Source: Mumia xiangluensis | GTDB taxonomy: Bacteria > Actinomycetota > Actinomycetes > Propionibacteriales > Nocardioidaceae | Direction of reading: 5' to 3' | Assembly (NCBI RefSeq): GCF_010994095.1 | Contig: NZ_WJYO01000001.1 | Coordinates: 930,001 to 994,000, forward strand | Length of the DNA: 64,000 nucleotides | Part shown: one piece after another, positions 1-64,000 of the stretch | How positions within the stretch are numbered: the first letter of the stretch is position 1 | Layout of the letters: every line of letters begins with the position of its first letter | The notes under the pieces: generated by a model | Told to the model about the DNA's origin: nothing | The model's input: the letters and a program-made list of their open reading frames with translations, nothing else | Database searches by the model: none | Position numbers and translations under genes: made by a program

Positions 1-765
1 GTACGCGAGGTACGGCTGGTGGGGGCCGACGAACAGGACGCCGCCCTTGCGGTGGCCGAGGCGCGGATCGGAGTAGAGCAGGTACGCGGTCCGGTGCAGG
101 GCCACGACCGTCTTGCCCGTGCCGGGGCCGCCGTCGACGACGAGGGCGCCGCGCGACCCCGCGCGGATGATGGCGTCCTGGTCGGCCTGGATCGTGCCGA
201 GGACGTCGCGCATGCGCGGTGACCGGGCGCTGTCGAGGCTGGCGATGAACGCCGACTGGTCGTCGAGCGCGGCGTTGCCCGCGAGCCCGTCGGGGGTGAA
301 CACCTCGTCCCAGTAGTCGGTGATCAGGCCGCGGGTCCAGCGGTAGCGCCGGCGGCTCGCCAGCCCCATCGGGGTGGCGTGGGTCGCGCCGAAGAACGGC
401 TCCGCGGCGGGCGACCGCCAGTCCAGCAGCAGGCGACGGCCGTCGTCGTCGGTCAGGCCGAGCCGTCCGACGTACAGGGCTTCGCCGTCGTCCGCGCCGA
501 CCATGCGGCCGAGGCACAGATCCAGGCCGAAGCGGCGCAGCAGCCGGAGGCGGGCGGTCAGTCGATGGACCTCGAGGTCCCTGTCCATCGCGGCCTGACC
601 CTGGCCGCCCGGCGCCTTGAGGGTCTCGTCGAGGCGTTCGGCGAGCTCCCGGATCGACTGTTCGAGCGTCGCCGCGATGGCTGCGAAGTGCTGTTCGTCG
701 TCGCCGACCTGGATCGGGTCGGCCTTGTGAGAGAGGTCCGCGGGAAGGGCGAATGCGCTGGTCAC
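1..765 (-). CDS. helR: HelR/HelD-type RNA polymerase-recycling ATPase (N-terminal part)
   Basis: This is the 5' part of a gene that runs off the left edge; 255 codons are present. Reading from the GTG at 765 gives a charged N-terminus, a helical stretch (about residues 20-80), a UvrD/HelD-like 1A region with the motif DWRSPAAEPF, and a Walker A motif GGPGTGKT at about residues 212-219. HelD-family proteins are superfamily-1-like ATPases that insert an arm into RNA polymerase and release it from DNA. The HelR branch of actinomycetes also displaces rifamycins. A 19-bp palindrome resembling the rifamycin-associated element lies 24 nt before the start, which favours HelR over plain HelD. The arm tip and the C-terminal motor domain are outside the window, so the subtype remains an inference. 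Confidence 0.85.
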   Translation of the reverse strand, partial: MTSAFALPADLSHKADPIQVGDDEQHFAAIAATLEQSIRELAERLDETLKAPGGQGQAAMDRDLEVHRLTARLRLLRRFGLDLCLGRMVGADDGEALYVGRLGLTDDDGRRLLLDWRSPAAEPFFGATHATPMGLASRRRYRWTRGLITDYWDEVFTPDGLAGNAALDDQSAFIASLDSARSPRMRDVLGTIQADQDAIIRAGSRGALVVDGGPGTGKTVVALHRTAYLLYSDPRLGHRKGGVLFVGPHQPYLAY

Positions 766-789
766 GGGGTCGATTGTGCGCCGTACCCA

Positions 790-808
790 GGGCCTTGAAA
801 CAAGCCCC
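790..808 (-). promoter_or_regulatory. Rifamycin-associated-element-like palindrome upstream of helR
   Basis: On the minus strand this reads GGGGCTTG-TTT-CAAGGCCC: two 8-bp arms around a 3-bp spacer, with one mismatch. The total of 19 bp matches the size and, as I remember it, the CTTG-N3-CAAG layout of the rifamycin-associated element found before rifamycin-resistance genes including helR. It ends 24 nt before the helR GTG. A CATATA-like -10 candidate lies at 818-823 on the same strand, so the element would overlap the transcription start. Confidence 0.6.
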
Positions 809-830
809 GGGGTGCGCTATATGTTGGGAG

Positions 831-855
831 TGGAAGAGGTCGTGGACCTCTTCCA
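831..855. terminator. Perfect 11-bp hairpin between gad and helR
   Basis: The arms TGGAAGAGGTC (831-841) and GACCTCTTCCA (845-855) are perfect inverted copies around a 3-nt loop. The hairpin lies just after the gad stop on the minus strand, so a terminator for gad is the simplest reading. No long T-run follows, and the tight loop and position before helR also allow a protein operator. Confidence 0.5.
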
Positions 856-876
856 TCGTGGTTTCTGCAGCACGCC

Positions 877-2292
877 TCAGTGGTGGAACGTCGGGTGCTG
901 GCCACTGGTCGGCATCGGCGACTCAAGTCCGTCGAGATACTCGACCTCAGTCTTGATGTCCTCGAGCAGGTGGGCCGCCAGCGAGTGGCTGAGCCCGTTG
1001 CGCACGACGATGCGCTGCACCGTCACGTCGACGAGGTCGGCCGGCATCGGATACGCCGGGACCAGCCAGCCCTTCATCCGCAGACGGTCGGACAGGTGGT
1101 AGAGGTTCCAGTTCTCGGTGTGCCCCTCCTTGAGCCGCCACGCGAACACCGGGATGTCGCTGCCGTCGTTCCACAGGTCGAAGGCGTCGAACTTCGCGAT
1201 CTCGGCCGAGAGGTACTGCGCGACGTCCGAGCAGGTCTGCTGGACGGCGCGGTAGCCCTCCCACCCGAGCCGCAGGAACAGGTAGTACTGCAGAAGAACC
1301 TGTGCGCCCGGTCGCGAGAAGTTGATCGCGAGCGTCGGCATGTCGCCGCCGAGATAGCTCACCCGGAACACCAGGTCCTCCGGCAGCGCCGCGGTGTCCC
1401 GCCAGACGATCCACCCGACGCCCGGGTAGACCAGGCCGTACTTGTGACCGGACGTGTTGATCGACGCGACCCGGTCGACCCGGAAGTCCCAGGCGAGGTC
1501 GGGCTGCACGAACGGCGCGATCATCGCTCCGGAGGCGCCGTCGACGTGGATGGGGATGTCGAGGCCGGTGTCGGCCTGGATCTGGTCGAGCACCGCGGCG
1601 ACCTCGGTCACCGGCTCGTACACGCCCGTGTACGTGACGCCCATGATCACGACGACGCCGATCGTGTTCTCGTCGACGTACTTGTCGAGGTCGTGGCCGT
1701 CGAGGCAGCGGTGGTCGTCGCTGATCGGGACGTAGCGCGCCTCGACGTCGAAGTAGTTGCAGAACTTCTCCCAGCACACCTGGACCGCGCTCGACATGAC
1801 GAGGTTCGGTCGGTCGCTGGACTTCCCGGCTGCCTTGCGTGCGTGCTGCCACCGGCGCTTGAGTGCGAGGCCGCCGAGCATGCACGCCTCGGAGGAGCCG
1901 ATCGTCGACGTGCCGATGGCGTTCAGCGGCTCGGGCGCGTTCCACAGGTCGGCGAGCATCGTCCAGCAGCGGGTCTCGACGGCCGCGGTCGCCGGGTACT
2001 CGTCCTTGTCGACCATGTTCTTGTCGGCCGCCTCCAGGTAGAGGCGGTTCGCGTGGTCGTCCATCCACGTGCCGACGAAGGTGGCGAGGTTGAGCCGCGC
2101 GTTGCCGTCGAGCATCGCGTCGTCGTGGACGATCTGGTAGGCCGTCTCCGGCAGCAGCGGGTCCGACGGGATCTTGAACCGCGGCACCGAGGTGGCCTCA
2201 CCGGTACGGGAGAAGATGGGGTTGACGCTCACGTCGCGGGCAGCCGCGTGGTCGCGGTCGTACGCCTCGTGCTCGGCAGGACGGAATGACAT
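877..2292 (-). CDS. gad: Glutamate decarboxylase (PLP-dependent)
   Basis: The predicted protein has 471 residues, close to the 466 of E. coli GadB. It converts L-glutamate to GABA and CO2, consuming a proton, in the cytosol. The PLP-binding lysine is in the motif SGHKYG (Lys284), and the family signature HVDGASG lies upstream of it. The C-terminus ends in a His pair (TFHH), comparable to the C-terminal region that closes the active site of bacterial Gad at neutral pH. The start at 2292 is preceded by GAGAGGGA; an upstream in-frame start at 2340 would add 16 non-conserved residues. No gadC-like antiporter lies beside it, so a role in acid resistance is not shown by context. Confidence 0.93.
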   Translation of the reverse strand: MSFRPAEHEAYDRDHAAARDVSVNPIFSRTGEATSVPRFKIPSDPLLPETAYQIVHDDAMLDGNARLNLATFVGTWMDDHANRLYLEAADKNMVDKDEYPATAAVETRCWTMLADLWNAPEPLNAIGTSTIGSSEACMLGGLALKRRWQHARKAAGKSSDRPNLVMSSAVQVCWEKFCNYFDVEARYVPISDDHRCLDGHDLDKYVDENTIGVVVIMGVTYTGVYEPVTEVAAVLDQIQADTGLDIPIHVDGASGAMIAPFVQPDLAWDFRVDRVASINTSGHKYGLVYPGVGWIVWRDTAALPEDLVFRVSYLGGDMPTLAINFSRPGAQVLLQYYLFLRLGWEGYRAVQQTCSDVAQYLSAEIAKFDAFDLWNDGSDIPVFAWRLKEGHTENWNLYHLSDRLRMKGWLVPAYPMPADLVDVTVQRIVVRNGLSHSLAAHLLEDIKTEVEYLDGLESPMPTSGQHPTFHH

Positions 2293-2406
2293 CGGTGTCC
2301 CTCTCGCTTGAGCGGTGGGGGAGCCGCGGGGTGACGACACACATGGTGCCGCTGTCGGTCAACGCCCGCACCCCGAGACGCCGCGGGGATGCAAGGAGCC
2401 CGCCGT

Positions 2407-2412
2407 TAGAAT
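2407..2412 (+). promoter_or_regulatory. Candidate -10 element for lysC
   Basis: TAGAAT is a good match to the actinobacterial SigA -10 consensus. It lies 56 nt before the lysC GTG, in a short region otherwise rich in G and C. No convincing -35 hexamer is seen. Confidence 0.4.
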
Positions 2413-2468
2413 GATCTGGGCGCAGCGTGGCGTCCTGCCAGAGTCATCGAGCCATCCGAGGAACGTCC

Positions 2469-4878
<2,410 letters not shown>

Positions 4879-4882
4879 CGCA

Positions 4883-5434
4883 GTGCCGCCCGCTGACGTG
4901 ACGACGGGAGAGCTGGCTGTCGTACGCCCGCGTGCCGACGAGGACCTTCCTGCGCTGGTGGAGGTCCTCGCGCAGGTCCACGAGCGCGACCGTTATCCGA
5001 TCATGCGGTCCAACGTCCGGGCCGGGTGGCTGACCGAGCCCGACGGTCCCGCGTGGGTCGCCGAGCGCGACGGTGTGGTGGTCGGCCAGGTCGCGCTGCA
5101 GCACGGTGCCGACCCGGTCTCGGCCACCGCGCTGGGAGTCGATCCGGCGGAGGCGCTCACGCTCTCACGGTTCTTCGTGGCGCCCGCTGCGCGGGGGTCG
5201 GGCGCCGCGCGTGCGCTGCTGGACACGGTCGAGGCGTACGCCCGTGGTGCAGGCCGCTCGCTCGCGCTGGAGGCCGTGGGCCACAGCGTCGCAGCCCGCG
5301 CGCTCTATGCCGCCCGGGGCTGGACGCCGTTGGGCTCGTACGAGGCACGGTGGTTCGGTGACGACGGCCCTGCCTTCGACGCGTACCGGTTCGTCCTGCC
5401 CCTCCAGCCAGCGGAACCCGCCGTCGGCCCCTGA
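4883..5434 (+). CDS. GNAT-family N-acetyltransferase
   Basis: This protein of about 183 residues has the GNAT fold signature: the acetyl-CoA-binding segment is FVAPAARGSGAARALL, followed by the C-terminal motif ALYAARGW. The substrate cannot be predicted. It follows asd by 4 nt and is probably co-transcribed. The start is uncertain: TTG 4865, GTG 4883 and GTG 4898 are in frame and none has a strong ribosome site. Confidence 0.8.
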   Translation: MPPADVTTGELAVVRPRADEDLPALVEVLAQVHERDRYPIMRSNVRAGWLTEPDGPAWVAERDGVVVGQVALQHGADPVSATALGVDPAEALTLSRFFVAPAARGSGAARALLDTVEAYARGAGRSLALEAVGHSVAARALYAARGWTPLGSYEARWFGDDGPAFDAYRFVLPLQPAEPAVGP

Positions 5435-5452
5435 TGTGGAACCATCGGTCGG

Positions 5453-6013
5453 GTGAGCGAGATCCTTCCGAGCGGCGGACCCTGGAGCCGCTTCACCCGT
5501 GACCCGCGTGACCCCGAGGTGTCGGGGCTGCGCGCGGGGGATGCCGACCGGGCCGTGCTCGCGGACGTCCTCGGTGAGGCGTTCGCGGACGGCCGCCTGA
5601 GCCGCGAGGAGTACGACGAGCGGTCCGAGACCGCCGAGCGCCTGAGGACCTTCGGCGACATGCTGCCGCTGATGGACGACCTCGTGCCGGCGACCGGAGC
5701 TGCGGCGCCGCCGTTACGGCGGACGTCGCCCGACCTCGAGCGCGAGGCGGTCAAGGCGTACGAGCGCAAGCGACGCGACGCGTGGGTCGAGGCCCTCACG
5801 ATCACGTTGATCTGCACCGGCATCTGGCTGGCGATCTCCCTCGCCGGAGGTGGCTTCGACCCGCACTTCCCGTGGCCGATCATCGTCGGCGTCGTCGCGT
5901 TCGCCGACGCCATCGAGAAGTCGGCGAGCCGCGAGAAGTACGTCGCCAAGGAGCGCGACAAGATCGAGCGGAGGGCGCGCAAGCAGCAGCGCAAGGAGCT
6001 CCCCGACTCCTGA
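5453..6013 (+). CDS. DUF1707 / 2TM-domain membrane protein
   Basis: This 186-residue protein has a DUF1707 domain at about residues 27-65 (RAGDADRAVLADVL followed by EGRLS-like and EEYDER motifs), common at the N-terminus of actinobacterial membrane proteins. Two hydrophobic helices follow at about residues 108-146, as in the 2TM domain, and the tail is highly basic (KERDKIERRARKQQRK). Function is unknown. The GTG start at 5453 lies 18 nt after the acetyltransferase gene. Confidence 0.75.
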   Translation: MSEILPSGGPWSRFTRDPRDPEVSGLRAGDADRAVLADVLGEAFADGRLSREEYDERSETAERLRTFGDMLPLMDDLVPATGAAAPPLRRTSPDLEREAVKAYERKRRDAWVEALTITLICTGIWLAISLAGGGFDPHFPWPIIVGVVAFADAIEKSASREKYVAKERDKIERRARKQQRKELPDS

Positions 6014-6129
6014 CGGCGGCCGTCGCTCCTGCGAGAAACGTCCCGGGAGGTCGGGACCGGGAGCCCTGGGAGCCGGGACATCGGGACCGCGACAGTTCTC
6101 TGGTCAGCAACGACCAGAAAGGCACTGTC

Positions 6130-6846
6130 ATGAAGGATCCGACATCGATGGGCGAGGTCTTCCTCGCCGACCCGCCCGGCACCGCGCAGCCCGCGCTGCC
6201 GACCCGTACGCGCTCGTGGGCCGTCTGCGGCATCGCCGCCGCCGTCCTCGGCCTGGTGACGATCGTCGTGTCGATGGGCCTGTGGGACCCGGACCTCGAC
6301 TACTCCGACCCGACGGCGATCGCGAACCGCCTCTCCGACGCGAAGGGGCAGCTCATCGTCATGCACGTGGCGATGCTCACCGGCATGGTGGGGCTCGTCA
6401 TCTTCGGGCTCGGCCTGGCGCGGCGCCTGGGGGGCGCACTGCCGTCCGGGAGCCTGATCGGCGGCGTGGCCGCGAGCGGGATCGGTCTGACGGCGGTCGC
6501 GAACCTGATCGGGTCCGGCCTGGACACCGAGTTCCTCTTCGCTGCGGAGGTCGTGGAGAAGGACGTCCCTGAGACGATCGCGTTCTACAACCACTGGATC
6601 GCGACGATCCCGTGGCTGTGGGTCGGCGCCGGTCTCGCCGGTGTGGCGATCGCCGTCGCGGCGCTCAAGCACCACGCCGCGCCGCGCTGGATCGGCATCG
6701 TCGGTGCGACCCTGGGCGGCCTGACGCTGCTCGTCGGGATCTCGCCGCTGCAGTACATGGCCGGCTTCGTCGGCCCGATCTGGCTGCTGGTCACCGCGAT
6801 CGGGTTCGCGGTCGGCGACAAGGCGTACCGGAACGCCGCAGCATGA
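6130..6846 (+). CDS. Six-helix integral membrane protein, unknown function
   Basis: The protein has 238 residues with about six hydrophobic segments: residues 29-51, 75-97, 103-125, 160-182, 188-207 and 211-230. A longer extracytoplasmic loop lies between the first two. It loosely resembles DUF4386-type membrane proteins, but I cannot confirm that. The ATG at 6130 has AGAAAGG upstream. Two hairpins follow the gene and separate it from the sensor kinase. Confidence 0.65.
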   Translation: MKDPTSMGEVFLADPPGTAQPALPTRTRSWAVCGIAAAVLGLVTIVVSMGLWDPDLDYSDPTAIANRLSDAKGQLIVMHVAMLTGMVGLVIFGLGLARRLGGALPSGSLIGGVAASGIGLTAVANLIGSGLDTEFLFAAEVVEKDVPETIAFYNHWIATIPWLWVGAGLAGVAIAVAALKHHAAPRWIGIVGATLGGLTLLVGISPLQYMAGFVGPIWLLVTAIGFAVGDKAYRNAAA

Positions 6847-6870
6847 CGCGGACGACAGGGTCGCGCGGGA

Positions 6871-6955
6871 GCCTGGCCGCCGGATCGGGGGAACCGTTCG
6901 GCCAGGCAGAGGGAACGAGCCCGATGAAAGCAGCAACGGGGGCGGGCTCGTTCCC
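6871..6955 (+). terminator. Two successive hairpins with equal 19-nt loops
   Basis: The first hairpin pairs GCCTGGCCG (6871-6879) with CGGCCAGGC (6899-6907). The second pairs GGGAACGAGCCCG (6911-6923) with CGGGCTCGTTCCC (6943-6955). All four arms are perfect and both loops are exactly 19 nt. The second is followed by TTATC. They may end the membrane-protein transcript or act as a leader structure for the kinase gene that starts at 6972. Confidence 0.55.
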
Positions 6956-6971
6956 TTATCGTCGGAGGATC

Positions 6972-9017
6972 ATGAGCGATCCTGCGGCGCCCGCCGACTC
7001 CTTGTCGGACTCCGCCGTGACTCTTGCCGAGGGGGCCCCGCGCACAGCTCGCGCGGTGGCCCTCGTGGCATGGGTGCTCGGGCTCGGCGCGTCGCTCGTC
7101 TACCTGATGACGACGCCGACGATCGGCCCGGACGCACTCTTCCTCTTCGTCGACGCGAGCGTCGCGCTCGTGTACGGCGCGGTGACCGGTGCACTGCTGG
7201 CCCGGCGCCGCCACCCGGTCGCGTGGCTGCTCGCCGTGGCGGCGATCGGCGGCGGCATGGCGGCCTTCGGCGGCGCGTACCGGGGCGCGGTCGCGGTCTG
7301 GGGATGGCCGCCGCTCCCCTCGGTCGAGGCCTGGTTCAGCTGGGCGTGGGTCCCCGGCACGATCGCGTTGTTCGTCGTCGTCCCGTGGCTCCTGCGCGAT
7401 CGTGCGCTCGGGCCGTGGGCGCGTACTGGGCTCACGCTCGGCGTGATCACCACGCTGGCCCTGACCGGCCAGCGCCTTCTCTTCCCGATGTCGGACCCGC
7501 GAGGGCTGCTGGCGCTCGCGATCGGCGTCGGCCTGCTCACCGCCGTGGCCGTCGCCTGGCGCGCTCGCCACGAGTCGGCCGAGCGAGACCGCGTCGCCCT
7601 CGGGTGGCTCACGCTCGGCGTGACGGCGATGTCGCTCTCGTTCGTGCCGCTCCTCTGGTACGCGATCCCGCCGTGGACGATGGCCGTGACCCACCTCGTC
7701 TGCCAGGTGCTGTTCTCGGGCGCGATCCTCGTGGTGGTCCTGCGGCAGCAGCTGTGGGGCATCGATCTTGCCGTGAGCCGTGCACTCGTCGCCGGCATCC
7801 TGGTCTTCCTCCTCGTCGGCGCCTACGCGGTCGCCGTCCTCGGCGTGCAGCAGGCGGTCGGAGACGAGCAGGCGAGCCAGGTCGCCGCCGCCGTGGTCGT
7901 CGTGCTCGCAGCCCCGTTCCTGCGCCAGTGGGCGGGGAGCCGCGTCAGTGCGCTGGTCTACGGCGACGCGCTCCAGCCGCACCGCGCCGTGACGAGGCTC
8001 GGCGCCGGGTTCGCCTCGGAGGACGAGCGCGAGCTCCTCGACGTCCTCGTCGCACAGGTCGCGAGCTCGCTGCGGCTGCAGTCGGTGACGCTGCGCGTGG
8101 GTGACGTCGACGTCGCGTCGTACGGCGTCCCGTCCACGAACTCCCTCGACCTCCCGGTGGTGCACCGCGGCCAGGAGACCGGCCGCCTCGTCGTGACCGT
8201 GCCGCCCGGCGAGTGGCTCGGCACGCGGACCGTGAAGGCGGTCGAGGAGCTCGGTGACCTGCTCGCCGCAGGGCTCGCCCTCACGCTCGCGCTGCGGGAG
8301 GCCGATGCGGCGCGCGAGCGGCTGACGACGGCGCGGCTGCAGGAGCGCAAGGTCATCCGGCGCGAGCTGCACGACGGCCTCGGCCCGTGGCTGGCCGGGC
8401 TGCGGCTCGGGATCCAGGGGGTCCGCAACGCGCTGCGCACCGACCCCGACCTTGCCGAGTCGCTGCTGGTCAGCCTGTCGAGCGAGCTGGACCAGCGCAT
8501 CGAGGACGTCCGCGTCCTCTCGCACAGCCTGCTCCCACCGGCCATCGAGCAGCTCGGCCTCGGCCCGGCCCTGCAGGAGATGGCGGCGCGGTGGCAGCAG
8601 AACGGCATGGACGTCACCTTGAGGTGCGGCTCGCTGCCACGTCTCGAGATGCCGGTGGCGTCTGCTGCGTACGCGATCGCGAGCGAGGCGGTCACGAATG
8701 CCGCGAAGCACAGCGGCGCCGACGCGTGCACGATCGTGGTGAGCGCGGACGAGGGCACCCTGCGCGTCGTCTGCACCGACGACGGCCGCGGCATCGCGCG
8801 CCACGCACGCGAGGGAGTCGGCCTGCGGGCCATGATGGAGCGCGCGAGCGAGCTCGGCGGTCAGGTCGTGATGTCCGGGTACGGCGCTCGCGGCACCCGC
8901 GTGGAGGCTACGCTCCCGCTCGTCTCTCGCACCGCCGACCCGCTGGCGTCCGGGCAGCCACAGCCACAGGCGCCGCCACAGCAGCAGCGCGCGGAGACCC
9001 CGGAGGGGGTCTCGTGA
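6972..9017 (+). CDS. NarL-type sensor histidine kinase with membrane-sensor domain
   Basis: This 681-residue kinase has about eight to ten membrane helices in residues 30-320, a GAF-like region at about 340-440, and a HisKA_3 dimerisation/phosphoacceptor segment with His467 in RRELHDGLG. The C-terminal ATPase domain shows the N-box EAVTNAAKHS and the G-box DDGRGI. A Gln/Pro-rich tail ends the protein. The ATG at 6972 follows GGAGGAT. The stop overlaps the response regulator start by 4 nt (GTGA), so the two form one operon. The signal is not known; polytopic N-terminal domains like this often sense membrane or lipid-linked cues. Confidence 0.88.
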   Translation: MSDPAAPADSLSDSAVTLAEGAPRTARAVALVAWVLGLGASLVYLMTTPTIGPDALFLFVDASVALVYGAVTGALLARRRHPVAWLLAVAAIGGGMAAFGGAYRGAVAVWGWPPLPSVEAWFSWAWVPGTIALFVVVPWLLRDRALGPWARTGLTLGVITTLALTGQRLLFPMSDPRGLLALAIGVGLLTAVAVAWRARHESAERDRVALGWLTLGVTAMSLSFVPLLWYAIPPWTMAVTHLVCQVLFSGAILVVVLRQQLWGIDLAVSRALVAGILVFLLVGAYAVAVLGVQQAVGDEQASQVAAAVVVVLAAPFLRQWAGSRVSALVYGDALQPHRAVTRLGAGFASEDERELLDVLVAQVASSLRLQSVTLRVGDVDVASYGVPSTNSLDLPVVHRGQETGRLVVTVPPGEWLGTRTVKAVEELGDLLAAGLALTLALREADAARERLTTARLQERKVIRRELHDGLGPWLAGLRLGIQGVRNALRTDPDLAESLLVSLSSELDQRIEDVRVLSHSLLPPAIEQLGLGPALQEMAARWQQNGMDVTLRCGSLPRLEMPVASAAYAIASEAVTNAAKHSGADACTIVVSADEGTLRVVCTDDGRGIARHAREGVGLRAMMERASELGGQVVMSGYGARGTRVEATLPLVSRTADPLASGQPQPQAPPQQQRAETPEGVS

Positions 9018-9676
9018 CCGACGCGATCCGTGTCGTGGTCGTCGACGACCACCCGGTGTTCCGGCTGGGGATCGCCGGGCTGCTGAGCTCGCTCGACGGG
9101 ATCGAGCTGGTCGGGCAGGCCGACGGCCCCGACCAGGCCCGAGCTCAGATCGACGGGTCCGTGGACGTGGTCCTCATGGACCTCGACCTCGCCGGAGAGT
9201 CCGGGGTGGTCCTGACCCGCGAGCTCGTCTCCGCGCATCCGGGCCTGAAGGTGCTGGTCGTGACGATGCACGAGGACGACGTGTCGGTCCTCGCAGCGAT
9301 GCGAGCCGGTGCGCGCGGCTACCTGCTCAAGTCGTCGGCGCCGGACCGGTTGGAGCGAGCGATCCGCGGTGTCGCCGTCGGTGACCTGGTCGTCGGCCAG
9401 GGTGTCGCGGACCGTGCCCTGTCGTACGTCGCGTCACCGCCCTCGGGCGCCGCCACGAGTGGGCCGCGTCCGTTCCCCGAGCTCACCGACCGCGAGCTCG
9501 AGGTGCTCGACCTGGTGGCGCGCGGCATGGGCAACGCGGCGATCGCCCGGACGCTCACGCTCAGTGAGAAGACGGTCCGGAACCACGTCTCGAACCTGCT
9601 GACGAAACTTGCCGTGCGAGACCGCGCCGGAGCAGTAGCCACAGCACGGGACGCTGGCCTCGGTGCCGGGGTGTGA
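9014..9676 (+). CDS. NarL/LuxR-family response regulator
   Basis: The protein has 220 residues: a receiver domain with acidic pocket VVDDHP and phosphoacceptor Asp56 (LMDLDLAG), then a LuxR-type HTH at about residues 155-215 (TDRELEVLDLVARGMGN, SEKTVRNHVSNLL). It is the partner of the overlapping upstream kinase. The target genes are not evident; the next gene lies on the opposite strand and converges. Confidence 0.92.
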   Translation: MTDAIRVVVVDDHPVFRLGIAGLLSSLDGIELVGQADGPDQARAQIDGSVDVVLMDLDLAGESGVVLTRELVSAHPGLKVLVVTMHEDDVSVLAAMRAGARGYLLKSSAPDRLERAIRGVAVGDLVVGQGVADRALSYVASPPSGAATSGPRPFPELTDRELEVLDLVARGMGNAAIARTLTLSEKTVRNHVSNLLTKLAVRDRAGAVATARDAGLGAGV

Positions 9677-9688
9677 GCTGGACGGCGG

Positions 9689-10474
9689 TCATCGGATGCT
9701 GGTCTTCCGGCGCGTGGCGCGCAGGAGGTCGAGCGCCCGCTGCGGCCGGTCGGTGATGATGCCCTCGACGCCGGCGTCGGCCGCCCTGAGGATCGCCGCG
9801 CGGGCGTTCGCCGTCCACACGTAGGTCTCGAGCCCGACGAGCTGGGCGCGCCGCACATAGCTCGAGCTCACTGTCCCGTACCAGGGGTTGACCGCCGACA
9901 CCCACGCCTCGAGCACGGGCTGGCGCGGCGCGTGGTGGACGAGGAGCCCCCGCGGAACCTCGGGGAGGAGCCGGCCGAACGCGTGCAGCGATGCCGCATC
10001 GAAGCTCTGGGCCGTGACGGCGACGCCTGGCGAGAAGCACGCCAGCACGTCAGCGACGGCGTCCACCAGGCGTGGCTGCGTCTCCGGGTGCTTGATCTCG
10101 AGGAGCAGGCCCACGCCGGTCGCGCGGAGGGCGTCGAGCACCTGCTCGAGCGTCGGCACGGGCTCGCCCGCGAAGGCGTCGTCCCGCCACGAGCCGGCGT
10201 CGAGCTGCCGGATCTCGGCGTAGGTGAAGGTGGACACCGGGTCGTGCGCACGGTGCGGGTACCGCCGCGCGATGTCCGTCGTACGCGCGAGGGTCGCGTC
10301 GTGGAGCACGACCGGGACGCCGTCGCGGGTGCACTGGACGTCGACCTCGACCGCGTCGACCCCGATCGTGACCGCTGCTCGGACAGCGGCGAGCGTGTTC
10401 TCCGGCGCCACGTCGTTCGCGCCCCGGTGCGCGACGACTCGTGGTCGGCGCATCGTGGTGAGCTGATCGTTCAT
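9689..10474 (-). CDS. Glycerophosphodiester phosphodiesterase
   Basis: The protein has 261 residues with the GDPD fold: HRGANDVAPENT near the N-terminus (catalytic His), VEVDVQ for metal binding and VLHDATL. It hydrolyses glycerophosphodiesters to glycerol-3-phosphate plus an alcohol. No signal peptide is seen, so it is probably cytosolic. The start could be ATG 10474 or ATG 10453 (MRRPRVVAHRG). It diverges from dinB. Confidence 0.88.
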   Translation of the reverse strand: MNDQLTTMRRPRVVAHRGANDVAPENTLAAVRAAVTIGVDAVEVDVQCTRDGVPVVLHDATLARTTDIARRYPHRAHDPVSTFTYAEIRQLDAGSWRDDAFAGEPVPTLEQVLDALRATGVGLLLEIKHPETQPRLVDAVADVLACFSPGVAVTAQSFDAASLHAFGRLLPEVPRGLLVHHAPRQPVLEAWVSAVNPWYGTVSSSYVRRAQLVGLETYVWTANARAAILRAADAGVEGIITDRPQRALDLLRATRRKTSIR

Positions 10475-10571
10475 GCTTCGAGCGTCGCCAGCGGTGGTGG
10501 AGGCGCGGCGAGACGCGGGTGTACGCGAGGTGAATGGTCCCTGAGATTGTTCCGAGAGCCGTCCTGAATAT

Positions 10572-10587
10572 GCGAACATGTGTTCGA
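10572..10587. promoter_or_regulatory. LexA-type SOS box upstream of dinB
   Basis: The sequence GCGAACATGTGTTCGA contains CGAAC-N4-GTTCG, which matches the actinobacterial/Gram-positive LexA box TCGAAC-N4-GTTCGA at all but the first base. It lies 46 nt before the dinB ATG, in the divergent promoter region with the GDPD gene. LexA repression of dinB is the natural reading. Confidence 0.75.
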
Positions 10588-10633
10588 TGGCTGTTCGAGC
10601 GAACGGCACGCGGTTCGGCGAAGGGTGCGGGCG

Positions 10634-11824
10634 ATGAACGGCGAGGCGACGATCTTGCACGCCGACCTCGACTCGTTCTTCGCGTCGGTCGAGCAGCGCG
10701 ACGACCCCTCGCTGCGTGGACGGCCCGTCCTGGTCGGCGGCGGGGTCGTCGTCGCCGCGAGCTACGAGGCCAAGGCGTACGGAGTCCGGACCCCGATGGG
10801 GATCGTCGAGGCCAAGTCCCTGTGTCCCGGGGCGGTCGTCGCATCGCCGCGCTTCGAGGCGTACTCGGCGGCGAGCAAGGCGGTCTTCGAGGTCTTCCGC
10901 GACACCACGCCGCTCGTCGACCCGATCTCGATCGACGAGGCGTTCCTCGAGGTCGGCGGACTCGCGCGCCTCGTCGGCTCGCCGGAGTCGATCGGGGCTC
11001 GGCTGCGTGAACGGGTGCGAGACGAGGTCGGGCTCCCGATCACGGTCGGGGTCGCCCGCACGAAGTTCCTGGCCAAGGTCGCCAGCGCGTACGCGAAGCC
11101 CGACGGACTCCTCGTGGTGCCGGTCGACGGCGAGCGAGCGTTCCTCCACCCGCTCCCCGTCGAGCGGATGTGGGGCGTCGGAGTCAAGACCGCGACCAAG
11201 CTGCGGGCACGGGGCATCGAGCACATCGGCGACCTTGCTGTGGTGCCGCCGCACGCACTCTCGGCGTACGTCGGTCGCGCCGCCGCCTATCACCTGCACG
11301 CGCTCGCCAACGGGCGTGACCCGCGTCCGGTCCAGACCGGCACGCGGCGGCGCTCCGTCGGGGCGCAGCGCGCGCTGGGGCGACGGCACAAGACGATGGA
11401 GGAGATCGACTCGGCGCTCGCCGGGCTCGTGGACCGGGTGGCTCGCCGGATGCGCAAGGCCGAGCGTGAAGGCCGCACGATCACGCTGCGGCTCCGCTTC
11501 GACGACTTCGAGCGCGCCACACGCTCGCACACCCTGCCGCGGCCGACCGCGCGCACCGAACGCCTCCTGCTCGTCGCCCGTTCGCTGCTGGACGTCGCCG
11601 AGCCGATGATCCGCGACCGCGGGTGCACCCTCGTCGGCGTGAGCGTGAGCGGCTTCGACCCCCAGGCCGGCGTCCAGCTCGAGCTCCCGTTCGGTGAGCC
11701 GGACACGGCGACGCTCGACCTGGCCCTCGACGATGTACGCGAGAGGTTCGGTTCGGCCGCGGTCCTGCGGGGCTCGCTGGTGAGACGCGGTGAGGGCTTC
11801 GCGATGCCGACCCTTCCCGACTGA
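10634..11824 (+). CDS. dinB: DNA polymerase IV (Y-family)
   Basis: This 396-residue polymerase for translesion synthesis has the metal-binding Asp11 in HADLDSFF, the catalytic pair Asp101-Glu102 in SIDEAFLEV, a thumb with an HhH region (VGVKTATKLRARG), and a little-finger domain. Near the C-terminus the segment QLELPFG (from about residue 348) matches a beta-clamp-binding motif. The ATG at 10634 follows AAGGG. An SOS box upstream suggests damage induction. Confidence 0.93.
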   Translation: MNGEATILHADLDSFFASVEQRDDPSLRGRPVLVGGGVVVAASYEAKAYGVRTPMGIVEAKSLCPGAVVASPRFEAYSAASKAVFEVFRDTTPLVDPISIDEAFLEVGGLARLVGSPESIGARLRERVRDEVGLPITVGVARTKFLAKVASAYAKPDGLLVVPVDGERAFLHPLPVERMWGVGVKTATKLRARGIEHIGDLAVVPPHALSAYVGRAAAYHLHALANGRDPRPVQTGTRRRSVGAQRALGRRHKTMEEIDSALAGLVDRVARRMRKAEREGRTITLRLRFDDFERATRSHTLPRPTARTERLLLVARSLLDVAEPMIRDRGCTLVGVSVSGFDPQAGVQLELPFGEPDTATLDLALDDVRERFGSAAVLRGSLVRRGEGFAMPTLPD

Positions 11825-11898
11825 CTGCGAGCCACGCGCCCGGACCGAGGCGGCGTACGCCCGCCCCCGCCGCCGATACCCTGGCCCGAGGAGGTCTC

Positions 11899-14637
11899 AT
11901 GCTGATCGGGCGGGACGAGGAGCTCGCGATCCTTGCGACCTCGGTCGCGGACGCCTTCGCTGGTCGATCACGGGTCACCGTCGTCGCCGGAGCTCCGGGC
12001 TGCGGCAAGTCGGCCCTCCTCGACGCTGCCACCGAAGAGCTCGCGCCGGAGGTCACCGTGCTCCGCGCGGCAGGGCACGTCGCCGAGTCGGACCTGCCGT
12101 ACGCCGGTCTGCACCAGCTCCTCGCGCCGTACGAGCCGATCCTCGCGGCGCACCCCGATCCCCGTGCGCACGCGCTGGCCGCCGCCGTCGCGTTCAGCCT
12201 CGGTGACCCGGCCGAGCGGCTGCCCGTCGCGAGCTCACTCGTGTGGTTCCTGTCCGAGCTGGCGTCCTCGGGACCCGTCGCGGTCGCCGTCGACGACGTC
12301 CAGTGGCTCGACGCGTCGACCCGCCAGGCCCTCGTCTTCGCGGCGCGGCGCCTGGACGCCGATCGGGTCGCGTTCTGGTTCGTCACCCGCGAACCGGTGT
12401 CCGAGGAGCTGCGAGGCGTCGGGACGACGATCGTCCTGCCGCCGCTGTCGCGCGAGGAGTCGCTCTCGCTGCTGCGCCTGCGCCACCCGGGGATGAGCGC
12501 GGTCGTGGCCGAGCGGATCGCCGTCGAGGCCGGCGGTCTGCCGCTCGCTCTCGCCGAGGCTCCCCTCGACCTCCGGGACGAGCAGCGGCGAGGGCGGGAG
12601 CCGCTTCCGGAGCGCCTGCGCATCGGCCCGTCGTTGGAATCGTTGTACGCCCCGCGGATCGAGGCGCTGTCAGACTCCGGACGGTTCGCGGTGCTGCTGG
12701 TCGCGCTCGACGACCTCGACCGCGATGCGACGGCCCGGGCGCTGGAAGCGGCGGGTCTCGCACCCGACGACCTCGACCGCGCCGAACGGCTCGGGCTCGT
12801 CACGCCTCGCGACGGCGGGTGGGTCCCGGTCCACCCGACGCTGGGCGCCGCGGTCCTGGGCGTCGCCACCGCCGGGGACCTCGACCGCGCCCACAGCATC
12901 CTGGCGGACTGCTTCCGCGACGACCCGGTGCGTCACGCCGCGCACCTCCGCCACGTCGGTCAGGTCGCCGCCCCGCGCATCGTGGCTGCCCTGGTGGCGG
13001 CCGCCGAGCAGGCCACCCGTCAGGGAGCGCCGGCGGAGGCGGCCCTCGCGTGGGAGGCCGCGGCGGCGCACGAGACCTCCGTGCCGGGACGGGGTGACCT
13101 CCTGGCGCTCGCCGCGCAGGCGTACATGCAGGCCCGTGCGGCAGGACCCGCCGTACGCCTGCTGCGGACCCTGGTCACCGACGCTCCTGACGAGCTGGCG
13201 CGGGCTCGGTGGGCCACGCTGCTGGTCATGGCCGTCCTGTGGTCGCAGGACGAGCCGCCCGCGGAGTCTGACGAGCTCGCACGGCTCGGGCTCGACCTCG
13301 TACGCCGCGGTGACGAGGCGGCCCTGGTCGGCCGAGAGCTCGTCGTCGCGCTGGTCTCGCTCGGCATGGCCTGGGGTGACCTCGCCCCCGCGACCGGCTA
13401 CGCCGACCAGCTCCGTACGCTCGTCGCGCCGCAGCAGATCCCGGCCGAGCACCGTGCGCTCCTCGATGTCCTCGACCTCATGGTCGGGGCGGAGGGAGCC
13501 GGCGCCTTCCTGCGCGGAGGCTGGCTCGCGTCGGTGGACGGCGATCGGTCCGACCCAACCCTGGCCCTCGGGTTCGCCGGGCTGGGTCTTGCCCACCTCG
13601 GCGACCTCGACGGGTGCGTCGAGGTCGCACGGCGATGCGAGGAGCTGGCGCGGGTCACCGGCGGTGAGAGCGCTGCGCGACTGTCGTCGAACGCGATCAC
13701 GATGATCGTGTGGGAGCGGCGCGGAGAGTGGTCCCGTGCGGTGCTCGAGCTGTCCGCAGCGGGACAGGCGGCGCGTGACCACGACTTCACCGGACCCTAC
13801 GCGCACATCCTCCTCCGCCACGCCTACATCCGGGCCTGCCAGGGCCTGGGCGACGCGTGCCGCACGCTGCTGGCGCGCGGCCGCGAGGTCACGGAGCGCC
13901 AGAGTCCGGCGCTCGCGCACAGCGAGGCCTGCGTCCGGGGCATGCTCGCCCTGTCGACCGCGGACTTCGCCACGGCGGCAGAGATCCTCGAGCACGCCGC
14001 GGCGCTCGAGCGGGCGACCGGGGGCGAGAACCTCGCGTACACCTCCCGGTTCGTCAACCAGTTCGAGGCCTACTGGCACTGCGGTCGCGAGGCCGAGCTG
14101 CTCGACGAGCTGGAGGCGTACGAGGCACGCGCCGGCCGTGACCAGCACGCCCTGTCGCTCGCCTGGGCAGCACGGTGTCGTGCGCTGCTGTCCGGGCCGG
14201 CCGAGCTCGACGCCGGCTTCGAGCGGGCCGTCCGGCTCCACGACGAGGCGACGTACGGCTTCGAGCGCGCCCGGGCCCAGCTCAGCTGGGGCCTGCGGCT
14301 CCGCCGGCTCCGGCGCAAGGCGGACGCGCGCGTGCAGCTCGACGCCGCGCTCTCCGAGTTCGTACGCCTCGGCGCTGAGGCGTGGGAGGCCCGCACCCGG
14401 TCGGAGCTCGCGGCGTGCGGGTCGCGCCGGGCCCACGTCGACGACGCCGCGTCCCCTCTCGCGGCCCTCACCCCCAGGGAGTTCGAGGTGGCGCGAGAGG
14501 TCGGCGCCGGGATGTCGAACGCCGACGCCGCCGAGCGCCTCGTGATCTCGCAACGGACGGTCGAGTACCACCTCGCGAGCGTCTTCCGGAAGCTCGGCAT
14601 CCGTGAGCGGGCGGCGCTGGCCACGTACTTCGACTGA
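11899..14637 (+). CDS. LAL-type LuxR-family ATPase regulator
   Basis: The protein has 912 residues, the size of large ATP-binding LuxR regulators (MalT/LAL type). It has Walker A GAPGCGKS at about residues 32-39, Walker B VAVAVDDVQWLD at about 128-139, a long helical middle region like TPR repeats, and a C-terminal LuxR HTH (LTPREFEVAREVGAGMSN, SQRTVEYHLASVF). AGGAGG precedes the ATG at 11899. The inducer and targets are unknown; the next gene encodes a secreted repeat protein but is separated by 112 nt, so a link is only a possibility. Confidence 0.88.
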   Translation: MLIGRDEELAILATSVADAFAGRSRVTVVAGAPGCGKSALLDAATEELAPEVTVLRAAGHVAESDLPYAGLHQLLAPYEPILAAHPDPRAHALAAAVAFSLGDPAERLPVASSLVWFLSELASSGPVAVAVDDVQWLDASTRQALVFAARRLDADRVAFWFVTREPVSEELRGVGTTIVLPPLSREESLSLLRLRHPGMSAVVAERIAVEAGGLPLALAEAPLDLRDEQRRGREPLPERLRIGPSLESLYAPRIEALSDSGRFAVLLVALDDLDRDATARALEAAGLAPDDLDRAERLGLVTPRDGGWVPVHPTLGAAVLGVATAGDLDRAHSILADCFRDDPVRHAAHLRHVGQVAAPRIVAALVAAAEQATRQGAPAEAALAWEAAAAHETSVPGRGDLLALAAQAYMQARAAGPAVRLLRTLVTDAPDELARARWATLLVMAVLWSQDEPPAESDELARLGLDLVRRGDEAALVGRELVVALVSLGMAWGDLAPATGYADQLRTLVAPQQIPAEHRALLDVLDLMVGAEGAGAFLRGGWLASVDGDRSDPTLALGFAGLGLAHLGDLDGCVEVARRCEELARVTGGESAARLSSNAITMIVWERRGEWSRAVLELSAAGQAARDHDFTGPYAHILLRHAYIRACQGLGDACRTLLARGREVTERQSPALAHSEACVRGMLALSTADFATAAEILEHAAALERATGGENLAYTSRFVNQFEAYWHCGREAELLDELEAYEARAGRDQHALSLAWAARCRALLSGPAELDAGFERAVRLHDEATYGFERARAQLSWGLRLRRLRRKADARVQLDAALSEFVRLGAEAWEARTRSELAACGSRRAHVDDAASPLAALTPREFEVAREVGAGMSNADAAERLVISQRTVEYHLASVFRKLGIRERAALATYFD

Positions 14638-14749
14638 GCGGTCGCCGACACCGCCACACCCTGGTGGTCGACACGGATTCGCGCCGGGGAGTCGGTCGCG
14701 AGACTGCGAAGGTCATGCCCGCAGCCGTCCGTACGAATCGAGCCCACTC

Positions 14750-16492
14750 ATGCGTCGCCTCGTCCTTCTGCCCGTCACCGCCGTGGTCGCGAGCACCTTC
14801 GCCGTCGTGGGCGGCAGCACACCCGCGTACGCCGTCGCGCCGCCCGAGGTCACGTCCTCCGTCGCCGCGGGCAATGTCGCTTCGGTGGTGATCGGCCGCG
14901 ACGGCCGCCCGTACGGCACGGGCGTCAACCAGTACGGATCACTGACCGGCGTCGGGTCACGGACGACGCTGACCCCGATGGCGGGCCTGCCGGCAGGGGT
15001 ACGCGCGGTATCGGTCGCCGCAGCCCCGACCTGGTTCTCGCTGGTCCGCGGCTCAGACGGACGGGTGTACGGGACGGGGGTGAACGACAACGGTCAGATC
15101 ACCGGCTCGGGCCTCGCCACCGCACTTCGGCCGTTGTCCGGGATGCCGGCGGGGGTCCAGGCGGTCGACGTGGCAGCCGGCAACAGCTTCACCCTCGTCC
15201 TCGGCTCCGACGGCGTGGTCCGCGGCACGGGGCACAACGGGAGCGGCCAGCTCACCGGTGCGGGCCATCGCTCGACGTTGACGCCGCTGGTCGGGATGCC
15301 TGCAGGGGTTCGGGCGAAGGCGATCGCCGCGGGGGCCGTGCACAGCCTCGTGGTGGGCGACAACGGGGTGGTCTACGGGGCCGGGCTGAACGACCAAGGT
15401 CAGCTGACCGGCACCGGGAACCGTACGGTTCTCACGCCGCTGACCGGACTCCCGGTCGGGAAGGTTCCCGTCGCGGTCGCCGCCGGATGGCGCCACTCGG
15501 TCGTGCTGGTGGACGACGGCCGGATGTATGGCACGGGCCTCAACGACGTCGGACAGCTGACCGGTACGGGTGGTGTTCGGACGACGTTGACGCTGATGCA
15601 GCCCCTCACGTTCGACGTCAGCTTCGACGCCGTCGCTGTCAGCGCCGGCGAGAAGCACACCGTCGCCCTCGGGGAGGACGGTGAGGCGTACGGGGTCGGG
15701 AGCAACGACCACGGCCAGGTCGGCGGCATCCCGCTGCAGGTGACCTCCTTCCTGAACCTCAGCCGACGCGTCGCGTCCGATGTCGTCGGGATCTCCGCGA
15801 CCAACAGCAGCCACACCCTGCTGCGCACCGCCGACGGGATGGTGTGGGGGCTCGGGCGGAACCAGAACGAACAGCTCACCGCCCGCAATCCCAGCATGAC
15901 GACGGGGGCGAGCCCGCTGAGCGGCCAGCTCCTCGCAGCCGGCGCCCGACCCGTGATCCGCGGGGTGGCACGCGTCGGTGGCGTCCTCAGCGCCGGGGCC
16001 GGCGCCTGGACCCCGGCGGCCACGCACTACGCCTACCGCTGGTACCGCAACGGCGCGCTGATTAGCGGCGCGACAGGCAGCACGTACCGGCTCGTGGCCG
16101 CCGACCGCGGCCGGCGCATCTCGGTCCTCGTGATCGCCAGCGCCAGTGACTACGCGCGAGGATCTGCGGCCTCGGCGTCGACGGCGACGGTGCGCGCCGG
16201 CGTAGCGCCGCGCTACGTGCGTACGCCGAAGCCACGGATCGCCGGTGTCACGAAGGTCGGCAAGCGGCTGAGGATCGCGAGGCTCTCGCGGAGCGGGTTC
16301 ACGCCGGCCCCGTCGCGTCTGCGCTACCAGTGGTACCGCGGTGCCACGAAGATCCGCGGCGCGACGAAGGCCACCTACCGGGTGAAGCGCGCAGACCGCG
16401 GCAAGCGGGTACGCGTCCGGATCATCGCCGTCCGTCCAGGCCACCTGACCGGGACGTACGACACGCGACGCGTCCGCATCTCGCGTCGCTGA
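14750..16492 (+). CDS. Secreted RCC1-repeat protein
   Basis: This 580-residue protein begins with a signal peptide (MRRLVLLPVTAVVAS, Ala-rich cleavage region near residue 28). Seven RCC1-like units of about 50 residues follow, recognised by repeated GTGxNxxGQLTG segments and the linker TLTPMxGLPAGV, predicting a beta-propeller. Two C-terminal units of about 85 residues share YxWYRxGxxI and ADRGxRxxV, resembling the Ig-like domains often found at the ends of secreted actinobacterial proteins. No catalytic motif is seen; a surface binding role is possible. The start ATG 14750 has only a weak ribosome site, but it gives the signal peptide. Confidence 0.8.
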   Translation: MRRLVLLPVTAVVASTFAVVGGSTPAYAVAPPEVTSSVAAGNVASVVIGRDGRPYGTGVNQYGSLTGVGSRTTLTPMAGLPAGVRAVSVAAAPTWFSLVRGSDGRVYGTGVNDNGQITGSGLATALRPLSGMPAGVQAVDVAAGNSFTLVLGSDGVVRGTGHNGSGQLTGAGHRSTLTPLVGMPAGVRAKAIAAGAVHSLVVGDNGVVYGAGLNDQGQLTGTGNRTVLTPLTGLPVGKVPVAVAAGWRHSVVLVDDGRMYGTGLNDVGQLTGTGGVRTTLTLMQPLTFDVSFDAVAVSAGEKHTVALGEDGEAYGVGSNDHGQVGGIPLQVTSFLNLSRRVASDVVGISATNSSHTLLRTADGMVWGLGRNQNEQLTARNPSMTTGASPLSGQLLAAGARPVIRGVARVGGVLSAGAGAWTPAATHYAYRWYRNGALISGATGSTYRLVAADRGRRISVLVIASASDYARGSAASASTATVRAGVAPRYVRTPKPRIAGVTKVGKRLRIARLSRSGFTPAPSRLRYQWYRGATKIRGATKATYRVKRADRGKRVRVRIIAVRPGHLTGTYDTRRVRISRR

Positions 16493-16506
16493 CCCACGAC
16501 GGAACG

Positions 16507-16542
16507 ACGAAGCCCCGGACCCTTGCGGGTCCGGGGCTTCGT
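16507..16542. terminator. Strong bidirectional terminator hairpin
   Basis: The 16-bp arms ACGAAGCCCCGGACCC (16507-16522) and GGGTCCGGGGCTTCGT (16527-16542) pair perfectly around the loop TTGC. The hairpin lies between the RCC1-repeat gene and tRNA-Pro, which converge on it, so it can end both transcripts. Confidence 0.85.
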
Positions 16543-16549
16543 GCCGCTG

Positions 16550-16623
16550 TCGGGGTGACAGGATTTGAACCTGCGGCCTCGTCGTCCCGAACGACGCGCG
16601 CTACCAAGCTGCGCCACACCCCG
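16550..16623 (-). tRNA. tRNA-Pro (anticodon CGG)
   Basis: The minus strand folds as a full 74-nt cloverleaf: acceptor CGGGGTG with CACCCCG, D-arm GCGC...GCGC, anticodon stem CGTCG/CGACG with loop TTCGGGA (anticodon CGG), T-arm GCAGG-TTCAAAT-CCTGT and discriminator A. CCA is not encoded. No integrase gene or direct-repeat copy of its 3' end lies nearby. Confidence 0.96.
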
Positions 16624-16671
16624 TGGCCCTCGCAACCAGTGCGAGCAGAACCTCCCGCGGGGGACCCGCGC

Positions 16672-17586
16672 TCAATTCCTCGGAGAGTCTACCGGACGCA
16701 ACCGAAGCACCGTCGCCTCGGGTCGGCATGCGAACCGCACGGGTGCGTACGGCGACGTCCCGCACCCGGCAGACACGTGCAACCACGATGGGTCGTGGCC
16801 CGCCGTACGGTGCTGGTGGAGGCCGCGGGCACGTCGCCGGTCGATGTCGCAGTTGGTGACGAGGGCGCCGAATCCCGGCACCCGGAGCTGGCCGCCATGG
16901 GTGTGACCGGCGAGGATCAGCGGGTATCCCTGGACGTTGAACGCGTCGATCGCGCGCAGGTACGGCGCGTGCACGACCGCGACCGCGAGGTCTGCCGCGG
17001 CGTCTGCCTCGGACGGGATCGCGGACAGGTCGTCACGCGAGACGTGGGGGTCGTCGAGACCGGCGAACGCCACCGACGAGCCCCGGACGTCGAGGGTCGC
17101 GGTCGCGTTGTTCAGGTCGAGCCAGCCTGCGCTGGTGAACGCGGCGCGCATCTCCTCGTACGGGAGGTCGGCGGTCCGACGGCGTACTCCGGACGGACTG
17201 ATCAGGTAGCGCGCGGGATTCTTCATCGTCGGCGAGTAGTAGTCGTTGGAGCCGAACACGAACACGCCCGGCACGTCGAGCAGGTCCGTGTAGGCGCGAA
17301 GGAGCTCCGGCAGCGTCTGCATGTGGGCGAGGTTGTCGCCGGTGTTGACGACGAGGTCCGGCTCGTACTCGACCAGCGTGCGCAGCCAGTGCTGCTTGCG
17401 CGTCTGGCCGGGCGTCATGTGGACGTCGGAGATCTGCAGCACCGTGATCGGACGCGCGCTCGGCGGAAGCACTGGCACGTCGAGCTCGCGGACCACGAAG
17501 GCGTTCCGCTCGTAGAGCGATGCGTACGCGACGGCGCCGACTCCGGTCGCTGTCGCTGCGACGAGCGCCTTGGTCCAGGTGTGCAC
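16672..17586 (-). CDS. Membrane-anchored metallophosphoesterase
   Basis: The protein has about 304 residues from GTG 17586. One N-terminal hydrophobic segment (ALVAATATGVGAVAYASL) is followed by the calcineurin-like fold: DVH in ISDVHMT, GDN in VNTGDNLAH, GSND (in place of the usual GNHD) and GHTHGG. It belongs to the YkuE/YaeI-like metallophosphoesterases, some of which act on lipid A precursors or other envelope phosphoesters. A farther start at 17631 is possible but would leave little space before the divergent YqeY gene. Confidence 0.85.
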   Translation of the reverse strand: MHTWTKALVAATATGVGAVAYASLYERNAFVVRELDVPVLPPSARPITVLQISDVHMTPGQTRKQHWLRTLVEYEPDLVVNTGDNLAHMQTLPELLRAYTDLLDVPGVFVFGSNDYYSPTMKNPARYLISPSGVRRRTADLPYEEMRAAFTSAGWLDLNNATATLDVRGSSVAFAGLDDPHVSRDDLSAIPSEADAAADLAVAVVHAPYLRAIDAFNVQGYPLILAGHTHGGQLRVPGFGALVTNCDIDRRRARGLHQHRTAGHDPSWLHVSAGCGTSPYAPVRFACRPEATVLRLRPVDSPRN

Positions 17587-17660
17587 GCAGCAAGGGTGCC
17601 ACACGCGTGGGCAGGGAATCGGTGTGCTCACCTGTGGTCGACTGAGCGATGATGGGCGGC

Positions 17661-18122
17661 ATGAGCGAGCTCAAGGACCGACTGCGCCAGGACCTCACCA
17701 CCGCGATCAAGGCGCGCGAGTCGCTGCGTGCCTCGACGCTGCGGATGGTGATCGCTGCGATCAGCAAGGCCGAGACCGCGGGCAAGCAGGCCAAGGAGCT
17801 GACGGACGCCGAGGTGCAGGCCGTGATCACCTCCGAGTCCAAGAAGCGGCGGGAGGCAGCCGAGGCGTACGACGCAGGCAACCGCCCGGAGCTCGCAGCG
17901 AAGGAGCGGGACGAGGCCGTCATCCTCGCCGACTACCTCCCGGAGCAGCTCAGCGCCGAGGAGGTCGCCGCGCTCGTGACGGAGGCGATCACCGAGTCCG
18001 GCGCAGCCGAGGAGGGCATGCGCGGCATGGGCAAGGTGATGGGGCTCCTCAAGCCGCGCACCGAGGGTCGTGTCGACGGAGCGGCCCTCGCGGGCGAGGT
18101 GCGCAAGCAGCTCGGCGCCTGA
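17661..18122 (+). CDS. GatB/YqeY-domain protein
   Basis: The protein has 153 residues and is a full-length YqeY-like domain (KDRLRQDLTTAIKARE near the start, EEGMRGMGKVMGLLKPR, then GRVDGAAL near the end). The domain is shared with the tail of amidotransferase subunit GatB and binds tRNA-like structures, but the role of stand-alone YqeY proteins is not settled. The start at 17661 follows GGGCGG. It converges with ponA2. Confidence 0.9.
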   Translation: MSELKDRLRQDLTTAIKARESLRASTLRMVIAAISKAETAGKQAKELTDAEVQAVITSESKKRREAAEAYDAGNRPELAAKERDEAVILADYLPEQLSAEEVAALVTEAITESGAAEEGMRGMGKVMGLLKPRTEGRVDGAALAGEVRKQLGA

Positions 18123-18130
18123 CTCGCTCG

Positions 18131-18187
18131 CTGGTTGAGCGAGCGAAGCGAGTCGAAACCCACGGTCTCGACTCGCTTCGCTCTCAG
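18131..18187. repeat. Interspersed repeat, palindromic copy
   Basis: A direct unit beginning CTGGTTGAGCGAGCGAAGCG and ending GAGTCGAAACC (18131-18160) is followed by an imperfect inverted unit (18164-18187, GGTCTCGACTCGCTTCGCTC). The two can fold into one long hairpin between the convergent YqeY and ponA2 genes. The same sequence family recurs at 35631-35776 and, in diverged form, at 20984-21028. Confidence 0.75.
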
Positions 18188-18199
18188 TCTCGGCTCGGA

Positions 18200-20431
18200 T
18201 CAGCCGCGGCCGCCTCCGCCGCCGTTGCCACCACCGTTGCCGCCGCCGTTGCCACCGCCGCCGGCGGGGCCTGCGCCTCCGCCGTCGTTGCCGCCGCCAC
18301 CGCCACCGTTGCCGCCGCCGCCGCCACCGCCACCGCGGCCGGGGCGGTCGTCACCGCCGCCACCCTTCTTCTTCTTGGGCTCCTTCTTCGGCGCGAGCGG
18401 CGTGTCGGACGGCGCCGCGCCCAGGCTGCCCGGGGTGGAGAAGTTGGCGTACGGCAGGTCGTCCATGATCGCGCGCATCGTGTCGGCCCACATCGGGCCG
18501 GCCAGCGAGGAGCCGCCGACGGCGCTGAAGGAGATGTATTCACCGTTCAGGCTCTGGCCGGCCAGGGTCTTCCAGTGACCCTCCTTGTTGGCGCCGGCGA
18601 TCATCGACGAGGTCACGAGCTTGGGGGTGTAGCCCATGTACCAGACAGCGCGGTTGCTCTGCGTGGTGCCGGTCTTGGCTGCGGACGGCTTGTCGAGTGC
18701 GAGCGCCGCACCGAAGCCGCCGGGCGACTGGACGCCCCGCAGGATCTGGTTGACGGAGTCGGCCGCTGCCTCGGACATCACGCGTGTGCAGTCGGGCTTG
18801 TAGTCCTTGACCGTCTCGCCGGCGTTGTCGGTGATCAGCGTGATCGGCATCGGCTTGCAGTACTTGCCACGGGCCGGGAATGTCGCGTACGCGGCCGACA
18901 TGTCGAGCGGGCTGACGTCGATCGTGCCGAGCGTGAACGACGGGTAGGTGTCGTCGATGTCCGGCACGGGGATGCCCATCTTCGCGGCCATCTTGGTGGT
19001 CGCGCACAGGCCCACGAGGCGCTCGAGCTGCGCGAAGTAGGTGTTGACCGACTTCTGGAGGCCGTTGGTCATCGTGAACGCGCCGGCGCCGGTCGAGTTG
19101 CTCAGCTGCCAGGATCCGGCGCCCTGGCCGTCGCACTGGGAGAAGCCGCTGATGTTCATCGACTGCGGCGAGTTGAAGAACGTCCGCGTCGGGTAGCCCT
19201 TGTTCAGTGCTGCCGCGGCCGTGAACGCCTTGAAGGTCGAGCCCGCCTGGAAGCCGTTGGCGCCACCGAGAGACTTGGGCACGGTGTAGTTGATGTAGGT
19301 CTGGCCGGCCTTCTTGTCGTTGCCCATCGGCCGCGACTGCGACAGGGCGCGGACGGCGCCGCTGCCCGGGACGACGAGCGCCTGCGCGCCGATCGCGTTG
19401 TCGGTCGGTGCCACGCGACCGTGGACCGCCTTGTCCGCGGCGCGCTGGAACTTCGGCTCCAGCGTGGTCTTGATCGTGAGCCCGCCGGTCTCCAGCGTGT
19501 GGAGACGCTCGTCCCTGTCCTTGCCGAGCGACTTGTCCTGCAGCAGGTAGCGCTGGACGTAGTCGCAGAAGAACGGCGCCTTGGTGCTCACACACCCGTT
19601 GGCGAAGCGCGTGATCTTGAGGCCGAGCGGCTGCGTGACGGCCTTGGCCGCGGTCGCGCGCGAGATCAGGCCCTGGGCCTCCATCGCCGACAGCACGATG
19701 TTGCGACGGCGGAGTGCGTTCTCGGGGTAGGTCACCGGGTCGTACTCGACGGGGTTCTTCACCAGCCCGGCGAGCGTGGCGGCCTGCGTGACGTTGAGGT
19801 CGGCGGCGTCGACGGAGAAGTAGTGCTTGGCGGCCGCGCTGACGCCGTACGCGCCGTCGCCGAAGTAGGAGATGTTGAGGTAGTTCTCGAGGATCTGCTG
19901 CTTGCTGTGCTTCTCCTCGTACGACATCGCGTACTTGAGCTCACGGATCTTGCGGGCCGGCGTCACCTCGGTGGCCGCACGGCGCTCCTCGGGGGTGGCA
20001 GCCTGCTGGATCAGGATGTTCTTGACGAGCTGCTGCGTGAGCGACGAGCCGCCCTGGGTCTGCCCGGCGGTCGCGTTGTTGACCAGCGCTCGCACGGTGC
20101 CCTTGAAGTCGAGCGCGCCGTGCTCGAAGAACCGCGCGTCCTCGATGGAGACCACGGCCTGCTGCATGAGCGGCGAGATCTTCGACAGGGGGACGTCCTG
20201 GCGGTTCTGGGAGTAGAAGTACGTGATGAGCGACCCGTCGGAGGCGAGCACCTTGGAACGCTGGGGGATCGGGGTCTCGCGCAGCTCGAGCGGCAGCTCG
20301 TCGAATCCGCGCGCCATGCTGTTGGACGTGACGCCCACGAAGGCGGCGACCGGGATCGCGAGCCCGGCGACGAGCACACCAGCAAACAGGCTGAGCAGCG
20401 CCATGGAGCCGATCGCCCGCGCCGCCCCCAT
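18200..20431 (-). CDS. ponA2: Bifunctional class A penicillin-binding protein (PonA2-like)
   Basis: This 743-residue protein has a short cytoplasmic N-terminus, a membrane anchor at about residues 5-32, a glycosyltransferase domain (EDARFFEHGALD, GGSSLTQQLVKN) at about 65-240, and a transpeptidase domain with the active serine in GSTFK and the KTGT box. It polymerises and cross-links peptidoglycan at the outer membrane face. Instead of a PASTA domain it ends in a Lys/Pro segment and about 55 residues made almost only of Gly with Asn and Asp. The ATG at 20431 follows GAAGAAGG; an upstream ATG at 20467 is less likely. It diverges from wblA, as ponA2 and whiB4 do in mycobacteria. Confidence 0.92.
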   Translation of the reverse strand: MGAARAIGSMALLSLFAGVLVAGLAIPVAAFVGVTSNSMARGFDELPLELRETPIPQRSKVLASDGSLITYFYSQNRQDVPLSKISPLMQQAVVSIEDARFFEHGALDFKGTVRALVNNATAGQTQGGSSLTQQLVKNILIQQAATPEERRAATEVTPARKIRELKYAMSYEEKHSKQQILENYLNISYFGDGAYGVSAAAKHYFSVDAADLNVTQAATLAGLVKNPVEYDPVTYPENALRRRNIVLSAMEAQGLISRATAAKAVTQPLGLKITRFANGCVSTKAPFFCDYVQRYLLQDKSLGKDRDERLHTLETGGLTIKTTLEPKFQRAADKAVHGRVAPTDNAIGAQALVVPGSGAVRALSQSRPMGNDKKAGQTYINYTVPKSLGGANGFQAGSTFKAFTAAAALNKGYPTRTFFNSPQSMNISGFSQCDGQGAGSWQLSNSTGAGAFTMTNGLQKSVNTYFAQLERLVGLCATTKMAAKMGIPVPDIDDTYPSFTLGTIDVSPLDMSAAYATFPARGKYCKPMPITLITDNAGETVKDYKPDCTRVMSEAAADSVNQILRGVQSPGGFGAALALDKPSAAKTGTTQSNRAVWYMGYTPKLVTSSMIAGANKEGHWKTLAGQSLNGEYISFSAVGGSSLAGPMWADTMRAIMDDLPYANFSTPGSLGAAPSDTPLAPKKEPKKKKGGGGDDRPGRGGGGGGGGNGGGGGGNDGGGAGPAGGGGNGGGNGGGNGGGGGRG

Positions 20432-20580
20432 GCCTTCTTCGTCGCGTCGACGGGGCCCCAGAATCATGGGCCCCAGGGTACGGGAGTCCGGGCCCGGCAC
20501 CAAGAAATAGTTCGAAAGGACTATGGCGAACCATCCCTAGGGGCCTAGTCGATTGCCTGCGACACAGTCAGGCTAGGTGT

Positions 20581-20604
20581 ATCACCGATCGCTTCATCGG
20601 TGAT
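20581..20604. promoter_or_regulatory. Perfect inverted repeat in the wblA leader
   Basis: ATCACCGAT (20581-20589) and ATCGGTGAT (20596-20604) are exact inverted copies around a 6-nt loop, ending 24 nt before the wblA ATG and just ahead of its ribosome site. A promoter-like TAGGTG (about 20574-20579) lies directly upstream. It could be an operator or an RNA hairpin in the leader. Confidence 0.5.
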
Positions 20605-20628
20605 GACTTCTCGGGGAAGGTGTACGTG

Positions 20629-20925
20629 ATGACCTGGAACGAATCATGGACCACAGTGGCCGCATGCAAGGAATCCCAGGACGCGTTGTTCGTCAAGGGC
20701 GCGGAGCAGAACCGCGCCAAGCAGATGTGCCGCTCGTGCCCGGTCAAGGTCGAGTGCCTCGCTGAGGCGCTGGACAACGACATCGAGTGGGGCATCTGGG
20801 GCGGGATGACCGAGCGCGAGCGCCGTGCGCTCCTGCGCCGTCGCCCCAACGTCACGTCCTGGCGTTCGCTGCTCGAGACGGCTCGCGCCAGCGAGGACGG
20901 AGCCGACGGCCGCGTCGCCGTCTGA
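20629..20925 (+). CDS. wblA: WhiB-family iron-sulfur regulator, WblA/WhiB4 type
   Basis: The protein has 98 residues with the four [4Fe-4S]-binding cysteines at 13, 34, 37 and 43 (CRSCPVKVEC), the GIWGG turn at 55-59 and the basic segment RERRALLRRR. The stretch from DALFVKGAEQ to the end resembles mycobacterial WhiB4 and Streptomyces WblA rather than WhiB1 or WhiB7. The position between ponA2 and the ArsA-like genes supports this. These proteins act with sigma factors to control oxidative-stress and developmental genes. The ATG at 20629 follows GGGGAAGG; in-frame GTG codons at 20620 and 20626 are alternatives. Confidence 0.92.
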   Translation: MTWNESWTTVAACKESQDALFVKGAEQNRAKQMCRSCPVKVECLAEALDNDIEWGIWGGMTERERRALLRRRPNVTSWRSLLETARASEDGADGRVAV

Positions 20926-20983
20926 CGCGCCGCCCGCGCACGCTCGCGCCCCACACCCGCCGGAGCACCAGCGCCCCACACCC

Positions 20984-21028
20984 GCTGGTCGAGTAGCCCG
21001 GAGCGCCAGCGGAGGGCGTATCGAGACC
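20984..21028. repeat. Interspersed repeat, diverged copy
   Basis: The sequence GCTGGTCGAGTAGCCCGGAG followed by CGCCAGCGGAGGGCGTATCG and AGACC is a diverged form of the repeat at 18131 and 35631. It lies between the convergent wblA and ArsA-like genes, 5 nt beyond the stop of the latter. GCTGG and CCAGC inside it can pair as a small hairpin. Confidence 0.65.
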
Positions 21029-21032
21029 CCGG

Positions 21033-22244
21033 TCACACCCGGCTTGATGCCGCGGCGAGGCGTTCGCCGACCTCCGCGAGGCCGTCGAGGTCGTGCACGT
21101 CGGTCGCCAGCGACGCCAGCTCGACCCGGCGTACGCGCGGGTGCGCCGCGGCGAAGCCCTTCACGACGCGCCTCTCGCGCTCGGCGACGCGCTCGGCCCG
21201 TGCATGCACCTCCAAGAGGGAGGCGACGACCAGGTCGTCGGCGGTCGGTCGCGTACGCCCGCGGAGCCGGCGCGCGGCCCCGTGAGCGTCGTCGCCGTCC
21301 AGGGCGAAGGCCGGCACCGTCATCCGGTTGACCACGAGACCCGCCAGCGGCATCGCGTCCTGGCTGAGCCGCTCCACGAAGTAGGAGGCCTCCCGCATCG
21401 CGTCGGGTTCCGGGGACGCGATGACCAGGAACGCGGTCCCCTGGTCCTGAAGCAGTGCGAACGTCGCCTCGGCCCGTTGCCGGAACCCGCCGAACAAGGT
21501 GTCGAACGCCGCCACGAACGTCTGGACGTCGGTGAGGACCTGCGCCCCGAGCACCTTGTTGAGCGCCGACGTGATCATCCCGAACCCTGCTGAGAACAGC
21601 CGTGCCGGTCCACGTGCGGGCGCGAGGAGCAGCCGGATGAGCCGGCCGTCGAGCAGCGACGAGAGGCGTTCGGGCGCGTCCAGGAAGTCGAGCGCCGACC
21701 GTGAGGGCGGTGTGTCCACCACGATGAGGTCCCAGCGCCGTCCGTCGGCGCCGTCGGCGACGGCTTCGGCGTGGAGCTGGCCGAGCTTCTCCATCGCCAT
21801 GTACTCCTGCGTCCCCGCGAACGAGCTCGACAGGGCCACGTAGAACGGGTTGCCGAGGATCTGCGCCGCCTTCTCCGGCGAGGCGTGGGCGACGACGACC
21901 TCGTCGAAGGTCCGCTTCATGTCGAGCATCATCGCGTCGAGAGAGCCCCCGTCGGCCCCCGCGCCGGCAACCGGACGAGGGACGTTGTCGAGCGCGGTCA
22001 GCCCCAGCGACTGAGCGAGCCGGCGCGCCGGGTCGATCGTCAGGACGCAGACCTTGCGTCCGCGCTCGGCCGCACGCAGCGCGAGCGCGGCGGACGTGGT
22101 CGTCTTGCCGACACCTCCGGCACCGCAGCAGACGACGATCTCGATGGTGGGGTCGTCGATGATCGCGTCGACGTCGAGCACGGTCGCCGCATCGGCGGTC
22201 GTGGAGCCGCCGACCTGACGCGACCGCGTACGGCTCCGGCTCAT
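21033..22244 (-). CDS. ArsA/Get3-like ATPase, second subunit
   Basis: The protein has 403 residues with the deviant Walker A GAGGVGKTTT, switch I-type segment LTIDPARRLAQSLG and Walker B-like VVDTPPS. It corresponds by order and sequence type to M. tuberculosis Rv3680. The pair has been linked in mycobacteria to metabolic and glycerol/arsenical stress, not to an ArsB pump; no arsB-like membrane gene is present here. The first ATG overlaps the stop of the preceding ATPase gene by 4 nt (ATGA), indicating tight co-translation. Confidence 0.88.
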   Translation of the reverse strand: MSRSRTRSRQVGGSTTADAATVLDVDAIIDDPTIEIVVCCGAGGVGKTTTSAALALRAAERGRKVCVLTIDPARRLAQSLGLTALDNVPRPVAGAGADGGSLDAMMLDMKRTFDEVVVAHASPEKAAQILGNPFYVALSSSFAGTQEYMAMEKLGQLHAEAVADGADGRRWDLIVVDTPPSRSALDFLDAPERLSSLLDGRLIRLLLAPARGPARLFSAGFGMITSALNKVLGAQVLTDVQTFVAAFDTLFGGFRQRAEATFALLQDQGTAFLVIASPEPDAMREASYFVERLSQDAMPLAGLVVNRMTVPAFALDGDDAHGAARRLRGRTRPTADDLVVASLLEVHARAERVAERERRVVKGFAAAHPRVRRVELASLATDVHDLDGLAEVGERLAAASSRV

Positions 22245-23212
22245 CGGACCCCGCCTTCCACGAGGCGCCCGCCCAGGTCGTACAGGCCGCCGAGGTCGAC
22301 GCCGTCCTCCAGGTGCGGGAGCTCGACGACGGGTGCGCCCGCCTCGGTCAGCACGGCGCGCTGGTGGGACTGCAGGCGCTGGCGCGCGACGTGCGCGTGG
22401 CCCTCGAGGAGCAGGCCCTCGGCCGCGGACGGACCGAGCTCGTCCTCGACCCGCGCCAGGCTCTTCGCGACGGCGGCCGGCGTGAGTGCGCCGGAGGCGA
22501 CGCGTTCGGCGGCGGCATCGTCCAACGGGGAGGGCAGGACCTGGTTGACGATCACGTGCCCGACCCCGAGGGTGGCGGCGTTCAGGTCGTTGATCGCGTC
22601 CATCGTCTCCTGCACGGGCATCTCCTCGAGCAGCGTGACGAGGTGCACGGCGGTGCGCTGCGACCGCATCATCGTCATGATCGAGTCGGCCTGGCGGCGT
22701 ACGGGTCCGACCTTCGCGAGGCCCGCGACCTCCTCGTTGACGTTGAGGAACCGCGTGATCCGGCCGGTCGGCGGAGCATCGAGCACGACCGCGTCATAGG
22801 TGTAGGCGCCGGCCTCATCGCGGCGGCGTACGGCCTCGTAGACCTTGCCGGTCAGCAGCACGTCGCGGACCCCCGGCGCGATCGTCGTCGCGAAGTCGAT
22901 CACCCCGAACCGGTCGAGCGCCTTGCCCGCGCGGCCCAGCCGGTAGAACATCGCGAGGTACTCGAGGAGCGCCTCCTCGGCGTCGATCGCGAGCGCGTAG
23001 ACCGCGCCGTCATCGGTGGCAGCCACCTGCCGCTCCTCGTACGGCAGGGGCGGGACGTCGAAGAGCTGGGCGATGCCCTGCCTGCCCTCGACCTCGCACA
23101 GCAGCACGGTGCGACCTTGGGCGGCCAGGCCGAGCGCGAGCGCGGCGGCGACGGTGCTCTTGCCCGTCCCGCCCTTGCCTGTCACGACGTGGAGTCGCTT
23201 CTCGCCAGCCAC
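22241..23212 (-). CDS. ArsA/Get3-like ATPase, first subunit
   Basis: This protein of about 323 residues starts directly with a P-loop: VAGEKRLHVV then TGKGGTGKST. It also has the ArsA-type VLDAPPTGRITRFL segment. It pairs with the overlapping downstream ATPase and corresponds to Rv3679 in the conserved order. Such pairs may form a heterodimer. GTG 23212 is chosen because it gives the family N-terminus and leaves room for the divergent small gene at 23264; no clear ribosome site is seen. Confidence 0.85.
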   Translation of the reverse strand: MAGEKRLHVVTGKGGTGKSTVAAALALGLAAQGRTVLLCEVEGRQGIAQLFDVPPLPYEERQVAATDDGAVYALAIDAEEALLEYLAMFYRLGRAGKALDRFGVIDFATTIAPGVRDVLLTGKVYEAVRRRDEAGAYTYDAVVLDAPPTGRITRFLNVNEEVAGLAKVGPVRRQADSIMTMMRSQRTAVHLVTLLEEMPVQETMDAINDLNAATLGVGHVIVNQVLPSPLDDAAAERVASGALTPAAVAKSLARVEDELGPSAAEGLLLEGHAHVARQRLQSHQRAVLTEAGAPVVELPHLEDGVDLGGLYDLGGRLVEGGVR

Positions 23213-23263
23213 GATGTCGAGCGTAGAGGGTGGGTCGTGAGCAGGTACGGATACAGTCGATCC

Positions 23264-23425
23264 ATGACGCAGTGGGAGTATCTGACAGCACCGGTCCTCG
23301 TGCACTCGACGAAGGCGATCCTCGACAACTTCGGTCGGGATGGCTGGGAGCTCGTGCAGATCGTGCCGGGAATGAACCCCGAGAACCTCGTGGCGTACTT
23401 CAAGCGCCCGGTCGAGGGATCCTGA
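23264..23425 (+). CDS. DUF4177-domain small protein
   Basis: The protein has 53 residues, MTQWEYLTAP at the start and GWELVQIVPG in the middle, the two hallmarks of DUF4177. Its stop shares a base with the RidA-family start, so the two are co-translated. A similar small gene lies at this position in mycobacteria (Rv3678A, from memory). Function is unknown. Confidence 0.85.
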   Translation: MTQWEYLTAPVLVHSTKAILDNFGRDGWELVQIVPGMNPENLVAYFKRPVEGS

Positions 23426-23892
23426 TGTCGACCCCGGCGGAGAACCTCGCCGCGCTCGGTCTGACCCTGCCGGAGGTCGTACCCCCCGTCGCGGCCTACC
23501 TGCCCGCGGTGCGCACCGGGTCGTACGTCTACACGTCCGGGCAGCTGCCGATGCGTGACGGCGCGCTCATCAGCACCGGCAAGGTCGGTGCGGACGTCAC
23601 CGCCGAGGAGGCCCAGGAGTGCGCCCGCCTGTGCGCGCTCAACGCGCTGGCCGCCGTCGCCTCGCTGGTCGACGGTGACCTCACGCGCGTCGCGCGGGTC
23701 GTCAAGGCCGTCGTCTTCGTCGCCAGCACGCCCGACTTCACCGGCCAGCCCACGGTCGCCAACGGCGCCAGCGAGCTCCTCGGAGCCGTGTTCGGCGACG
23801 CAGGCGTCCACGCCCGCAGCGCCGTCGGCGTCAGCGTGCTGCCGCTCGACGCACCAGTGGAGGTCGAGGTCATCGTCGAGCTGACGGCATGA
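23425..23892 (+). CDS. RidA/YjgF-family protein
   Basis: The protein has 155 residues with the RidA fold: SGQLPMRDG, a long helix with CARLCALNALAAVASLV, and VFVAS. RidA proteins hydrolyse reactive enamine/imine intermediates made by PLP enzymes. It sits in a run of overlapping genes (DUF4177, RidA, NUDIX, metallo-beta-lactamase) and corresponds to Rv3678c in the conserved order. Whether this member has the catalytic arginine is not clear from inspection. Confidence 0.88.
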   Translation: MSTPAENLAALGLTLPEVVPPVAAYLPAVRTGSYVYTSGQLPMRDGALISTGKVGADVTAEEAQECARLCALNALAAVASLVDGDLTRVARVVKAVVFVASTPDFTGQPTVANGASELLGAVFGDAGVHARSAVGVSVLPLDAPVEVEVIVELTA

Positions 23893-24704
23893 CGATGCGC
23901 GTGCCGATGCCGCCGTCGATCGCCGAGCACGCCGGTCGGCAGGCTGAGGCGTCGACGCCGCGCGATGCTGCGACGGTCGTGCTCCTGCGCGACGGCGCCG
24001 AGGGCGTCGAAGCGTATCTCCTGCGGCGGCAGCGGTCGATGGCGTTCGCGCCCGGCATGTACGTCTTCCCCGGCGGTGGCGTGGATCCTCGCGACTCCGA
24101 CACCGACGTCGCGTGGGCGGGACCGGCACCGCAGGAGTGGGCCGACAGGTGGGGCTGCTCGACCGACGTGGCTCGTGCACTGGTGTGCGCGGCGGTGCGC
24201 GAGACGTACGAGGAGTCCGGCGTCCTGCTCGCCGGCCCCGACGCCGAGACGGTCGTCGGCGACACCAGCGGCGCTGACTGGCAGGCCGACCGCCTGGCGC
24301 TGGAGGCGCACACGCTCGCGTTCTCCGACTTCCTGCGCCGTCGGTCCCTCGTGCTGCGTACCGACCTGCTCGGCGCGTGGGCCCACTGGATCACGCCCGG
24401 CTTCGAGCCGCGGCGCTTCGACACCCGGTTCTTCGTCGCCGTGCTGCCGCGGGGACAGCGGGTCGGCCACCTCGCCTCCGAGGCGGACCACGCCTCGTGG
24501 ATGCCTTTGAGCGCCGCGCTCGCGTCCGTGGACGCCGGCGACATGGCGATGCTGCCTCCGACATCGGTCACGTGCCGCGAGCTGGCGGCGCTCCCGTCGG
24601 CGGCCTCCGCGCTCGAGGTGGCGCCGACACGGCGTATCGTGCCGGTCGAGCCCCGGCTGGTCGAGGTCGACGGCACCTACTACCTGGAGACGGAGCTGCC
24701 GTGA
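23889..24704 (+). CDS. NUDIX hydrolase
   Basis: The protein has 271 residues. The NUDIX box is split by an insertion: GGGVDPRDSD is followed about 35 residues later by RETYEESGVLL, which supplies the metal-binding REx2EE-type residues. Such long-insert forms occur among actinobacterial NUDIX19-like proteins. The substrate is unknown. The ATG overlaps the RidA stop (ATGA) and its own stop overlaps the next GTG. Confidence 0.85.
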   Translation: MTMRVPMPPSIAEHAGRQAEASTPRDAATVVLLRDGAEGVEAYLLRRQRSMAFAPGMYVFPGGGVDPRDSDTDVAWAGPAPQEWADRWGCSTDVARALVCAAVRETYEESGVLLAGPDAETVVGDTSGADWQADRLALEAHTLAFSDFLRRRSLVLRTDLLGAWAHWITPGFEPRRFDTRFFVAVLPRGQRVGHLASEADHASWMPLSAALASVDAGDMAMLPPTSVTCRELAALPSAASALEVAPTRRIVPVEPRLVEVDGTYYLETELP

Positions 24705-25501
24705 CGGAACGGTTCGACGGTGGGGTCGTCAGCGAGTGGGCCAGCTGCGTCCGCGAGGACAACCCGGGGCACATGACGCTCGACGGGACCAACACGTGGA
24801 TCCTGCGGGCACCGGACGAGCAGGGGCGCGCGTCCGGAGCACGCTCGATCGTGGTCGACCCGGGTGAGCTCGACGAGCCCCACCTGCGTCGCGTGCTCGA
24901 GATGGCCGCGCCCGTGGCGGTCGTGCTGCTGACGCATCGCCACCACGACCACACCGAGGGTGCCGAGCGGTTCGCCGAGCTCGCGGCTGCCCCCGTACGC
25001 GCGGTCGACCCGGCACTGTGCCTCGACGCGGACCCGCTGGTCGACGGCGAGACGATCGAGGTCGACGGCGTCCGGCTCGAGGTGCTGGCGTCGCCGGGAC
25101 ACACCACCGACTCGGTCTCGTTCCTGCTCCGCGACGACGCCGCGCTGCTGTCGGGTGACACGGTCTTGGGGCGCGGGACGACGGTCGTCGCGCATCCCGA
25201 CGGCGCGCTCGGCCCGTACCTCGACTCCCTGCGCACGCTGCGTGCGGCGGTCGACTCGGTCGAGGGCACCGTGCGGCTGTATCCGGGGCACGGACCGGTC
25301 CTGGCGGATGCTGGGGCCGTCATCGACGGCTACCTCGCGCACCGTGAGGAGCGCCTGACCCAGGTGCGCGAGGCGCTGGACGCCGGCGCGGAGTCGGCCG
25401 ACGACGTCGTACGCACCGTGTATGCGGACGTGGATCCGATCCTGTGGCCGGCCGCGACCCTGTCGGTGCGGGCGCAGCTCGAGTACCTCCGCACCACCTG
25501 A
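24701..25501 (+). CDS. Metallo-beta-lactamase-fold hydrolase
   Basis: The protein has 266 residues with the metal-binding motif THRHHDH, then SPGHTTDS, SGD and PGHGP, the order of glyoxalase-II/LACTB2-type hydrolases. The C-terminal helical part fits LACTB2-like proteins, some of which are RNases or thioester hydrolases. It corresponds to Rv3677c, normally next to crp; here a repeat-flanked cassette lies between. Confidence 0.88.
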   Translation: MTERFDGGVVSEWASCVREDNPGHMTLDGTNTWILRAPDEQGRASGARSIVVDPGELDEPHLRRVLEMAAPVAVVLLTHRHHDHTEGAERFAELAAAPVRAVDPALCLDADPLVDGETIEVDGVRLEVLASPGHTTDSVSFLLRDDAALLSGDTVLGRGTTVVAHPDGALGPYLDSLRTLRAAVDSVEGTVRLYPGHGPVLADAGAVIDGYLAHREERLTQVREALDAGAESADDVVRTVYADVDPILWPAATLSVRAQLEYLRTT

Positions 25502-25503
25502 CC

Positions 25504-25629
25504 GCTCGCGAGTCACCCTTCCCCGCTCGCGAGTCACCCTTCCCCGCTCGCGAGTCACCGTTCCGTGCCCGCGAGTCACCCTTCCCCGCTCGCGAGTCAC
25601 CGTTCCGTGCCCGCGAGTCACCATGTCCG
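25504..25629 (-). repeat. 21-bp tandem array, left flank of the nuclease cassette
   Basis: Six head-to-tail 21-bp units start at 25504, 25525, 25546, 25567, 25588 and 25609. Each holds GCTCGCGAGTCAC or GCCCGCGAGTCAC followed by CTTCCCC or GTTCCGT. The array begins 2 nt after the metallo-beta-lactamase stop, and the sixth unit contains the stop codon of the nuclease-like gene. On the minus strand each unit reads GTGACTCGCGAGC or GTGACTCGCGGGC, the same core as the array at 26612 in opposite orientation. Confidence 0.9.
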
Positions 25630-26535
25630 CGGGCGTGGTGACATGCCGAGCAGCGTGCCGAGCTCGTACTCGAACGCGGGATCGGTCCCGAAGATGCGTT
25701 CGCGCGTGCCGATCACGAAGCGCCAGCCGTACCGGCGCTCGAAGTAGCCGCGCCGCTCGCTGTCGTGATCCGTGTCGTCGTCGGTCGTGTGGTGCTCGCG
25801 ACCGTCGTACTCGCTCGCGATCAGCAAGTGGCGGTATCCGAGGTCGAAGTAGCGGTCGCGGCCCCACTCGTCGAGCACATGGATCTGTGTCTTCGGACGC
25901 GGGAAGCCGGCGTCGATCACCCGCAGCCTCTGCCACGACTCTCCCGGCGACGCTGCTCCCGGATCGATCAGGCCGACGAGTTCTCGGGCCTGCGGTGCTC
26001 CACGGAACCCGTTGAGCGCCATCACGTAGTCGTACAGGTGGGCCGGCTCGTACAACTCCGCTCGCAGCATCCCGTCGGCGGCAGCGAGTGCGTACGGTCG
26101 CCACATCCTGCGCAGCAGGTCCGAGGCCGTACGGACCGGCGTCGTGACGAGGATCCCCTCGAACTCGGTGACGTCCGTGTCCGGGAGGATCGCCTGGCGA
26201 CAGGAGACGCCCGGGGCTCGCACGCGACTCTGCCCGTGGGGCACGACCAGCGTCGGTGTCAGGAGGTGGCGATCGCTGGGCCGGAAGGAGTCGACTCCCC
26301 ACAGCCAGGAGGCGAAGCAGTCACTGACGATCGCGTGCGGCGGGGTGACGAGGCGTACGGCGCGGAGCCGGAGGATCCGGGTGTCAGGGACGGCCGCGTC
26401 AACGTACACGTGCTTGAAGACCGGTCGAACACGCTTCTCGTTGATCGCTCGACGCAACGCGTGATCGCTCGAGAAGCCGACCGCGGCGTAGTCACGGCTG
26501 AAGAAGGGGCGTCCTTCGTTGAGGGGATCGGGCAT
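25618..26535 (-). CDS. DUF559-like endonuclease-fold protein with AbiEi-like N-terminus
   Basis: The protein has 305 residues. The N-terminal half looks like a winged-helix/AbiEi-type region (FSSDHALRRAINEKRVRPVF, then VTTPVRTASDLLRR). The C-terminal part has the Vsr/DUF559-like nuclease pattern EYDGREHH, then D...R..Y and RYGWRFV. Such proteins are common orphan genes in actinobacteria with no known activity. It is bracketed by inverted 21-bp repeat arrays and inserted between two genes that are neighbours elsewhere. The start ATG 26535 follows GATGGGCGG; a longer reading frame upstream is only the repeat array translated. Confidence 0.7.
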   Translation of the reverse strand: MPDPLNEGRPFFSRDYAAVGFSSDHALRRAINEKRVRPVFKHVYVDAAVPDTRILRLRAVRLVTPPHAIVSDCFASWLWGVDSFRPSDRHLLTPTLVVPHGQSRVRAPGVSCRQAILPDTDVTEFEGILVTTPVRTASDLLRRMWRPYALAAADGMLRAELYEPAHLYDYVMALNGFRGAPQARELVGLIDPGAASPGESWQRLRVIDAGFPRPKTQIHVLDEWGRDRYFDLGYRHLLIASEYDGREHHTTDDDTDHDSERRGYFERRYGWRFVIGTRERIFGTDPAFEYELGTLLGMSPRPRTW

Positions 26536-26611
26536 CCGCCCATCGAAGCGTCGACGCCACCATCGCCGTGCGCGCCGTCCACAGGGACGCCGGAGGTTCC
26601 CGCATCCACAG

Positions 26612-26716
26612 GCCGCGACTCGCGGGGCGGGAGCCGCGACTCGCGGGGCGGGGGCCGCGACTCGCGAGGCGGGAGCGGTGACTCGCGAGGCGGGAGCGGT
26701 GACTCGCGAGCGGGAA
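26612..26716 (+). repeat. 21-bp tandem array, right flank of the nuclease cassette
   Basis: Five 21-bp units start at 26612, 26633, 26654, 26675 and 26696. They share GCCGCGACTCGCGGGGCGGG or GCGGTGACTCGCGAGGCGGG and become closer to the left-array core toward crp. They read in the opposite direction to the array at 25504, so the arrays are inverted relative to each other. The array ends 7 nt before the crp stop. Confidence 0.9.
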
Positions 26717-26723
26717 AGGGGGG

Positions 26724-27401
26724 CTAGCGGGCGCGCTTGGAGAGGCGGTCGGGCTCGATGATGACGACCGAGCGCGGCTCGAGGCGGAGCCAACCGCGCA
26801 TCGCGAAGTCGGCGAGCGCCTTGTTGACGGTCTCGCGGGAGGCGCCGACCAGCTGGGCGAGCTCCTCCTGAGTGAGGTCGTGGTGCACGTGGATGCCGTC
26901 GTCAGCCTTGCGGCCGAAGCGCTGCGACAGGTCGATCAGCGCCTTCGCGACGCGGCCCGGGACGTCGGAGAAGACGAGGTCGGCGACGACGTCGTTGGTG
27001 CGACGCAGACGCGACGCGAGCTGGCCGAGGAGGGCCCGCGAGACGTTGGGGTGGTCGTTGAGCCACTTGGTGAGGTCGTCGTGGCTCAGGCTCGTGAGCT
27101 CCGAGTCGGTCACCGCGGTCGCGGTCGCCGAGCGCGGGCCCGGGTCGAACAGTGAGAGCTCACCGAACATCTGGCCGGGGCCGAGGATCGCGAGGAGGTT
27201 CTCACGGCCGTCAGCCGAGCTGCGCCCGAGCTTGATCTTGCCGTCGGCGACGATGTAGAGCTGGTCGCCTTCGTCGCCCTCGTGGAACAGCACGTCTCCG
27301 CGCCGCAGGCGCGTCGACGACATCTGCGAGCCGAGCGACTCGGCAGCCTCGTCGTCGAGGCCCGAGAAGAGCGGTGCCTGCCGAAGTACGTCGTTGTCCA
27401 C
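26724..27401 (-). CDS. crp: CRP/FNR-family global regulator
   Basis: The protein has 225 residues, the same length as M. tuberculosis CRP (Rv3676). It has the cyclic-nucleotide-binding domain (FGELSLFDPGPRSAT, the cAMP-pocket signature) and a C-terminal winged helix with LTQEELAQLVGASRETVNKALADF. GTG 27401 follows AAGGAG. It binds TGTGA-N6-TCACA-type sites; two good matches in this window are at 35144 and 53542. It diverges from nth, as in mycobacteria. Confidence 0.95.
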   Translation of the reverse strand: MDNDVLRQAPLFSGLDDEAAESLGSQMSSTRLRRGDVLFHEGDEGDQLYIVADGKIKLGRSSADGRENLLAILGPGQMFGELSLFDPGPRSATATAVTDSELTSLSHDDLTKWLNDHPNVSRALLGQLASRLRRTNDVVADLVFSDVPGRVAKALIDLSQRFGRKADDGIHVHHDLTQEELAQLVGASRETVNKALADFAMRGWLRLEPRSVVIIEPDRLSKRAR

Positions 27402-27512
27402 GGGTTCTCCTTGACCAAAGAAATAGTCACGCACGTCCAGTGTCCCTCATCCGGCCAACTCGGCGCCACCGACAGCGCCCTGCGTGTCCCCCGCGCCCCG
27501 TACGCTGGCTGC

Positions 27513-28283
27513 GTGCCGAAGACCACCGCCGGGCGCCCGTCCACCCCCCGCCGCAAGAAGCCCGCACTCCCCGAGGTTCCCGCTCCGGAGACGTCGGACG
27601 TGCGGCGCGCCCGCAAGATCGACCGCGTGCTCGCCGAGACCTACCCTGACGCCGACATCGAGCTGGACTTCGACGACGCCTTCCAGCTGCTCGTCGTCAC
27701 CGTCCTCTCGGCGCAGACGACCGACCGCCGGGTCAACAGCATCCGGCCTGCCCTGTTCTCGCGCTACCCGGACGCGCGTGCGCTCGCCGAGGCCGAGCCG
27801 GCCGTGGTCGAGGAGATCATCAAGCCCACCGGCTTCTTCCGTGCCAAGACCGAGCGCATCATCGCGCTCGCCACGGCGCTGGTGGACAACTTCGACGGCG
27901 AGGTGCCGCCGCGGATGGACGACCTCACGACCCTTCCCGGGGTGGGACGCAAGACGGCCAACGTCGTGCTCGGCAACGGCTTCGGCATCCCCGGGTTCCC
28001 GGTCGACACCCACGTCCAGCGCGTCGGCAGGCGCCTCGGGCTGCTCGACGCTGCTGCGCTCAAGGATCCGGTGCGTGCCGAGATGGTCCTCGACCGCCTC
28101 ATCGCCAAGAAGGACTGGACGCTCGCCAGCCAGCGGCTGATCTGGCACGGCCGGCGCTGCTGCCACGCGACCAAGCCGGCGTGCGGTGCGTGCTCGATCG
28201 CGCGGTGGTGCCCGTCGTACGGCGAGGGCCCGACCGATCCCGAGGTGGCGGCGAAGCTCCTCCGGACGGAGGGGCGGGCATGA
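27513..28283 (+). CDS. nth: Endonuclease III
   Basis: The protein has 256 residues and is a DNA glycosylase/AP lyase for oxidised pyrimidines. The HhH motif LPGVGRKTANVV holds catalytic Lys147, and Asp165 is in VDTHVQR. Four cysteines at 217, 224, 227 and 233 (C-x6-C-x2-C-x5-C) bind the [4Fe-4S] cluster. GTG 27513 gives an N-terminal Pro/Lys-rich extension of about 30 residues. Its stop overlaps the next gene (ATGA). Confidence 0.95.
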   Translation: MPKTTAGRPSTPRRKKPALPEVPAPETSDVRRARKIDRVLAETYPDADIELDFDDAFQLLVVTVLSAQTTDRRVNSIRPALFSRYPDARALAEAEPAVVEEIIKPTGFFRAKTERIIALATALVDNFDGEVPPRMDDLTTLPGVGRKTANVVLGNGFGIPGFPVDTHVQRVGRRLGLLDAAALKDPVRAEMVLDRLIAKKDWTLASQRLIWHGRRCCHATKPACGACSIARWCPSYGEGPTDPEVAAKLLRTEGRA

Positions 28284-28957
28284 GTCGTACGCCCGTGCCC
28301 GGCGCGGGTCGTGCCGGTGCACGGCGGCGCCTGGCGCTGCCCGTCCTGCTCCTCGGCGCTGTCCTGGCGCTGACCGCCTGCGGCGGCGACGACCTGGTGC
28401 CTGCCGACGGAGGAGGCCCGACGTCCGACGCCGCTGGCTCAAGCGTGGTCGACACCCCTGAGCTGCGGGCGCTGAAGGCCGACGCCGGCATCGAGGACTG
28501 CCCGCGGACGAGTCGACGGGGCGCGGTCGAGGGCGGCCTGCCGGGCGTCTATCTCGAGTGCCTCGGCGGAGGCGCGCCGGTCAGCCTGCCGGGTCTGCCC
28601 GCAACTCCGACGGTGATCAACGTCTGGGCAACGTGGTGCGGGCCGTGCCGCGACGAGCTCCCGCACCTCGCCCGGCTCCATGCCGAGGCCGGCGACGAGC
28701 TGGCAGTGCTCGGCATCAACTTCCGCGACCCCGACCCTGCGGGCGCGCTGGAGCTCGCGAAGGAGACCGGCGTGACCTATCCGCTGGTCTCCGACCCCGA
28801 GCAGTCCGTCGCCAAGGACCTCGGTGTCGTCGGCCTGCCGCAGACGGTGTTCGTGGATGCGGCCGGCGAGGTCGTCGCCACCGAGCGGGTTCCGATCACG
28901 TCGTACGATCAGCTGCGGTCGCTGGTCAAGGAACACCTCGGCGTCGACCTGGCATGA
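28280..28957 (+). CDS. TlpA/ResA-like thiol-disulfide lipoprotein
   Basis: The protein has 225 residues. The signal peptide ends in the lipobox LTACGG (Cys34), so it is predicted to be anchored on the outer face of the membrane. The thioredoxin fold has the active site WCGPC and the cis-Pro loop GLPQTVFV. It probably reduces or oxidises envelope protein thiols. It overlaps nth by 4 nt and corresponds to Rv3673c; MarP downstream has a conserved disulfide that is a possible client. Confidence 0.9.
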   Translation: MSRTPVPGAGRAGARRRLALPVLLLGAVLALTACGGDDLVPADGGGPTSDAAGSSVVDTPELRALKADAGIEDCPRTSRRGAVEGGLPGVYLECLGGGAPVSLPGLPATPTVINVWATWCGPCRDELPHLARLHAEAGDELAVLGINFRDPDPAGALELAKETGVTYPLVSDPEQSVAKDLGVVGLPQTVFVDAAGEVVATERVPITSYDQLRSLVKEHLGVDLA

Positions 28958-28967
28958 GGAGGTCCTG

Positions 28968-29690
28968 ATGGCGTACGACCGTGAGCTGGTCGCCGACGAC
29001 GCCCTGCCCGACTGGCTGCGCCCTGTCGCGGAGGTCGGCCGTCGCATCGACAGCCCGCGCTTCCTGTCGCCGTCGATGCCGGAGGCACCGGCGACCGCGC
29101 GGCCTGCAGCGGTCCTGGTGCTGTTCGGCGAGGGCGAGTCCGGCCCCGACCTGCTGCTCACCGAGCGCGCGCACGCGATGCGTTCCCATGCCGGGCAGAT
29201 CGCGTTCCCGGGGGGCGCGACCGACCCGGAGGACGGCGGCCCCGTGGCGACCGCGCTGCGCGAGGCCGAGGAAGAGGTCGGCCTCGACCCGGACGGGGTC
29301 GACGTGTTCGCATCGCTGCCGCGGCTGTGGCTCCCTCCGAGCAACTTCGCCGTGACGCCGGTCCTGGGGTGGTGGCGACGACCGTCCCCGGTGGGCGCGG
29401 TCGATCCGGCCGAGGTCGAGACCGTATTCCGCAGCCCGGTCGACGAGCTCACCGACCCGGCCAACCGCTTCTCCGTCTCGCACCCGTCGGGCTGGCTCGG
29501 ACCCGGGTTCGCCGTCAACGGCGACCTCATCCTGTGGGGTTTCACCGCCGGCATCGTGTCGCGCCTGTTCCGCGCCGCGGGTTGGGAGCGCCCGTGGGAC
29601 ACCGACCGAATCGTGCCCTACCCCGGCTCTGCGCGCGACCCGCTCGTCGAGGAGATCGAGACCGACGCCGCCCGCGGACGACGCCGATGA
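28968..29690 (+). CDS. NUDIX hydrolase, CoA pyrophosphatase type
   Basis: The protein has 240 residues. It has the upstream motif of CoA-type NUDIX enzymes (LTERAHAMRSHAGQIAFPGG) joined to the NUDIX box (TALREAEEEVGL). This class hydrolyses CoA or its oxidised or acylated forms. AGGAGG lies 5 nt before the ATG at 28968. The stop overlaps marP (ATGA). It corresponds to Rv3672c. Confidence 0.9.
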   Translation: MAYDRELVADDALPDWLRPVAEVGRRIDSPRFLSPSMPEAPATARPAAVLVLFGEGESGPDLLLTERAHAMRSHAGQIAFPGGATDPEDGGPVATALREAEEEVGLDPDGVDVFASLPRLWLPPSNFAVTPVLGWWRRPSPVGAVDPAEVETVFRSPVDELTDPANRFSVSHPSGWLGPGFAVNGDLILWGFTAGIVSRLFRAAGWERPWDTDRIVPYPGSARDPLVEEIETDAARGRRR

Positions 29691-30859
29691 CCCTCGTCGA
29701 CGTCGTCGTGGTGGTCGTCGTCATCTCGTACGCCGTCCTGGGCTATCTCCGCGGGTTCGTCGCCGGCGCTGCCGCGATGCTCGGTCTGCTGGCAGGCGGC
29801 GTCGTCGGACTCGTCGTGGCACCGCTGGTGCTCAGCCGCGTCGACCACGGGATCGGCCGCTCGCTGCTCGCGGTCGTGATCGTGCTGGTCATCGCGTCGG
29901 CCGGTCAGGCGATCGGCGCGCACCTCGGCAACGGTCTCCGCGAGCGCGTGACCCACCCGCCGGCACGTTCGCTCGACGCCGCCGGAGGGGTGGTGCTGAG
30001 TGCGACGGCCGCGCTGGTGGTCTGCTGGGCGCTCGGCTACGCGATCTCGGGTTCGCAGCTCCCGGGCGCGTCGACCGCGGTCCGGGGCTCCACGACGCTG
30101 GCAGCGGTCGACGCCGTGATGCCGCAGGGTGTCCGCTCGGCGCTGCACTCGTTCGACACGGTGGTCGACGCGACGCTCTTCCCGCGCTACCTCGAGCCCT
30201 TCGCCGACGAGACGATCGAGCCGGTCGAGGCCCCCGACCAGGCTGTGCTCGCGCGACCGGAGGTGCAGGCGGCGCGCCGCAGCGTCGCTCGCATCACCGG
30301 GTACGCCGAGTGTGACCGCGGCATCGAAGGCTCAGGTTTCGTCTTCGCCCCCGAGCGGGTGATGACGAACGCGCACGTGGTCGCGGGCGTCGACGACCCG
30401 ACGGTCACCGTGCGCGGCAAGAAGCTCGATGCGCGCGTCGTCTACTACGACCCCTCCCTCGACGTCGCCGTGCTGGAGGTGCCGGGGCTGCGCGCACGTG
30501 CGCTGTCGTTCGACCCCGAGGCCGAGCCGAGGGAGAGCGCGGCCGTGCTCGGCTTCCCCGAGAACGGGCCCTTCGACGCGCGTGCGGCGCGCATCCGATC
30601 GCAGCAGCGCCTGCGGAGCCCCGACATCTACGGCACCGCCGAGGTGGTTCGCGAGGTCTACTCGCTGCGGGCGCTCGTCCGGTCCGGCAACTCCGGCGGC
30701 CCGGTGATCTCCGAGCAGGGTCGCGTCCTCGGTGTCGTCTTCGCGGCGTCGATCTCGGACTCGTCCACGGGCTACGCGCTCACCGCGGACCAGGTCGGCG
30801 ACGCGGCCCGAGCGGGCGCGAAGGCCGACGACACGGTCAACACCGGCAGCTGTGCGTGA
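29687..30859 (+). CDS. marP: MarP-type membrane-anchored serine protease
   Basis: The protein has 390 residues, against 397 in M. tuberculosis MarP (Rv3671c). A CvpA-like N-terminal part has four membrane helices within residues 1-130. The periplasmic chymotrypsin-like domain has the triad His230 (TNAHVVAG), Asp259 (SLDVAVLEV) and Ser336 (SGNSGGPV). Cys209 and Cys389 match the disulfide that activates MarP on oxidation. MarP protects mycobacteria against acid and oxidative stress. It ends the overlapping series from nth. Confidence 0.93.
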   Translation: MTLVDVVVVVVVISYAVLGYLRGFVAGAAAMLGLLAGGVVGLVVAPLVLSRVDHGIGRSLLAVVIVLVIASAGQAIGAHLGNGLRERVTHPPARSLDAAGGVVLSATAALVVCWALGYAISGSQLPGASTAVRGSTTLAAVDAVMPQGVRSALHSFDTVVDATLFPRYLEPFADETIEPVEAPDQAVLARPEVQAARRSVARITGYAECDRGIEGSGFVFAPERVMTNAHVVAGVDDPTVTVRGKKLDARVVYYDPSLDVAVLEVPGLRARALSFDPEAEPRESAAVLGFPENGPFDARAARIRSQQRLRSPDIYGTAEVVREVYSLRALVRSGNSGGPVISEQGRVLGVVFAASISDSSTGYALTADQVGDAARAGAKADDTVNTGSCA

Positions 30860-30969
30860 CGACGGTGTGAGTGCAGCCACATCCTCGCGGGCCTCCTGGG
30901 ACGCGGATTTCGTTCCTGCCGACAGTCACCGCAATAATGGCGCGGTCCGTCCGTCGCCGAAGGAGTCCT

Positions 30970-31419
30970 GTGAAGCCCCGCCTGCTCGCTGCCGCTGTCC
31001 TCCTGATGCTGAGCGTCTCTGCGTGCGGCGGCGAGAACACCGACGGCGATGCCCCAGACGAGTCCTCGCAGTCGACCCAGTCGACCAAGGTGGGATCCCT
31101 CGGGTCCAAGGAGGCCGACAAGATCGCCACCGAGTCCGCCTCCCGCATCGTCGTGCTGTGGGCGCGCCCCGACGTGAAGATCGAGGACTGGGCGGCTGAG
31201 CTGCGACCCGCGATGTCCACCGTCGGCGTCTCGACGCTGTCGTTCATGGATCCGTCGATCCTCGAGCCCGCGAAGCCGGAGGGCGATGCACGGGTGCTGA
31301 GCGGGTCCGACGCCCACGCCCGCGTCGCGGTGCCGACGACCGCCGGCGAGTACCTCGTCACGATGAGTCGCGACGCCAGTGGCACCGCGTGGCTGGTGGA
31401 CCGCGTCGTCAGCCCGTGA
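30970..31419 (+). CDS. Small lipoprotein, unknown function
   Basis: The protein has 149 residues. Its signal peptide ends in the lipobox SVSACGG, followed by an acidic Ser/Thr/Gln linker and a compact C-terminal domain with no recognised motif. GTG 30970 follows AGGAG at 5-nt spacing. It lies 110 nt after marP and 28 nt before the next membrane protein gene, with which it may be co-transcribed. Confidence 0.75.
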   Translation: MKPRLLAAAVLLMLSVSACGGENTDGDAPDESSQSTQSTKVGSLGSKEADKIATESASRIVVLWARPDVKIEDWAAELRPAMSTVGVSTLSFMDPSILEPAKPEGDARVLSGSDAHARVAVPTTAGEYLVTMSRDASGTAWLVDRVVSP

Positions 31420-31447
31420 CGGCCCCGGCGCGCAATAGGCTGCGGCC

Positions 31448-32269
31448 ATGCGTGCCGTCGTCTCCTGCCTGATCGGGATCCTCTCCCTCGTCGCGACCGC
31501 GGTCGCGCTGCCCGGTCTGTGGTTCGAGCGGAACGTCGTCAGCGAGTCGGGGTTCGTGGAGCTCGCCGGACCCCTGGGTGATGATCCAGAGTTCCGCGAG
31601 GCGCTCGCCGACACCGTCGCGGACGGCGTCATCGCCCGCGCGGGTCTCGACGGTGTCGCCGGACGGGTCGCCGAACCCGTCGTGCACAGCGTCGCCGACT
31701 CGATGACGGACCTTCCGGGCTTCAGCGCGGCATGGACGCAGGCCAACGTCCTCACCCACCGCATCAACGTCACTGACATCCCTCCTGCGGAGCTCGACGG
31801 GCGCCTCGGGGTCGACCTGACGCCGATGGTCGACCTGGTCGTGGGCACGGTCAACGACCGGCTCGGCACCCAGCTGAGCGCACCAGGCGACCTGGTGGTC
31901 GCGGTCGGCACGCCGGAGCAGCGTGACCGGCTCGACCGGGTGAGGGAGTGGTCCTCCTGGTCGTTGCCGCTGCTCGTGATCGGCGTCGCTCTCGCAGTCG
32001 TCAGCATCCTGATCGCCCGCCGGCGCCTCACCGCGCTCGCGTGGCTGGGTGGCGGCCTGATCGCCGTCGCTGTCGCGGAGGCCGTGGTCGTCATCACCGG
32101 CGGGGACTGGCTCGTCGGTGAGGTCGCCAGTCGTACGGGCTATGGCCAGGCGCTCGCCGAGCGCCTCCACGACGCCGCCCTGGCGTCGTTCGGGACGTGG
32201 CTGATCGCCGTCGGTGTGGCGGGAGCGTTGGCCGTGATCGTCGGGTTGGTGGCGCGGATCAGGGCTTGA
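31448..32269 (+). CDS. Membrane protein with large extracytoplasmic loop
   Basis: The protein has 273 residues: one N-terminal helix (residues 5-25), a soluble loop to about residue 175, then three helices (about 177-195, 200-220 and 245-268). I recognise no family motif. It lies in the position between marP and the DUF1469 gene and ends by overlapping the latter by 11 nt on the opposite strand. Confidence 0.65.
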   Translation: MRAVVSCLIGILSLVATAVALPGLWFERNVVSESGFVELAGPLGDDPEFREALADTVADGVIARAGLDGVAGRVAEPVVHSVADSMTDLPGFSAAWTQANVLTHRINVTDIPPAELDGRLGVDLTPMVDLVVGTVNDRLGTQLSAPGDLVVAVGTPEQRDRLDRVREWSSWSLPLLVIGVALAVVSILIARRRLTALAWLGGGLIAVAVAEAVVVITGGDWLVGEVASRTGYGQALAERLHDAALASFGTWLIAVGVAGALAVIVGLVARIRA

Positions 32270-32771
32270 CGTGCTTGCCGGCGCCCTGCTTGGCGGCGGT
32301 GACGGATGCGGTCGCCGACGGGGGCAGGGTGATCTCCGTGCCGGCGTCGCTGTGTCCCTTGAGGGCCGCGGGGATCTCCTGGACGGTCGCGATCGTCTTC
32401 TCGGGTGCCTTGATCCGCTTGAGGAACCGGATCCCGAGGAGCGCGCAGATCAGGACGACCAGGATCCACACGCCGGTCATGACCAGGAAGCCCCAGGTGA
32501 ACGCGAGCGGGACCGCGCGGTCGAAGATCCAGGCGAAGAAGAACCCGCCGGCCATCGACAGCATCGTGATCACGAACAGCAGCAGCACGGCGACCGCGAC
32601 GAGGAGACCGGCACCCACCGCACCCGACTTCGCGCTGACACGCAGCTCGGACTTCGCCAGCGCGATCTCGCTGCGCACCAGCGTCGACATGTCGCGGCTG
32701 ATGTCGGAGACGAGCCGGCCGATGGTGGGCTCGGCGTCGTCCGCGGGTCCTGTGGCTCCTGGGTGTGACAT
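32259..32771 (-). CDS. DUF1469 / phage-holin-like membrane protein
   Basis: The protein has 170 residues with an N-terminal amphipathic segment (LVSDISRDMSTLVRSEIALAKSEL), typical of the DUF1469 family, and two membrane helices (about residues 52-77 and 85-113). The family is called holin-like from distant similarity only and is chromosomal. It corresponds to Rv3669, upstream of acs. GAGGAG precedes the ATG at 32771. Confidence 0.82.
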   Translation of the reverse strand: MSHPGATGPADDAEPTIGRLVSDISRDMSTLVRSEIALAKSELRVSAKSGAVGAGLLVAVAVLLLFVITMLSMAGGFFFAWIFDRAVPLAFTWGFLVMTGVWILVVLICALLGIRFLKRIKAPEKTIATVQEIPAALKGHSDAGTEITLPPSATASVTAAKQGAGKHVKP

Positions 32772-32858
32772 CACGACTCCTCGGCGCTGCAGTGCGGTCG
32801 GCACGAGCCTAGGGGATCGGGCCTCGCCGAGGTGATCGGCCCGCCGTGCGCGCGGGGC

Positions 32859-32908
32859 CGGACGTCATCCGGACGGTGGGTCGGAACCCTGGACGCGGAT
32901 GACGTCCG
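32859..32908. terminator. Perfect 12-bp inverted repeat downstream of acs
   Basis: CGGACGTCATCC (32859-32870) and GGATGACGTCCG (32897-32908) are exact inverted copies with a 26-nt loop. It lies between the acs stop and the DUF1469 start on the minus strand. A terminator is likely; no T-run is seen, and the arms could also be an operator pair. Confidence 0.5.
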
Positions 32909-32936
32909 ACACCGCCGCGAGCGCGGCGCGGGCTGG

Positions 32937-34907
32937 TCAGTCCTCGGAGGAGGAGTCCATCCCGGTCTTGATCTGGTCCATCACGCCGGAGTCGGCGAGC
33001 GTGGTCACGTCGCCGACCTGGCGGTTCTCGGCGACGTCGCGGAGCAGGCGGCGCATGATCTTGCCCGATCGGGTCTTGGGCAGCTCGGCCACCACCATGA
33101 TCGACTTCGGCTTCGCGATCGCCCCGATCTCCTTCGCGACGTGCGCGCGCAGGTCGGCGACGATCTCCTCACCGCCGTCGCCTGCCGACTCGCGCAGGAT
33201 GACGAAGGCGACGACCGCCTGACCCGTTGTGTCGTCGGCGGCCCCCACGACCGCCGCCTCGGCGACCTTCGGGTGCGACACCAGGGCCGACTCGATCTCG
33301 GTCGTCGACAGCCGGTGGCCGGACACGTTCATCACGTCGTCGACCCGGCCGAGGAGCCAGATGTCGCCGTCCTCGTCCTTCTTGGCGCCGTCGCCGGCGA
33401 AGTAGATCCCCTCGAAGCGCGACCAGTACGTGTCGATGAACCGCTGGTCGTCACCCCACAGGGTGCGCAGCATCGACGGCCACGGCTCGGTGAGGACGAG
33501 GTAGCCGCCCGACCCGTTCGGGACCGGCTCGGCCTCGTCGTTGACGACGTCGGCGCTGATGCCGGGGATCGGCGTCATCGCTGAGCCGGGCTTGGCGGCG
33601 GTCACGCCCGGGAGCGGGGAGATCATGATCGCGCCGGTCTCGGTCTGCCACCACGTGTCGACGACGGGCGTACGGCCGCCGCCGATCGTCTCGCGGTACC
33701 AGACGTACGCCTCGGGGTTGATCGGCTCGCCAACCGAGCCGAGGACGCGCAGGGTCGACAGGTCGTACTCGGCGGGGATCTCGGCGCCCCACTTCATGAA
33801 CGTGCGGATCGCCGTCGGCGCGGTGTAGAAGATCGTGACGCCGTAATTCTGGATGATCTCCCACCAGCGGCCCTTGTGCGGGCTGTCGGGCGTCCCCTCG
33901 TACAGGACCTGCGTCGCGCCGTTGGCCAGCGGTCCGTACACGATGTAGGAGTGGCCGGTGACCCAGCCGATGTCGGCGGTGCACCAGTAGACGTCGGTCT
34001 CGGGCTTGAGGTCGAAGACCGCCGAGTGCGTCCACGCCGCCTGCGTCAGGTAGCCGCCGGTGGTGTGCAGGATGCCCTTCGGCTTGCCCGTCGTGCCGGA
34101 CGTGTACATGACGTACAGCGGGTGCTCGGCAGGGAACGCCTTGGGCTTGTGGTCGGTGGAGGACTCGTCGACGACCTCGTGCCACCAGACGTCGACGTCG
34201 GTGTTCCAGGCGACGTCCTGGCCGGTACGGCGCACGACGAGGACGTTCTCGACCAGACCGGACTGCTCGGCCTCGACCTTGGCGACGGCCTCGTCGACCG
34301 CCGGCTTGAGCGCGGACGGTGCGCCGCGTCGGTAGCCACCGTCGGCGGTGATGACGAGCTTGGCGCCGCAGTCGACGATGCGGCTCGCCAGCGCGTCGGC
34401 GGAGAAGCCGCCGAACACGACGGTGTGGACGGCGCCGATGCGGGCGCACGCGAGCATCGAGACCACGGCCTCGGGGATCATCGGCATGTAGATCGCGACG
34501 CGGTCGCCGGCCTCGACGCCGAGCTCCTCGATCGCGTTCGCCGCCTTGCTCACCTCGTCCTGCAGCTCGGCGTACGTGAGGGTCCGGGTGTCGTCCGCGG
34601 GCTCGCCGACCCAGTGGAACGCGACCTTGTCGCCCCGGCCTGCCTCGACGTGGCGGTCGACGCAGTTGTACGAGGCGTTCAGCGTGCCGTCGGCGAACCA
34701 CTTCGCGAACGGTGGCGTGGACCAGTCCAGGACTTCGGTGAACGGCTTGTCCCAGTCGAGCCTCCGCGCAGCGTCCGCCCAGAAGGCGAGCCGGTCCTCG
34801 GACGCGACCGCGTACGTCTCGGCCGTCGCGTTGGCGTTCGCCGCGAGGTCGGCGGGTGGCTCGAAGCGGCGGTTCTCGTGCAACAGGTTGGACAGCGACT
34901 TTCCCAC
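32937..34907 (-). CDS. acs: Acetyl-CoA synthetase
   Basis: The protein has 656 residues and makes acetyl-CoA from acetate, ATP and CoA. It shows YTSGTTGKPKG (P-loop), WWQTETG, and the C-terminal PKTRSGKIMRR with the lysine that is reversibly acetylated in this family. GTG 34907 follows AGGAAGTG and gives the family N-terminus VGKSLSNLL. A CRP-like palindrome lies 237 nt upstream. It corresponds to Rv3667. Confidence 0.96.
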   Translation of the reverse strand: MGKSLSNLLHENRRFEPPADLAANANATAETYAVASEDRLAFWADAARRLDWDKPFTEVLDWSTPPFAKWFADGTLNASYNCVDRHVEAGRGDKVAFHWVGEPADDTRTLTYAELQDEVSKAANAIEELGVEAGDRVAIYMPMIPEAVVSMLACARIGAVHTVVFGGFSADALASRIVDCGAKLVITADGGYRRGAPSALKPAVDEAVAKVEAEQSGLVENVLVVRRTGQDVAWNTDVDVWWHEVVDESSTDHKPKAFPAEHPLYVMYTSGTTGKPKGILHTTGGYLTQAAWTHSAVFDLKPETDVYWCTADIGWVTGHSYIVYGPLANGATQVLYEGTPDSPHKGRWWEIIQNYGVTIFYTAPTAIRTFMKWGAEIPAEYDLSTLRVLGSVGEPINPEAYVWYRETIGGGRTPVVDTWWQTETGAIMISPLPGVTAAKPGSAMTPIPGISADVVNDEAEPVPNGSGGYLVLTEPWPSMLRTLWGDDQRFIDTYWSRFEGIYFAGDGAKKDEDGDIWLLGRVDDVMNVSGHRLSTTEIESALVSHPKVAEAAVVGAADDTTGQAVVAFVILRESAGDGGEEIVADLRAHVAKEIGAIAKPKSIMVVAELPKTRSGKIMRRLLRDVAENRQVGDVTTLADSGVMDQIKTGMDSSSED

Positions 34908-35267
34908 GGCACTTCCTCTGGTCTCGACAGCGTTCCGCCGACCATTGTGCCCCCGGTCACACCTGGCGCTCGCGTCGGTGCATCGGTGTTCGACAAACGG
35001 CACCGATCCTGCGACCGGCGGCGGGTGCGTACGGCGTCCGCGCGGCAGTCGAGCGGGCTCGGGCGCTTGTGACCGGGTTCACGGGCGGGGCGGCGGAACC
35101 GCGCTGTTACCTTCCTGAAATCTCAGCGATCGGCGGATCTTCACGTGACCTACGTCACGGGGAGGGCAGGGGTAGGACGGCGGCGTGCGGGGGGCTAGGA
35201 TGACGCGCACCGGGGGCGGTAGAACAACATGGTCGTTCGGGCGACCCACGACGAAGAAGAGAGCAAC
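34908..35267. other. 360-nt divergent intergenic region, acs / small gene
   Basis: This is one of the two longest gaps in the window (the other, at 43385-43708, holds the candidate RNA). It contains a CRP-like palindrome at 35144-35159 and a -10-like TAGGAT at 35196-35201 for the rightward gene. The acs-proximal 200 nt show no clear motif. An ATG at 35229 is in frame with the rightward gene, but its codons are unlike the local usage. Confidence 0.6.
35144..35159. promoter_or_regulatory. CRP-like operator between acs and 35268 gene
   Basis: CGTGACCTACGTCACG has the symmetric arms CGTGA and TCACG around 6 bp, fitting the actinobacterial CRP pattern (T/C)GTGA-N6-TCAC(A/G). It is about 57 nt upstream of the start predicted from the TAGGAT -10 at 35196, a usual activator distance, and 237 nt from acs. 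Confidence 0.6.
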
Positions 35268-35621
35268 GTGACCGCGTATCCCGGTTGGCAGATCATCCAC
35301 GAGGCCACCACGAAGGGCCCTTCGTCCATGCGGCGCATCGTGATCTTCAGCCATCGTGGCGGCGCGCGCCTGCGACTGACGAGCGACTACCGCGGCGACG
35401 TCGCGACGACCGTCGCCGAGGCCTGGTCCTCCATCGGCTGGGTCGAGGCCCACCGCAACGTCGACAACCAGCTGTTCCGCAGCAGCACGCCCAACGAGGC
35501 TGCTCTCGTCGACACCCTCGATCGTCTCCTCATCGAGGTCTTCCGGCTCGCGAGCCAGATCGTCGTGGGGCCGACCCCGACGCCTGCCGCGACGTCGGCG
35601 TTCAGCGAGATGATGCGCTAG
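35268..35621 (+). CDS. Conserved-looking small protein, unknown function
   Basis: From GTG 35268 the protein has 117 residues (VTAYPGWQII...). There is no signal peptide or membrane segment; the pattern suggests a small alpha/beta protein followed by a Pro/Thr linker. I recognise no family. GAAGAGAG precedes the chosen start, and upstream codons from ATG 35229 look non-coding. A CRP-like site upstream suggests carbon- or cAMP-linked control. Confidence 0.6.
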   Translation: MTAYPGWQIIHEATTKGPSSMRRIVIFSHRGGARLRLTSDYRGDVATTVAEAWSSIGWVEAHRNVDNQLFRSSTPNEAALVDTLDRLLIEVFRLASQIVVGPTPTPAATSAFSEMMR

Positions 35622-35630
35622 CTCGACCCA

Positions 35631-35776
35631 CTGGTTGAGCGAGCGGAGCCGACCCTCCGCTGGTTGAGCGAGCCGAGCCGACCCTCCGCTGGTTGAGCGA
35701 GCGGAGCCGACCCTCCGCTGGTTGAGCGAGCCGAGCCGACCCTCCGCTGGTTGAGCGAGCGGAGCGAGTCGAAACC
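35631..35776. repeat. Five tandem 29-bp units of the interspersed repeat
   Basis: Units start at 35631, 35660, 35689, 35718 and 35747. Each begins CTGGTTGAGCGAGC, and units 1-4 continue to GACCCTCCG, with base 15 alternating G, C, G, C, G along the array. The last unit instead ends GAGTCGAAACC, like the full copy at 18131. The array fills the gap between the convergent 35268 gene and bioQ, touching the bioQ stop. Confidence 0.9.
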
Positions 35777-36337
35777 TCACACCCCGACCGGCGACGCTGC
35801 CCTGAGCCCGGAGACGATCAGCCCGAGCCCGAGGTCGAAGGACTCCGCCGACCCGATCGAGCCGTCGTACTCGATCGCGCCCGTCGCGCTCGCCTGCTCG
35901 TGCATCTGACGCGCAGAGGCGTGCCCGAGGACGAAGAGCATGATCGTCCGGGCGCCCGAGACCGCGACGTCCTCCTCGAAGCCCGCGAGCGCAGCGCTCA
36001 GCCGCTGCTCGGGCTCGTGTGCGCCCAGGCCGAAGGCTGACGCCGTCGCGACCACCTCGGCGCCGTCGCGGACGGCGAGCATCGCCGTACGGAACTCGTC
36101 GCACAGCGCCGCCACACGCTCGTCCCACGGGCCGGCCGGCTCTTCGCGTCGTCCGCGGGCCAGGATCTCGTCGGCCATCAACGCCAGCAGGGTCTGCTTG
36201 TTCGGGACGTGGTGGTAGAGGGCGCTCGGCTGCACCTCGAGCTCTGCGGCGACCCGGCGCATCGACAGGAACTCGAGCCCGTGGGTGTCGAGCACGCGGA
36301 GTGCTCCGTCGACGACGTCATGGAGGCGGTTGGCCAT
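35777..36337 (-). CDS. bioQ: TetR-family regulator, BioQ-like
   Basis: The protein has 186 residues with an N-terminal TetR HTH (SMRRVAAELEVQPSALYHHVPNKQTLL). It diverges from bioY-bioM-bioN. Two copies of TGAAC-N3-GTTCA lie between the genes, matching the TGAAC-N3-GTTAC-type site reported for BioQ of Corynebacterium. BioQ represses biotin synthesis and transport genes in Actinobacteria; by position and operator this is probably the biotin repressor, and it would also control itself. Confidence 0.8.
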   Translation of the reverse strand: MANRLHDVVDGALRVLDTHGLEFLSMRRVAAELEVQPSALYHHVPNKQTLLALMADEILARGRREEPAGPWDERVAALCDEFRTAMLAVRDGAEVVATASAFGLGAHEPEQRLSAALAGFEEDVAVSGARTIMLFVLGHASARQMHEQASATGAIEYDGSIGSAESFDLGLGLIVSGLRAASPVGV

Positions 36338-36357
36338 GCGCGCATCCTATCGGCTAG

Positions 36358-36389
36358 CCTGAACGCCGTTCAGGTGAACACCGTTCAGG
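36358..36389. promoter_or_regulatory. Two BioQ-like operators in the bioQ-bioY promoter
   Basis: CCTGAACGCCGTTCAGG (36358-36374) is a perfect palindrome. TGAACACCGTTCA (36375-36387) repeats the same half-sites 15 bp farther on. A -10-like TAGCCT at 36355-36360 overlaps the first, so a bound repressor would block bioY transcription. bioY starts at 36398. Confidence 0.75.
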
Positions 36390-36397
36390 AGACGATC

Positions 36398-37036
36398 ATG
36401 ACGCTCGACGCGCAACCCGACGCCCGGCCTGCCGCCGGTCCCGACGCCCGGCCCGCCACGACAGCCACGAAGCGTCGCGGTTTCTCGACCACCGACCTCG
36501 CCCTCATCGCGGCCTTCGCCGCCCTCATCTCGGCCTGCGCCTACATCGGCGCGATCCCCGTCGGCTCTGCCGGCGTACCGATCACGCTGCAGACCTTCGC
36601 CGTGATGCTCACCGGCTGCCTTCTCGGCCCGGCCCGCGGGTTCGCCGCGGTGTCGCTCTACCTCGCGCTCGGCGCGATCGGCCTGCCGGTCTTCGCCGAG
36701 CACTCGTCCGGGCTCGGCGCGTTCACCGGGGTGAGCGCCGGCTACCTGATCAGCTTCCCGTTCGCGGCGGCGCTCGGCGGCTTCCTCGTCAAGTACGTCG
36801 CCGGGCCGACGCGCAAGACGCGTGCGGTGTGGGTGTTCGCGTGCTCGATCACGGCCAGCATCCTGGTGATCCACCCGATGGGCATCATCGGCATGATGCT
36901 GCACCAGGACGTCTCGTTCCTCACTGCCGCGAGCTGGGACACCCCGTTCTGGCTGGGTGACCTGGTCAAGACGACGTTCGTCGCGATCATCGCCGCCGAG
37001 GTGCACCGGGCCTTCCCGAAGCTGCTCCACCCCTGA
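36398..37036 (+). CDS. bioY: BioY biotin-binding S component
   Basis: The protein has 212 residues with six predicted membrane helices after an N-terminal Ala/Pro/Asp-rich tail of about 35 residues. The BioY signatures are present (PITLQTFAVMLTGCLLGP, LPVFAEHSSG). It binds biotin and works with the energy-coupling module encoded next. AGGAGA precedes the ATG. bioM follows after 2 nt. Confidence 0.95.
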   Translation: MTLDAQPDARPAAGPDARPATTATKRRGFSTTDLALIAAFAALISACAYIGAIPVGSAGVPITLQTFAVMLTGCLLGPARGFAAVSLYLALGAIGLPVFAEHSSGLGAFTGVSAGYLISFPFAAALGGFLVKYVAGPTRKTRAVWVFACSITASILVIHPMGIIGMMLHQDVSFLTAASWDTPFWLGDLVKTTFVAIIAAEVHRAFPKLLHP

Positions 37037-37038
37037 CC

Positions 37039-37752
37039 GTGCCCACCCTCACCTTCGACGCCGCCGGCGTCACCGTCGACACGCCCCACGGTCCCAAGGT
37101 CGTCCTCGAGCCCACGACGCTCGAGCTGACCGAGCGACGCGTCGGCGTCGTCGGCGCCAACGGCTCCGGCAAGTCCACCCTGGCCCGCCTCGTCAACGGT
37201 CTCGTGACCGCCACGACGGGGCGGGTCGTCGTGGACGGCGTCGACGTCTCCAAGGACCCCTCACGCGTACGCCGTCGCGTCGGGTTCGTGTTCACCGATC
37301 CCGCCGCGCAGGTGGTGATGCCGACGTGCGTCGAGGACGTCGAGCTCTCGCTGCGCCGGCACGTCAAGGGCGCGACCGCTCGTCGGGCACGAGCGATCGA
37401 GATGCTGGCGTCATTCGGGCTGGCCGACCTCGCCGACACCAGCGTCCATGCGCTCTCGGGCGGGCAGCGCCAGATGCTCGCGCTCGCCGGGGTGCTCGCG
37501 GTGGAGCCCTCCGTCGTCGTCGCCGACGAGCCGACGACCCTCCTCGACCTCGCCAACACCCGCCGCGTCGGCGACGTCCTGCTCGGGCTCGAGCAGCAGC
37601 TCGTGCTCGTCACCCACGACCTCGACCTCGCACGACGGTGCGACCGCGTGCTGGTTGTCGAGGACGGGCGGATCCGGTACGACGGCGCGCCCGACGCCGC
37701 CGTCGACGACTACGTGGCGTCCGTCGAGGCGCGCGAGGGCGCCGGGCTGTGA
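37039..37752 (+). CDS. bioM: BioM energy-coupling ATPase (EcfA)
   Basis: The protein has 237 residues: Walker A GANGSGKS (Lys45), signature LSGGQRQ, Walker B VVVADEPT and the H-loop VTHDLD. It is the single ATPase of the BioMNY biotin transporter and would act as a homodimer. The stop overlaps bioN by 4 nt (GTGA). Confidence 0.94.
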   Translation: MPTLTFDAAGVTVDTPHGPKVVLEPTTLELTERRVGVVGANGSGKSTLARLVNGLVTATTGRVVVDGVDVSKDPSRVRRRVGFVFTDPAAQVVMPTCVEDVELSLRRHVKGATARRARAIEMLASFGLADLADTSVHALSGGQRQMLALAGVLAVEPSVVVADEPTTLLDLANTRRVGDVLLGLEQQLVLVTHDLDLARRCDRVLVVEDGRIRYDGAPDAAVDDYVASVEAREGAGL

Positions 37753-38363
37753 GCACGCCGCAGCTCGTCGGCAGCTACCAGCCCGGCGACTCCCTGGTGC
37801 ACCGGCTCCCCGTCGGGGTGAAGGTCAGCACCCTGGCGGTGTTCAGCCTCTGCGTCGTCGCCGTCCGCAGCATGCCCGCGTCGTGGGTGTTCCTCGCCCT
37901 CGCGCTCGGAGCCGCCCTGCTCGCGCGCGTCTCGGTCACCGCGCTCGCCCGGGCGGCCCGCGGCGTGCTTCTCGTGGCGGTCGTCGTCGCAGCGTTCCAG
38001 TGGTGGCTCAAAGGACCCGACCGGGCGATCGAGACGGTGGTGGACCTCTTCGCGCTGGCTCTCGTCGCCGTCGTGCTGACGGCAACGACCCCGGTCAACG
38101 CGATGCTCGACGCGTTGGTCCGCTGGATCACGCCGTTCCGCCGCCTCGGGGCCGAACCGGACCGCGTCGCGCTCACCGTCGGGCTCGCCGTCCAGGCCAT
38201 CCCGGGCACGATCGCGATCGCGGTCGAGACCCGGGACGCGGCGCGGGCGCGTGGCCTCGAGCGCCGGCCCCGGGCGTACCTCTCACCGTTCGTCATCCGT
38301 GTCGTCGCGCGCGCCCAGGAGACCGGCGACGCCCTCGCGGCGCGCGGCCTCGGCGACGACTGA
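37749..38363 (+). CDS. bioN: BioN energy-coupling transmembrane protein (EcfT)
   Basis: The protein has 204 residues with about five membrane helices and the two Ala-Arg-Gly coupling motifs of EcfT proteins (ARARGLE and AARGLG) near the C-terminus. It links BioY to BioM. The gene ends 17 nt before guaB1, which is on the other strand. Confidence 0.93.
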   Translation: MSTPQLVGSYQPGDSLVHRLPVGVKVSTLAVFSLCVVAVRSMPASWVFLALALGAALLARVSVTALARAARGVLLVAVVVAAFQWWLKGPDRAIETVVDLFALALVAVVLTATTPVNAMLDALVRWITPFRRLGAEPDRVALTVGLAVQAIPGTIAIAVETRDAARARGLERRPRAYLSPFVIRVVARAQETGDALAARGLGDD

Positions 38364-38380
38364 CGCGCGACCCGACGTCG

Positions 38381-39847
<1,467 letters not shown>

Positions 39848-39929
39848 CTACTGATCGGCACGACCGGACCGCTGCCCCTGGAGCGCCGCGGGCTCGCGAC
39901 CTGTCAGCCCTCGGTGGGACGGTGGCCGT

Positions 39930-40304
39930 ATGCCTGCACACCAGCACCTCGTCCCGCGGTCCGTCGACTACATCGAGATCGCCGTCACCGACCTTCCCGC
40001 CGCGTCAGCGTTCTACCGGGACGCGTTCGGGTGGGAGATCGTCCCGTACGGCGACGAGTACGCCGGCTTCCGCACCCCCGCGGAGTCCGGGAGCGACGAG
40101 GCAGGAGGCCTGCGCCTCGCGGCCGAGGTCACGCGCGGCAGCACGCTGGTGCTCCTGTACGCCGACGACCTCGAGGGGTGCGCCACGGCCGTCGTCGCAG
40201 CGGGCGGTCGTGTGACCGAAGGCCCGTACGCGTTCCCGGGCGGGCGTCGGTTCCACTTCCTCGACCCGAGCGGCAACGAGCTCGGGGCCTGGTCGCAGGC
40301 CTGA
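39930..40304 (+). CDS. VOC-family (glyoxalase/bleomycin-resistance fold) protein
   Basis: The protein has 124 residues with a paired beta-alpha-beta3 VOC pattern: VDYIEIAVTDLPAASAFYRDAFGW and HFLDPSGNELGAWS. The Glu in GNELGAW is a typical metal ligand. The substrate is unknown. It diverges from guaB1. Confidence 0.85.
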   Translation: MPAHQHLVPRSVDYIEIAVTDLPAASAFYRDAFGWEIVPYGDEYAGFRTPAESGSDEAGGLRLAAEVTRGSTLVLLYADDLEGCATAVVAAGGRVTEGPYAFPGGRRFHFLDPSGNELGAWSQA

Positions 40305-40324
40305 CCTCGGCCGTACGACCGGGT

Positions 40325-40888
40325 TCAGGAGCCTGTCGTCTTGGCGGCGCGCAGCCGCTCCCAGCCGAGCGCCCCGAAGGGCTCGGCTCCGCTGCGGATC
40401 GCGGCCGTGACGTCGAGTGCCGACTGCTCCGCCAGCGTCACGAGGTCGTCGGGGTAGCCGTAGTCGCTGCTGTGCTCCGCGAGCTCGTCCTCGTCGAGCA
40501 CCTCGACCGTGCCGTCGATGGTGAGCACCACGTCGAGGTCGAGGTCCAGCATCGTCACCCGGTCAGGGCGCTCCCACGCGGCGGGCGTCGTCATGTCGAC
40601 ATAGAGACGCCAGCGGAGCCGACCCGGTGGGGCGTCCTCGACGGCATGGAAGGTCGCGACGTACGGCGCGGTGTGCGGGACGAGGGTGAGGCTCGCGACC
40701 ACGGTGCGCACGTCGCGGCCCGGTCGGACCATCCGCGACCCGGGGGGCATGAAGAGCCACGCGCCGTGCTCGTCCGCACCGGCGAACGTCGTGTCGAACT
40801 CCCAGTGGGGGCGGCCGCCGTACTTCGTCGTGACCTGACGGACCGGGGCACCGACAGCAGGCCATACGTGCTGCTGCGGTGGCGTCAC
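40325..40888 (-). CDS. DUF402-domain protein
   Basis: The protein has about 187 residues with the DUF402/FomD-like pattern: a Lys-Tyr-Gly segment near the N-terminus, WRLYVDM, and the acidic run TMLDLDLDVV with a DEDEL helix. The superfamily includes nucleoside di/tri-phosphatases and the FomD hydrolase. GTG 40888 lies 7 nt after the upstream regulator stop, so the two genes form a pair. Confidence 0.8.
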   Translation of the reverse strand: MTPPQQHVWPAVGAPVRQVTTKYGGRPHWEFDTTFAGADEHGAWLFMPPGSRMVRPGRDVRTVVASLTLVPHTAPYVATFHAVEDAPPGRLRWRLYVDMTTPAAWERPDRVTMLDLDLDVVLTIDGTVEVLDEDELAEHSSDYGYPDDLVTLAEQSALDVTAAIRSGAEPFGALGWERLRAAKTTGS

Positions 40889-40895
40889 GCGAGGG

Positions 40896-41231
40896 TCAGG
40901 CGGCCATCGCGACCGGGCACGGCGGTGCACCGGCGGAGCGGATCGGCCCGTGGCCCTCGTGCAGCGCGTACGTGCGGGCGACCGAGGCGACCAGGTCGAG
41001 CATCGTGATGCCGAGCGCCGTGCACACAGCGGCGATGATCTCCGACGAGGCCTCCTTCTGGCCGCGCTCCACCTCGGAGAGGTAGGCCAGCGAGACCTGG
41101 GAGGACTTGGCCACGTCGCGCAGCGTCCGACCGCGGGTCCGGCGAACGTCTCGCAGCGCGTCACCCAGTGCCTGGCGAAGCAGCGGTGCGGGCTCCGGTG
41201 CGGGCGGGACGGGTGCGAGCGACGTGGTCAC
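40896..41231 (-). CDS. XRE-family regulator, ClgR-like
   Basis: The protein has 111 residues. The HTH segment (RRTRGRTLRDVAKSSQVSLA then YLSEVERGQKEASSEI) is close to that of ClgR, the activator of clp protease genes in Actinobacteria, but the gene is not in the usual clgR neighbourhood and its C-terminus is Ala/Pro rich. It may be a paralogue. It is likely co-transcribed with the DUF402 gene. A partly matching ClgR-like site (CGC-N5-GCG) lies at 41286. Confidence 0.75.
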   Translation of the reverse strand: MTTSLAPVPPAPEPAPLLRQALGDALRDVRRTRGRTLRDVAKSSQVSLAYLSEVERGQKEASSEIIAAVCTALGITMLDLVASVARTYALHEGHGPIRSAGAPPCPVAMAA

Positions 41232-41285
41232 CCCTTCACGCTAGGCGGGTGACCCAAGCCCGCGCTATCCGGAATCGCCCTCGTT

Positions 41286-41296
41286 CGCTCTCAGCG
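41286..41296. promoter_or_regulatory. Possible ClgR-type site, CGC-N5-GCG
   Basis: CGCTCTCAGCG matches the reported ClgR core CGC-Y-N-A-N-R-GCG except for one central base. It lies 55 nt upstream of the ClgR-like gene, so autoregulation is possible. Short motifs of this kind also arise by chance in GC-rich DNA. Confidence 0.3.
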
Positions 41297-41334
41297 GACG
41301 GCGACGAGCGCCTCGTCGGCTACGATCTGCGGCT

Positions 41335-41808
41335 GTGAGCAAGTCGGCGTCAGACGGTCAGGTGCGGCGCACCAACACCGCACTCGCTGTCTTCGCCGCC
41401 CTCCCCCTCGTGCTCGCGGGGCTGGTCCTCTGGCGCGGGTACGACGACCTGTCCGACCCCGCGGACGGCATCCCGATCACGGCGATCCTCGCGATGTGCG
41501 TCGGCGGGTCGCTGTATCTCGCGGGTGCGCTGGTCGGTGGTGAGGCGGGGTCGTGGATCACGCGGTTCGGAGGCCTGGTCGTCAAGGTCACCGTCGGCGG
41601 GTTCCTCGTGCTCGTCGTGGGCGGCTGGCTGCTCGGGTCGGCGATCGGCGTCGACGGGGTCGGCCGCGGTCCCGAGACGTCGGGTCAGGCCCGTACGATC
41701 GCCGTCCTCGCGGTCATCGGTCTGCTCGCGCTCGTCATCACGTGGATCGGCGAGCGGCGACGCAAGCGTGAGCGCACACGCGACGAGTCGCCTGCGGGGA
41801 GGCCCTAG
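41335..41808 (+). CDS. Four-helix membrane protein, unknown function
   Basis: The protein has 157 residues with four hydrophobic segments (about 15-33, 47-67, 78-102 and 118-138) and a basic C-terminus (ERRRKRERTRDE). No family is recognised. It starts at GTG 41335 and ends immediately against the convergent methyltransferase stop. Confidence 0.6.
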   Translation: MSKSASDGQVRRTNTALAVFAALPLVLAGLVLWRGYDDLSDPADGIPITAILAMCVGGSLYLAGALVGGEAGSWITRFGGLVVKVTVGGFLVLVVGGWLLGSAIGVDGVGRGPETSGQARTIAVLAVIGLLALVITWIGERRRKRERTRDESPAGRP

Positions 41809-42594
41809 CTAGCCGAGGTCGACGTGGAACTCGCGGCCCGGAGCGTCCGGACTGTTGAGCGCGTCCTTGTGCACGACGGCGCGGTAGCAGCGTGTCGCGT
41901 ACCGCATGCGGAGCCCGTTGTGGCCGCTCGCGTGGCTGTCGTACAGCCCGCGGACCTGACGCAGGATGGCGTCGCGTTCGCTCGGCGGCCTCGCGGCGAT
42001 GGAGGAGCGGGAGGCGACCAGGTCGAGCAGCGCATCGAGGTCGAGCTGCTGCCAGAACCCGTAGCTCGTCGTCGCAGGCAGGTCGAACAGCCCTGAGAGG
42101 GGGAGCGAGTCGGCGATCTCATCCAGGTCCTCCGGCTCCGCGTCGATGATCGAGGTGAGGCGGCGGACCCACGGCACGGACTCGTCACGGGTGTTCCACA
42201 CGAGGGAGAGATGGCCGTCGGTGCGGAGCACACGCGCGATCTCCGGCAGGCAGCGCAGCGGGTCGAACCAGTGGAACGACTGTGCGGCGACGACGACGTC
42301 GAACGCGCCGGCGTGGAAGGGCAGCCGCTCGGCCACTCCCCGGGCGACGGGGACCTCGAGGTGCTCGGCGAGCTGCCGGAGCATCTCGGCCGAGCGGTCC
42401 AGCGCGACCACGTCGTGACCGGCGCGGAGCAGCGCCTCGGTCATCTGGCCGGGGCCGGCGCCGAGCTCCAGGACGCGGACGGGCTCGTCACCGACCAGCC
42501 ACCGCACGGCACGCTCGGGATAGGACGGCCGCGCGTTCGCGTACTGGCCGGCACACCCGTCGTACGCCGATGCACGCTCCGAGGACCTGTCCAC
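41809..42594 (-). CDS. Class I SAM-dependent methyltransferase
   Basis: The protein has about 261 residues with SAM-binding motif I VLELGAGPGQM, the acidic post-I strand VVALDRS, and QSFHWFDP, typical of the UbiE/methyltransferase-11 group. The substrate is unknown. GTG 42594 is preferred over ATG 42618 because the intervening codons (GTT, GGT, CTT) are atypical for this genome. Confidence 0.85.
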   Translation of the reverse strand: MDRSSERASAYDGCAGQYANARPSYPERAVRWLVGDEPVRVLELGAGPGQMTEALLRAGHDVVALDRSAEMLRQLAEHLEVPVARGVAERLPFHAGAFDVVVAAQSFHWFDPLRCLPEIARVLRTDGHLSLVWNTRDESVPWVRRLTSIIDAEPEDLDEIADSLPLSGLFDLPATTSYGFWQQLDLDALLDLVASRSSIAARPPSERDAILRQVRGLYDSHASGHNGLRMRYATRCYRAVVHKDALNSPDAPGREFHVDLG

Positions 42595-42643
42595 AAGGCC
42601 GAGGCTACCAACGGACATCGGACGCCCAGGTACTCTGCAGGGC

Positions 42644-43384
42644 GTGCCTGACCCGTTTTCCGCCCTGATCGACCTCGACGGCGTCCCGTCGGCGTTCGCA
42701 GCGACCCGCGACGGGATCGACTCGCTCCTGCGCGACCGAGGCCTGCGTCGCAGCACCCCCGAGATGACCGCCGACTCGCTCCTGCTCGGGGCCGCGGCGA
42801 GCGCGGCGATCGAGGGTGCCCCGTACGACCCGGACGGGCTGCGCCGTGGAGACGCGGATCCCCTCGCGCTGGCCGTGGCACGGATGACGACCGAGCTGCT
42901 CGGCCTGGTCCCGACCTGGAACCGGGCGCCGCTGCAGGCTGTCGCGCGCATCCACTCCCTGGTCGCGCGCGGTCGCGTCGACGACGACGAGCTCGGCCGT
43001 CCGGTGTCGCCCGAGGGGGCGCGCCGGCTCGGGACGCTCGCACAGGCGGTCGTCGCGCCGACCGAGGCGCCCGGCCTGCTCGTCGCGGCCGTCGTGCACG
43101 CCGAGATCGCGACCGCGGGAGCGTTCGCGTCCGACAACGCCGTCGTCGCCCGTGCTGCCGAGCGGCTGGTGCTCGTGGCCAAGGGCGTCGATCCGGCGAG
43201 CCTGACGGTCCCCGAGGCCGGACACCTCGCGGCGGGACAGGGCTATGCCAAGCTCCTCGGCGAGTACGAGGCAGACGGGACTCCGGGCGTGCACCGGTGG
43301 CTGCTCTACGCTGCGCAGGCCTACGCGGACGGTGCCGAGGCGGCGCCGGTCGATCCGCCGAAGGGTCCGCGACGTCGCGGGTGA
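42644..43384 (+). CDS. Degenerate Fic-like protein
   Basis: The protein has 246 residues and is all-helical. SAAIEGAPY resembles the Fic N-terminal SxxIEG segment. The region HAEIATAGAFASDN followed by VVARA aligns with the Fic core HxFx(D/E)GNGRxxR, but the Gly-Asn-Gly-Arg part is not kept. AMPylation activity is therefore doubtful. Relatives are often labelled oxidoreductase, which the sequence does not support. It is next to the HAD phosphatase gene, as in Streptomyces and mycobacteria. Confidence 0.65.
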   Translation: MPDPFSALIDLDGVPSAFAATRDGIDSLLRDRGLRRSTPEMTADSLLLGAAASAAIEGAPYDPDGLRRGDADPLALAVARMTTELLGLVPTWNRAPLQAVARIHSLVARGRVDDDELGRPVSPEGARRLGTLAQAVVAPTEAPGLLVAAVVHAEIATAGAFASDNAVVARAAERLVLVAKGVDPASLTVPEAGHLAAGQGYAKLLGEYEADGTPGVHRWLLYAAQAYADGAEAAPVDPPKGPRRRG

Positions 43385-43437
43385 GGCGGCACCCCGGCCC
43401 TCGTGCGTGACCGCGTCTGGCTTGACCGGCGCACAAG

Positions 43438-43672
43438 GCAGACGCGCCATCTGCGAGAGATGACGCGTCCTCGGTTCGCCTTGTTCTCGGTTACCAAGCG
43501 TCCTGAACTCCGTAGTACCACTTCGGGGCCTCGATGGGTTCTCCCGTAAGCGGAATCCCTCTAGGACGGGAAGGTCGCCGCGTGGGTACCGAGTGTCCGG
43601 CTTGCCGCCTTCTTGTCTCCTTTGTACCTGCTTGACCCTCGTTCGGCTACCCCTCGCGGATAACAATCTTCG
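43438..43672 (-). ncRNA. Candidate Ms1-type (6S-like) small RNA
   Basis: The 324-nt gap between the Fic-like gene and the HAD phosphatase has no credible reading frame and is less GC-rich than its surroundings. In M. tuberculosis the abundant RNA MTS2823/Ms1, which binds core RNA polymerase, lies beside the HAD-like gene Rv3661, on the same strand as that gene; that is the minus strand here. On the minus strand the region has a purine-rich open stretch (ACAAAGGAGACAAGAAGG), a 5' GTTATCC able to pair with 3' GGTAAC, and a terminal hairpin. Ends are estimates, and no clear -10 was found. Confidence 0.55.
43441..43469 (-). terminator. Hairpin at the 3' end of the candidate Ms1-like RNA
   Basis: GACGCGCCATCT (43441-43452) pairs with AGATGACGCGTC (43458-43469), 12 bp with one mismatch and a 5-nt loop. 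On the minus strand it is followed by a TGCCTTGTG stretch. It would end the candidate RNA; it could also end the convergent Fic-like transcript. Confidence 0.5.
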
Positions 43673-43676
43673 GGCG

Positions 43677-43702
43677 GGGCGTGCCCCTGGCGCGACACGC
43701 CC
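43677..43702 (-). terminator. Hairpin after the HAD phosphatase gene
   Basis: GGGCGTG (43677-43683) and CACGCCC (43696-43702) pair with a 12-nt loop, starting 6 nt after the HAD stop on the minus strand. GATTGTTAT follows. It probably separates the HAD transcript from the candidate RNA. Confidence 0.5.
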
Positions 43703-43708
43703 GAGGAG

Positions 43709-44548
43709 TCAGTCGGGGTCCGTACGGCGTCGCCGCAGCTGATGCAGGGCCACCCCCGCCGCGGCCGAGACCGCCGCTGCAGCAAGCCCGGCGACCGCCA
43801 CCTTGCTCCCGGTGGAGTCCAGCGACATGCGCGACTTCAGAGCGACCGGCTGGGCGAACTCGAGGATCGGCCAGCCCTCCTCGCCCGCCACGCGGCGCAA
43901 CGTCTTGTCGGGGTTGACCACGAACGCGTTGCCGACCGCCGCGAGCATCGGGACGTCGGTCTCGGAGTCGGAGTAGGCGTACGAGGCGACGAGATCGTAG
44001 CCCTGCTCCGCGGCGAGGTCGCGGATGGCGTCGGCCTTGTGCTCGCCGTACGCGTACATCTCGATCTCGCCCGTGTAGAGACCGTCGGCCTCGACGAGCC
44101 GGGTCGCGATCACGTGGTCGGCCCCGAGCATCGCGCCGATCGGATCGACGACCTCTGAGCCCGAGGCAGACACGATCACGACGTCGCGGCCCGCCGCGTG
44201 GTGGGCCGCGATCAGCTCGACCGCCTCGACGTAGACCAGCGGGTCCACGACGGTGTGCAGGGTCTCGGCGACCACCTGCCGGACGGTGTCGACGTCCCAG
44301 CCCTTGACCAGCTGGGTCAGATAGGCGCGCATGCGCTCCATCTGGGCCTCGTCGGCGCCCTGGAGGGCGAACACGAACTGGGCGTACGCGCTGCGCAGCA
44401 CCGAGCGGCGGTTGATGAGTCCCGAGCCGTAGAAGTGCTTGGAGAAGGCGAGCGTGCTCGACCTGGCGATGATGGTCTTGTCGAGATCGAAGAAGGCCGC
44501 AGAGCGCGTGGTGGCGGGAGGGACGGACGCCGCGTCGGACCTGGTCAC
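43709..44548 (-). CDS. HAD-IB family phosphatase with C-terminal membrane helix
   Basis: The protein has 279 residues with the HAD nucleophile motif AFFDLDKTI, motif II IVSASGSEV, the lysine in GEHKADAI and motif IV YSDSETDVPML, as in SerB-like phosphatases. A hydrophobic C-terminal helix (AVAGLAAAAVSAAAGVAL) suggests membrane attachment. It corresponds to Rv3661 and, in Streptomyces, to a gene linked to differentiation. It diverges from the tad locus. Confidence 0.88.
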   Translation of the reverse strand: MTRSDAASVPPATTRSAAFFDLDKTIIARSSTLAFSKHFYGSGLINRRSVLRSAYAQFVFALQGADEAQMERMRAYLTQLVKGWDVDTVRQVVAETLHTVVDPLVYVEAVELIAAHHAAGRDVVIVSASGSEVVDPIGAMLGADHVIATRLVEADGLYTGEIEMYAYGEHKADAIRDLAAEQGYDLVASYAYSDSETDVPMLAAVGNAFVVNPDKTLRRVAGEEGWPILEFAQPVALKSRMSLDSTGSKVAVAGLAAAAVSAAAGVALHQLRRRRTDPD

Positions 44549-44619
44549 GCGTCCAGCATAGACAGCGGCACTGTCAGAGCGCGCCGCGTTATCGGCCCCC
44601 GCGCGTCGCGGGACGGCTC

Positions 44620-44648
44620 GTCCACAGGCGACCGTGGTCCCCAGGTCG
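44620..44648 (+). promoter_or_regulatory. Shared motif upstream of the CpaE-like gene
   Basis: GTCCACA, exactly 10 bp, then GTCCCCAGGTCG. The same two blocks with the same spacing occur at 48641-48669 before the pilin gene. This copy ends 47 nt before the ATG at 44696. It may be a common promoter or operator of the tad locus. Confidence 0.55.
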
Positions 44649-44695
44649 CCGGTCGTGCGGCCCCGCCGAGGCGGTGGACGATCCACTGTGAGTCC

Positions 44696-45793
44696 ATGCC
44701 TTTCTCGTACGCCTCCGCGCCGCGTCCGTTGATCGTGACCGGGTCGGAGGAGCACCTCGACGCCGTGCTCAGGTTGTGCGCTGCCGCCGCGATCGAGCCG
44801 TTGGTGTGCGCCGAGCTGGCGACGGCACGGCCCCACTGGCCTGCCGCGCCGCTGGTGGTGCTCGGCGACGACGTCGTCGCCGGCCCTGGGCCAGACCTGC
44901 CCGTGCTGGAGCGGCGCCGAGACGTCGTGGTCGTCGTCCGAGATGACCCGCGCCCTGCGGTCTGGACGACCGCGCTCGCGCTGGGTGCGGAGCAGGTGCT
45001 CGTCCTGCCGAGGGACGACGACGCGCTCGCGCAGCTGCTGGCCGACCGCGCCGACGGGTCCGGTCGGACCGCCCCGGTCGTGGCGTTCGTCGGGGGTTCA
45101 GGCGGTGCCGGTGCGTCGTCGCTCGCGGCGAGCGTCGCTCGGACGGCCGCCCGCGCACCTGGCGGCCGTGACGCGGACGGCGACGTCCTGCTCGTCGACG
45201 GCGACCCGCTCGGCGGTGGCCTCGATCTGCTGCTCGGTGACGAGGCGCGGCCCGGCCTGCGATGGAACGACCTCGCGGCCACCCATGGACGGTTGAGCGG
45301 CACGGCCCTGCGGCGCTCGCTCCCGCGCGCGGACGGGCTTGCGGTCCTGTCGTGGGAGCGGGGAGCGCGGGACGTGCCGAGCGACGAGGTCGTCGCCGCC
45401 GTGCTCACCGCCGTGCGCCGAGCCCACGCCCTCGTGGTCGCCGACCTCCCACGCCATCTCGATGCTGCCGCCGCGGAGGTCGCCGCCCGCGCGGCCGTGA
45501 GCGTCGTGGTCGTCAGCGACGACGTGCGCGGGGTCGCTGCGGCCACCAGCGTCGTACGACGGCTGACCGGGTGGTCGAGCGACATCCGGCTCGTCGTACG
45601 CCGCCGGCGGGGCGGACTCCCGCCGGCCCTCGTCGCCGAGACGCTGGCCCTGCCGCTGCTCACCACGATGAGCGAGGACTCCCGGTTCCGCCGGGCCGTC
45701 GAGGACGGCGTCGGGCCCGTGGCTCGACGCTCCTCGGTCCGTGCGGCCGGGCGGAGCGTCTGGTCCCTGCTCGCACCCGAGCTGGCGCGATGA
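44696..45793 (+). CDS. ssd: CpaE-like / Ssd septum-site-type protein of the tad locus
   Basis: The protein has 365 residues: an N-terminal receiver-like region without a clear phospho-Asp, then a MinD/ParA-like domain. The P-loop reads GGSGGAGASS, without the usual lysines of Walker A, a known feature of CpaE homologues of the actinobacterial helicase/secretion neighbourhood, including mycobacterial Ssd (Rv3660c). It may place the secretion machine or influence division. The next gene overlaps by 4 nt. Confidence 0.88.
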   Translation: MPFSYASAPRPLIVTGSEEHLDAVLRLCAAAAIEPLVCAELATARPHWPAAPLVVLGDDVVAGPGPDLPVLERRRDVVVVVRDDPRPAVWTTALALGAEQVLVLPRDDDALAQLLADRADGSGRTAPVVAFVGGSGGAGASSLAASVARTAARAPGGRDADGDVLLVDGDPLGGGLDLLLGDEARPGLRWNDLAATHGRLSGTALRRSLPRADGLAVLSWERGARDVPSDEVVAAVLTAVRRAHALVVADLPRHLDAAAAEVAARAAVSVVVVSDDVRGVAAATSVVRRLTGWSSDIRLVVRRRRGGLPPALVAETLALPLLTTMSEDSRFRRAVEDGVGPVARRSSVRAAGRSVWSLLAPELAR

Positions 45794-47001
45794 GGCGGCT
45801 CACCGACACCGCCCCCGACCACGCGCTCGTCATCGAGGTCCGCGACCGGATCGCGGCCGCCGGAGAGCGCCCGACCCCGGAGCGTGTCGCGGCCGCGCTC
45901 CGGGCGGGCGGACACGTCCACGGCGACCGTACGGTGCTGGCGGTGGTCGACGCCCTCCATCGCGAGACCGTCGGCGCCGGCCTCCTCGAGCCGCTGCTGC
46001 GCACCCCCGGTGTCACGGACGTCCTCGTGAACGGCCCTCGGGAGGTCTACGTCGATCGGGGTGACGGGCTCGAACGGGCAGGCATCGTGTTCGAGGACGA
46101 CGATGCCGTGCGCCGGCTCGCGCAACGGCTCGCCGCAGCGGCAGGGCGACGACTCGACGACGCCTCGCCGTTCGTCGACGTGCGGCTCCCCGACGGCACC
46201 CGTCTGCACGCCGTGCTGGCTCCGATCGCCCGCCCTGGGACGGCACTCTCGCTGCGGGTGCCGGCCCGTCGCACGTACTCGCTCGCCGAGCTCGCCGCCA
46301 GGGGAGCGTTCGGCGACGAGGTCCACCGGATCCTGCGGGCGGTCGTCGAGTCGAGGGCGGCCTTCCTGGTGACCGGCGGGACCGGCACGGGCAAGACGAC
46401 GCTGCTGTCGGCGATGCTCGGCGCCGTCAGCGACACCGAGCGGATCGTCGTCGTCGAGGACGCGAGCGAGCTGCGGCCTGATCATCCGCACGTGGTCGCC
46501 CTCGAGTCACGACCGGCGAACGTCGAGGGCGCGGGCGGCGTGGTGCTTCGCGACCTCGTGCGGCAGGCGTTGCGGATGCGTCCCGACAGGCTGGTCGTCG
46601 GCGAGGTCCGTGGCGCCGAGGTGGTTGATCTGCTGGGGGCGCTCAACACCGGGCACGAGGGCGGGTGCGGGACGCTCCACGCGAACACCCCGCACGACGT
46701 GCCGGCCCGGCTGGAGGCGCTCGCGACGGCGGCGGGACTCCCGCGCGCCGCGCTGCACAGCCAGCTCGCGGCGGCGCTCCACCTCGTCGTGCACGTCGCG
46801 AAGGGCCGGCGGAGCGGGACGCGGCGGGTCGCGGAGATCGCCGTCTTTCGTCCCGGGTCGGACGGCGTCGTCGAGTGCGTGCCGGCGCTCGACGTCGCCG
46901 AGGACGGGACCGTCGCCCTCGGGCCCGCTGCGGCGGAGCTGCACCGGCTCGTCGGTGCAGGGCCCGTGCCGGACGGCGGACGGGAAGCGGTGGGTGCGTG
47001 A
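45790..47001 (+). CDS. tadA: CpaF/TadA secretion ATPase
   Basis: The protein has 403 residues and is a type II/IV secretion ATPase: Walker A TGGTGTGKTT (Lys202), the Asp box VVVEDASEL, Walker B-like VVGEVRGAE and the His box GHEGGCGTLHAN. It powers assembly of Flp-type pili or a related machine. ATG 45790 overlaps the preceding stop and its own stop overlaps tadB (GTGA). Confidence 0.95.
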   Translation: MRRLTDTAPDHALVIEVRDRIAAAGERPTPERVAAALRAGGHVHGDRTVLAVVDALHRETVGAGLLEPLLRTPGVTDVLVNGPREVYVDRGDGLERAGIVFEDDDAVRRLAQRLAAAAGRRLDDASPFVDVRLPDGTRLHAVLAPIARPGTALSLRVPARRTYSLAELAARGAFGDEVHRILRAVVESRAAFLVTGGTGTGKTTLLSAMLGAVSDTERIVVVEDASELRPDHPHVVALESRPANVEGAGGVVLRDLVRQALRMRPDRLVVGEVRGAEVVDLLGALNTGHEGGCGTLHANTPHDVPARLEALATAAGLPRAALHSQLAAALHLVVHVAKGRRSGTRRVAEIAVFRPGSDGVVECVPALDVAEDGTVALGPAAAELHRLVGAGPVPDGGREAVGA

Positions 47002-47837
47002 CGGGCGCCGCGTCGTACGACGTCGGTGTCGTCGCGGCAGGTGCGCTCGCGGCCACCGCCGGCTGGCTGCTCGCTGGACGGACTCTGGCAACCCGACAGC
47101 TCGCCACGGTGTCGCCGGCGCGGGAAGGCGCCTCCGACGAGCCGGCCGCACCACGCGGTCGGCTGCCGGGGGCACTTCCGATCGCGGTCGCCGTCGCGAC
47201 CGTCGTCGTCCTCGCGGCGACGGGTGTGACCGTCGTCGCGGTGCTCGTGGCAGGCTGCGTGGCGTGGCTCGTCGCCGCACTCCGGCTGAGGTCGCGGGCA
47301 CGCACCGCCCGTCGAAGGACGCACGCCCACGTCACCGCGGCGTGCGAGGCGCTGGCGGCGGAGCTCGCAGCGGGACTTCCGCCCTCGCTGGCCCTCGAGC
47401 GGGTCGCCGCCGACCACGCCGAGCTGCGTCCGGTCGACGCCCGTGTCCGCCTCGGCGGTGACGCCGCCGCCGCGTTCCGGGCGGCAGCCATGCAACCAGG
47501 TGCCGAGGGCCTGCGCGACGTCGCCGCCGCATGGAGCGTCAGCGTACGGTCCGGGGCCGGGTTGGCAGCGGTTCTGGACCGCGTCGTCGAAGGGTTGCGA
47601 GCCCGCGACGACATCGTCCGCGAGGTCGACGCCACCCTCGGCCCGCCTCGCGCGACCGCGCGACTGCTGGCGGTGCTGCCGCTCCTGGCCCTCGCTCTCG
47701 GAGCCGCGCTCGGCGGCAACCCCGTCGCGTTTCTCCTCAGCGGCGGCATCGGGTCGTGGTGCCTCGCGACCGGCGCCGCTCTGGCGGTCGCCGGCGTGCT
47801 GTGGGTCGAGCGCATCACCGACGGCGCAGCACGATGA
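46998..47837 (+). CDS. tadB: TadB-like inner-membrane platform protein
   Basis: The protein has 279 residues with membrane helices near both ends and the T2SSF-like cytoplasmic segment (CEALAAELAAGLPPSLALERVA; RSGAGLAAVLDRVVEGLR). It forms the platform with TadC. It overlaps tadA and tadC by 4 nt each. Confidence 0.88.
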   Translation: MTGAASYDVGVVAAGALAATAGWLLAGRTLATRQLATVSPAREGASDEPAAPRGRLPGALPIAVAVATVVVLAATGVTVVAVLVAGCVAWLVAALRLRSRARTARRRTHAHVTAACEALAAELAAGLPPSLALERVAADHAELRPVDARVRLGGDAAAAFRAAAMQPGAEGLRDVAAAWSVSVRSGAGLAAVLDRVVEGLRARDDIVREVDATLGPPRATARLLAVLPLLALALGAALGGNPVAFLLSGGIGSWCLATGAALAVAGVLWVERITDGAAR

Positions 47838-48637
47838 CGTTGCTCGCCACGCTCCTCGCCCTGCTCGCCGCCGCTCTCGCTGGTGACTCGGTCCGTGAGC
47901 GACGCCTGATGTCCACCCGCGAGGACGGCTCAGCGCGGGGGTCGGGGTCGACGCTGGGGCTGGGTCTGGGGCTGGGGTCGGGCTCGGGGACGGGGTCGAC
48001 GGCACACGACGTGCCACGGACGTCTTCGGGGCTCCCGGCGTGGCTGACCGCGCCCTGGTTCGCCGGCCTGATGGCGGGCGTACTGATCCTCCTTCTCGTG
48101 GGTGGAGTGGTCGGGCTCGTCGCGGGCGTCGCAGCGGTACTCCCGGTCTCACGGTGGATCGGGCGCCTGGAGCCGGCGGCAGCGGCTCGGCGGCGTGCGG
48201 CGGAGCTCGCCGATCTTCCGCTCGCGCTCGACCTCGTGGTCGCCGCGGTGGACGCGGGTCGCCCGACCGGGCACGTCCTGTCGCTGGTGGCCGACGCCGT
48301 CGGCGGTGCGCTCGGCGAACGCCTCGACGGCGTCGCGGTCCGGATCGAGGTAGGCGCCGACCCGGTGACCGTGTGGCGCGAGCTGGTCGACGACCCGGTC
48401 CTCGCACCGCTCGCCCGCGCACTCGCCCGCGCTTCCCGCAGCGGAACGTCCGTCCACCGGTCGCTGGTTCGCAGCGCCGACGACCTGCGCTCGAGCGCGC
48501 GGGCCGAGGCGCTCGAGCGGGCGCGCTCCGTCGGAGTACGCACGGCGGCGCCTCTCGGGGCGTGCTTCCTGCCCGCGTTCCTCCTCGTCGGCGTCGTCCC
48601 GACCGTCGCGTCGACGTTCGTCGAGCTCGGTCTGTGA
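47834..48637 (+). CDS. tadC: TadC-like inner-membrane platform protein
   Basis: The protein has 267 residues. A first helix is followed by a low-complexity Gly/Ser/Leu linker (about residues 33-58), then a helix pair and the T2SSF-type segment (LPLALDLVVAAVDAGRP; SRSGTSVHRSLVRSADDL) and a final helix. The linker is unusual in composition and may be hypervariable. A gap with the shared tad motif follows before the pilin gene. Confidence 0.87.
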   Translation: MTLLATLLALLAAALAGDSVRERRLMSTREDGSARGSGSTLGLGLGLGSGSGTGSTAHDVPRTSSGLPAWLTAPWFAGLMAGVLILLLVGGVVGLVAGVAAVLPVSRWIGRLEPAAAARRRAAELADLPLALDLVVAAVDAGRPTGHVLSLVADAVGGALGERLDGVAVRIEVGADPVTVWRELVDDPVLAPLARALARASRSGTSVHRSLVRSADDLRSSARAEALERARSVGVRTAAPLGACFLPAFLLVGVVPTVASTFVELGL

Positions 48638-48640
48638 CCC

Positions 48641-48669
48641 GTCCACACCCGAGCCTCGTCCCCAGGTCG
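48641..48669 (+). promoter_or_regulatory. Shared motif upstream of the pilin gene
   Basis: This is the second copy of GTCCACA-N10-GTCCCCAGGTCG, identical in blocks and spacing to 44620-44648. It begins 3 nt after the tadC stop and ends 88 nt before the pilin ATG, suggesting separate expression of the pilin. Confidence 0.55.
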
Positions 48670-48757
48670 TCGCGAGCGGCCGTTCGGCCGGTGCTCCAGG
48701 ACCCACCTTGTCGGCGTGGCCGGGTCCACCGTCCGCAACACGTCCAGAGGAGAGCCC

Positions 48758-48946
48758 ATGAAGTTCCTGATGACTCGTCGTGCCCACGCAGGTGAGCAGG
48801 GCATGACCACCTCCGAATACGCCGTCGGCACCGTCGGGGCCTGCACGGTCGGCGGCGCGATCTACACGATCGCGACGTCCGACTGGTTCAACGACTTCAT
48901 CCAGAACGTCTTCGAGAAGGGGATCGAGCTCCTGCCCTTCATGTGA
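48758..48946 (+). CDS. Flp-like pilin, DUF4244 type
   Basis: The protein has 62 residues. After a basic leader ending in EQG comes MTTSEYAVGTVGACTVG, a prepilin-like junction (Gly before Met, Glu at +5) and a single hydrophobic helix. It is the DUF4244 form typical of actinobacterial tad loci (Rv3656c position). AGAGGAGAG precedes the ATG. No prepilin peptidase gene lies in the window. Confidence 0.88.
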   Translation: MKFLMTRRAHAGEQGMTTSEYAVGTVGACTVGGAIYTIATSDWFNDFIQNVFEKGIELLPFM

Positions 48947-48965
48947 GGCCCGCGGGGCGCGGGCC
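48947..48965 (+). terminator. Hairpin directly after the pilin gene
   Basis: GGCCCGC (48947-48953) and GCGGGCC (48959-48965) pair around GGGGC right after the pilin stop. It could stabilise or terminate a pilin-only transcript, giving more pilin than downstream proteins. Confidence 0.45.
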
Positions 48966-49080
48966 CGGGCAGGTGCTCGAGCCCGCGCGCCCGGCAGGCC
49001 ATCGGGCGCAGCTGCCTCGTCGAGCGCAGCCGGGGAGCAGGTCGCGGTGCGGAGCCGCGAGGACGAGGGAGGGACGTGCG

Positions 49081-49452
49081 ATGGAGGCACGACGACAGGA
49101 GGAGCACGGCATGGTGACGGCGGAGACGGCGATGGTCGTCCCGTTCCTGGTCGCGCTGACGCTGGTGCTGGCCGCGGCCGCGATGGTCGGCATCACCCAG
49201 GTCCGGCTCGTCGACGCGGCGCGCGAGGGCGCTCGGATGGCCGCGCGCGGAGATGATCGCCGCGCCGTCGTCGAGGGCGTCGAGGGGATGACCCCGCTCG
49301 GAGGGGCGGTCGCGGTGACCGAGCGCGCGGACGGCACGGTCGAGGTCACGGTGCGCTATCGCGCGCGGCTCGACCTGCCCATCGTCAGAGCGTTCTCCGT
49401 GCCGCTCGTGGCGACAGCGGTGAGCGCCACCGAAGACGCGACGCAGCCGTGA
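49081..49452 (+). CDS. TadE-like minor pseudopilin
   Basis: The protein has 123 residues with a prepilin-type junction EEHGMVTAETAMVVPFL (Gly before Met, Glu at +5) and one N-terminal helix, then a small domain. TadE-like proteins are membrane-anchored partners of the Flp pilin. GAGGGAGGG precedes the ATG at 49081. It overlaps the next gene by 4 nt. Confidence 0.85.
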   Translation: MEARRQEEHGMVTAETAMVVPFLVALTLVLAAAAMVGITQVRLVDAAREGARMAARGDDRRAVVEGVEGMTPLGGAVAVTERADGTVEVTVRYRARLDLPIVRAFSVPLVATAVSATEDATQP

Positions 49453-49829
49453 TGGCGCCACGAAAGGCCGACGAGAGCGGCGTGGCCACCGTGTACGCCG
49501 CGACGATCGCGGTCCTTCTGGCCGCCGCCTGCGTCGTCGTGCTCCAGGTCGCCGCTGTCGCGCGCCTCCAGCACCACGTCTCGTCCGCGGCCGACCTGAC
49601 AGCGATCGCCGCGAGCCAGGCGGCGGTGAGCGGGGCGGACGCCTGCGGTGCGGCCCGCCGGATCGCCTCGGCCAACCGCACGGTCCTTCGGGAGTGCGAG
49701 CTCCGGGCCGCGGCGGCGACCGTGGTCGTCGAACGCACAGCCCGACTCTGGGGCCGCGAGCTCAGCGTGCGCCGTACGGCGCGGGCGGCACCGTCCGACT
49801 ACGTCCCAGCGCGGGAAGGCCGGCGATGA
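49449..49829 (+). CDS. TadE/TadG-like protein of the helicase/secretion neighbourhood
   Basis: The protein has 126 residues: DESGVATVYAATIAVLLAA gives a pseudopilin-like start and helix, followed by HHVSSAADLTAIAASQA, a segment typical of TadG-like proteins, with two cysteines. It corresponds to Rv3654c. GTG 49449 overlaps the tadE stop; ATG 49452 is an equal alternative. Confidence 0.82.
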   Translation: MMAPRKADESGVATVYAATIAVLLAAACVVVLQVAAVARLQHHVSSAADLTAIAASQAAVSGADACGAARRIASANRTVLRECELRAAAATVVVERTARLWGRELSVRRTARAAPSDYVPAREGRR

Positions 49830-49852
49830 CGGCTCGTCTGCGGAGCGGCGGT

Positions 49853-50521
49853 TCAGGCGCTGGTACGCGGAGTGTTCCGGTCGTCGGGCGACTCCGCGGG
49901 GCCCGAGTCGGTGTCCGCGGGGCCGGAGTCTGCGTTGTCCGCGGGGCCGTCGGGGTCCGTCGCGTCCTGGGTGTCGCTCTCATCGGGGGGCCTTGGAGAG
50001 CCCCCGGCGGTGTCATCGACGTCGGTCGACCCCGCCGTGGTGGCAGGCTCGTCGTACGGCTCCGGAGTCGAGTCGTCGTACGGCTCAGCCGTCGCTGGGG
50101 CGTCGTACGGGTCCACGATCGAGGCGTCGGCGCCGAGGTCCGCGTCGTGCGCCGGGTCGTACGCACGCTCGCTCTCGGGGTCGTACGCAGGGTCGCCGGC
50201 CCGACCGTCGGGGTCTCCCGCGAATGCGGCGGGTGCCCCGGTGCGAATGCTGGCCTGCTCCTTCTCGTACCGCTTGTGCTCCTTGCGGAGCTCGCGGTTC
50301 TCCCGGCGGATGCGGTTGCCCCGGCGGATCCCACGGGCGATGAGCCAGGCACCGAGGACGGCGACGAGCGCGGTCACCGCGCCCGCCCAGAAGACCCCGA
50401 TCCCGTCGGTCGAGATCGTCCACCCGAGGACGTCCACCGACACCGAGTCGGTCGCCTCCACGGTGGCGACGACCCCCGCCAGCACGGCAACCGCGAGGAG
50501 CAGCAAACCCAGAGCGATCAT
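49853..50521 (-). CDS. LapA-like membrane protein with acidic repeat tail
   Basis: The protein has 222 residues with two membrane helices (about 2-22 and 38-62), a short basic coiled-coil (RGNRIRRENRELRKEHKRYE), and an acidic, disordered C-terminal half with recurring DPYD, EPYD and AYDP motifs and many Asp, Pro and Ser. The front part resembles LapA-domain proteins; the tail is unlike anything I can name. GGTGGGGG precedes the ATG at 50521. Confidence 0.65.
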   Translation of the reverse strand: MIALGLLLLAVAVLAGVVATVEATDSVSVDVLGWTISTDGIGVFWAGAVTALVAVLGAWLIARGIRRGNRIRRENRELRKEHKRYEKEQASIRTGAPAAFAGDPDGRAGDPAYDPESERAYDPAHDADLGADASIVDPYDAPATAEPYDDSTPEPYDEPATTAGSTDVDDTAGGSPRPPDESDTQDATDPDGPADNADSGPADTDSGPAESPDDRNTPRTSA

Positions 50522-50596
50522 CGGACCCCCACCTTCCGATCGTGTCGCCACCATAGCCTCAGGAGCGGGGGTTCTCCGGGAGCACGCGCGGGTGGG

Positions 50597-52960
50597 TCAG
50601 GGACGGGCCGCGTCGCGTCCCTCGTCCTCGCCGCTCGTGACGTCGACGGCGTCGGCAAGGAGCGCGTCGAGGAGGATGACAGCGCCGTGCTTCGACAGCG
50701 GGTTGTTGCCGTTGCCGCACTTCGGCGACTGCACGCACGACGGGCACCCTCGCTCGCAGGCGCAGGAGGCGATCGCGTCGCGCGTCATCGCCAGCCAGTC
50801 GCGCGCGACGTCGTACCCCCGGCGAGCGAAGCCGGCGCCGCCGGGAAGCCCGTCGTGGACGAAGACGGTGAGCATCCCCGTGTCCGGATGCATGGCCGTG
50901 GAGACGCCGCCGATGTCCCACCGGTCGCACGTCGCCAGCAGCGGGAGGAGACCGATCGACGCGTGCTCCGCCGCGTGCGCGGCGCCGGGGATCTCGGCGG
51001 GATCGAGGCCGAGCGCCTCGACGACGCGGCCCGGGAGCGTCCACCAGACGGCGGTCGTCCGGAGCGTGTGCTCGGGCAGGTCCAGCGGAATCTCCGCCAG
51101 CACCTGCGCCGACCCGGACCGCCGCTTGACGTAGGAGACGACGCGGCTCGTCACGTCGACGTCCCCGAACGCGATCGACGCGCGACCCCAGGCCGTCACG
51201 GCACGCTCGGCGACGATCGAGATGTCGGTGACCGACCGCGCGGTGGTCGTGTAGTCGGGCCGGTCCTGACGGACGAGCGCGATCTGGTCGGTCGGGTCGT
51301 AGTGCTCGACGACGTAGGTCTCGCCGCGGTGGACGTAGACCGCGCCGTCGTGGACGGTCGCGTCCGCCCGCCCACCGTCGACGGTCCCGAGCAACCGCCC
51401 GGTCTCGTCGTCGACGATCTGCACCGCGGGACCACCGACCGATCGGATGTCGACGAGGTCGGCAGCCCGCTCGCGACGCGTCCAGAACCACCCTTGCGGG
51501 CGACGGCGGAGCCACCCCGCGGCGGTGAGTGCACCGACACCCTCGGCCGCACCGTCGCCGAACAGCGCCAGGTCAGCGTCGGTGAGAGGCAGCTCCTGCG
51601 CTGCGGCGGCGAGGTGCGGCCCGATCACGTGCGGGTTGGACGGATCGAAGACGGTGCCTTCGACGGGTGCGCCGAGGAGCGCCTCAGGATGGTGGACCAG
51701 ATAGGTGTCGAGGGGGTCGTCGCGGGCCACGAACACCCCTGCAGCGCGCGACGCGCCGCGGCCGGCACGCCCGAACTGCTGCCGCAGCGCAGCCCGGGTC
51801 CCGGGGAACCCGGTCGTGACCACGGCGTCCAACCCCGCGACGTCGATCCCCAGCTCGAGCGCGTTGGTGCTCGCCAGACCGAGCAGCGCGCCGCTGCGCA
51901 GGTCGCTCTCGATCAGCCGGCGCTCCTCCGGCAGGTATCCGCCCCTGTAGGTCGTGATCCGGCTCGCGAGGTCCCCGTCGACCTCGGCGAGCATGCGCTG
52001 CGCCGACATCGCGACCGACTCGGCGCCGCGTCGCGACCGGACGAACGCGAGCGTCCGGACGCCCGCCGACACCAGGTCGGCGAGCAGGCCCGCGGCCTCG
52101 ACCGACGCGGGTCGGCGTACCGGTGCGCCGTTCTCGCCACCGGCCGCCTCGACGAGCGGCGGCTCCCACAACGCGTAGGCGACCTCGCCCCGCGGCGCTG
52201 CGTCGTCGGTGACAGGACGCACGGCGAGGCCGGTGAGCCGGGAGGCGGACACGGCCGGATCGGCGACCGTCGCCGACGCCAGCACCAGCACCGGGTCTGC
52301 GCCGTAGTGCGCGGCGACCCGCCGCAACCGGCGAAGGACGTGCGAGACGTGCGAGCCGAAGACTCCTCTGTACTGGTGACACTCGTCGACGACGACGTAC
52401 TGCAGCCCCGACAGGAACCGAGCCCATCGCGCGTGGGACGGCAGGACCGTACGGTGCAGCAGGTCAGGGTTCGTCACCACATAGTTGGCGTGGTCGCGAG
52501 CCCACTGGCGCTCCTCGCGCGTGTTGTCGCCGTCGACGGCAGCGGCGCGCACGGCATCCCACCCCGCGGTGAGCTGGTGGAGTCCCTGGAGCTGGTCGTG
52601 CGCCAGTGCCTTCGTCGGAGCCACGTAGAGCACGGTCGGGCCTCGGCCACGGCGCTGGTCGGCCGCGCGGCCCGCCTCGAGCGCGCTGAGCGCCGGGAGC
52701 TGGTAGGCCGTGGACTTGCCCGAGGCCGTCCCGGTGGCGACCACCACGTGCTCGCCGGCGTGCGCCAGCTCGGCCGCCTCCACCTGGTGCGCCCAGAGCG
52801 TGTCGATCCCGTTCTCCCTGTACCGCGTCCGCAGGGCGTCGCTGACCCACGCAGGCCACGGCGCGTACACCGCCTCGCGCGCGTCCTCGCGTGCCAGGTG
52901 CAGCAGACGACCGTCCGTTGCGCCCGGCAGCCGCAGCAGGGTCTCGATCGGATCGGGCAC
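50597..52960 (-). CDS. DECH-box helicase of the helicase/secretion neighbourhood (MrfA/YprA-like)
   Basis: The protein has 787 residues: motif [10 protein letters not shown], motif II DECH (VVVDECHQY), motif III SAT and motif [11 protein letters not shown], all superfamily 2. The C-terminal part has a cysteine cluster [10 protein letters not shown]...KCGNGN like the zinc site of B. subtilis MrfA (YprA), a mitomycin-repair helicase. It corresponds to Rv3649, which lies near tad genes across Actinobacteria. GTG 52960 diverges from bldG. Confidence 0.92.
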
Positions 52961-53091
52961 ACCCCGAGTCTCCCAAGGGCGACAAGGACGGTGTTCCGCA
53001 GGCGGGGACCCGGCACCCGAATCCCGCCCGTCCGAGGGAGTCCGCGTGGTTCAATGGCCGAGTCCGCCGCCGTACGAAAGCAGGTCACCGC

Positions 53092-53436
53092 GTGGATCTC
53101 TCGCTCGAGGTGCGACCTCTCGACGGCTTCCAGGTCGTCGAGGTCGCGGGCGAGATCGACGTCTACACGGCGCCCAGGTTGCGGGAAGCCCTGGCCGACC
53201 TGATCGAGAGCGGCCACCACTTCGTGATCGTCGACGTCGAGCACGTCGACTTCCTCGACTCGACCGGGCTGGGCGTCCTGGTCGGCGGCCTCAAGCGCGT
53301 CCGGGCCAACGACGGGACCCTCGACGTCGTCTGCACGCGCGAGCGCCTGCTCAAGATCTTCGAGATCACGGGCCTCGCGAAGGTGTTCGGGATCTATCCG
53401 TCGGTCGACGACGCACTCCGCGCGCACCACGACTGA
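53092..53436 (+). CDS. bldG: Anti-sigma-factor antagonist, BldG-like
   Basis: The protein has 114 residues and is a STAS domain with the phospho-acceptor Ser57 in [12 protein letters not shown]. Length, the start VDLSLEVR, and the position beside the DECH helicase match Streptomyces BldG, which controls sigma factors for differentiation and stress. In Streptomyces an anti-sigma kinase gene follows; here only 183 nt separate it from hppA, so the partner must lie elsewhere. Confidence 0.92.
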
Positions 53437-53541
53437 CGACGTCCCCCCGCGACCGTCCCTGCGCCGGGACCGTCCGGATGCGGCCCGAGCCCTCGGCGTC
53501 CAGACTCTGGGAACCACCGAAATTCTCCCTAGCGAAATGGT

Positions 53542-53557
53542 TGTGGCCCAGGTCACA
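53542..53557. promoter_or_regulatory. CRP-like site upstream of hppA
   Basis: TGTGGCCCAGGTCACA matches the CRP consensus TGTGA-N6-TCACA at nine of ten conserved bases. It is 62 nt before the hppA start. A -10-like TAGCGA lies just upstream, so the site could overlap the start of transcription and repress. Confidence 0.55.
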
Positions 53558-53619
53558 TTGCTGGTTGTCTGTTCGGGCACGCCCGAGCCCAGCGCATTTC
53601 GTGCCGAGGAAGGATCCGT

Positions 53620-56139
53620 ATGTCGTACGCCCCCCTGGCTGCATCCGAAGACTTGTCCCTGACCGGGGCCAACCTCACTCTTGTCGTCGTCGTCGCGGCG
53701 ATCGCAGTGGTGGCGTTGGTGATGGCCGCCGTATTCCGCAAGCAGGTGCTCGATGCCGCTGAAGGCACCGAACGGATGCAGGAGATCGGCAGAGCCGTCC
53801 AAGAGGGTGCGTCGGCCTACCTAGCCCGCCAGTTCAAGACGCTCGGCGTCTTCGTCGTGCTGGCCTTCCTCCTGCTGTTCGTCCTCCCCGGCACGGCCGA
53901 GATCCGGGTCGGTCGCTCCATCTTCTTCGTCGTCGGTGCGCTGTTCTCGGCGACGATCGGCTACCTCGGCATGTGGCTCGCGGTGCGCGCCAACGTGCGC
54001 GTCGCCGCCGCCGCCCAGAATGAGGGCCGTGACCCCGCGATGCGGATCGCCTTCAGGACGGGCGGCTTCGTCGGCATGTCGACCGTCGGGCTCGGCCTCC
54101 TCGGCGCGTCGGTGGTCGTCCTCATCTACAAGGGCGACGCCCCGTCGGTGCTCGAGGGCTTCGGCTTCGGCGCGGCGCTGCTCGCGATGTTCATGCGAGT
54201 CGGCGGCGGCATCTTCACCAAGGCCGCGGACGTCGGCGCCGACCTCGTCGGCAAGGTCGAGCAGGGCATCCCTGAGGACGACCCGCGCAACGCCGCCACG
54301 ATCGCGGACAACGTGGGCGACAACGTGGGCGACTGCGCGGGCATGGCCGCGGACCTCTTCGAGTCGTACGCCGTGACGCTCGTCGCGGCCCTGATCCTCG
54401 GCTCGGTGACCTTCGGCGAGCAGGGGCTCGTCTTCCCGCTGATCGTTCCGGCCATCGGTGCGCTGACTGCCATCCTCGGCGTCTTCATCACCCGTCCCCG
54501 TGCGGGCGAGAGCGGCCTCACCACGATCAACCGATCCTTCTACATCTCGGCGATCGTCTCCGCGGTCGCCTGCTCGATCGCCGCGTTCCTCTACCTCCCG
54601 TCCAGCTCGAGCGACCTCGACGGTGCGGGTGGCACGACGCTGCTGGAGGGCCTGTTCTCCCAGGTCCAGGGCATCGAGCAGCCGGGCACGTTCAACCCGC
54701 AGGTCGTCGCGGTCGTGGCTGTGCTCATCGGCATCGTGCTCGCGTCGGTGATCCTGGCGCTGACCGGCTACTACACCGGCACCGATCACCGACCGGTCAA
54801 GGACGTGGCCGAGACGTCGCTGACCGGTCCGGCGACCGTCATCCTCTCGGGCTTCTCGCTCGGTCTGGAGTCGGCCGTCTACACGGCGCTCGTGATCGCC
54901 GCTGCCGTCTACGGCGCGTTCCTGCTCGGCGGTGGCGCCATCTTGGTCTCGCTGTTCGCTGTCGCCCTGGCCGGCTGCGGGCTTCTGACGACGGTCGGTG
55001 TGATCGTCGCGATGGACACCTTCGGTCCGGTGAGCGACAACGCGCAGGGCATCGCGGAGATGTCGGGCGACGTGGACGAGAACGGCGCCCAGATCCTCAC
55101 CGAGCTGGACGCCGTCGGCAACACCACCAAGGCCATCACCAAGGGCATCGCGATCGCGACGGCCGTGCTCGCCGCGACGGCGTTGTTCGGCTCGTTCACC
55201 GACATCGTCGGCGGCGCGTTCGAGGACGTCTCCTCGGGCATCACGAGCCTCACGACCGGCGAGTACCTCGGCCTGCTCGGTGTGCTCAACATCGCCGACC
55301 CGAACAACCTCGTCGGCCTCATCGTCGGTGCCTCCGTGGTGTTCTTGTTCTCGGGGCTGTCGATCGCAGCGGTCGGCCGCGCGGCCGGAGCCGTCGTGTA
55401 CGAGGTGCGTCGCCAGTTCCGCGACATCCCCGGGATCATGGAGGGCACCGGTCGTCCCGAGTACGGCCGCGTGGTCGACATCTGCACCCGCGACTCGCTG
55501 CGGGAGCTCGCGACGCCGGGCGTGCTCGCGATCTTCGCCCCGATCGCGGTCGGGTTCGGCCTGGGCATCTCAGCGCTCGGCGCCTACCTGGCAGGCGCGA
55601 TCGCCACCGGCACCCTGATGGCGGTCATGCTCGCGAACGCCGGTGGTTCCTGGGACAACGCCAAGAAGCTGGTCGAGGACGGACACCACGGCGGCAAGGG
55701 GTCCGCCGCCCACGAGGCGACGATCATCGGCGACACGGTCGGTGACCCGTTCAAGGACACCTCGGGGCCGTCGATCAACCCGCTGCTCAAGGTGATGAAC
55801 CTGGTCGCGCTGCTGATCGCCCCGGCGATCGTGACGACCTCGTTCGGCGACGACGCCAACGCCGCACTCCGATACGGCATCGCGGGTGCCGCGGCCGCGA
55901 TCATCGTGGCGGCCGTCATCGTCGCCAAGCTGCGCTCCAGCACCATCACGGACGACCCGGGGTCGGGCGACACCACCCCGGGAGGCAGCGACGGCGGCGC
56001 AGAGCCGGATTCGCGGACGACGCCGTCCGGCGTCGACTACGAGCCCACGAGCGACGACGACCGCGAGCCTCGCCACGGTCCCGTCCCGGATGCTCCGCAG
56101 TACGACCAGTCGGGCTGGGAAGACCCGCGACCGGTGTAG
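53620..56139 (+). CDS. hppA: Membrane-bound proton-pumping pyrophosphatase
   Basis: The protein has 839 residues with about 16 membrane helices. It couples pyrophosphate hydrolysis to ion pumping. The substrate motif is DVGADLVGKVE, with the downstream DDPRN and DNVGDNVGD acidic motifs. The segment GNTTKAITKG carries Lys504 and Thr507, the combination of K+-independent H+-PPases (Ala and Gly in K+-dependent forms). About 75 extra residues at the C-terminus are hydrophilic, acidic and Pro-rich (ending GWEDPRPV), beyond the usual length. RBS AGGAAGG. Confidence 0.95.
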   Translation: MSYAPLAASEDLSLTGANLTLVVVVAAIAVVALVMAAVFRKQVLDAAEGTERMQEIGRAVQEGASAYLARQFKTLGVFVVLAFLLLFVLPGTAEIRVGRSIFFVVGALFSATIGYLGMWLAVRANVRVAAAAQNEGRDPAMRIAFRTGGFVGMSTVGLGLLGASVVVLIYKGDAPSVLEGFGFGAALLAMFMRVGGGIFTKAADVGADLVGKVEQGIPEDDPRNAATIADNVGDNVGDCAGMAADLFESYAVTLVAALILGSVTFGEQGLVFPLIVPAIGALTAILGVFITRPRAGESGLTTINRSFYISAIVSAVACSIAAFLYLPSSSSDLDGAGGTTLLEGLFSQVQGIEQPGTFNPQVVAVVAVLIGIVLASVILALTGYYTGTDHRPVKDVAETSLTGPATVILSGFSLGLESAVYTALVIAAAVYGAFLLGGGAILVSLFAVALAGCGLLTTVGVIVAMDTFGPVSDNAQGIAEMSGDVDENGAQILTELDAVGNTTKAITKGIAIATAVLAATALFGSFTDIVGGAFEDVSSGITSLTTGEYLGLLGVLNIADPNNLVGLIVGASVVFLFSGLSIAAVGRAAGAVVYEVRRQFRDIPGIMEGTGRPEYGRVVDICTRDSLRELATPGVLAIFAPIAVGFGLGISALGAYLAGAIATGTLMAVMLANAGGSWDNAKKLVEDGHHGGKGSAAHEATIIGDTVGDPFKDTSGPSINPLLKVMNLVALLIAPAIVTTSFGDDANAALRYGIAGAAAAIIVAAVIVAKLRSSTITDDPGSGDTTPGGSDGGAEPDSRTTPSGVDYEPTSDDDREPRHGPVPDAPQYDQSGWEDPRPV

Positions 56140-56160
56140 GAGGGACACAGGTTGCGTGGA

Positions 56161-56195
56161 CCGGAGGGTCGTGCCGTCACGGTGCGGCCCTCCGG
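56161..56195 (+). terminator. Terminator hairpin after hppA
   Basis: CCGGAGGG (56161-56168) pairs with CCCTCCGG (56188-56195); inside, CCGT and ACGG can pair further. It starts 21 nt after the hppA stop. Confidence 0.65.
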
Positions 56196-56196
56196 C

Positions 56197-56250
56197 ACGT
56201 CCGTCGTCTCGTCCACGTCCGTCGTCTCGTCCACGTCCGTCGTCTCGTCC
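56197..56250. repeat. Three 18-bp tandem units
   Basis: ACGTCCGTCGTCTCGTCC is repeated exactly three times (56197, 56215 and 56233), with a fourth partial copy. It lies between the hppA terminator and the methyltransferase start. It has no open reading frame of its own. Confidence 0.9.
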
Positions 56251-56297
56251 CCGTCCGCCGTCGGCCGGACGGCAACCCGGCAACCTACGCTTGACCC

Positions 56298-57782
56298 ATG
56301 CTCCGCGACTCCGACGCTGCCGCCCTGCGTGACGCCCTTCGCGCCGCTCCCTACACGGTCGAGGCCGTCGCGGACCTCCTCGGTGCCGACGCGCACCGGG
56401 CGCTCATGCGCAACGAGACCACGCCCGCACGTCGCGCGACCTCGGACGGGTCGCCGCTCTCCACGCTGACCCGGCTCTTCGCCCTCCAGGTGCCGGTGCC
56501 GGTCGCCGACGCCGAGCGCGCGCTGCCCGGTCTCGTCGACTCCCTCGCGGTGGCGGGAGTCCTCGAGCGCTCCGTCGGTGAGGTGGCCGCCCGCGTCGAC
56601 CTCAGGGCGTACGGCGACGACGTGAACGACTGGTGGGTCGTGTGCGACCTCACCCCCGGCCTCGACGGGACGCCGCGCACCGTCGGGCCGGAGCACGTCC
56701 TCGGCATCAGCGAGGCGTCGACGTCTCTGGCGCAGCTGACCGTCCGCAACCCGGTCGGGAGCGCGCTGGACCTCGGCACCGGCTGCGGAGTGCAGTCGCT
56801 CCACCTCGCCACGCACGCCGGCCGCGTCGTCGGCACCGACGTGAACCCGAGGGCGCTCGCGATGGCCCGCTTGACGGCGGCCATCAACGCCGACGACCCG
56901 GCGACACCGGCGTACGAGGTCCGCGACGGCAGCCTGTTCGCGCCGGTGCAGGGCGAGCGGTACGACCTGATCGCCACCAACCCCCCGTTCGTCGTCTCAC
57001 CTGCCACCGGCGAACGCCTCGTCTACCGCGACTCGGGACTGCCCGGCGACGAGGTCGTGCGCCGCATCGTGACCGAGGCCCCTGCGCACCTCAACCCCGG
57101 CGGTTGGTGCCAGGTTCTCGCCAACTGGGTGCACGTCGAGGGTCAGCCGTGGACCGAACGCATCACGGAGTGGCTGACCGGCACCGGCTGCGACGCCTGG
57201 GTGCTGCAGCGTGAGGTCGCCGACCTGCCGACGTACGTCGAGATGTGGCTCGCCGACGCCGGCCTGCAGGGCGCGCCCGACTACGTCCAGCGGTACGACA
57301 CGTGGCTCGGCTGGTTCGAGGAGCAGGGCATCGAGGCGATCGGGTTCGGGTGGCTCAGTCTCCGCAACGCCGGCCGCGACGTCCCGGTGCTGCGGCTGGA
57401 GGAGTGGCCGTACGAGATCGAGCAGCCGATCGGCCCGCACGTCGCCGCGTGGGGGGCGCGCACCGACGCGTACGGGTCGGCCACGGACGCTGACCTGCTG
57501 GCCGCGCACCTCGTCCAGGCGGAGGACCTCGTTCAGGAGACCGTCGGGCCGGCCGGGGCGGCGGACCCCGAGGTGATCATGGTGCGGCTGCAGCGCGGCG
57601 TGCGGCGGGCCAAGCAGCTCGACACCGTCGAGGCGGGCCTCGTCGGCGCCTGCGACGGCGACCTGTCCGTCGGGCAGATCCTCGACGCGCTGGCCCAGAT
57701 CCTCGACCTCGACGAGGACGAGGTCCGGCGTACGACGCTTCCCGCCGTTCGGGCCCTGGTGGCGGACGGCTACCTGCACTGA
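56298..57782 (+). CDS. Class I methyltransferase, HemK-like with N-terminal extension
   Basis: The protein has 494 residues. The N-terminal 150 form a helical domain. The SAM-binding motif LDLGTGCGVQSLHLA is followed by DVNPRAL and the catalytic NPPFV, as in N5-glutamine or N6-adenine methyltransferases. The last 120 residues have an acidic, winged-helix-like character. Such proteins sit before topA in Streptomyces. The target (protein, rRNA or DNA) is unknown. Confidence 0.88.
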   Translation: MLRDSDAAALRDALRAAPYTVEAVADLLGADAHRALMRNETTPARRATSDGSPLSTLTRLFALQVPVPVADAERALPGLVDSLAVAGVLERSVGEVAARVDLRAYGDDVNDWWVVCDLTPGLDGTPRTVGPEHVLGISEASTSLAQLTVRNPVGSALDLGTGCGVQSLHLATHAGRVVGTDVNPRALAMARLTAAINADDPATPAYEVRDGSLFAPVQGERYDLIATNPPFVVSPATGERLVYRDSGLPGDEVVRRIVTEAPAHLNPGGWCQVLANWVHVEGQPWTERITEWLTGTGCDAWVLQREVADLPTYVEMWLADAGLQGAPDYVQRYDTWLGWFEEQGIEAIGFGWLSLRNAGRDVPVLRLEEWPYEIEQPIGPHVAAWGARTDAYGSATDADLLAAHLVQAEDLVQETVGPAGAADPEVIMVRLQRGVRRAKQLDTVEAGLVGACDGDLSVGQILDALAQILDLDEDEVRRTTLPAVRALVADGYLH

Positions 57783-57917
57783 CCTGGCCCCAAGGTGGGC
57801 CAATGCCCACCCTCCTTGCGATCACGCGCTACCTTGGCCGCGTCGCGACTTTGCGACGCACTGTGGCATGCCGTGAGGCGCCGCGGACACTGTCCAGGAC
57901 CAGGAGCACCGAGCACC

Positions 57918-60668
57918 GTGACCTCTCTTGTCATCGTCGAGTCGCCGAAGAAGATCGCTCAGATCGCCGGCTATCTCGGCAAGGGCTACGTCGTCGAGGC
58001 GTCGTTCGGGCACGTCCGCGACCTGCCCAACGGGGCGGCGGAGGTGCCCGCGAAGTACAAGGGGCAGCCGTGGGCGCGGCTCGGTGTGGACGTCGAGGGC
58101 AGCTTTGACCCGGTGTACGTCGTGCCGGCGGACAAGAAGGCACAGATCACCAAGCTCAAGAAGCTCCTCAAAGAGTCTGATGAGCTCATCCTCGCGACGG
58201 ATGAGGACCGCGAGGGCGAGGCCATCGCGTGGCACCTCGTCGACGAGCTGAAGCCGAAGGTCCCGGTCCGCCGGATGACGTTCAACGAGATCACCCCTCA
58301 GGCCATCGCCCACGCCATCGAGAACACCCGCGACATCAACACCGACCTCGTCGACGCCCAGGAGACGCGCCGGATCCTCGACCGCCTGTACGGCTACGAG
58401 GTCAGCCCGGTCCTGTGGAAGAAGGTCATGTCGGGCCTCTCGGCCGGGCGTGTCCAGTCCGTCGCGACGCGGATGGTCGTCGAGCGGGAGTGGGAGCGCA
58501 TCGCGTTCCGCGCCGCCTCGTACTGGGACCTCGACGCCCGCTTCGACGCCGGCGCCGGCAAGGATCCGCGGGTCTTCCCGGCACGGCTGCTCTCGGTGGC
58601 CGGTGCCCGCGTCGCACAGGGCCGTGACTTCAGCTCCGAAGGCGAGCTCACCAGCAACGACCCCACGGCCGTCGTTCACCTCGACGAGGCACGCGCCGCT
58701 GCCCTCGCCGAGGGGCTGCGCGAGCAGACCTTCACCGTGCAGTCGGTCGAGTCGAAGCCCTACACGCGCCGTCCGTACGCCCCCTTCCGCACGGTCACGA
58801 TGCAGCAGGAGGCCGGTCGCAAGCTCGGCTGGGGCGCGCAGCGTGCGATGCAGGTCGCGCAGCGCCTGTACGAGGGCGGCTACATCACCTACATGCGTAC
58901 GGACTCGACGACGCTGTCGCAGACGGCGCTGGACGCCGCACGGGCGCAGGTCCGCGAGCTGTACGGCCCGGACTACCTGCCGGACGCCCCGCGGACGTAC
59001 GCGTCGAAGGTGAAGAACGCGCAGGAGGCGCACGAGGCGATCCGCCCGGCCGGCGAGTCGTTCCGTACGCCGGCGGAGACCGGGCTGTCCGGCGACGAGT
59101 TCCGCCTGTACGAGCTGATCTGGATGCGCACGATGGCATCGCAGATGAAGGACGCCAAGGGCAACACCGTCACAGTCCGCATCGGAGCCACTGCGACCTC
59201 CGGCGAGGAGTGCGTGTTCACCTCCTCGGGGCGCACGATCACGTTCTACGGGTTCCTGAAGGCGTACGTCGAGGGTGCTGACGACCCCGAGGCGGACTCC
59301 GACGACAAGCAGACCCGGCTCCCCGACGTGGCCGAGGGCGACTCGGTGACCGTGGACGCGCTCGACGCATCCGGTCACACCACGAAGCCCCCGGCGCGGT
59401 TCACGGAGCAGACGCTGATCGGCGAGCTCGAGAAGCGCGAGATCGGCCGCCCGTCGACGTACGCCTCGATCATCCAGACCATCCTGAACCGCGGTTACGT
59501 CTACAAGAAGGGGACCGCGCTGGTCCCCTCGTGGGTGGCGTTCTCGACCGTGCGGCTGATGGTGCGGCACTTCGAGCGACTCGTCGACTACGACTTCACG
59601 GCGATGATGGAGGACGTCCTCGACGAGGTCGCGGCGGGGCGCGAGGAGCGGTCGAGCGTCCTGCACGGCTTCTACTACGGGGGCAAGGACGAGGACACCG
59701 GCCTCAAGAAGCTGGTCGACGGCCTCGGGGACATCGACGCGCGCGAGCTCTCGACCTTCGAGCTCGGGGACGGTGGCGAGGGCATCGCGCTGCGCGTCGG
59801 ACGGTACGGTCCATACCTCGAGGGACCCGACGCCGACGGCGTGCTCCAGCGGGCCAACGTCCCCGACGACCTGCCGCCGGACGAGCTGACGCTCGACAAG
59901 GCCAAGGAGCTCCTTGCGAACCCGGCCGGTCAGGACCGCGAGCTCGGCACCGACCCGACCACGGGTCGCGTCGTCGTCGCGAAGAACGGTCGCTTCGGGC
60001 CGTACGTGACCGAGGTGCTTCCCGAGGACGCCCCCAAGAAGGAGAAGCCTCGTACGGGGTCGCTCCTCAAGTCGATGGACCTCGACTCGGTGACGATCGA
60101 CGACGCCGTCAAGCTCCTCGCGCTCCCGCGCGTGGTCGGCGCCGACCCCGAGACCGGCGACGAGATCACGGCCCAGAACGGCCGCTACGGGCCGTACCTC
60201 AAGAAGGGCACCGACTCGCGTTCTCTCGAGACCGAGGAGCAGATCTTCGACATCACGCTGCCCGAGGCACTCGCGATCTACGCGCAGCCGAAGCAGCGCG
60301 GTCGTCGCGCGGCCGCCGCCCCGCTCAAGGAGCTCGGCGAGGATCCGGAGTCCAAGAAGCCGGTCGTCGTGAAGGACGGGCGCTTCGGTCCGTACGTCAC
60401 GGACGGCGAGGTCAACGCGACGTTGCGCAAGGGCGACGAGGTCGACACGATCACGCTCGCGCGGGCGGCGGAGCTGCTCGCGGAGAAGCGCGCCAAGGGG
60501 CCGGTCAAGAAGACGGCCCGCAAGGCGCCCGCCAAGAAGGCGACCGCGAAGAAGGCGACGGCGAAGAAGGCTGCAGCGAAGAAGACCGCAGCGAAGAAGA
60601 CCGCCACGAAGACCGCGGCGAAGAAGACCGCCACGAAGAAGACCGCGGCTTCGACGCCGGAGTCCTGA
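57918..60668 (+). CDS. topA: DNA topoisomerase I
   Basis: The protein has 916 residues and relaxes negative supercoils. The TOPRIM domain begins LVIVESPKK; the acidic triad is in ATDEDREGEA, and the active-site Tyr325 is in ITYMRTDS. As in other Actinobacteria there are no zinc fingers: the C-terminus has several basic repeat domains (NGRFGPYVT and NGRYGPYLK) and ends in about 45 residues of Lys, Ala and Thr (KKATAKKATAKKAAAKK type). GTG 57918 is preceded by AGGAG. Confidence 0.96.
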   Translation: MTSLVIVESPKKIAQIAGYLGKGYVVEASFGHVRDLPNGAAEVPAKYKGQPWARLGVDVEGSFDPVYVVPADKKAQITKLKKLLKESDELILATDEDREGEAIAWHLVDELKPKVPVRRMTFNEITPQAIAHAIENTRDINTDLVDAQETRRILDRLYGYEVSPVLWKKVMSGLSAGRVQSVATRMVVEREWERIAFRAASYWDLDARFDAGAGKDPRVFPARLLSVAGARVAQGRDFSSEGELTSNDPTAVVHLDEARAAALAEGLREQTFTVQSVESKPYTRRPYAPFRTVTMQQEAGRKLGWGAQRAMQVAQRLYEGGYITYMRTDSTTLSQTALDAARAQVRELYGPDYLPDAPRTYASKVKNAQEAHEAIRPAGESFRTPAETGLSGDEFRLYELIWMRTMASQMKDAKGNTVTVRIGATATSGEECVFTSSGRTITFYGFLKAYVEGADDPEADSDDKQTRLPDVAEGDSVTVDALDASGHTTKPPARFTEQTLIGELEKREIGRPSTYASIIQTILNRGYVYKKGTALVPSWVAFSTVRLMVRHFERLVDYDFTAMMEDVLDEVAAGREERSSVLHGFYYGGKDEDTGLKKLVDGLGDIDARELSTFELGDGGEGIALRVGRYGPYLEGPDADGVLQRANVPDDLPPDELTLDKAKELLANPAGQDRELGTDPTTGRVVVAKNGRFGPYVTEVLPEDAPKKEKPRTGSLLKSMDLDSVTIDDAVKLLALPRVVGADPETGDEITAQNGRYGPYLKKGTDSRSLETEEQIFDITLPEALAIYAQPKQRGRRAAAAPLKELGEDPESKKPVVVKDGRFGPYVTDGEVNATLRKGDEVDTITLARAAELLAEKRAKGPVKKTARKAPAKKATAKKATAKKAAAKKTAAKKTATKTAAKKTATKKTAASTPES

Positions 60669-60676
60669 GGGTGGGG

Positions 60677-61366
60677 ATGCGTGTTGCGTCCGCGCTGGCC
60701 GGCCTGACGGCAGTCGGAGTCCTTCTCGCGGGGTGCGGCTCGGAGGAGTCGCCCGCGAGCGAGGCCACGGCATCGGCGTCCCCGACGGCCGGTGACGCGA
60801 CCGCTTCGCCGCCCGAGGTCGACGGCGGAGGGAGCATCGACCTCCAGGGCTACGCCAGTGTCGAGGAGCTCGCGGACGCGTCCCCCGTGGTGGTCCTGGG
60901 GACGGTCGCGTCGTGGGAAGAGGGTCCGATCGTCGATCTCGGCGACGAGCGCGCGCCGTACGCCGTCCTCCTCGTCGCGGTCGACCAGGTCGTGAAGGAT
61001 CGCGACGGCGTCGCGAGCGGTGACACCATCGCCGTCCCCGTAAGCCTCGAGGGCGAGGCCGTGGCCGCTTACGCCGAGCGCGCCCCGGAAGGATCCAACG
61101 TCGCGTTCCTCGGCGGTGCGGACGTCGGTCTGTCGATGTTCGACGGGCCGAAGGCAGCGGAGGTCGAGAATCCCGACGCCGGTTCCGGTGACGGGAGCAC
61201 CCTGCTGTGGGGTGACGTGCAGGGCGTCATCGTCGAGACCGGGTCCGGTGAGCTGGCGAACCTCGACGACTACGGGCGTGGTGCCTTGTGGGCGGAGCTC
61301 GTCAAGGTTCCTGCCGGCGAGCAGTTCGGGATGCTCGCGCAGCGGATCATGGCCGCCCGCGGCTGA
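60677..61366 (+). CDS. Lipoprotein, unknown function
   Basis: The protein has 229 residues. A signal peptide ends in LLAGCGS (lipobox), followed by a Ser/Ala/Thr-rich linker and a compact beta-rich domain. No catalytic motif is recognised. It starts 8 nt after topA, so it is likely co-transcribed. ATG 60677 is chosen over GTG 60671. Confidence 0.75.
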   Translation: MRVASALAGLTAVGVLLAGCGSEESPASEATASASPTAGDATASPPEVDGGGSIDLQGYASVEELADASPVVVLGTVASWEEGPIVDLGDERAPYAVLLVAVDQVVKDRDGVASGDTIAVPVSLEGEAVAAYAERAPEGSNVAFLGGADVGLSMFDGPKAAEVENPDAGSGDGSTLLWGDVQGVIVETGSGELANLDDYGRGALWAELVKVPAGEQFGMLAQRIMAARG

Positions 61367-61425
61367 GCTGCGCCGTACGCCCGCCGGCTCACTCTGTCGA
61401 CGGAACGTGTCCTAGGGAGACGCCG

Positions 61426-62814
61426 CTACGGCAGCGCGGCCAGGACTTCGGCTGCGGCGCGCTCGCCGGACGCGATCGCGCCGTCGACGTACCCGCACCA
61501 CCGCTCCGCCGTCTCCGTGCCCGCCCAATGGATCCGACCGACCGGCGTACGGAGTGCTGAGCCGACCTGCGTCCAGGCGCCCGGCGGTAGGTGCGCGCCG
61601 TAGCACCCGCGGGTCCACTCCTCGGCCGTCCAGTCCTTCGCGAGGTAGCCGACCGGGTCCATCGCCTTCGGTCCGAGGTGGCTCGCCAGTCCGCGCAGCA
61701 CGGCGTCGCGGGCGCGGTCCGCGTCCATGGACCCCAGCCGCACCGCGTCCTCGCCGTCGACGAGCACGGTCAGGACGCCGTACGCATCGTCGGGCGGACT
61801 CGTGTCGAACACGACCTTCGTGGGGCCCTGGTCCGAGGCGATCTCGCCGGACAGCGCGGCGTCGCGCCAGAACGGGCGGCGATAGACGGCGTGGACCTTC
61901 ACGACGCTGCCGTGCGGCATCCGCTGCGTCAAGAGAGTGCGGTCCTGCGGGAGCCCAGGGAGGTAGTCGATGCTCGACGCCAGCGCCGGCGGCACGGTGA
62001 CGACGACCCGGTGCGCGGTCGTCGCGCCGGACTCGCTGTGGACGGAGATGCCGTCCGCGTCGTGCATGATCGTGCTGACCGGCTCGTACAGGCGGACCCA
62101 CTGCCCGAGGTCCTCGGCGAGGCGCTCTGCCACCTGCTGCATCCCGCCGACGACGCGGGCGTCGTGGGCGCCGCCGCCGGTCGTGAGGAGGTGGAGCAGA
62201 CCACCGCCCGACTGCGCGTAGAACAGCACGTGGAGCAGCGACACGTTCTGGGGCGCGGTCGCGAGCACGGCCTCGCAGGCCAGCCGGAAGTAGTCGCGCC
62301 CCTTGCCTGTCAGGCAGGTCCGCCGGATCCAGCTCTCGAAGGTCTGGGCGTCGTACCGAGCAGCGTGCTCGCCGCGCCACGGTGCCGCGACGTCGACCTT
62401 CTCGGCGGCTGCGGAGAATCGGAGCATCCCTTGGGCGATGTCGGCCGTGGTGACGGGATCGAAGGAACGTGCGGCGTCGGTGTACCGGCGCGACTTGCCG
62501 CGCATCGACATGAGCGCGTCCCCGGGGCGTACCTGAGGTGTCGTCGCGATCCCGAACCGCTCGAGCTCGGCCAGCAGCAGGGTCTGGTCCGGGGCGACCC
62601 AACCGGCGCCCGAGTCGACCACGAGGCCGGCGAGCGGCTTGGGATCCGCCTCCGAGTCGGTGCCGACGGGCGGCACGGGCTCGGAGAGCGTACGGCCTCC
62701 CACCCGGCCGCGTGCCTCGAGCACGACGACAGTACGGCCGGCCGCGCGGACGCGGTCCGCCGTCACCAGACCGGACACGCCGGCTCCGACCACGACCACA
62801 TCTACGTTCGCCAC
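61426..62814 (-). CDS. Flavin monoamine oxidase (covalent-FAD type)
   Basis: The protein has 462 residues with the dinucleotide motif VVVGAGVSGL, then RVGGRT, and a C-terminal FAD motif AGTETAERWCGYVDGAI. Cys404 in TRGCYGAHLPPG aligns with the 8-alpha-cysteinyl-FAD cysteine of mammalian MAO and putrescine oxidase (SGGCYTTYFPPG type). It probably oxidises a primary or aryl amine to an aldehyde, H2O2 and ammonia. No signal peptide is seen. No amine permease is adjacent. Confidence 0.88.
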   Translation of the reverse strand: MANVDVVVVGAGVSGLVTADRVRAAGRTVVVLEARGRVGGRTLSEPVPPVGTDSEADPKPLAGLVVDSGAGWVAPDQTLLLAELERFGIATTPQVRPGDALMSMRGKSRRYTDAARSFDPVTTADIAQGMLRFSAAAEKVDVAAPWRGEHAARYDAQTFESWIRRTCLTGKGRDYFRLACEAVLATAPQNVSLLHVLFYAQSGGGLLHLLTTGGGAHDARVVGGMQQVAERLAEDLGQWVRLYEPVSTIMHDADGISVHSESGATTAHRVVVTVPPALASSIDYLPGLPQDRTLLTQRMPHGSVVKVHAVYRRPFWRDAALSGEIASDQGPTKVVFDTSPPDDAYGVLTVLVDGEDAVRLGSMDADRARDAVLRGLASHLGPKAMDPVGYLAKDWTAEEWTRGCYGAHLPPGAWTQVGSALRTPVGRIHWAGTETAERWCGYVDGAIASGERAAAEVLAALP

Positions 62815-62854
62815 GCGACGATCCTATGCAGAGGCGGCCCGGGCCTGCCGCTGG

Positions 62855-63529
62855 TCAGCCCGTCGAGGCGTCGCGGTCGCGCGGCTGGACGAGCCCGGTC
62901 TCGTAGGCGAACACGACCAGCTGTGCCCGGTCTCGCACCCCGGTCTTGGTGATCGCCCGGCTGACATGGGTCTTCGCCGTCGTCGGGCTCACGACGAGCA
63001 GGTCGGCGATCTCGTCGTTGCTGAGCCCGCGCCCGACGAGCGCGACGACCTCTCGCTCACGGTTGGTGAGGTCGCCGACGGCTTCCGTCGTGACGACATC
63101 GGCAGGGCGGGCCACGAACTCGCTGATCAGCTGGCGGGTGACGCCGGGAGAGAGCAACGCGTCACCGTCGGAGACCACCCGGAGCGCCTGGACGAGCTCG
63201 GCGGGCTCGGTGTCCTTGACGAGGAACCCGCTCGCGCCCGCGCGGAGCGCGTCGAAGACGTACTGGTCGAGCCCGTAGTTGGTCAGCACTACGACGCGGA
63301 CGGCCTCGAGGCGCGGATCTGCGACGATCTGCCGCGTCGCCTCGATCCCGTCGAGCACCGGCATCTGGACGTCCATGAGGACGAGGTCGGGGGCGAGCTC
63401 GACCGCGAGCGCGACCGCCTCCTCGCCGTTGCTCGCCTCGGCGACGACGTCGACGTCGTCCTCCGCGTCGAGGAGGGCGCGCAGACCCGTGCGGATCAGG
63501 GGCTGGTCGTCGACGAGAAGAACGCGCAT
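62855..63529 (-). CDS. NarL-family response regulator
   Basis: The protein has 224 residues: receiver domain with VDDQP, phospho-Asp in VLMDVQMP and the Lys in LVKDTEP, then LuxR-type HTH (LTNREREVVALVGRGLSND, SPTTAKTHVSRAI). ATG 63529 overlaps the kinase stop; GTG 63532 is also possible. It pairs with the truncated kinase. Confidence 0.9.
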   Translation of the reverse strand: MRVLLVDDQPLIRTGLRALLDAEDDVDVVAEASNGEEAVALAVELAPDLVLMDVQMPVLDGIEATRQIVADPRLEAVRVVVLTNYGLDQYVFDALRAGASGFLVKDTEPAELVQALRVVSDGDALLSPGVTRQLISEFVARPADVVTTEAVGDLTNREREVVALVGRGLSNDEIADLLVVSPTTAKTHVSRAITKTGVRDRAQLVVFAYETGLVQPRDRDASTG

Positions 63530-64000
63530 CACACGCGGGATCCCTGGGCCACGGCGAGCGGCAGGTGCGCGACGACCGAGAATCCGCCGCCCTCGCGCGG
63601 ACCTGCGCTCAGGTGACCGCCCAGCGCGACCGTCCGCTCGCGCATGCCCACCAGGCCGAGGCCCGGCCGCGTCGGTGATGCGGACGGGGCAGGGCTGGCG
63701 CCATCGTCCTCGACGCTCACGGTGACGGCGTCAGCGGTGTAGTCGACGGTCACTCGGGTCCCGACCTGCCCCGCGTGGCGGGCGACGTTGGTCAGCGCTT
63801 CCTGAACGATCCGGTACGCGGCGGCGTCGACCTCGGCGGGGACGTGCCCGCGGTTGCCGGTGACCGTCAGCGTCGGCTCCAGACCGGCGCCACTGGTGCG
63901 CGCGACCAGTCCCGGCAGGTCCTGCAGCCCGTACCCGTTGACCTGGTCGTCGCGTCGCAGCACGCTCAACGTCTCGCGCAGGTCGCGCGACGCCTCGCCG
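63529..64000 (-). CDS. Sensor histidine kinase, C-terminal part
   Basis: About 157 codons of a NarL-type kinase continue beyond the window. The end of the HisKA_3 helix (SVLRRDDQV) precedes an HATPase domain with N-box EALTNVARHA, the G-box VEDDGA and GLGLVGMRER. Its partner is the overlapping response regulator. The N-terminal sensor part is missing, so the signal cannot be guessed. Confidence 0.9.
   Translation of the reverse strand, partial: GEASRDLRETLSVLRRDDQVNGYGLQDLPGLVARTSGAGLEPTLTVTGNRGHVPAEVDAAAYRIVQEALTNVARHAGQVGTRVTVDYTADAVTVSVEDDGASPAPSASPTRPGLGLVGMRERTVALGGHLSAGPREGGGFSVVAHLPLAVAQGSRV

Follow-up and report, generated by a model that had tools for sequence, protein, structure and literature searches.

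In the window, by which we mean the whole 64-kb stretch of DNA analysed here, a single nuclease-like gene is framed by two arrays of 21-bp units and lies between a metallo-beta-lactamase-fold (MBL) gene and the gene of a Crp-family regulator (crp) (Table 1). The window belongs to the 4.6-Mb genome of a member of Mumia (Nocardioidaceae), designated G000. The preliminary description of this DNA had reported inverted arrays of six units on the left and five on the right that enclose one gene between MBL and crp, and this layout was confirmed. The left array begins directly after the MBL stop codon, which ends at 25501, and the right array stops 8 nt before the crp stop codon (starting at 26724, counted on the + strand). 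The stop codon of the nuclease gene itself (25618-25620) falls within the sixth left unit (25610-25621).

Table 1. Genes and repeat arrays of the cassette, with positions in the window
Feature	Position	Strand	Remarks
MBL-fold gene, left neighbour	24377..25501	+	longest ORF; Pfam; convergent with crp
Left array, six 21-bp units	25502..25622	-	downstream of nuclease gene; core GTGACTCGCGAG or GTGACTCGCGGG on - strand
Nuclease gene, 305 aa	25618..26535	-	AbiEi-like part (~1-190) and Vsr/EDxHD-like nuclease part (~195-300)
Right array, five 21-bp units	26612..26715	+	faces left array; upstream of nuclease start
crp, right neighbour	26724..27434	-	Pfam

The 12-mer cores of the left array start at 25505, 25526, 25547, 25568, 25589 and 25610, a spacing of 21 bp, and read CTCGCGAGTCAC four times and CCCGCGAGTCAC twice. 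Those of the right array, in the opposite sense, start at 26615, 26636, 26657, 26678 and 26699 and read GTGACTCGCGAG (two units), GCGACTCGCGAG (one) and GCGACTCGCGGG (two). The shared core reported earlier thus holds exactly for 6 of the 11 units, and the other five deviate from it. TRF scores were 186 and 214 for the left array (two periods) and 145 for the right one, and all nine matches to the core at no more than one mismatch within the window were inside the two arrays. Two further repeats occur in the window. One is an array of 4.7 copies of a 29-bp unit with GGTTGAGCGAGC that fills a convergent gap at 35631-35765; the same gap is empty of an array in the Mumia genomes G005 and G003 and holds a shorter version in G004. 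The other (60522-60649) has units like AAGGCGACCGCGAAG and is possibly a Lys/Ala-rich coding tail.

The encoded protein matched a single Pfam family, MTES_1575 (PF18741), a nuclease domain described as being of the Vsr type (PMC3710099), and this match (E 0.009) was too weak to pass the cut-off. Among 12 members of the subfamily defined below, MTES_1575 was matched by eight and AbiEi_4 by four (E≤0.01). The label "DUF559-like" given in the preliminary description has to be qualified: the window protein has no DUF559 match, and two of its eight paralogs (L011 and L012) match DUF559 above the cut-off, together with MTES_1575. PADLOC models of AbiEi matched approximately residues 19-155 with E values of 1.6e-9 and weaker. 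An AlphaFold2 model built from 40 aligned members (pLDDT 94.6, pTM 0.90) retrieved, in Foldseek searches, the AbiEi antitoxin 6y8q (E 4e-6) and, over ~100 residues, the catalytic domain of I-Bth0305I (3r3p; TM 0.69 by target length, rmsd 3.5, with a weak E of 0.24); E. coli Vsr (1vsr) reached a TM of 0.41 by target length. The nuclease-fold match could be placed in the C-terminal part, since it agrees with a sequence profile match to 3r3p at positions 233-279, itself weak (E 0.82). Residues E199, D231, E242, D244, D258 and R261 were invariant, and H249 was conserved in at least 90%, of 40 sequences with identities down to 35%. Given this conservation of catalytic residues, the nuclease part is probably active.

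In a family-wide search, relatives were found in 202 of 294 genomes at E 1e-30. Within them, a full-length subfamily (identity of at least 42%, E 2e-64 or better) was distinct from the remainder (E 1e-50 and weaker). The subfamily gene was present in five of the six Mumia genomes; it also occupies the MBL-crp site in G003, G004 and G005, and the G001 copy and a second G003 copy are located elsewhere. Facing units occur on both sides of the gene in Mumia, and their sequence varies by genome. For example, the unit is GTGACTCGCGAG in the window genome, GTGACCCGCGAG in G005 and GTGACCCGGG in G004, and 22-bp units were found at the G001 gene (GCGACTCGCGAG) and at the second G003 copy (GTCTCTCGCGAG). 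Some sides are short, with one or two units, such as the downstream side in G004 and the first G003 copy. That first copy (Mumia quercus, L023/L024, C1:148802-149664, at MBL-crp) is split over two reading frames and its flanking arrays are short; the second nuclease copy of this genome, near relA, is whole.

The association between gene and repeats was seen throughout the subfamily. At 37 of 39 loci the upstream flank matched the reverse complement of the downstream flank, compared with 1 of 208 control genes (2 of 209 before removal of an ORF that overlaps the nuclease gene L149), which bears out the earlier claim that repeats and nuclease belong together. The two loci that fell short were L063 (G127), which had no downstream match, and L244. 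The set of 39 consisted of 28 named loci (L084, L104 and L107 left out) and 11 others, other unnamed loci being excluded. In the same control comparison, all 29 subfamily loci reached a mark of 16, which had been set after a survey of the 74 named loci, out of 80, that had sufficient flank. At 28 of the 37 matched loci, no other locus offered a flank that fitted better than the locus's own opposite flank. The best period was 21 or 22 bp, or double, in 35/39 upstream and 35/39 downstream flanks (score of at least 15 in 34 and 27, respectively), and in 12/79 upstream and 10/79 downstream flanks of control genes, none of which scored 15 or more. This period equals two helical turns. Chance was rejected on the control tests of flank match and period. 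The units differ sharply from gene to gene, and their similarity tracks that of the proteins (Mantel rho 0.29 by a cross left/right flank measure, 0 of 2000 permutations); ordinary tandem-repeat noise was rejected, because the units are matched across the gene and vary together with it.

The same repeats are dispersed in the genome of their nuclease. We compared repeats and genomes in a matrix of 26 chosen genomes, 21 with and five without the subfamily gene. CTGACGCGTGGGTTG had 33, 10 and 6 matches in G131, G144 and G127, the three genomes whose nuclease carries it, and none in the other 23. Similarly, CGAGTCACGTACGG was found 25 times in G064 and 19 times in G125, both of which carry it at the nuclease, once in G013 and in none of the other 23. 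GTGACCCGCGAG, a shorter and less specific word, had 63 matches in G005 and 0-14 in other genomes. In Mumia, a two-unit 21-bp pattern exceeded its reversed control in G000 (43 vs 9), G004 (37 vs 4) and G005 (113 vs 5). No excess was seen in G001 (8 vs 8) or G003 (5 vs 7), where the units are 22 bp apart, so this pattern would miss their repeats. G002, which has no subfamily nuclease at E 1e-20, nevertheless had 17 matches against 4 in the control; pairs of the GTGACTCGCG type (e.g., C1:1201133 and C1:4319596) are above control there and are possibly relics of a lost gene.

In the window genome, the exact core occurs nine times in total, six at the cassette and three elsewhere. The places away from the cassette are two facing array pairs (L007 and L008), which have no nuclease gene, and a stretch with two units (L009). 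At the last one (1330-1540 of L009), the window's repeat forms a short array that stands alone and adjoins a dispersed ACGAAGCCAC element, which also flanks the paralog L015, so that two repeat families meet in one stretch. We further fetched 20 places from G131, G064 and G005, two of them being second nuclease genes that were chosen deliberately. All 18 other places were arrays that lack a nuclease gene, mostly facing (e.g., >>>>><<<<) and in a few cases one-sided. One facing array pair, L248, was tested for folding and had a very stable predicted hairpin (z -13.4). Facing arrays also bracket ordinary genes, including those for a carbon-nitrogen hydrolase (L235, 1018-2502), a cobalamin adenosyltransferase (L251, 1024-1751) and SelR/MsrB (L252, 1068-1638).

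Array sites favoured gaps between convergent genes (16 of 24 classed sites vs 91 of 389 control neighbouring gene pairs, P 8e-6). None of the 24 was divergent, and the remaining ones were co-directional (six and two). These sites were obtained by hand-collapsing 29 array clusters, 28 of them classed (18 convergent, 7 + 3 co-directional, 0 divergent), to 25 sites with 24 classed, the bracketed gene of L235 being counted once; gene orientations came from a crude gene caller based on a GC3 rule and contain some error. The subfamily gene itself occupied a convergent gap in 34 of the 41 rows that had both neighbours. Its most frequent site, between DUF349 and relA, accounted for 17 of 45 rows, one locus counted twice, and was shared by Mumia, Aeromicrobium and uncultured Nocardioidaceae; other recurrent sites were beside a liv-type binding protein (6/45) and between crp and MBL (4/45). 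Sites were named by Pfam on one example each, and other neighbours were grouped by similarity of called ORFs. Because different genera have the gene at the same sites, its place is inherited, and it is the unit that changes, jointly in the flanks and across the genome.

A comparison of G064 and G125, whose DNA is ~80-91% identical, showed how arrays change. Nine of nine and 10 of 11 dispersed array sites were common to both (the eleventh was not located), and unit numbers at common sites differed (e.g., 5+5 vs 3+2), suggesting that arrays turn over faster than sites. No recent array jump was seen between these two genomes. At greater distance, sites are no longer shared throughout. The single case of presence and absence seen for this repeat is the 3' end of dinB (a name assigned by eye), which has a facing pair in G005, three units in G004 and none in G000 and G003; the neighbours had changed too, so no exact insertion boundary could be drawn.

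We also examined the wider family. The window genome contains eight more distant relatives of the nuclease, the nearest being 30% identical (E 1e-12). Profile comparison connected six of these paralogs with the subfamily (E 1.6e-19 and 1.1e-22), and the other two were linked to it by E values of 1e-12 and 2e-11. Five of the eight had matching elements on both sides with scores above those of all 47 control genes, and L012, L013 and L018 had no clear matching flanks. L017 is flanked by a palindrome of 84-88 bp. The half-motif of this element (up to three mismatches) occurs 22 times in the window genome, where seven pairs have a spacing of exactly 61 bp, and the 25 other genomes have a single match between them. 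The arms of the palindrome covary: 13 copies gave 28 doubly changed pair cells, compared with a shuffled mean of 15.2 (0 of 500) and 3-9 in slid controls, a count that kinship among the copies can inflate. The L014 motif (up to one mismatch) occurs 32 times in the window genome and 0-4 times in each of the 25 others. Among 45 distant named relatives, matching flanks that reached the mark of 16 were found in 19, some of which barely passed (16-18), and were absent in 26; they were present in none of 11 relatives from Actinomadura and one of 10 from Kribbella. One of these units, CGTGATCATGGAC, lies beside the gene in G295 and G294, where it was found 65 and 43 times, respectively; ten other genomes had 0-5 copies. 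In addition, it occurs 98 times in G297, with many copies paired ~40 bp apart; the relative L118 of this genome is not flanked by CGTGATCATGGAC, and no relative was present in the ten stretches read there (L287-L296). Some of the Mycobacteriaceae relatives (L133, L145-L147, L151, L154, L158 and L159) have elements such as CGCGAAATATCATTCCGGG or CGTTGACTCTGCGCTGA that match between their two flanks.

The preliminary description had proposed a repeat-marked mobile or domesticated cassette. A mobile cassette that carries the gene is not supported, because the dispersed places are arrays that have no gene, in all 18 cases described above. Insertion sequences and transposons are recognised by several gene-carrying copies, and G000 has one subfamily gene, its only member; across genomes the subfamily is confined to a few recurrent sites (DUF349-relA, liv and crp-MBL). 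A search for empty MBL-crp junctions gave no clean case: gene searches detected no MBL-crp copy in G001 or G002. The suggestion that the repeats are recognition sites is plausible. The same description held that repeats occurring widely with no nuclease gene would speak against it. Taken literally, such repeats do occur, but mostly where the matching nuclease sits elsewhere in the same genome, and this is the pattern known from REP elements and their RAYT enzymes. Exceptions to this pattern, in which a matching nuclease was not found, were G002 and G297.

In REP/RAYT systems, palindromic repeats lie on both sides of the enzyme gene and are also scattered between other genes of its genome, and each enzyme has its own repeat family, is encoded by a single-copy gene and diversifies jointly with its repeats (PMC3116915, PMC3733652, PMC8266576). 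The present system (compared with REP/REPIN-RAYT, TnpA_REP or "REPtrons") is similar in having copies of the repeat on both sides of the gene at 37/39 loci and in the extragenic dispersal of the repeats in their own genome, although the window's own unit has only three exact cores elsewhere. In contrast, the protein combines an AbiEi-like part with a Vsr/EDxHD-like nuclease instead of an HUH Y1 transposase, the units share no common GTAG, the tetranucleotide found at the foot of REP repeats, as far as reading them shows (it is present in a few, e.g., L083), the main subfamily has tandem 21/22-bp units in facing arrays, and the hosts are Actinobacteria. A RAYT acting as a hidden mover was rejected, since Y1_Tnp of the RAYT type was found in 0 of the 26 genomes searched and in 5 of 14 controls, E. 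coli included. As the HUH enzyme, the defining feature of REP-RAYT, is missing, we do not file the system there.

The explanation that we consider probable is a two-part REP-like system, in which a gene for a winged helix-turn-helix (wHTH) protein with a Vsr-type nuclease has long been kept in place together with a private repeat family. Besides flanking the gene, the private repeats lie dispersed across its genome at the 3' ends of other genes, where they mostly form facing arrays. This explanation draws on the computed pairing, genome specificity and dispersal of the repeats, the absence of Y1 from the genomes searched and the conserved catalytic residues; from these we infer a nuclease that recognises its repeats and spreads them. 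The sites that AbiEi binds in its own promoter are inverted repeats of 23 bp (PMC7319586), and by analogy the 21/22-bp unit may be the natural site for one AbiEi-like molecule. The AbiEi-like part would bind one unit, and facing units would pair two molecules and so position the nuclease domain; I-Bth0305I is reported to dimerise on a target that is nearly 60 bp long (PMC3943268). The nuclease domain might then nick or cut the repeat or an extruded hairpin, and repair of the cut would copy, correct and occasionally relocate array DNA. Such repair could account for the fast change in unit number, for copies being kept alike and for a rare new array in a gene-end gap. Upstream copies of the repeat may also let the enzyme repress itself. 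Several observations count against the REP-like reading: the repeats of G002 and G297 for which a matching nuclease was not found, the lack of an excess of the 21-bp pattern in G001 and G003, the small number of exact cores away from the cassette in the window genome, paralogs and distant relatives with no visible repeats, the missing downstream match of L063, the stability of array sites between the close species G064 and G125, the lack of a clean insertion and the weak E value of the nuclease-fold match.

A broader possibility is a second, independently evolved REP kind formed by a large actinobacterial family of wHTH-Vsr nucleases, several per genome, each of which owns and spreads private repeats, short and either palindromic or tandem, that co-evolve with it. 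If so, the DNA specificity of an enzyme could be read from the sequence of its repeats. Our confidence in this extension had stood at an even chance and was lowered to slightly below it because G297 has many repeats with no matching gene found.

Several alternatives to the REP-like system were weighed. The repeats could be binding sites of the AbiEi-like protein that serve the host, in autoregulation, at transcription ends or in chromosome layout. The nuclease part would then guard or trim these sites, or be a leftover, and would have no role in their spread. The binding of AbiEi proteins to 23-bp inverted repeats in their own promoters (PMC7319586), the position of arrays at gene ends, the sites kept common between two close species and the very stable predicted hairpin of L248 (z -13.4) are all consistent with such a role. 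A host regulator, however, is expected to keep its motif, and here the units change between related species while the neighbours of the gene stay. The conserved nuclease residues, the absence of divergent (promoter) regions among the classed sites and the presence of nine related genes in the window genome, several with their own elements, also argue against host-serving sites, which we regard as unlikely.

A homing process, in which the nuclease cuts repeats and its own gene is copied in, the arrays being landing pads and the gene the selfish part, is suggested by the catalytic part, whose closest match in shape is the homing endonuclease I-Bth0305I, and by the occurrence of subfamily genes at several different array-bracketed sites, ordinary genes being bracketed too. 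The similarity extends to conserved E, D, H and D residues (motif name EDxHD from PMC3943268; the residue correspondence is our own reading), within the limits of a match to 3r3p whose shape agrees well and whose E value is weak, as noted above. But the arrays on both sides of the gene are intact, which would expose its locus to continued cutting by a homing enzyme, and arrays are numerous while genes are not. In addition, the second subfamily copies (L243 and L244) of G131 and G064 are flanked by different units. The gene also differs from those of homing endonucleases in that it is not in an intron or intein and is flanked by whole units of the presumed target rather than interrupting them. 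We find homing quite improbable.

The two remaining alternatives are both very hard to sustain. Enlargement of gene-end terminators by replication slippage, with a nuclease that merely settled in one of them, would fit the convergent location, the stable hairpin, the variation in unit number and the repeats of G002 and G297, for which no matching gene was found, but this coincidence was already disfavoured, as it leaves unexplained why dispersed arrays bear the unit of the genome's own nuclease and why flanks match at 37/39 loci. A role in defence or self-marking, in which the repeats tag the chromosome or store a nuclease that acts on invading DNA, is suggested by the PADLOC AbiEi matches and the Vsr-like nuclease part and is opposed by the gene standing alone at housekeeping sites, with no partner toxin among those immediate neighbours that were identified.

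The relation to type IV toxin-antitoxin systems (AbiEi antitoxin, Rv2827c) is one of fold (6y8q, E 4e-6; PADLOC, E 1.6e-9) and of site length, the known 23-bp inverted repeats being close to the 21/22-bp unit (PMC7319586). The present proteins differ in having an extra C-terminal nuclease part, which is similar in sequence to MTES_1575 and, in two paralogs, also to DUF559 (PF04480), and in having repeats also downstream and genome-wide. The AbiEii nucleotidyltransferase toxin was absent from the immediate neighbours (crp/MBL, relA/DUF349 and ABC transporter/binding protein, one example scanned per site), and a defence toxin-antitoxin pair was rejected, as no toxin was identified beside the gene.

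In the open PMC literature, we found no paper that links DUF559, MTES_1575 or AbiEi to dispersed repeats, in agreement with the earlier claim of an undescribed type. Repeat families that have a dedicated enzyme are a known arrangement; the enzyme class, the form of the repeats and the phylum are new, and the causal link is putative. In the parts of the literature examined, REP-type repeats with a known partner enzyme depend on a single family of enzymes, the HUH RAYTs. The nucleases described here are unrelated to RAYTs and occur in a different phylum, yet they have the same kind of relation to repeats that are likewise unrelated. Should this link be causal, enzyme-owned repeats arise by convergence, and this could explain many of the dispersed repeats of actinobacterial genomes. 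It would also provide a function for proteins labelled AbiEi-like, DUF559 or MTES_1575, and dozens of natural pairs of a compact nuclease and its adjoining probable DNA target.
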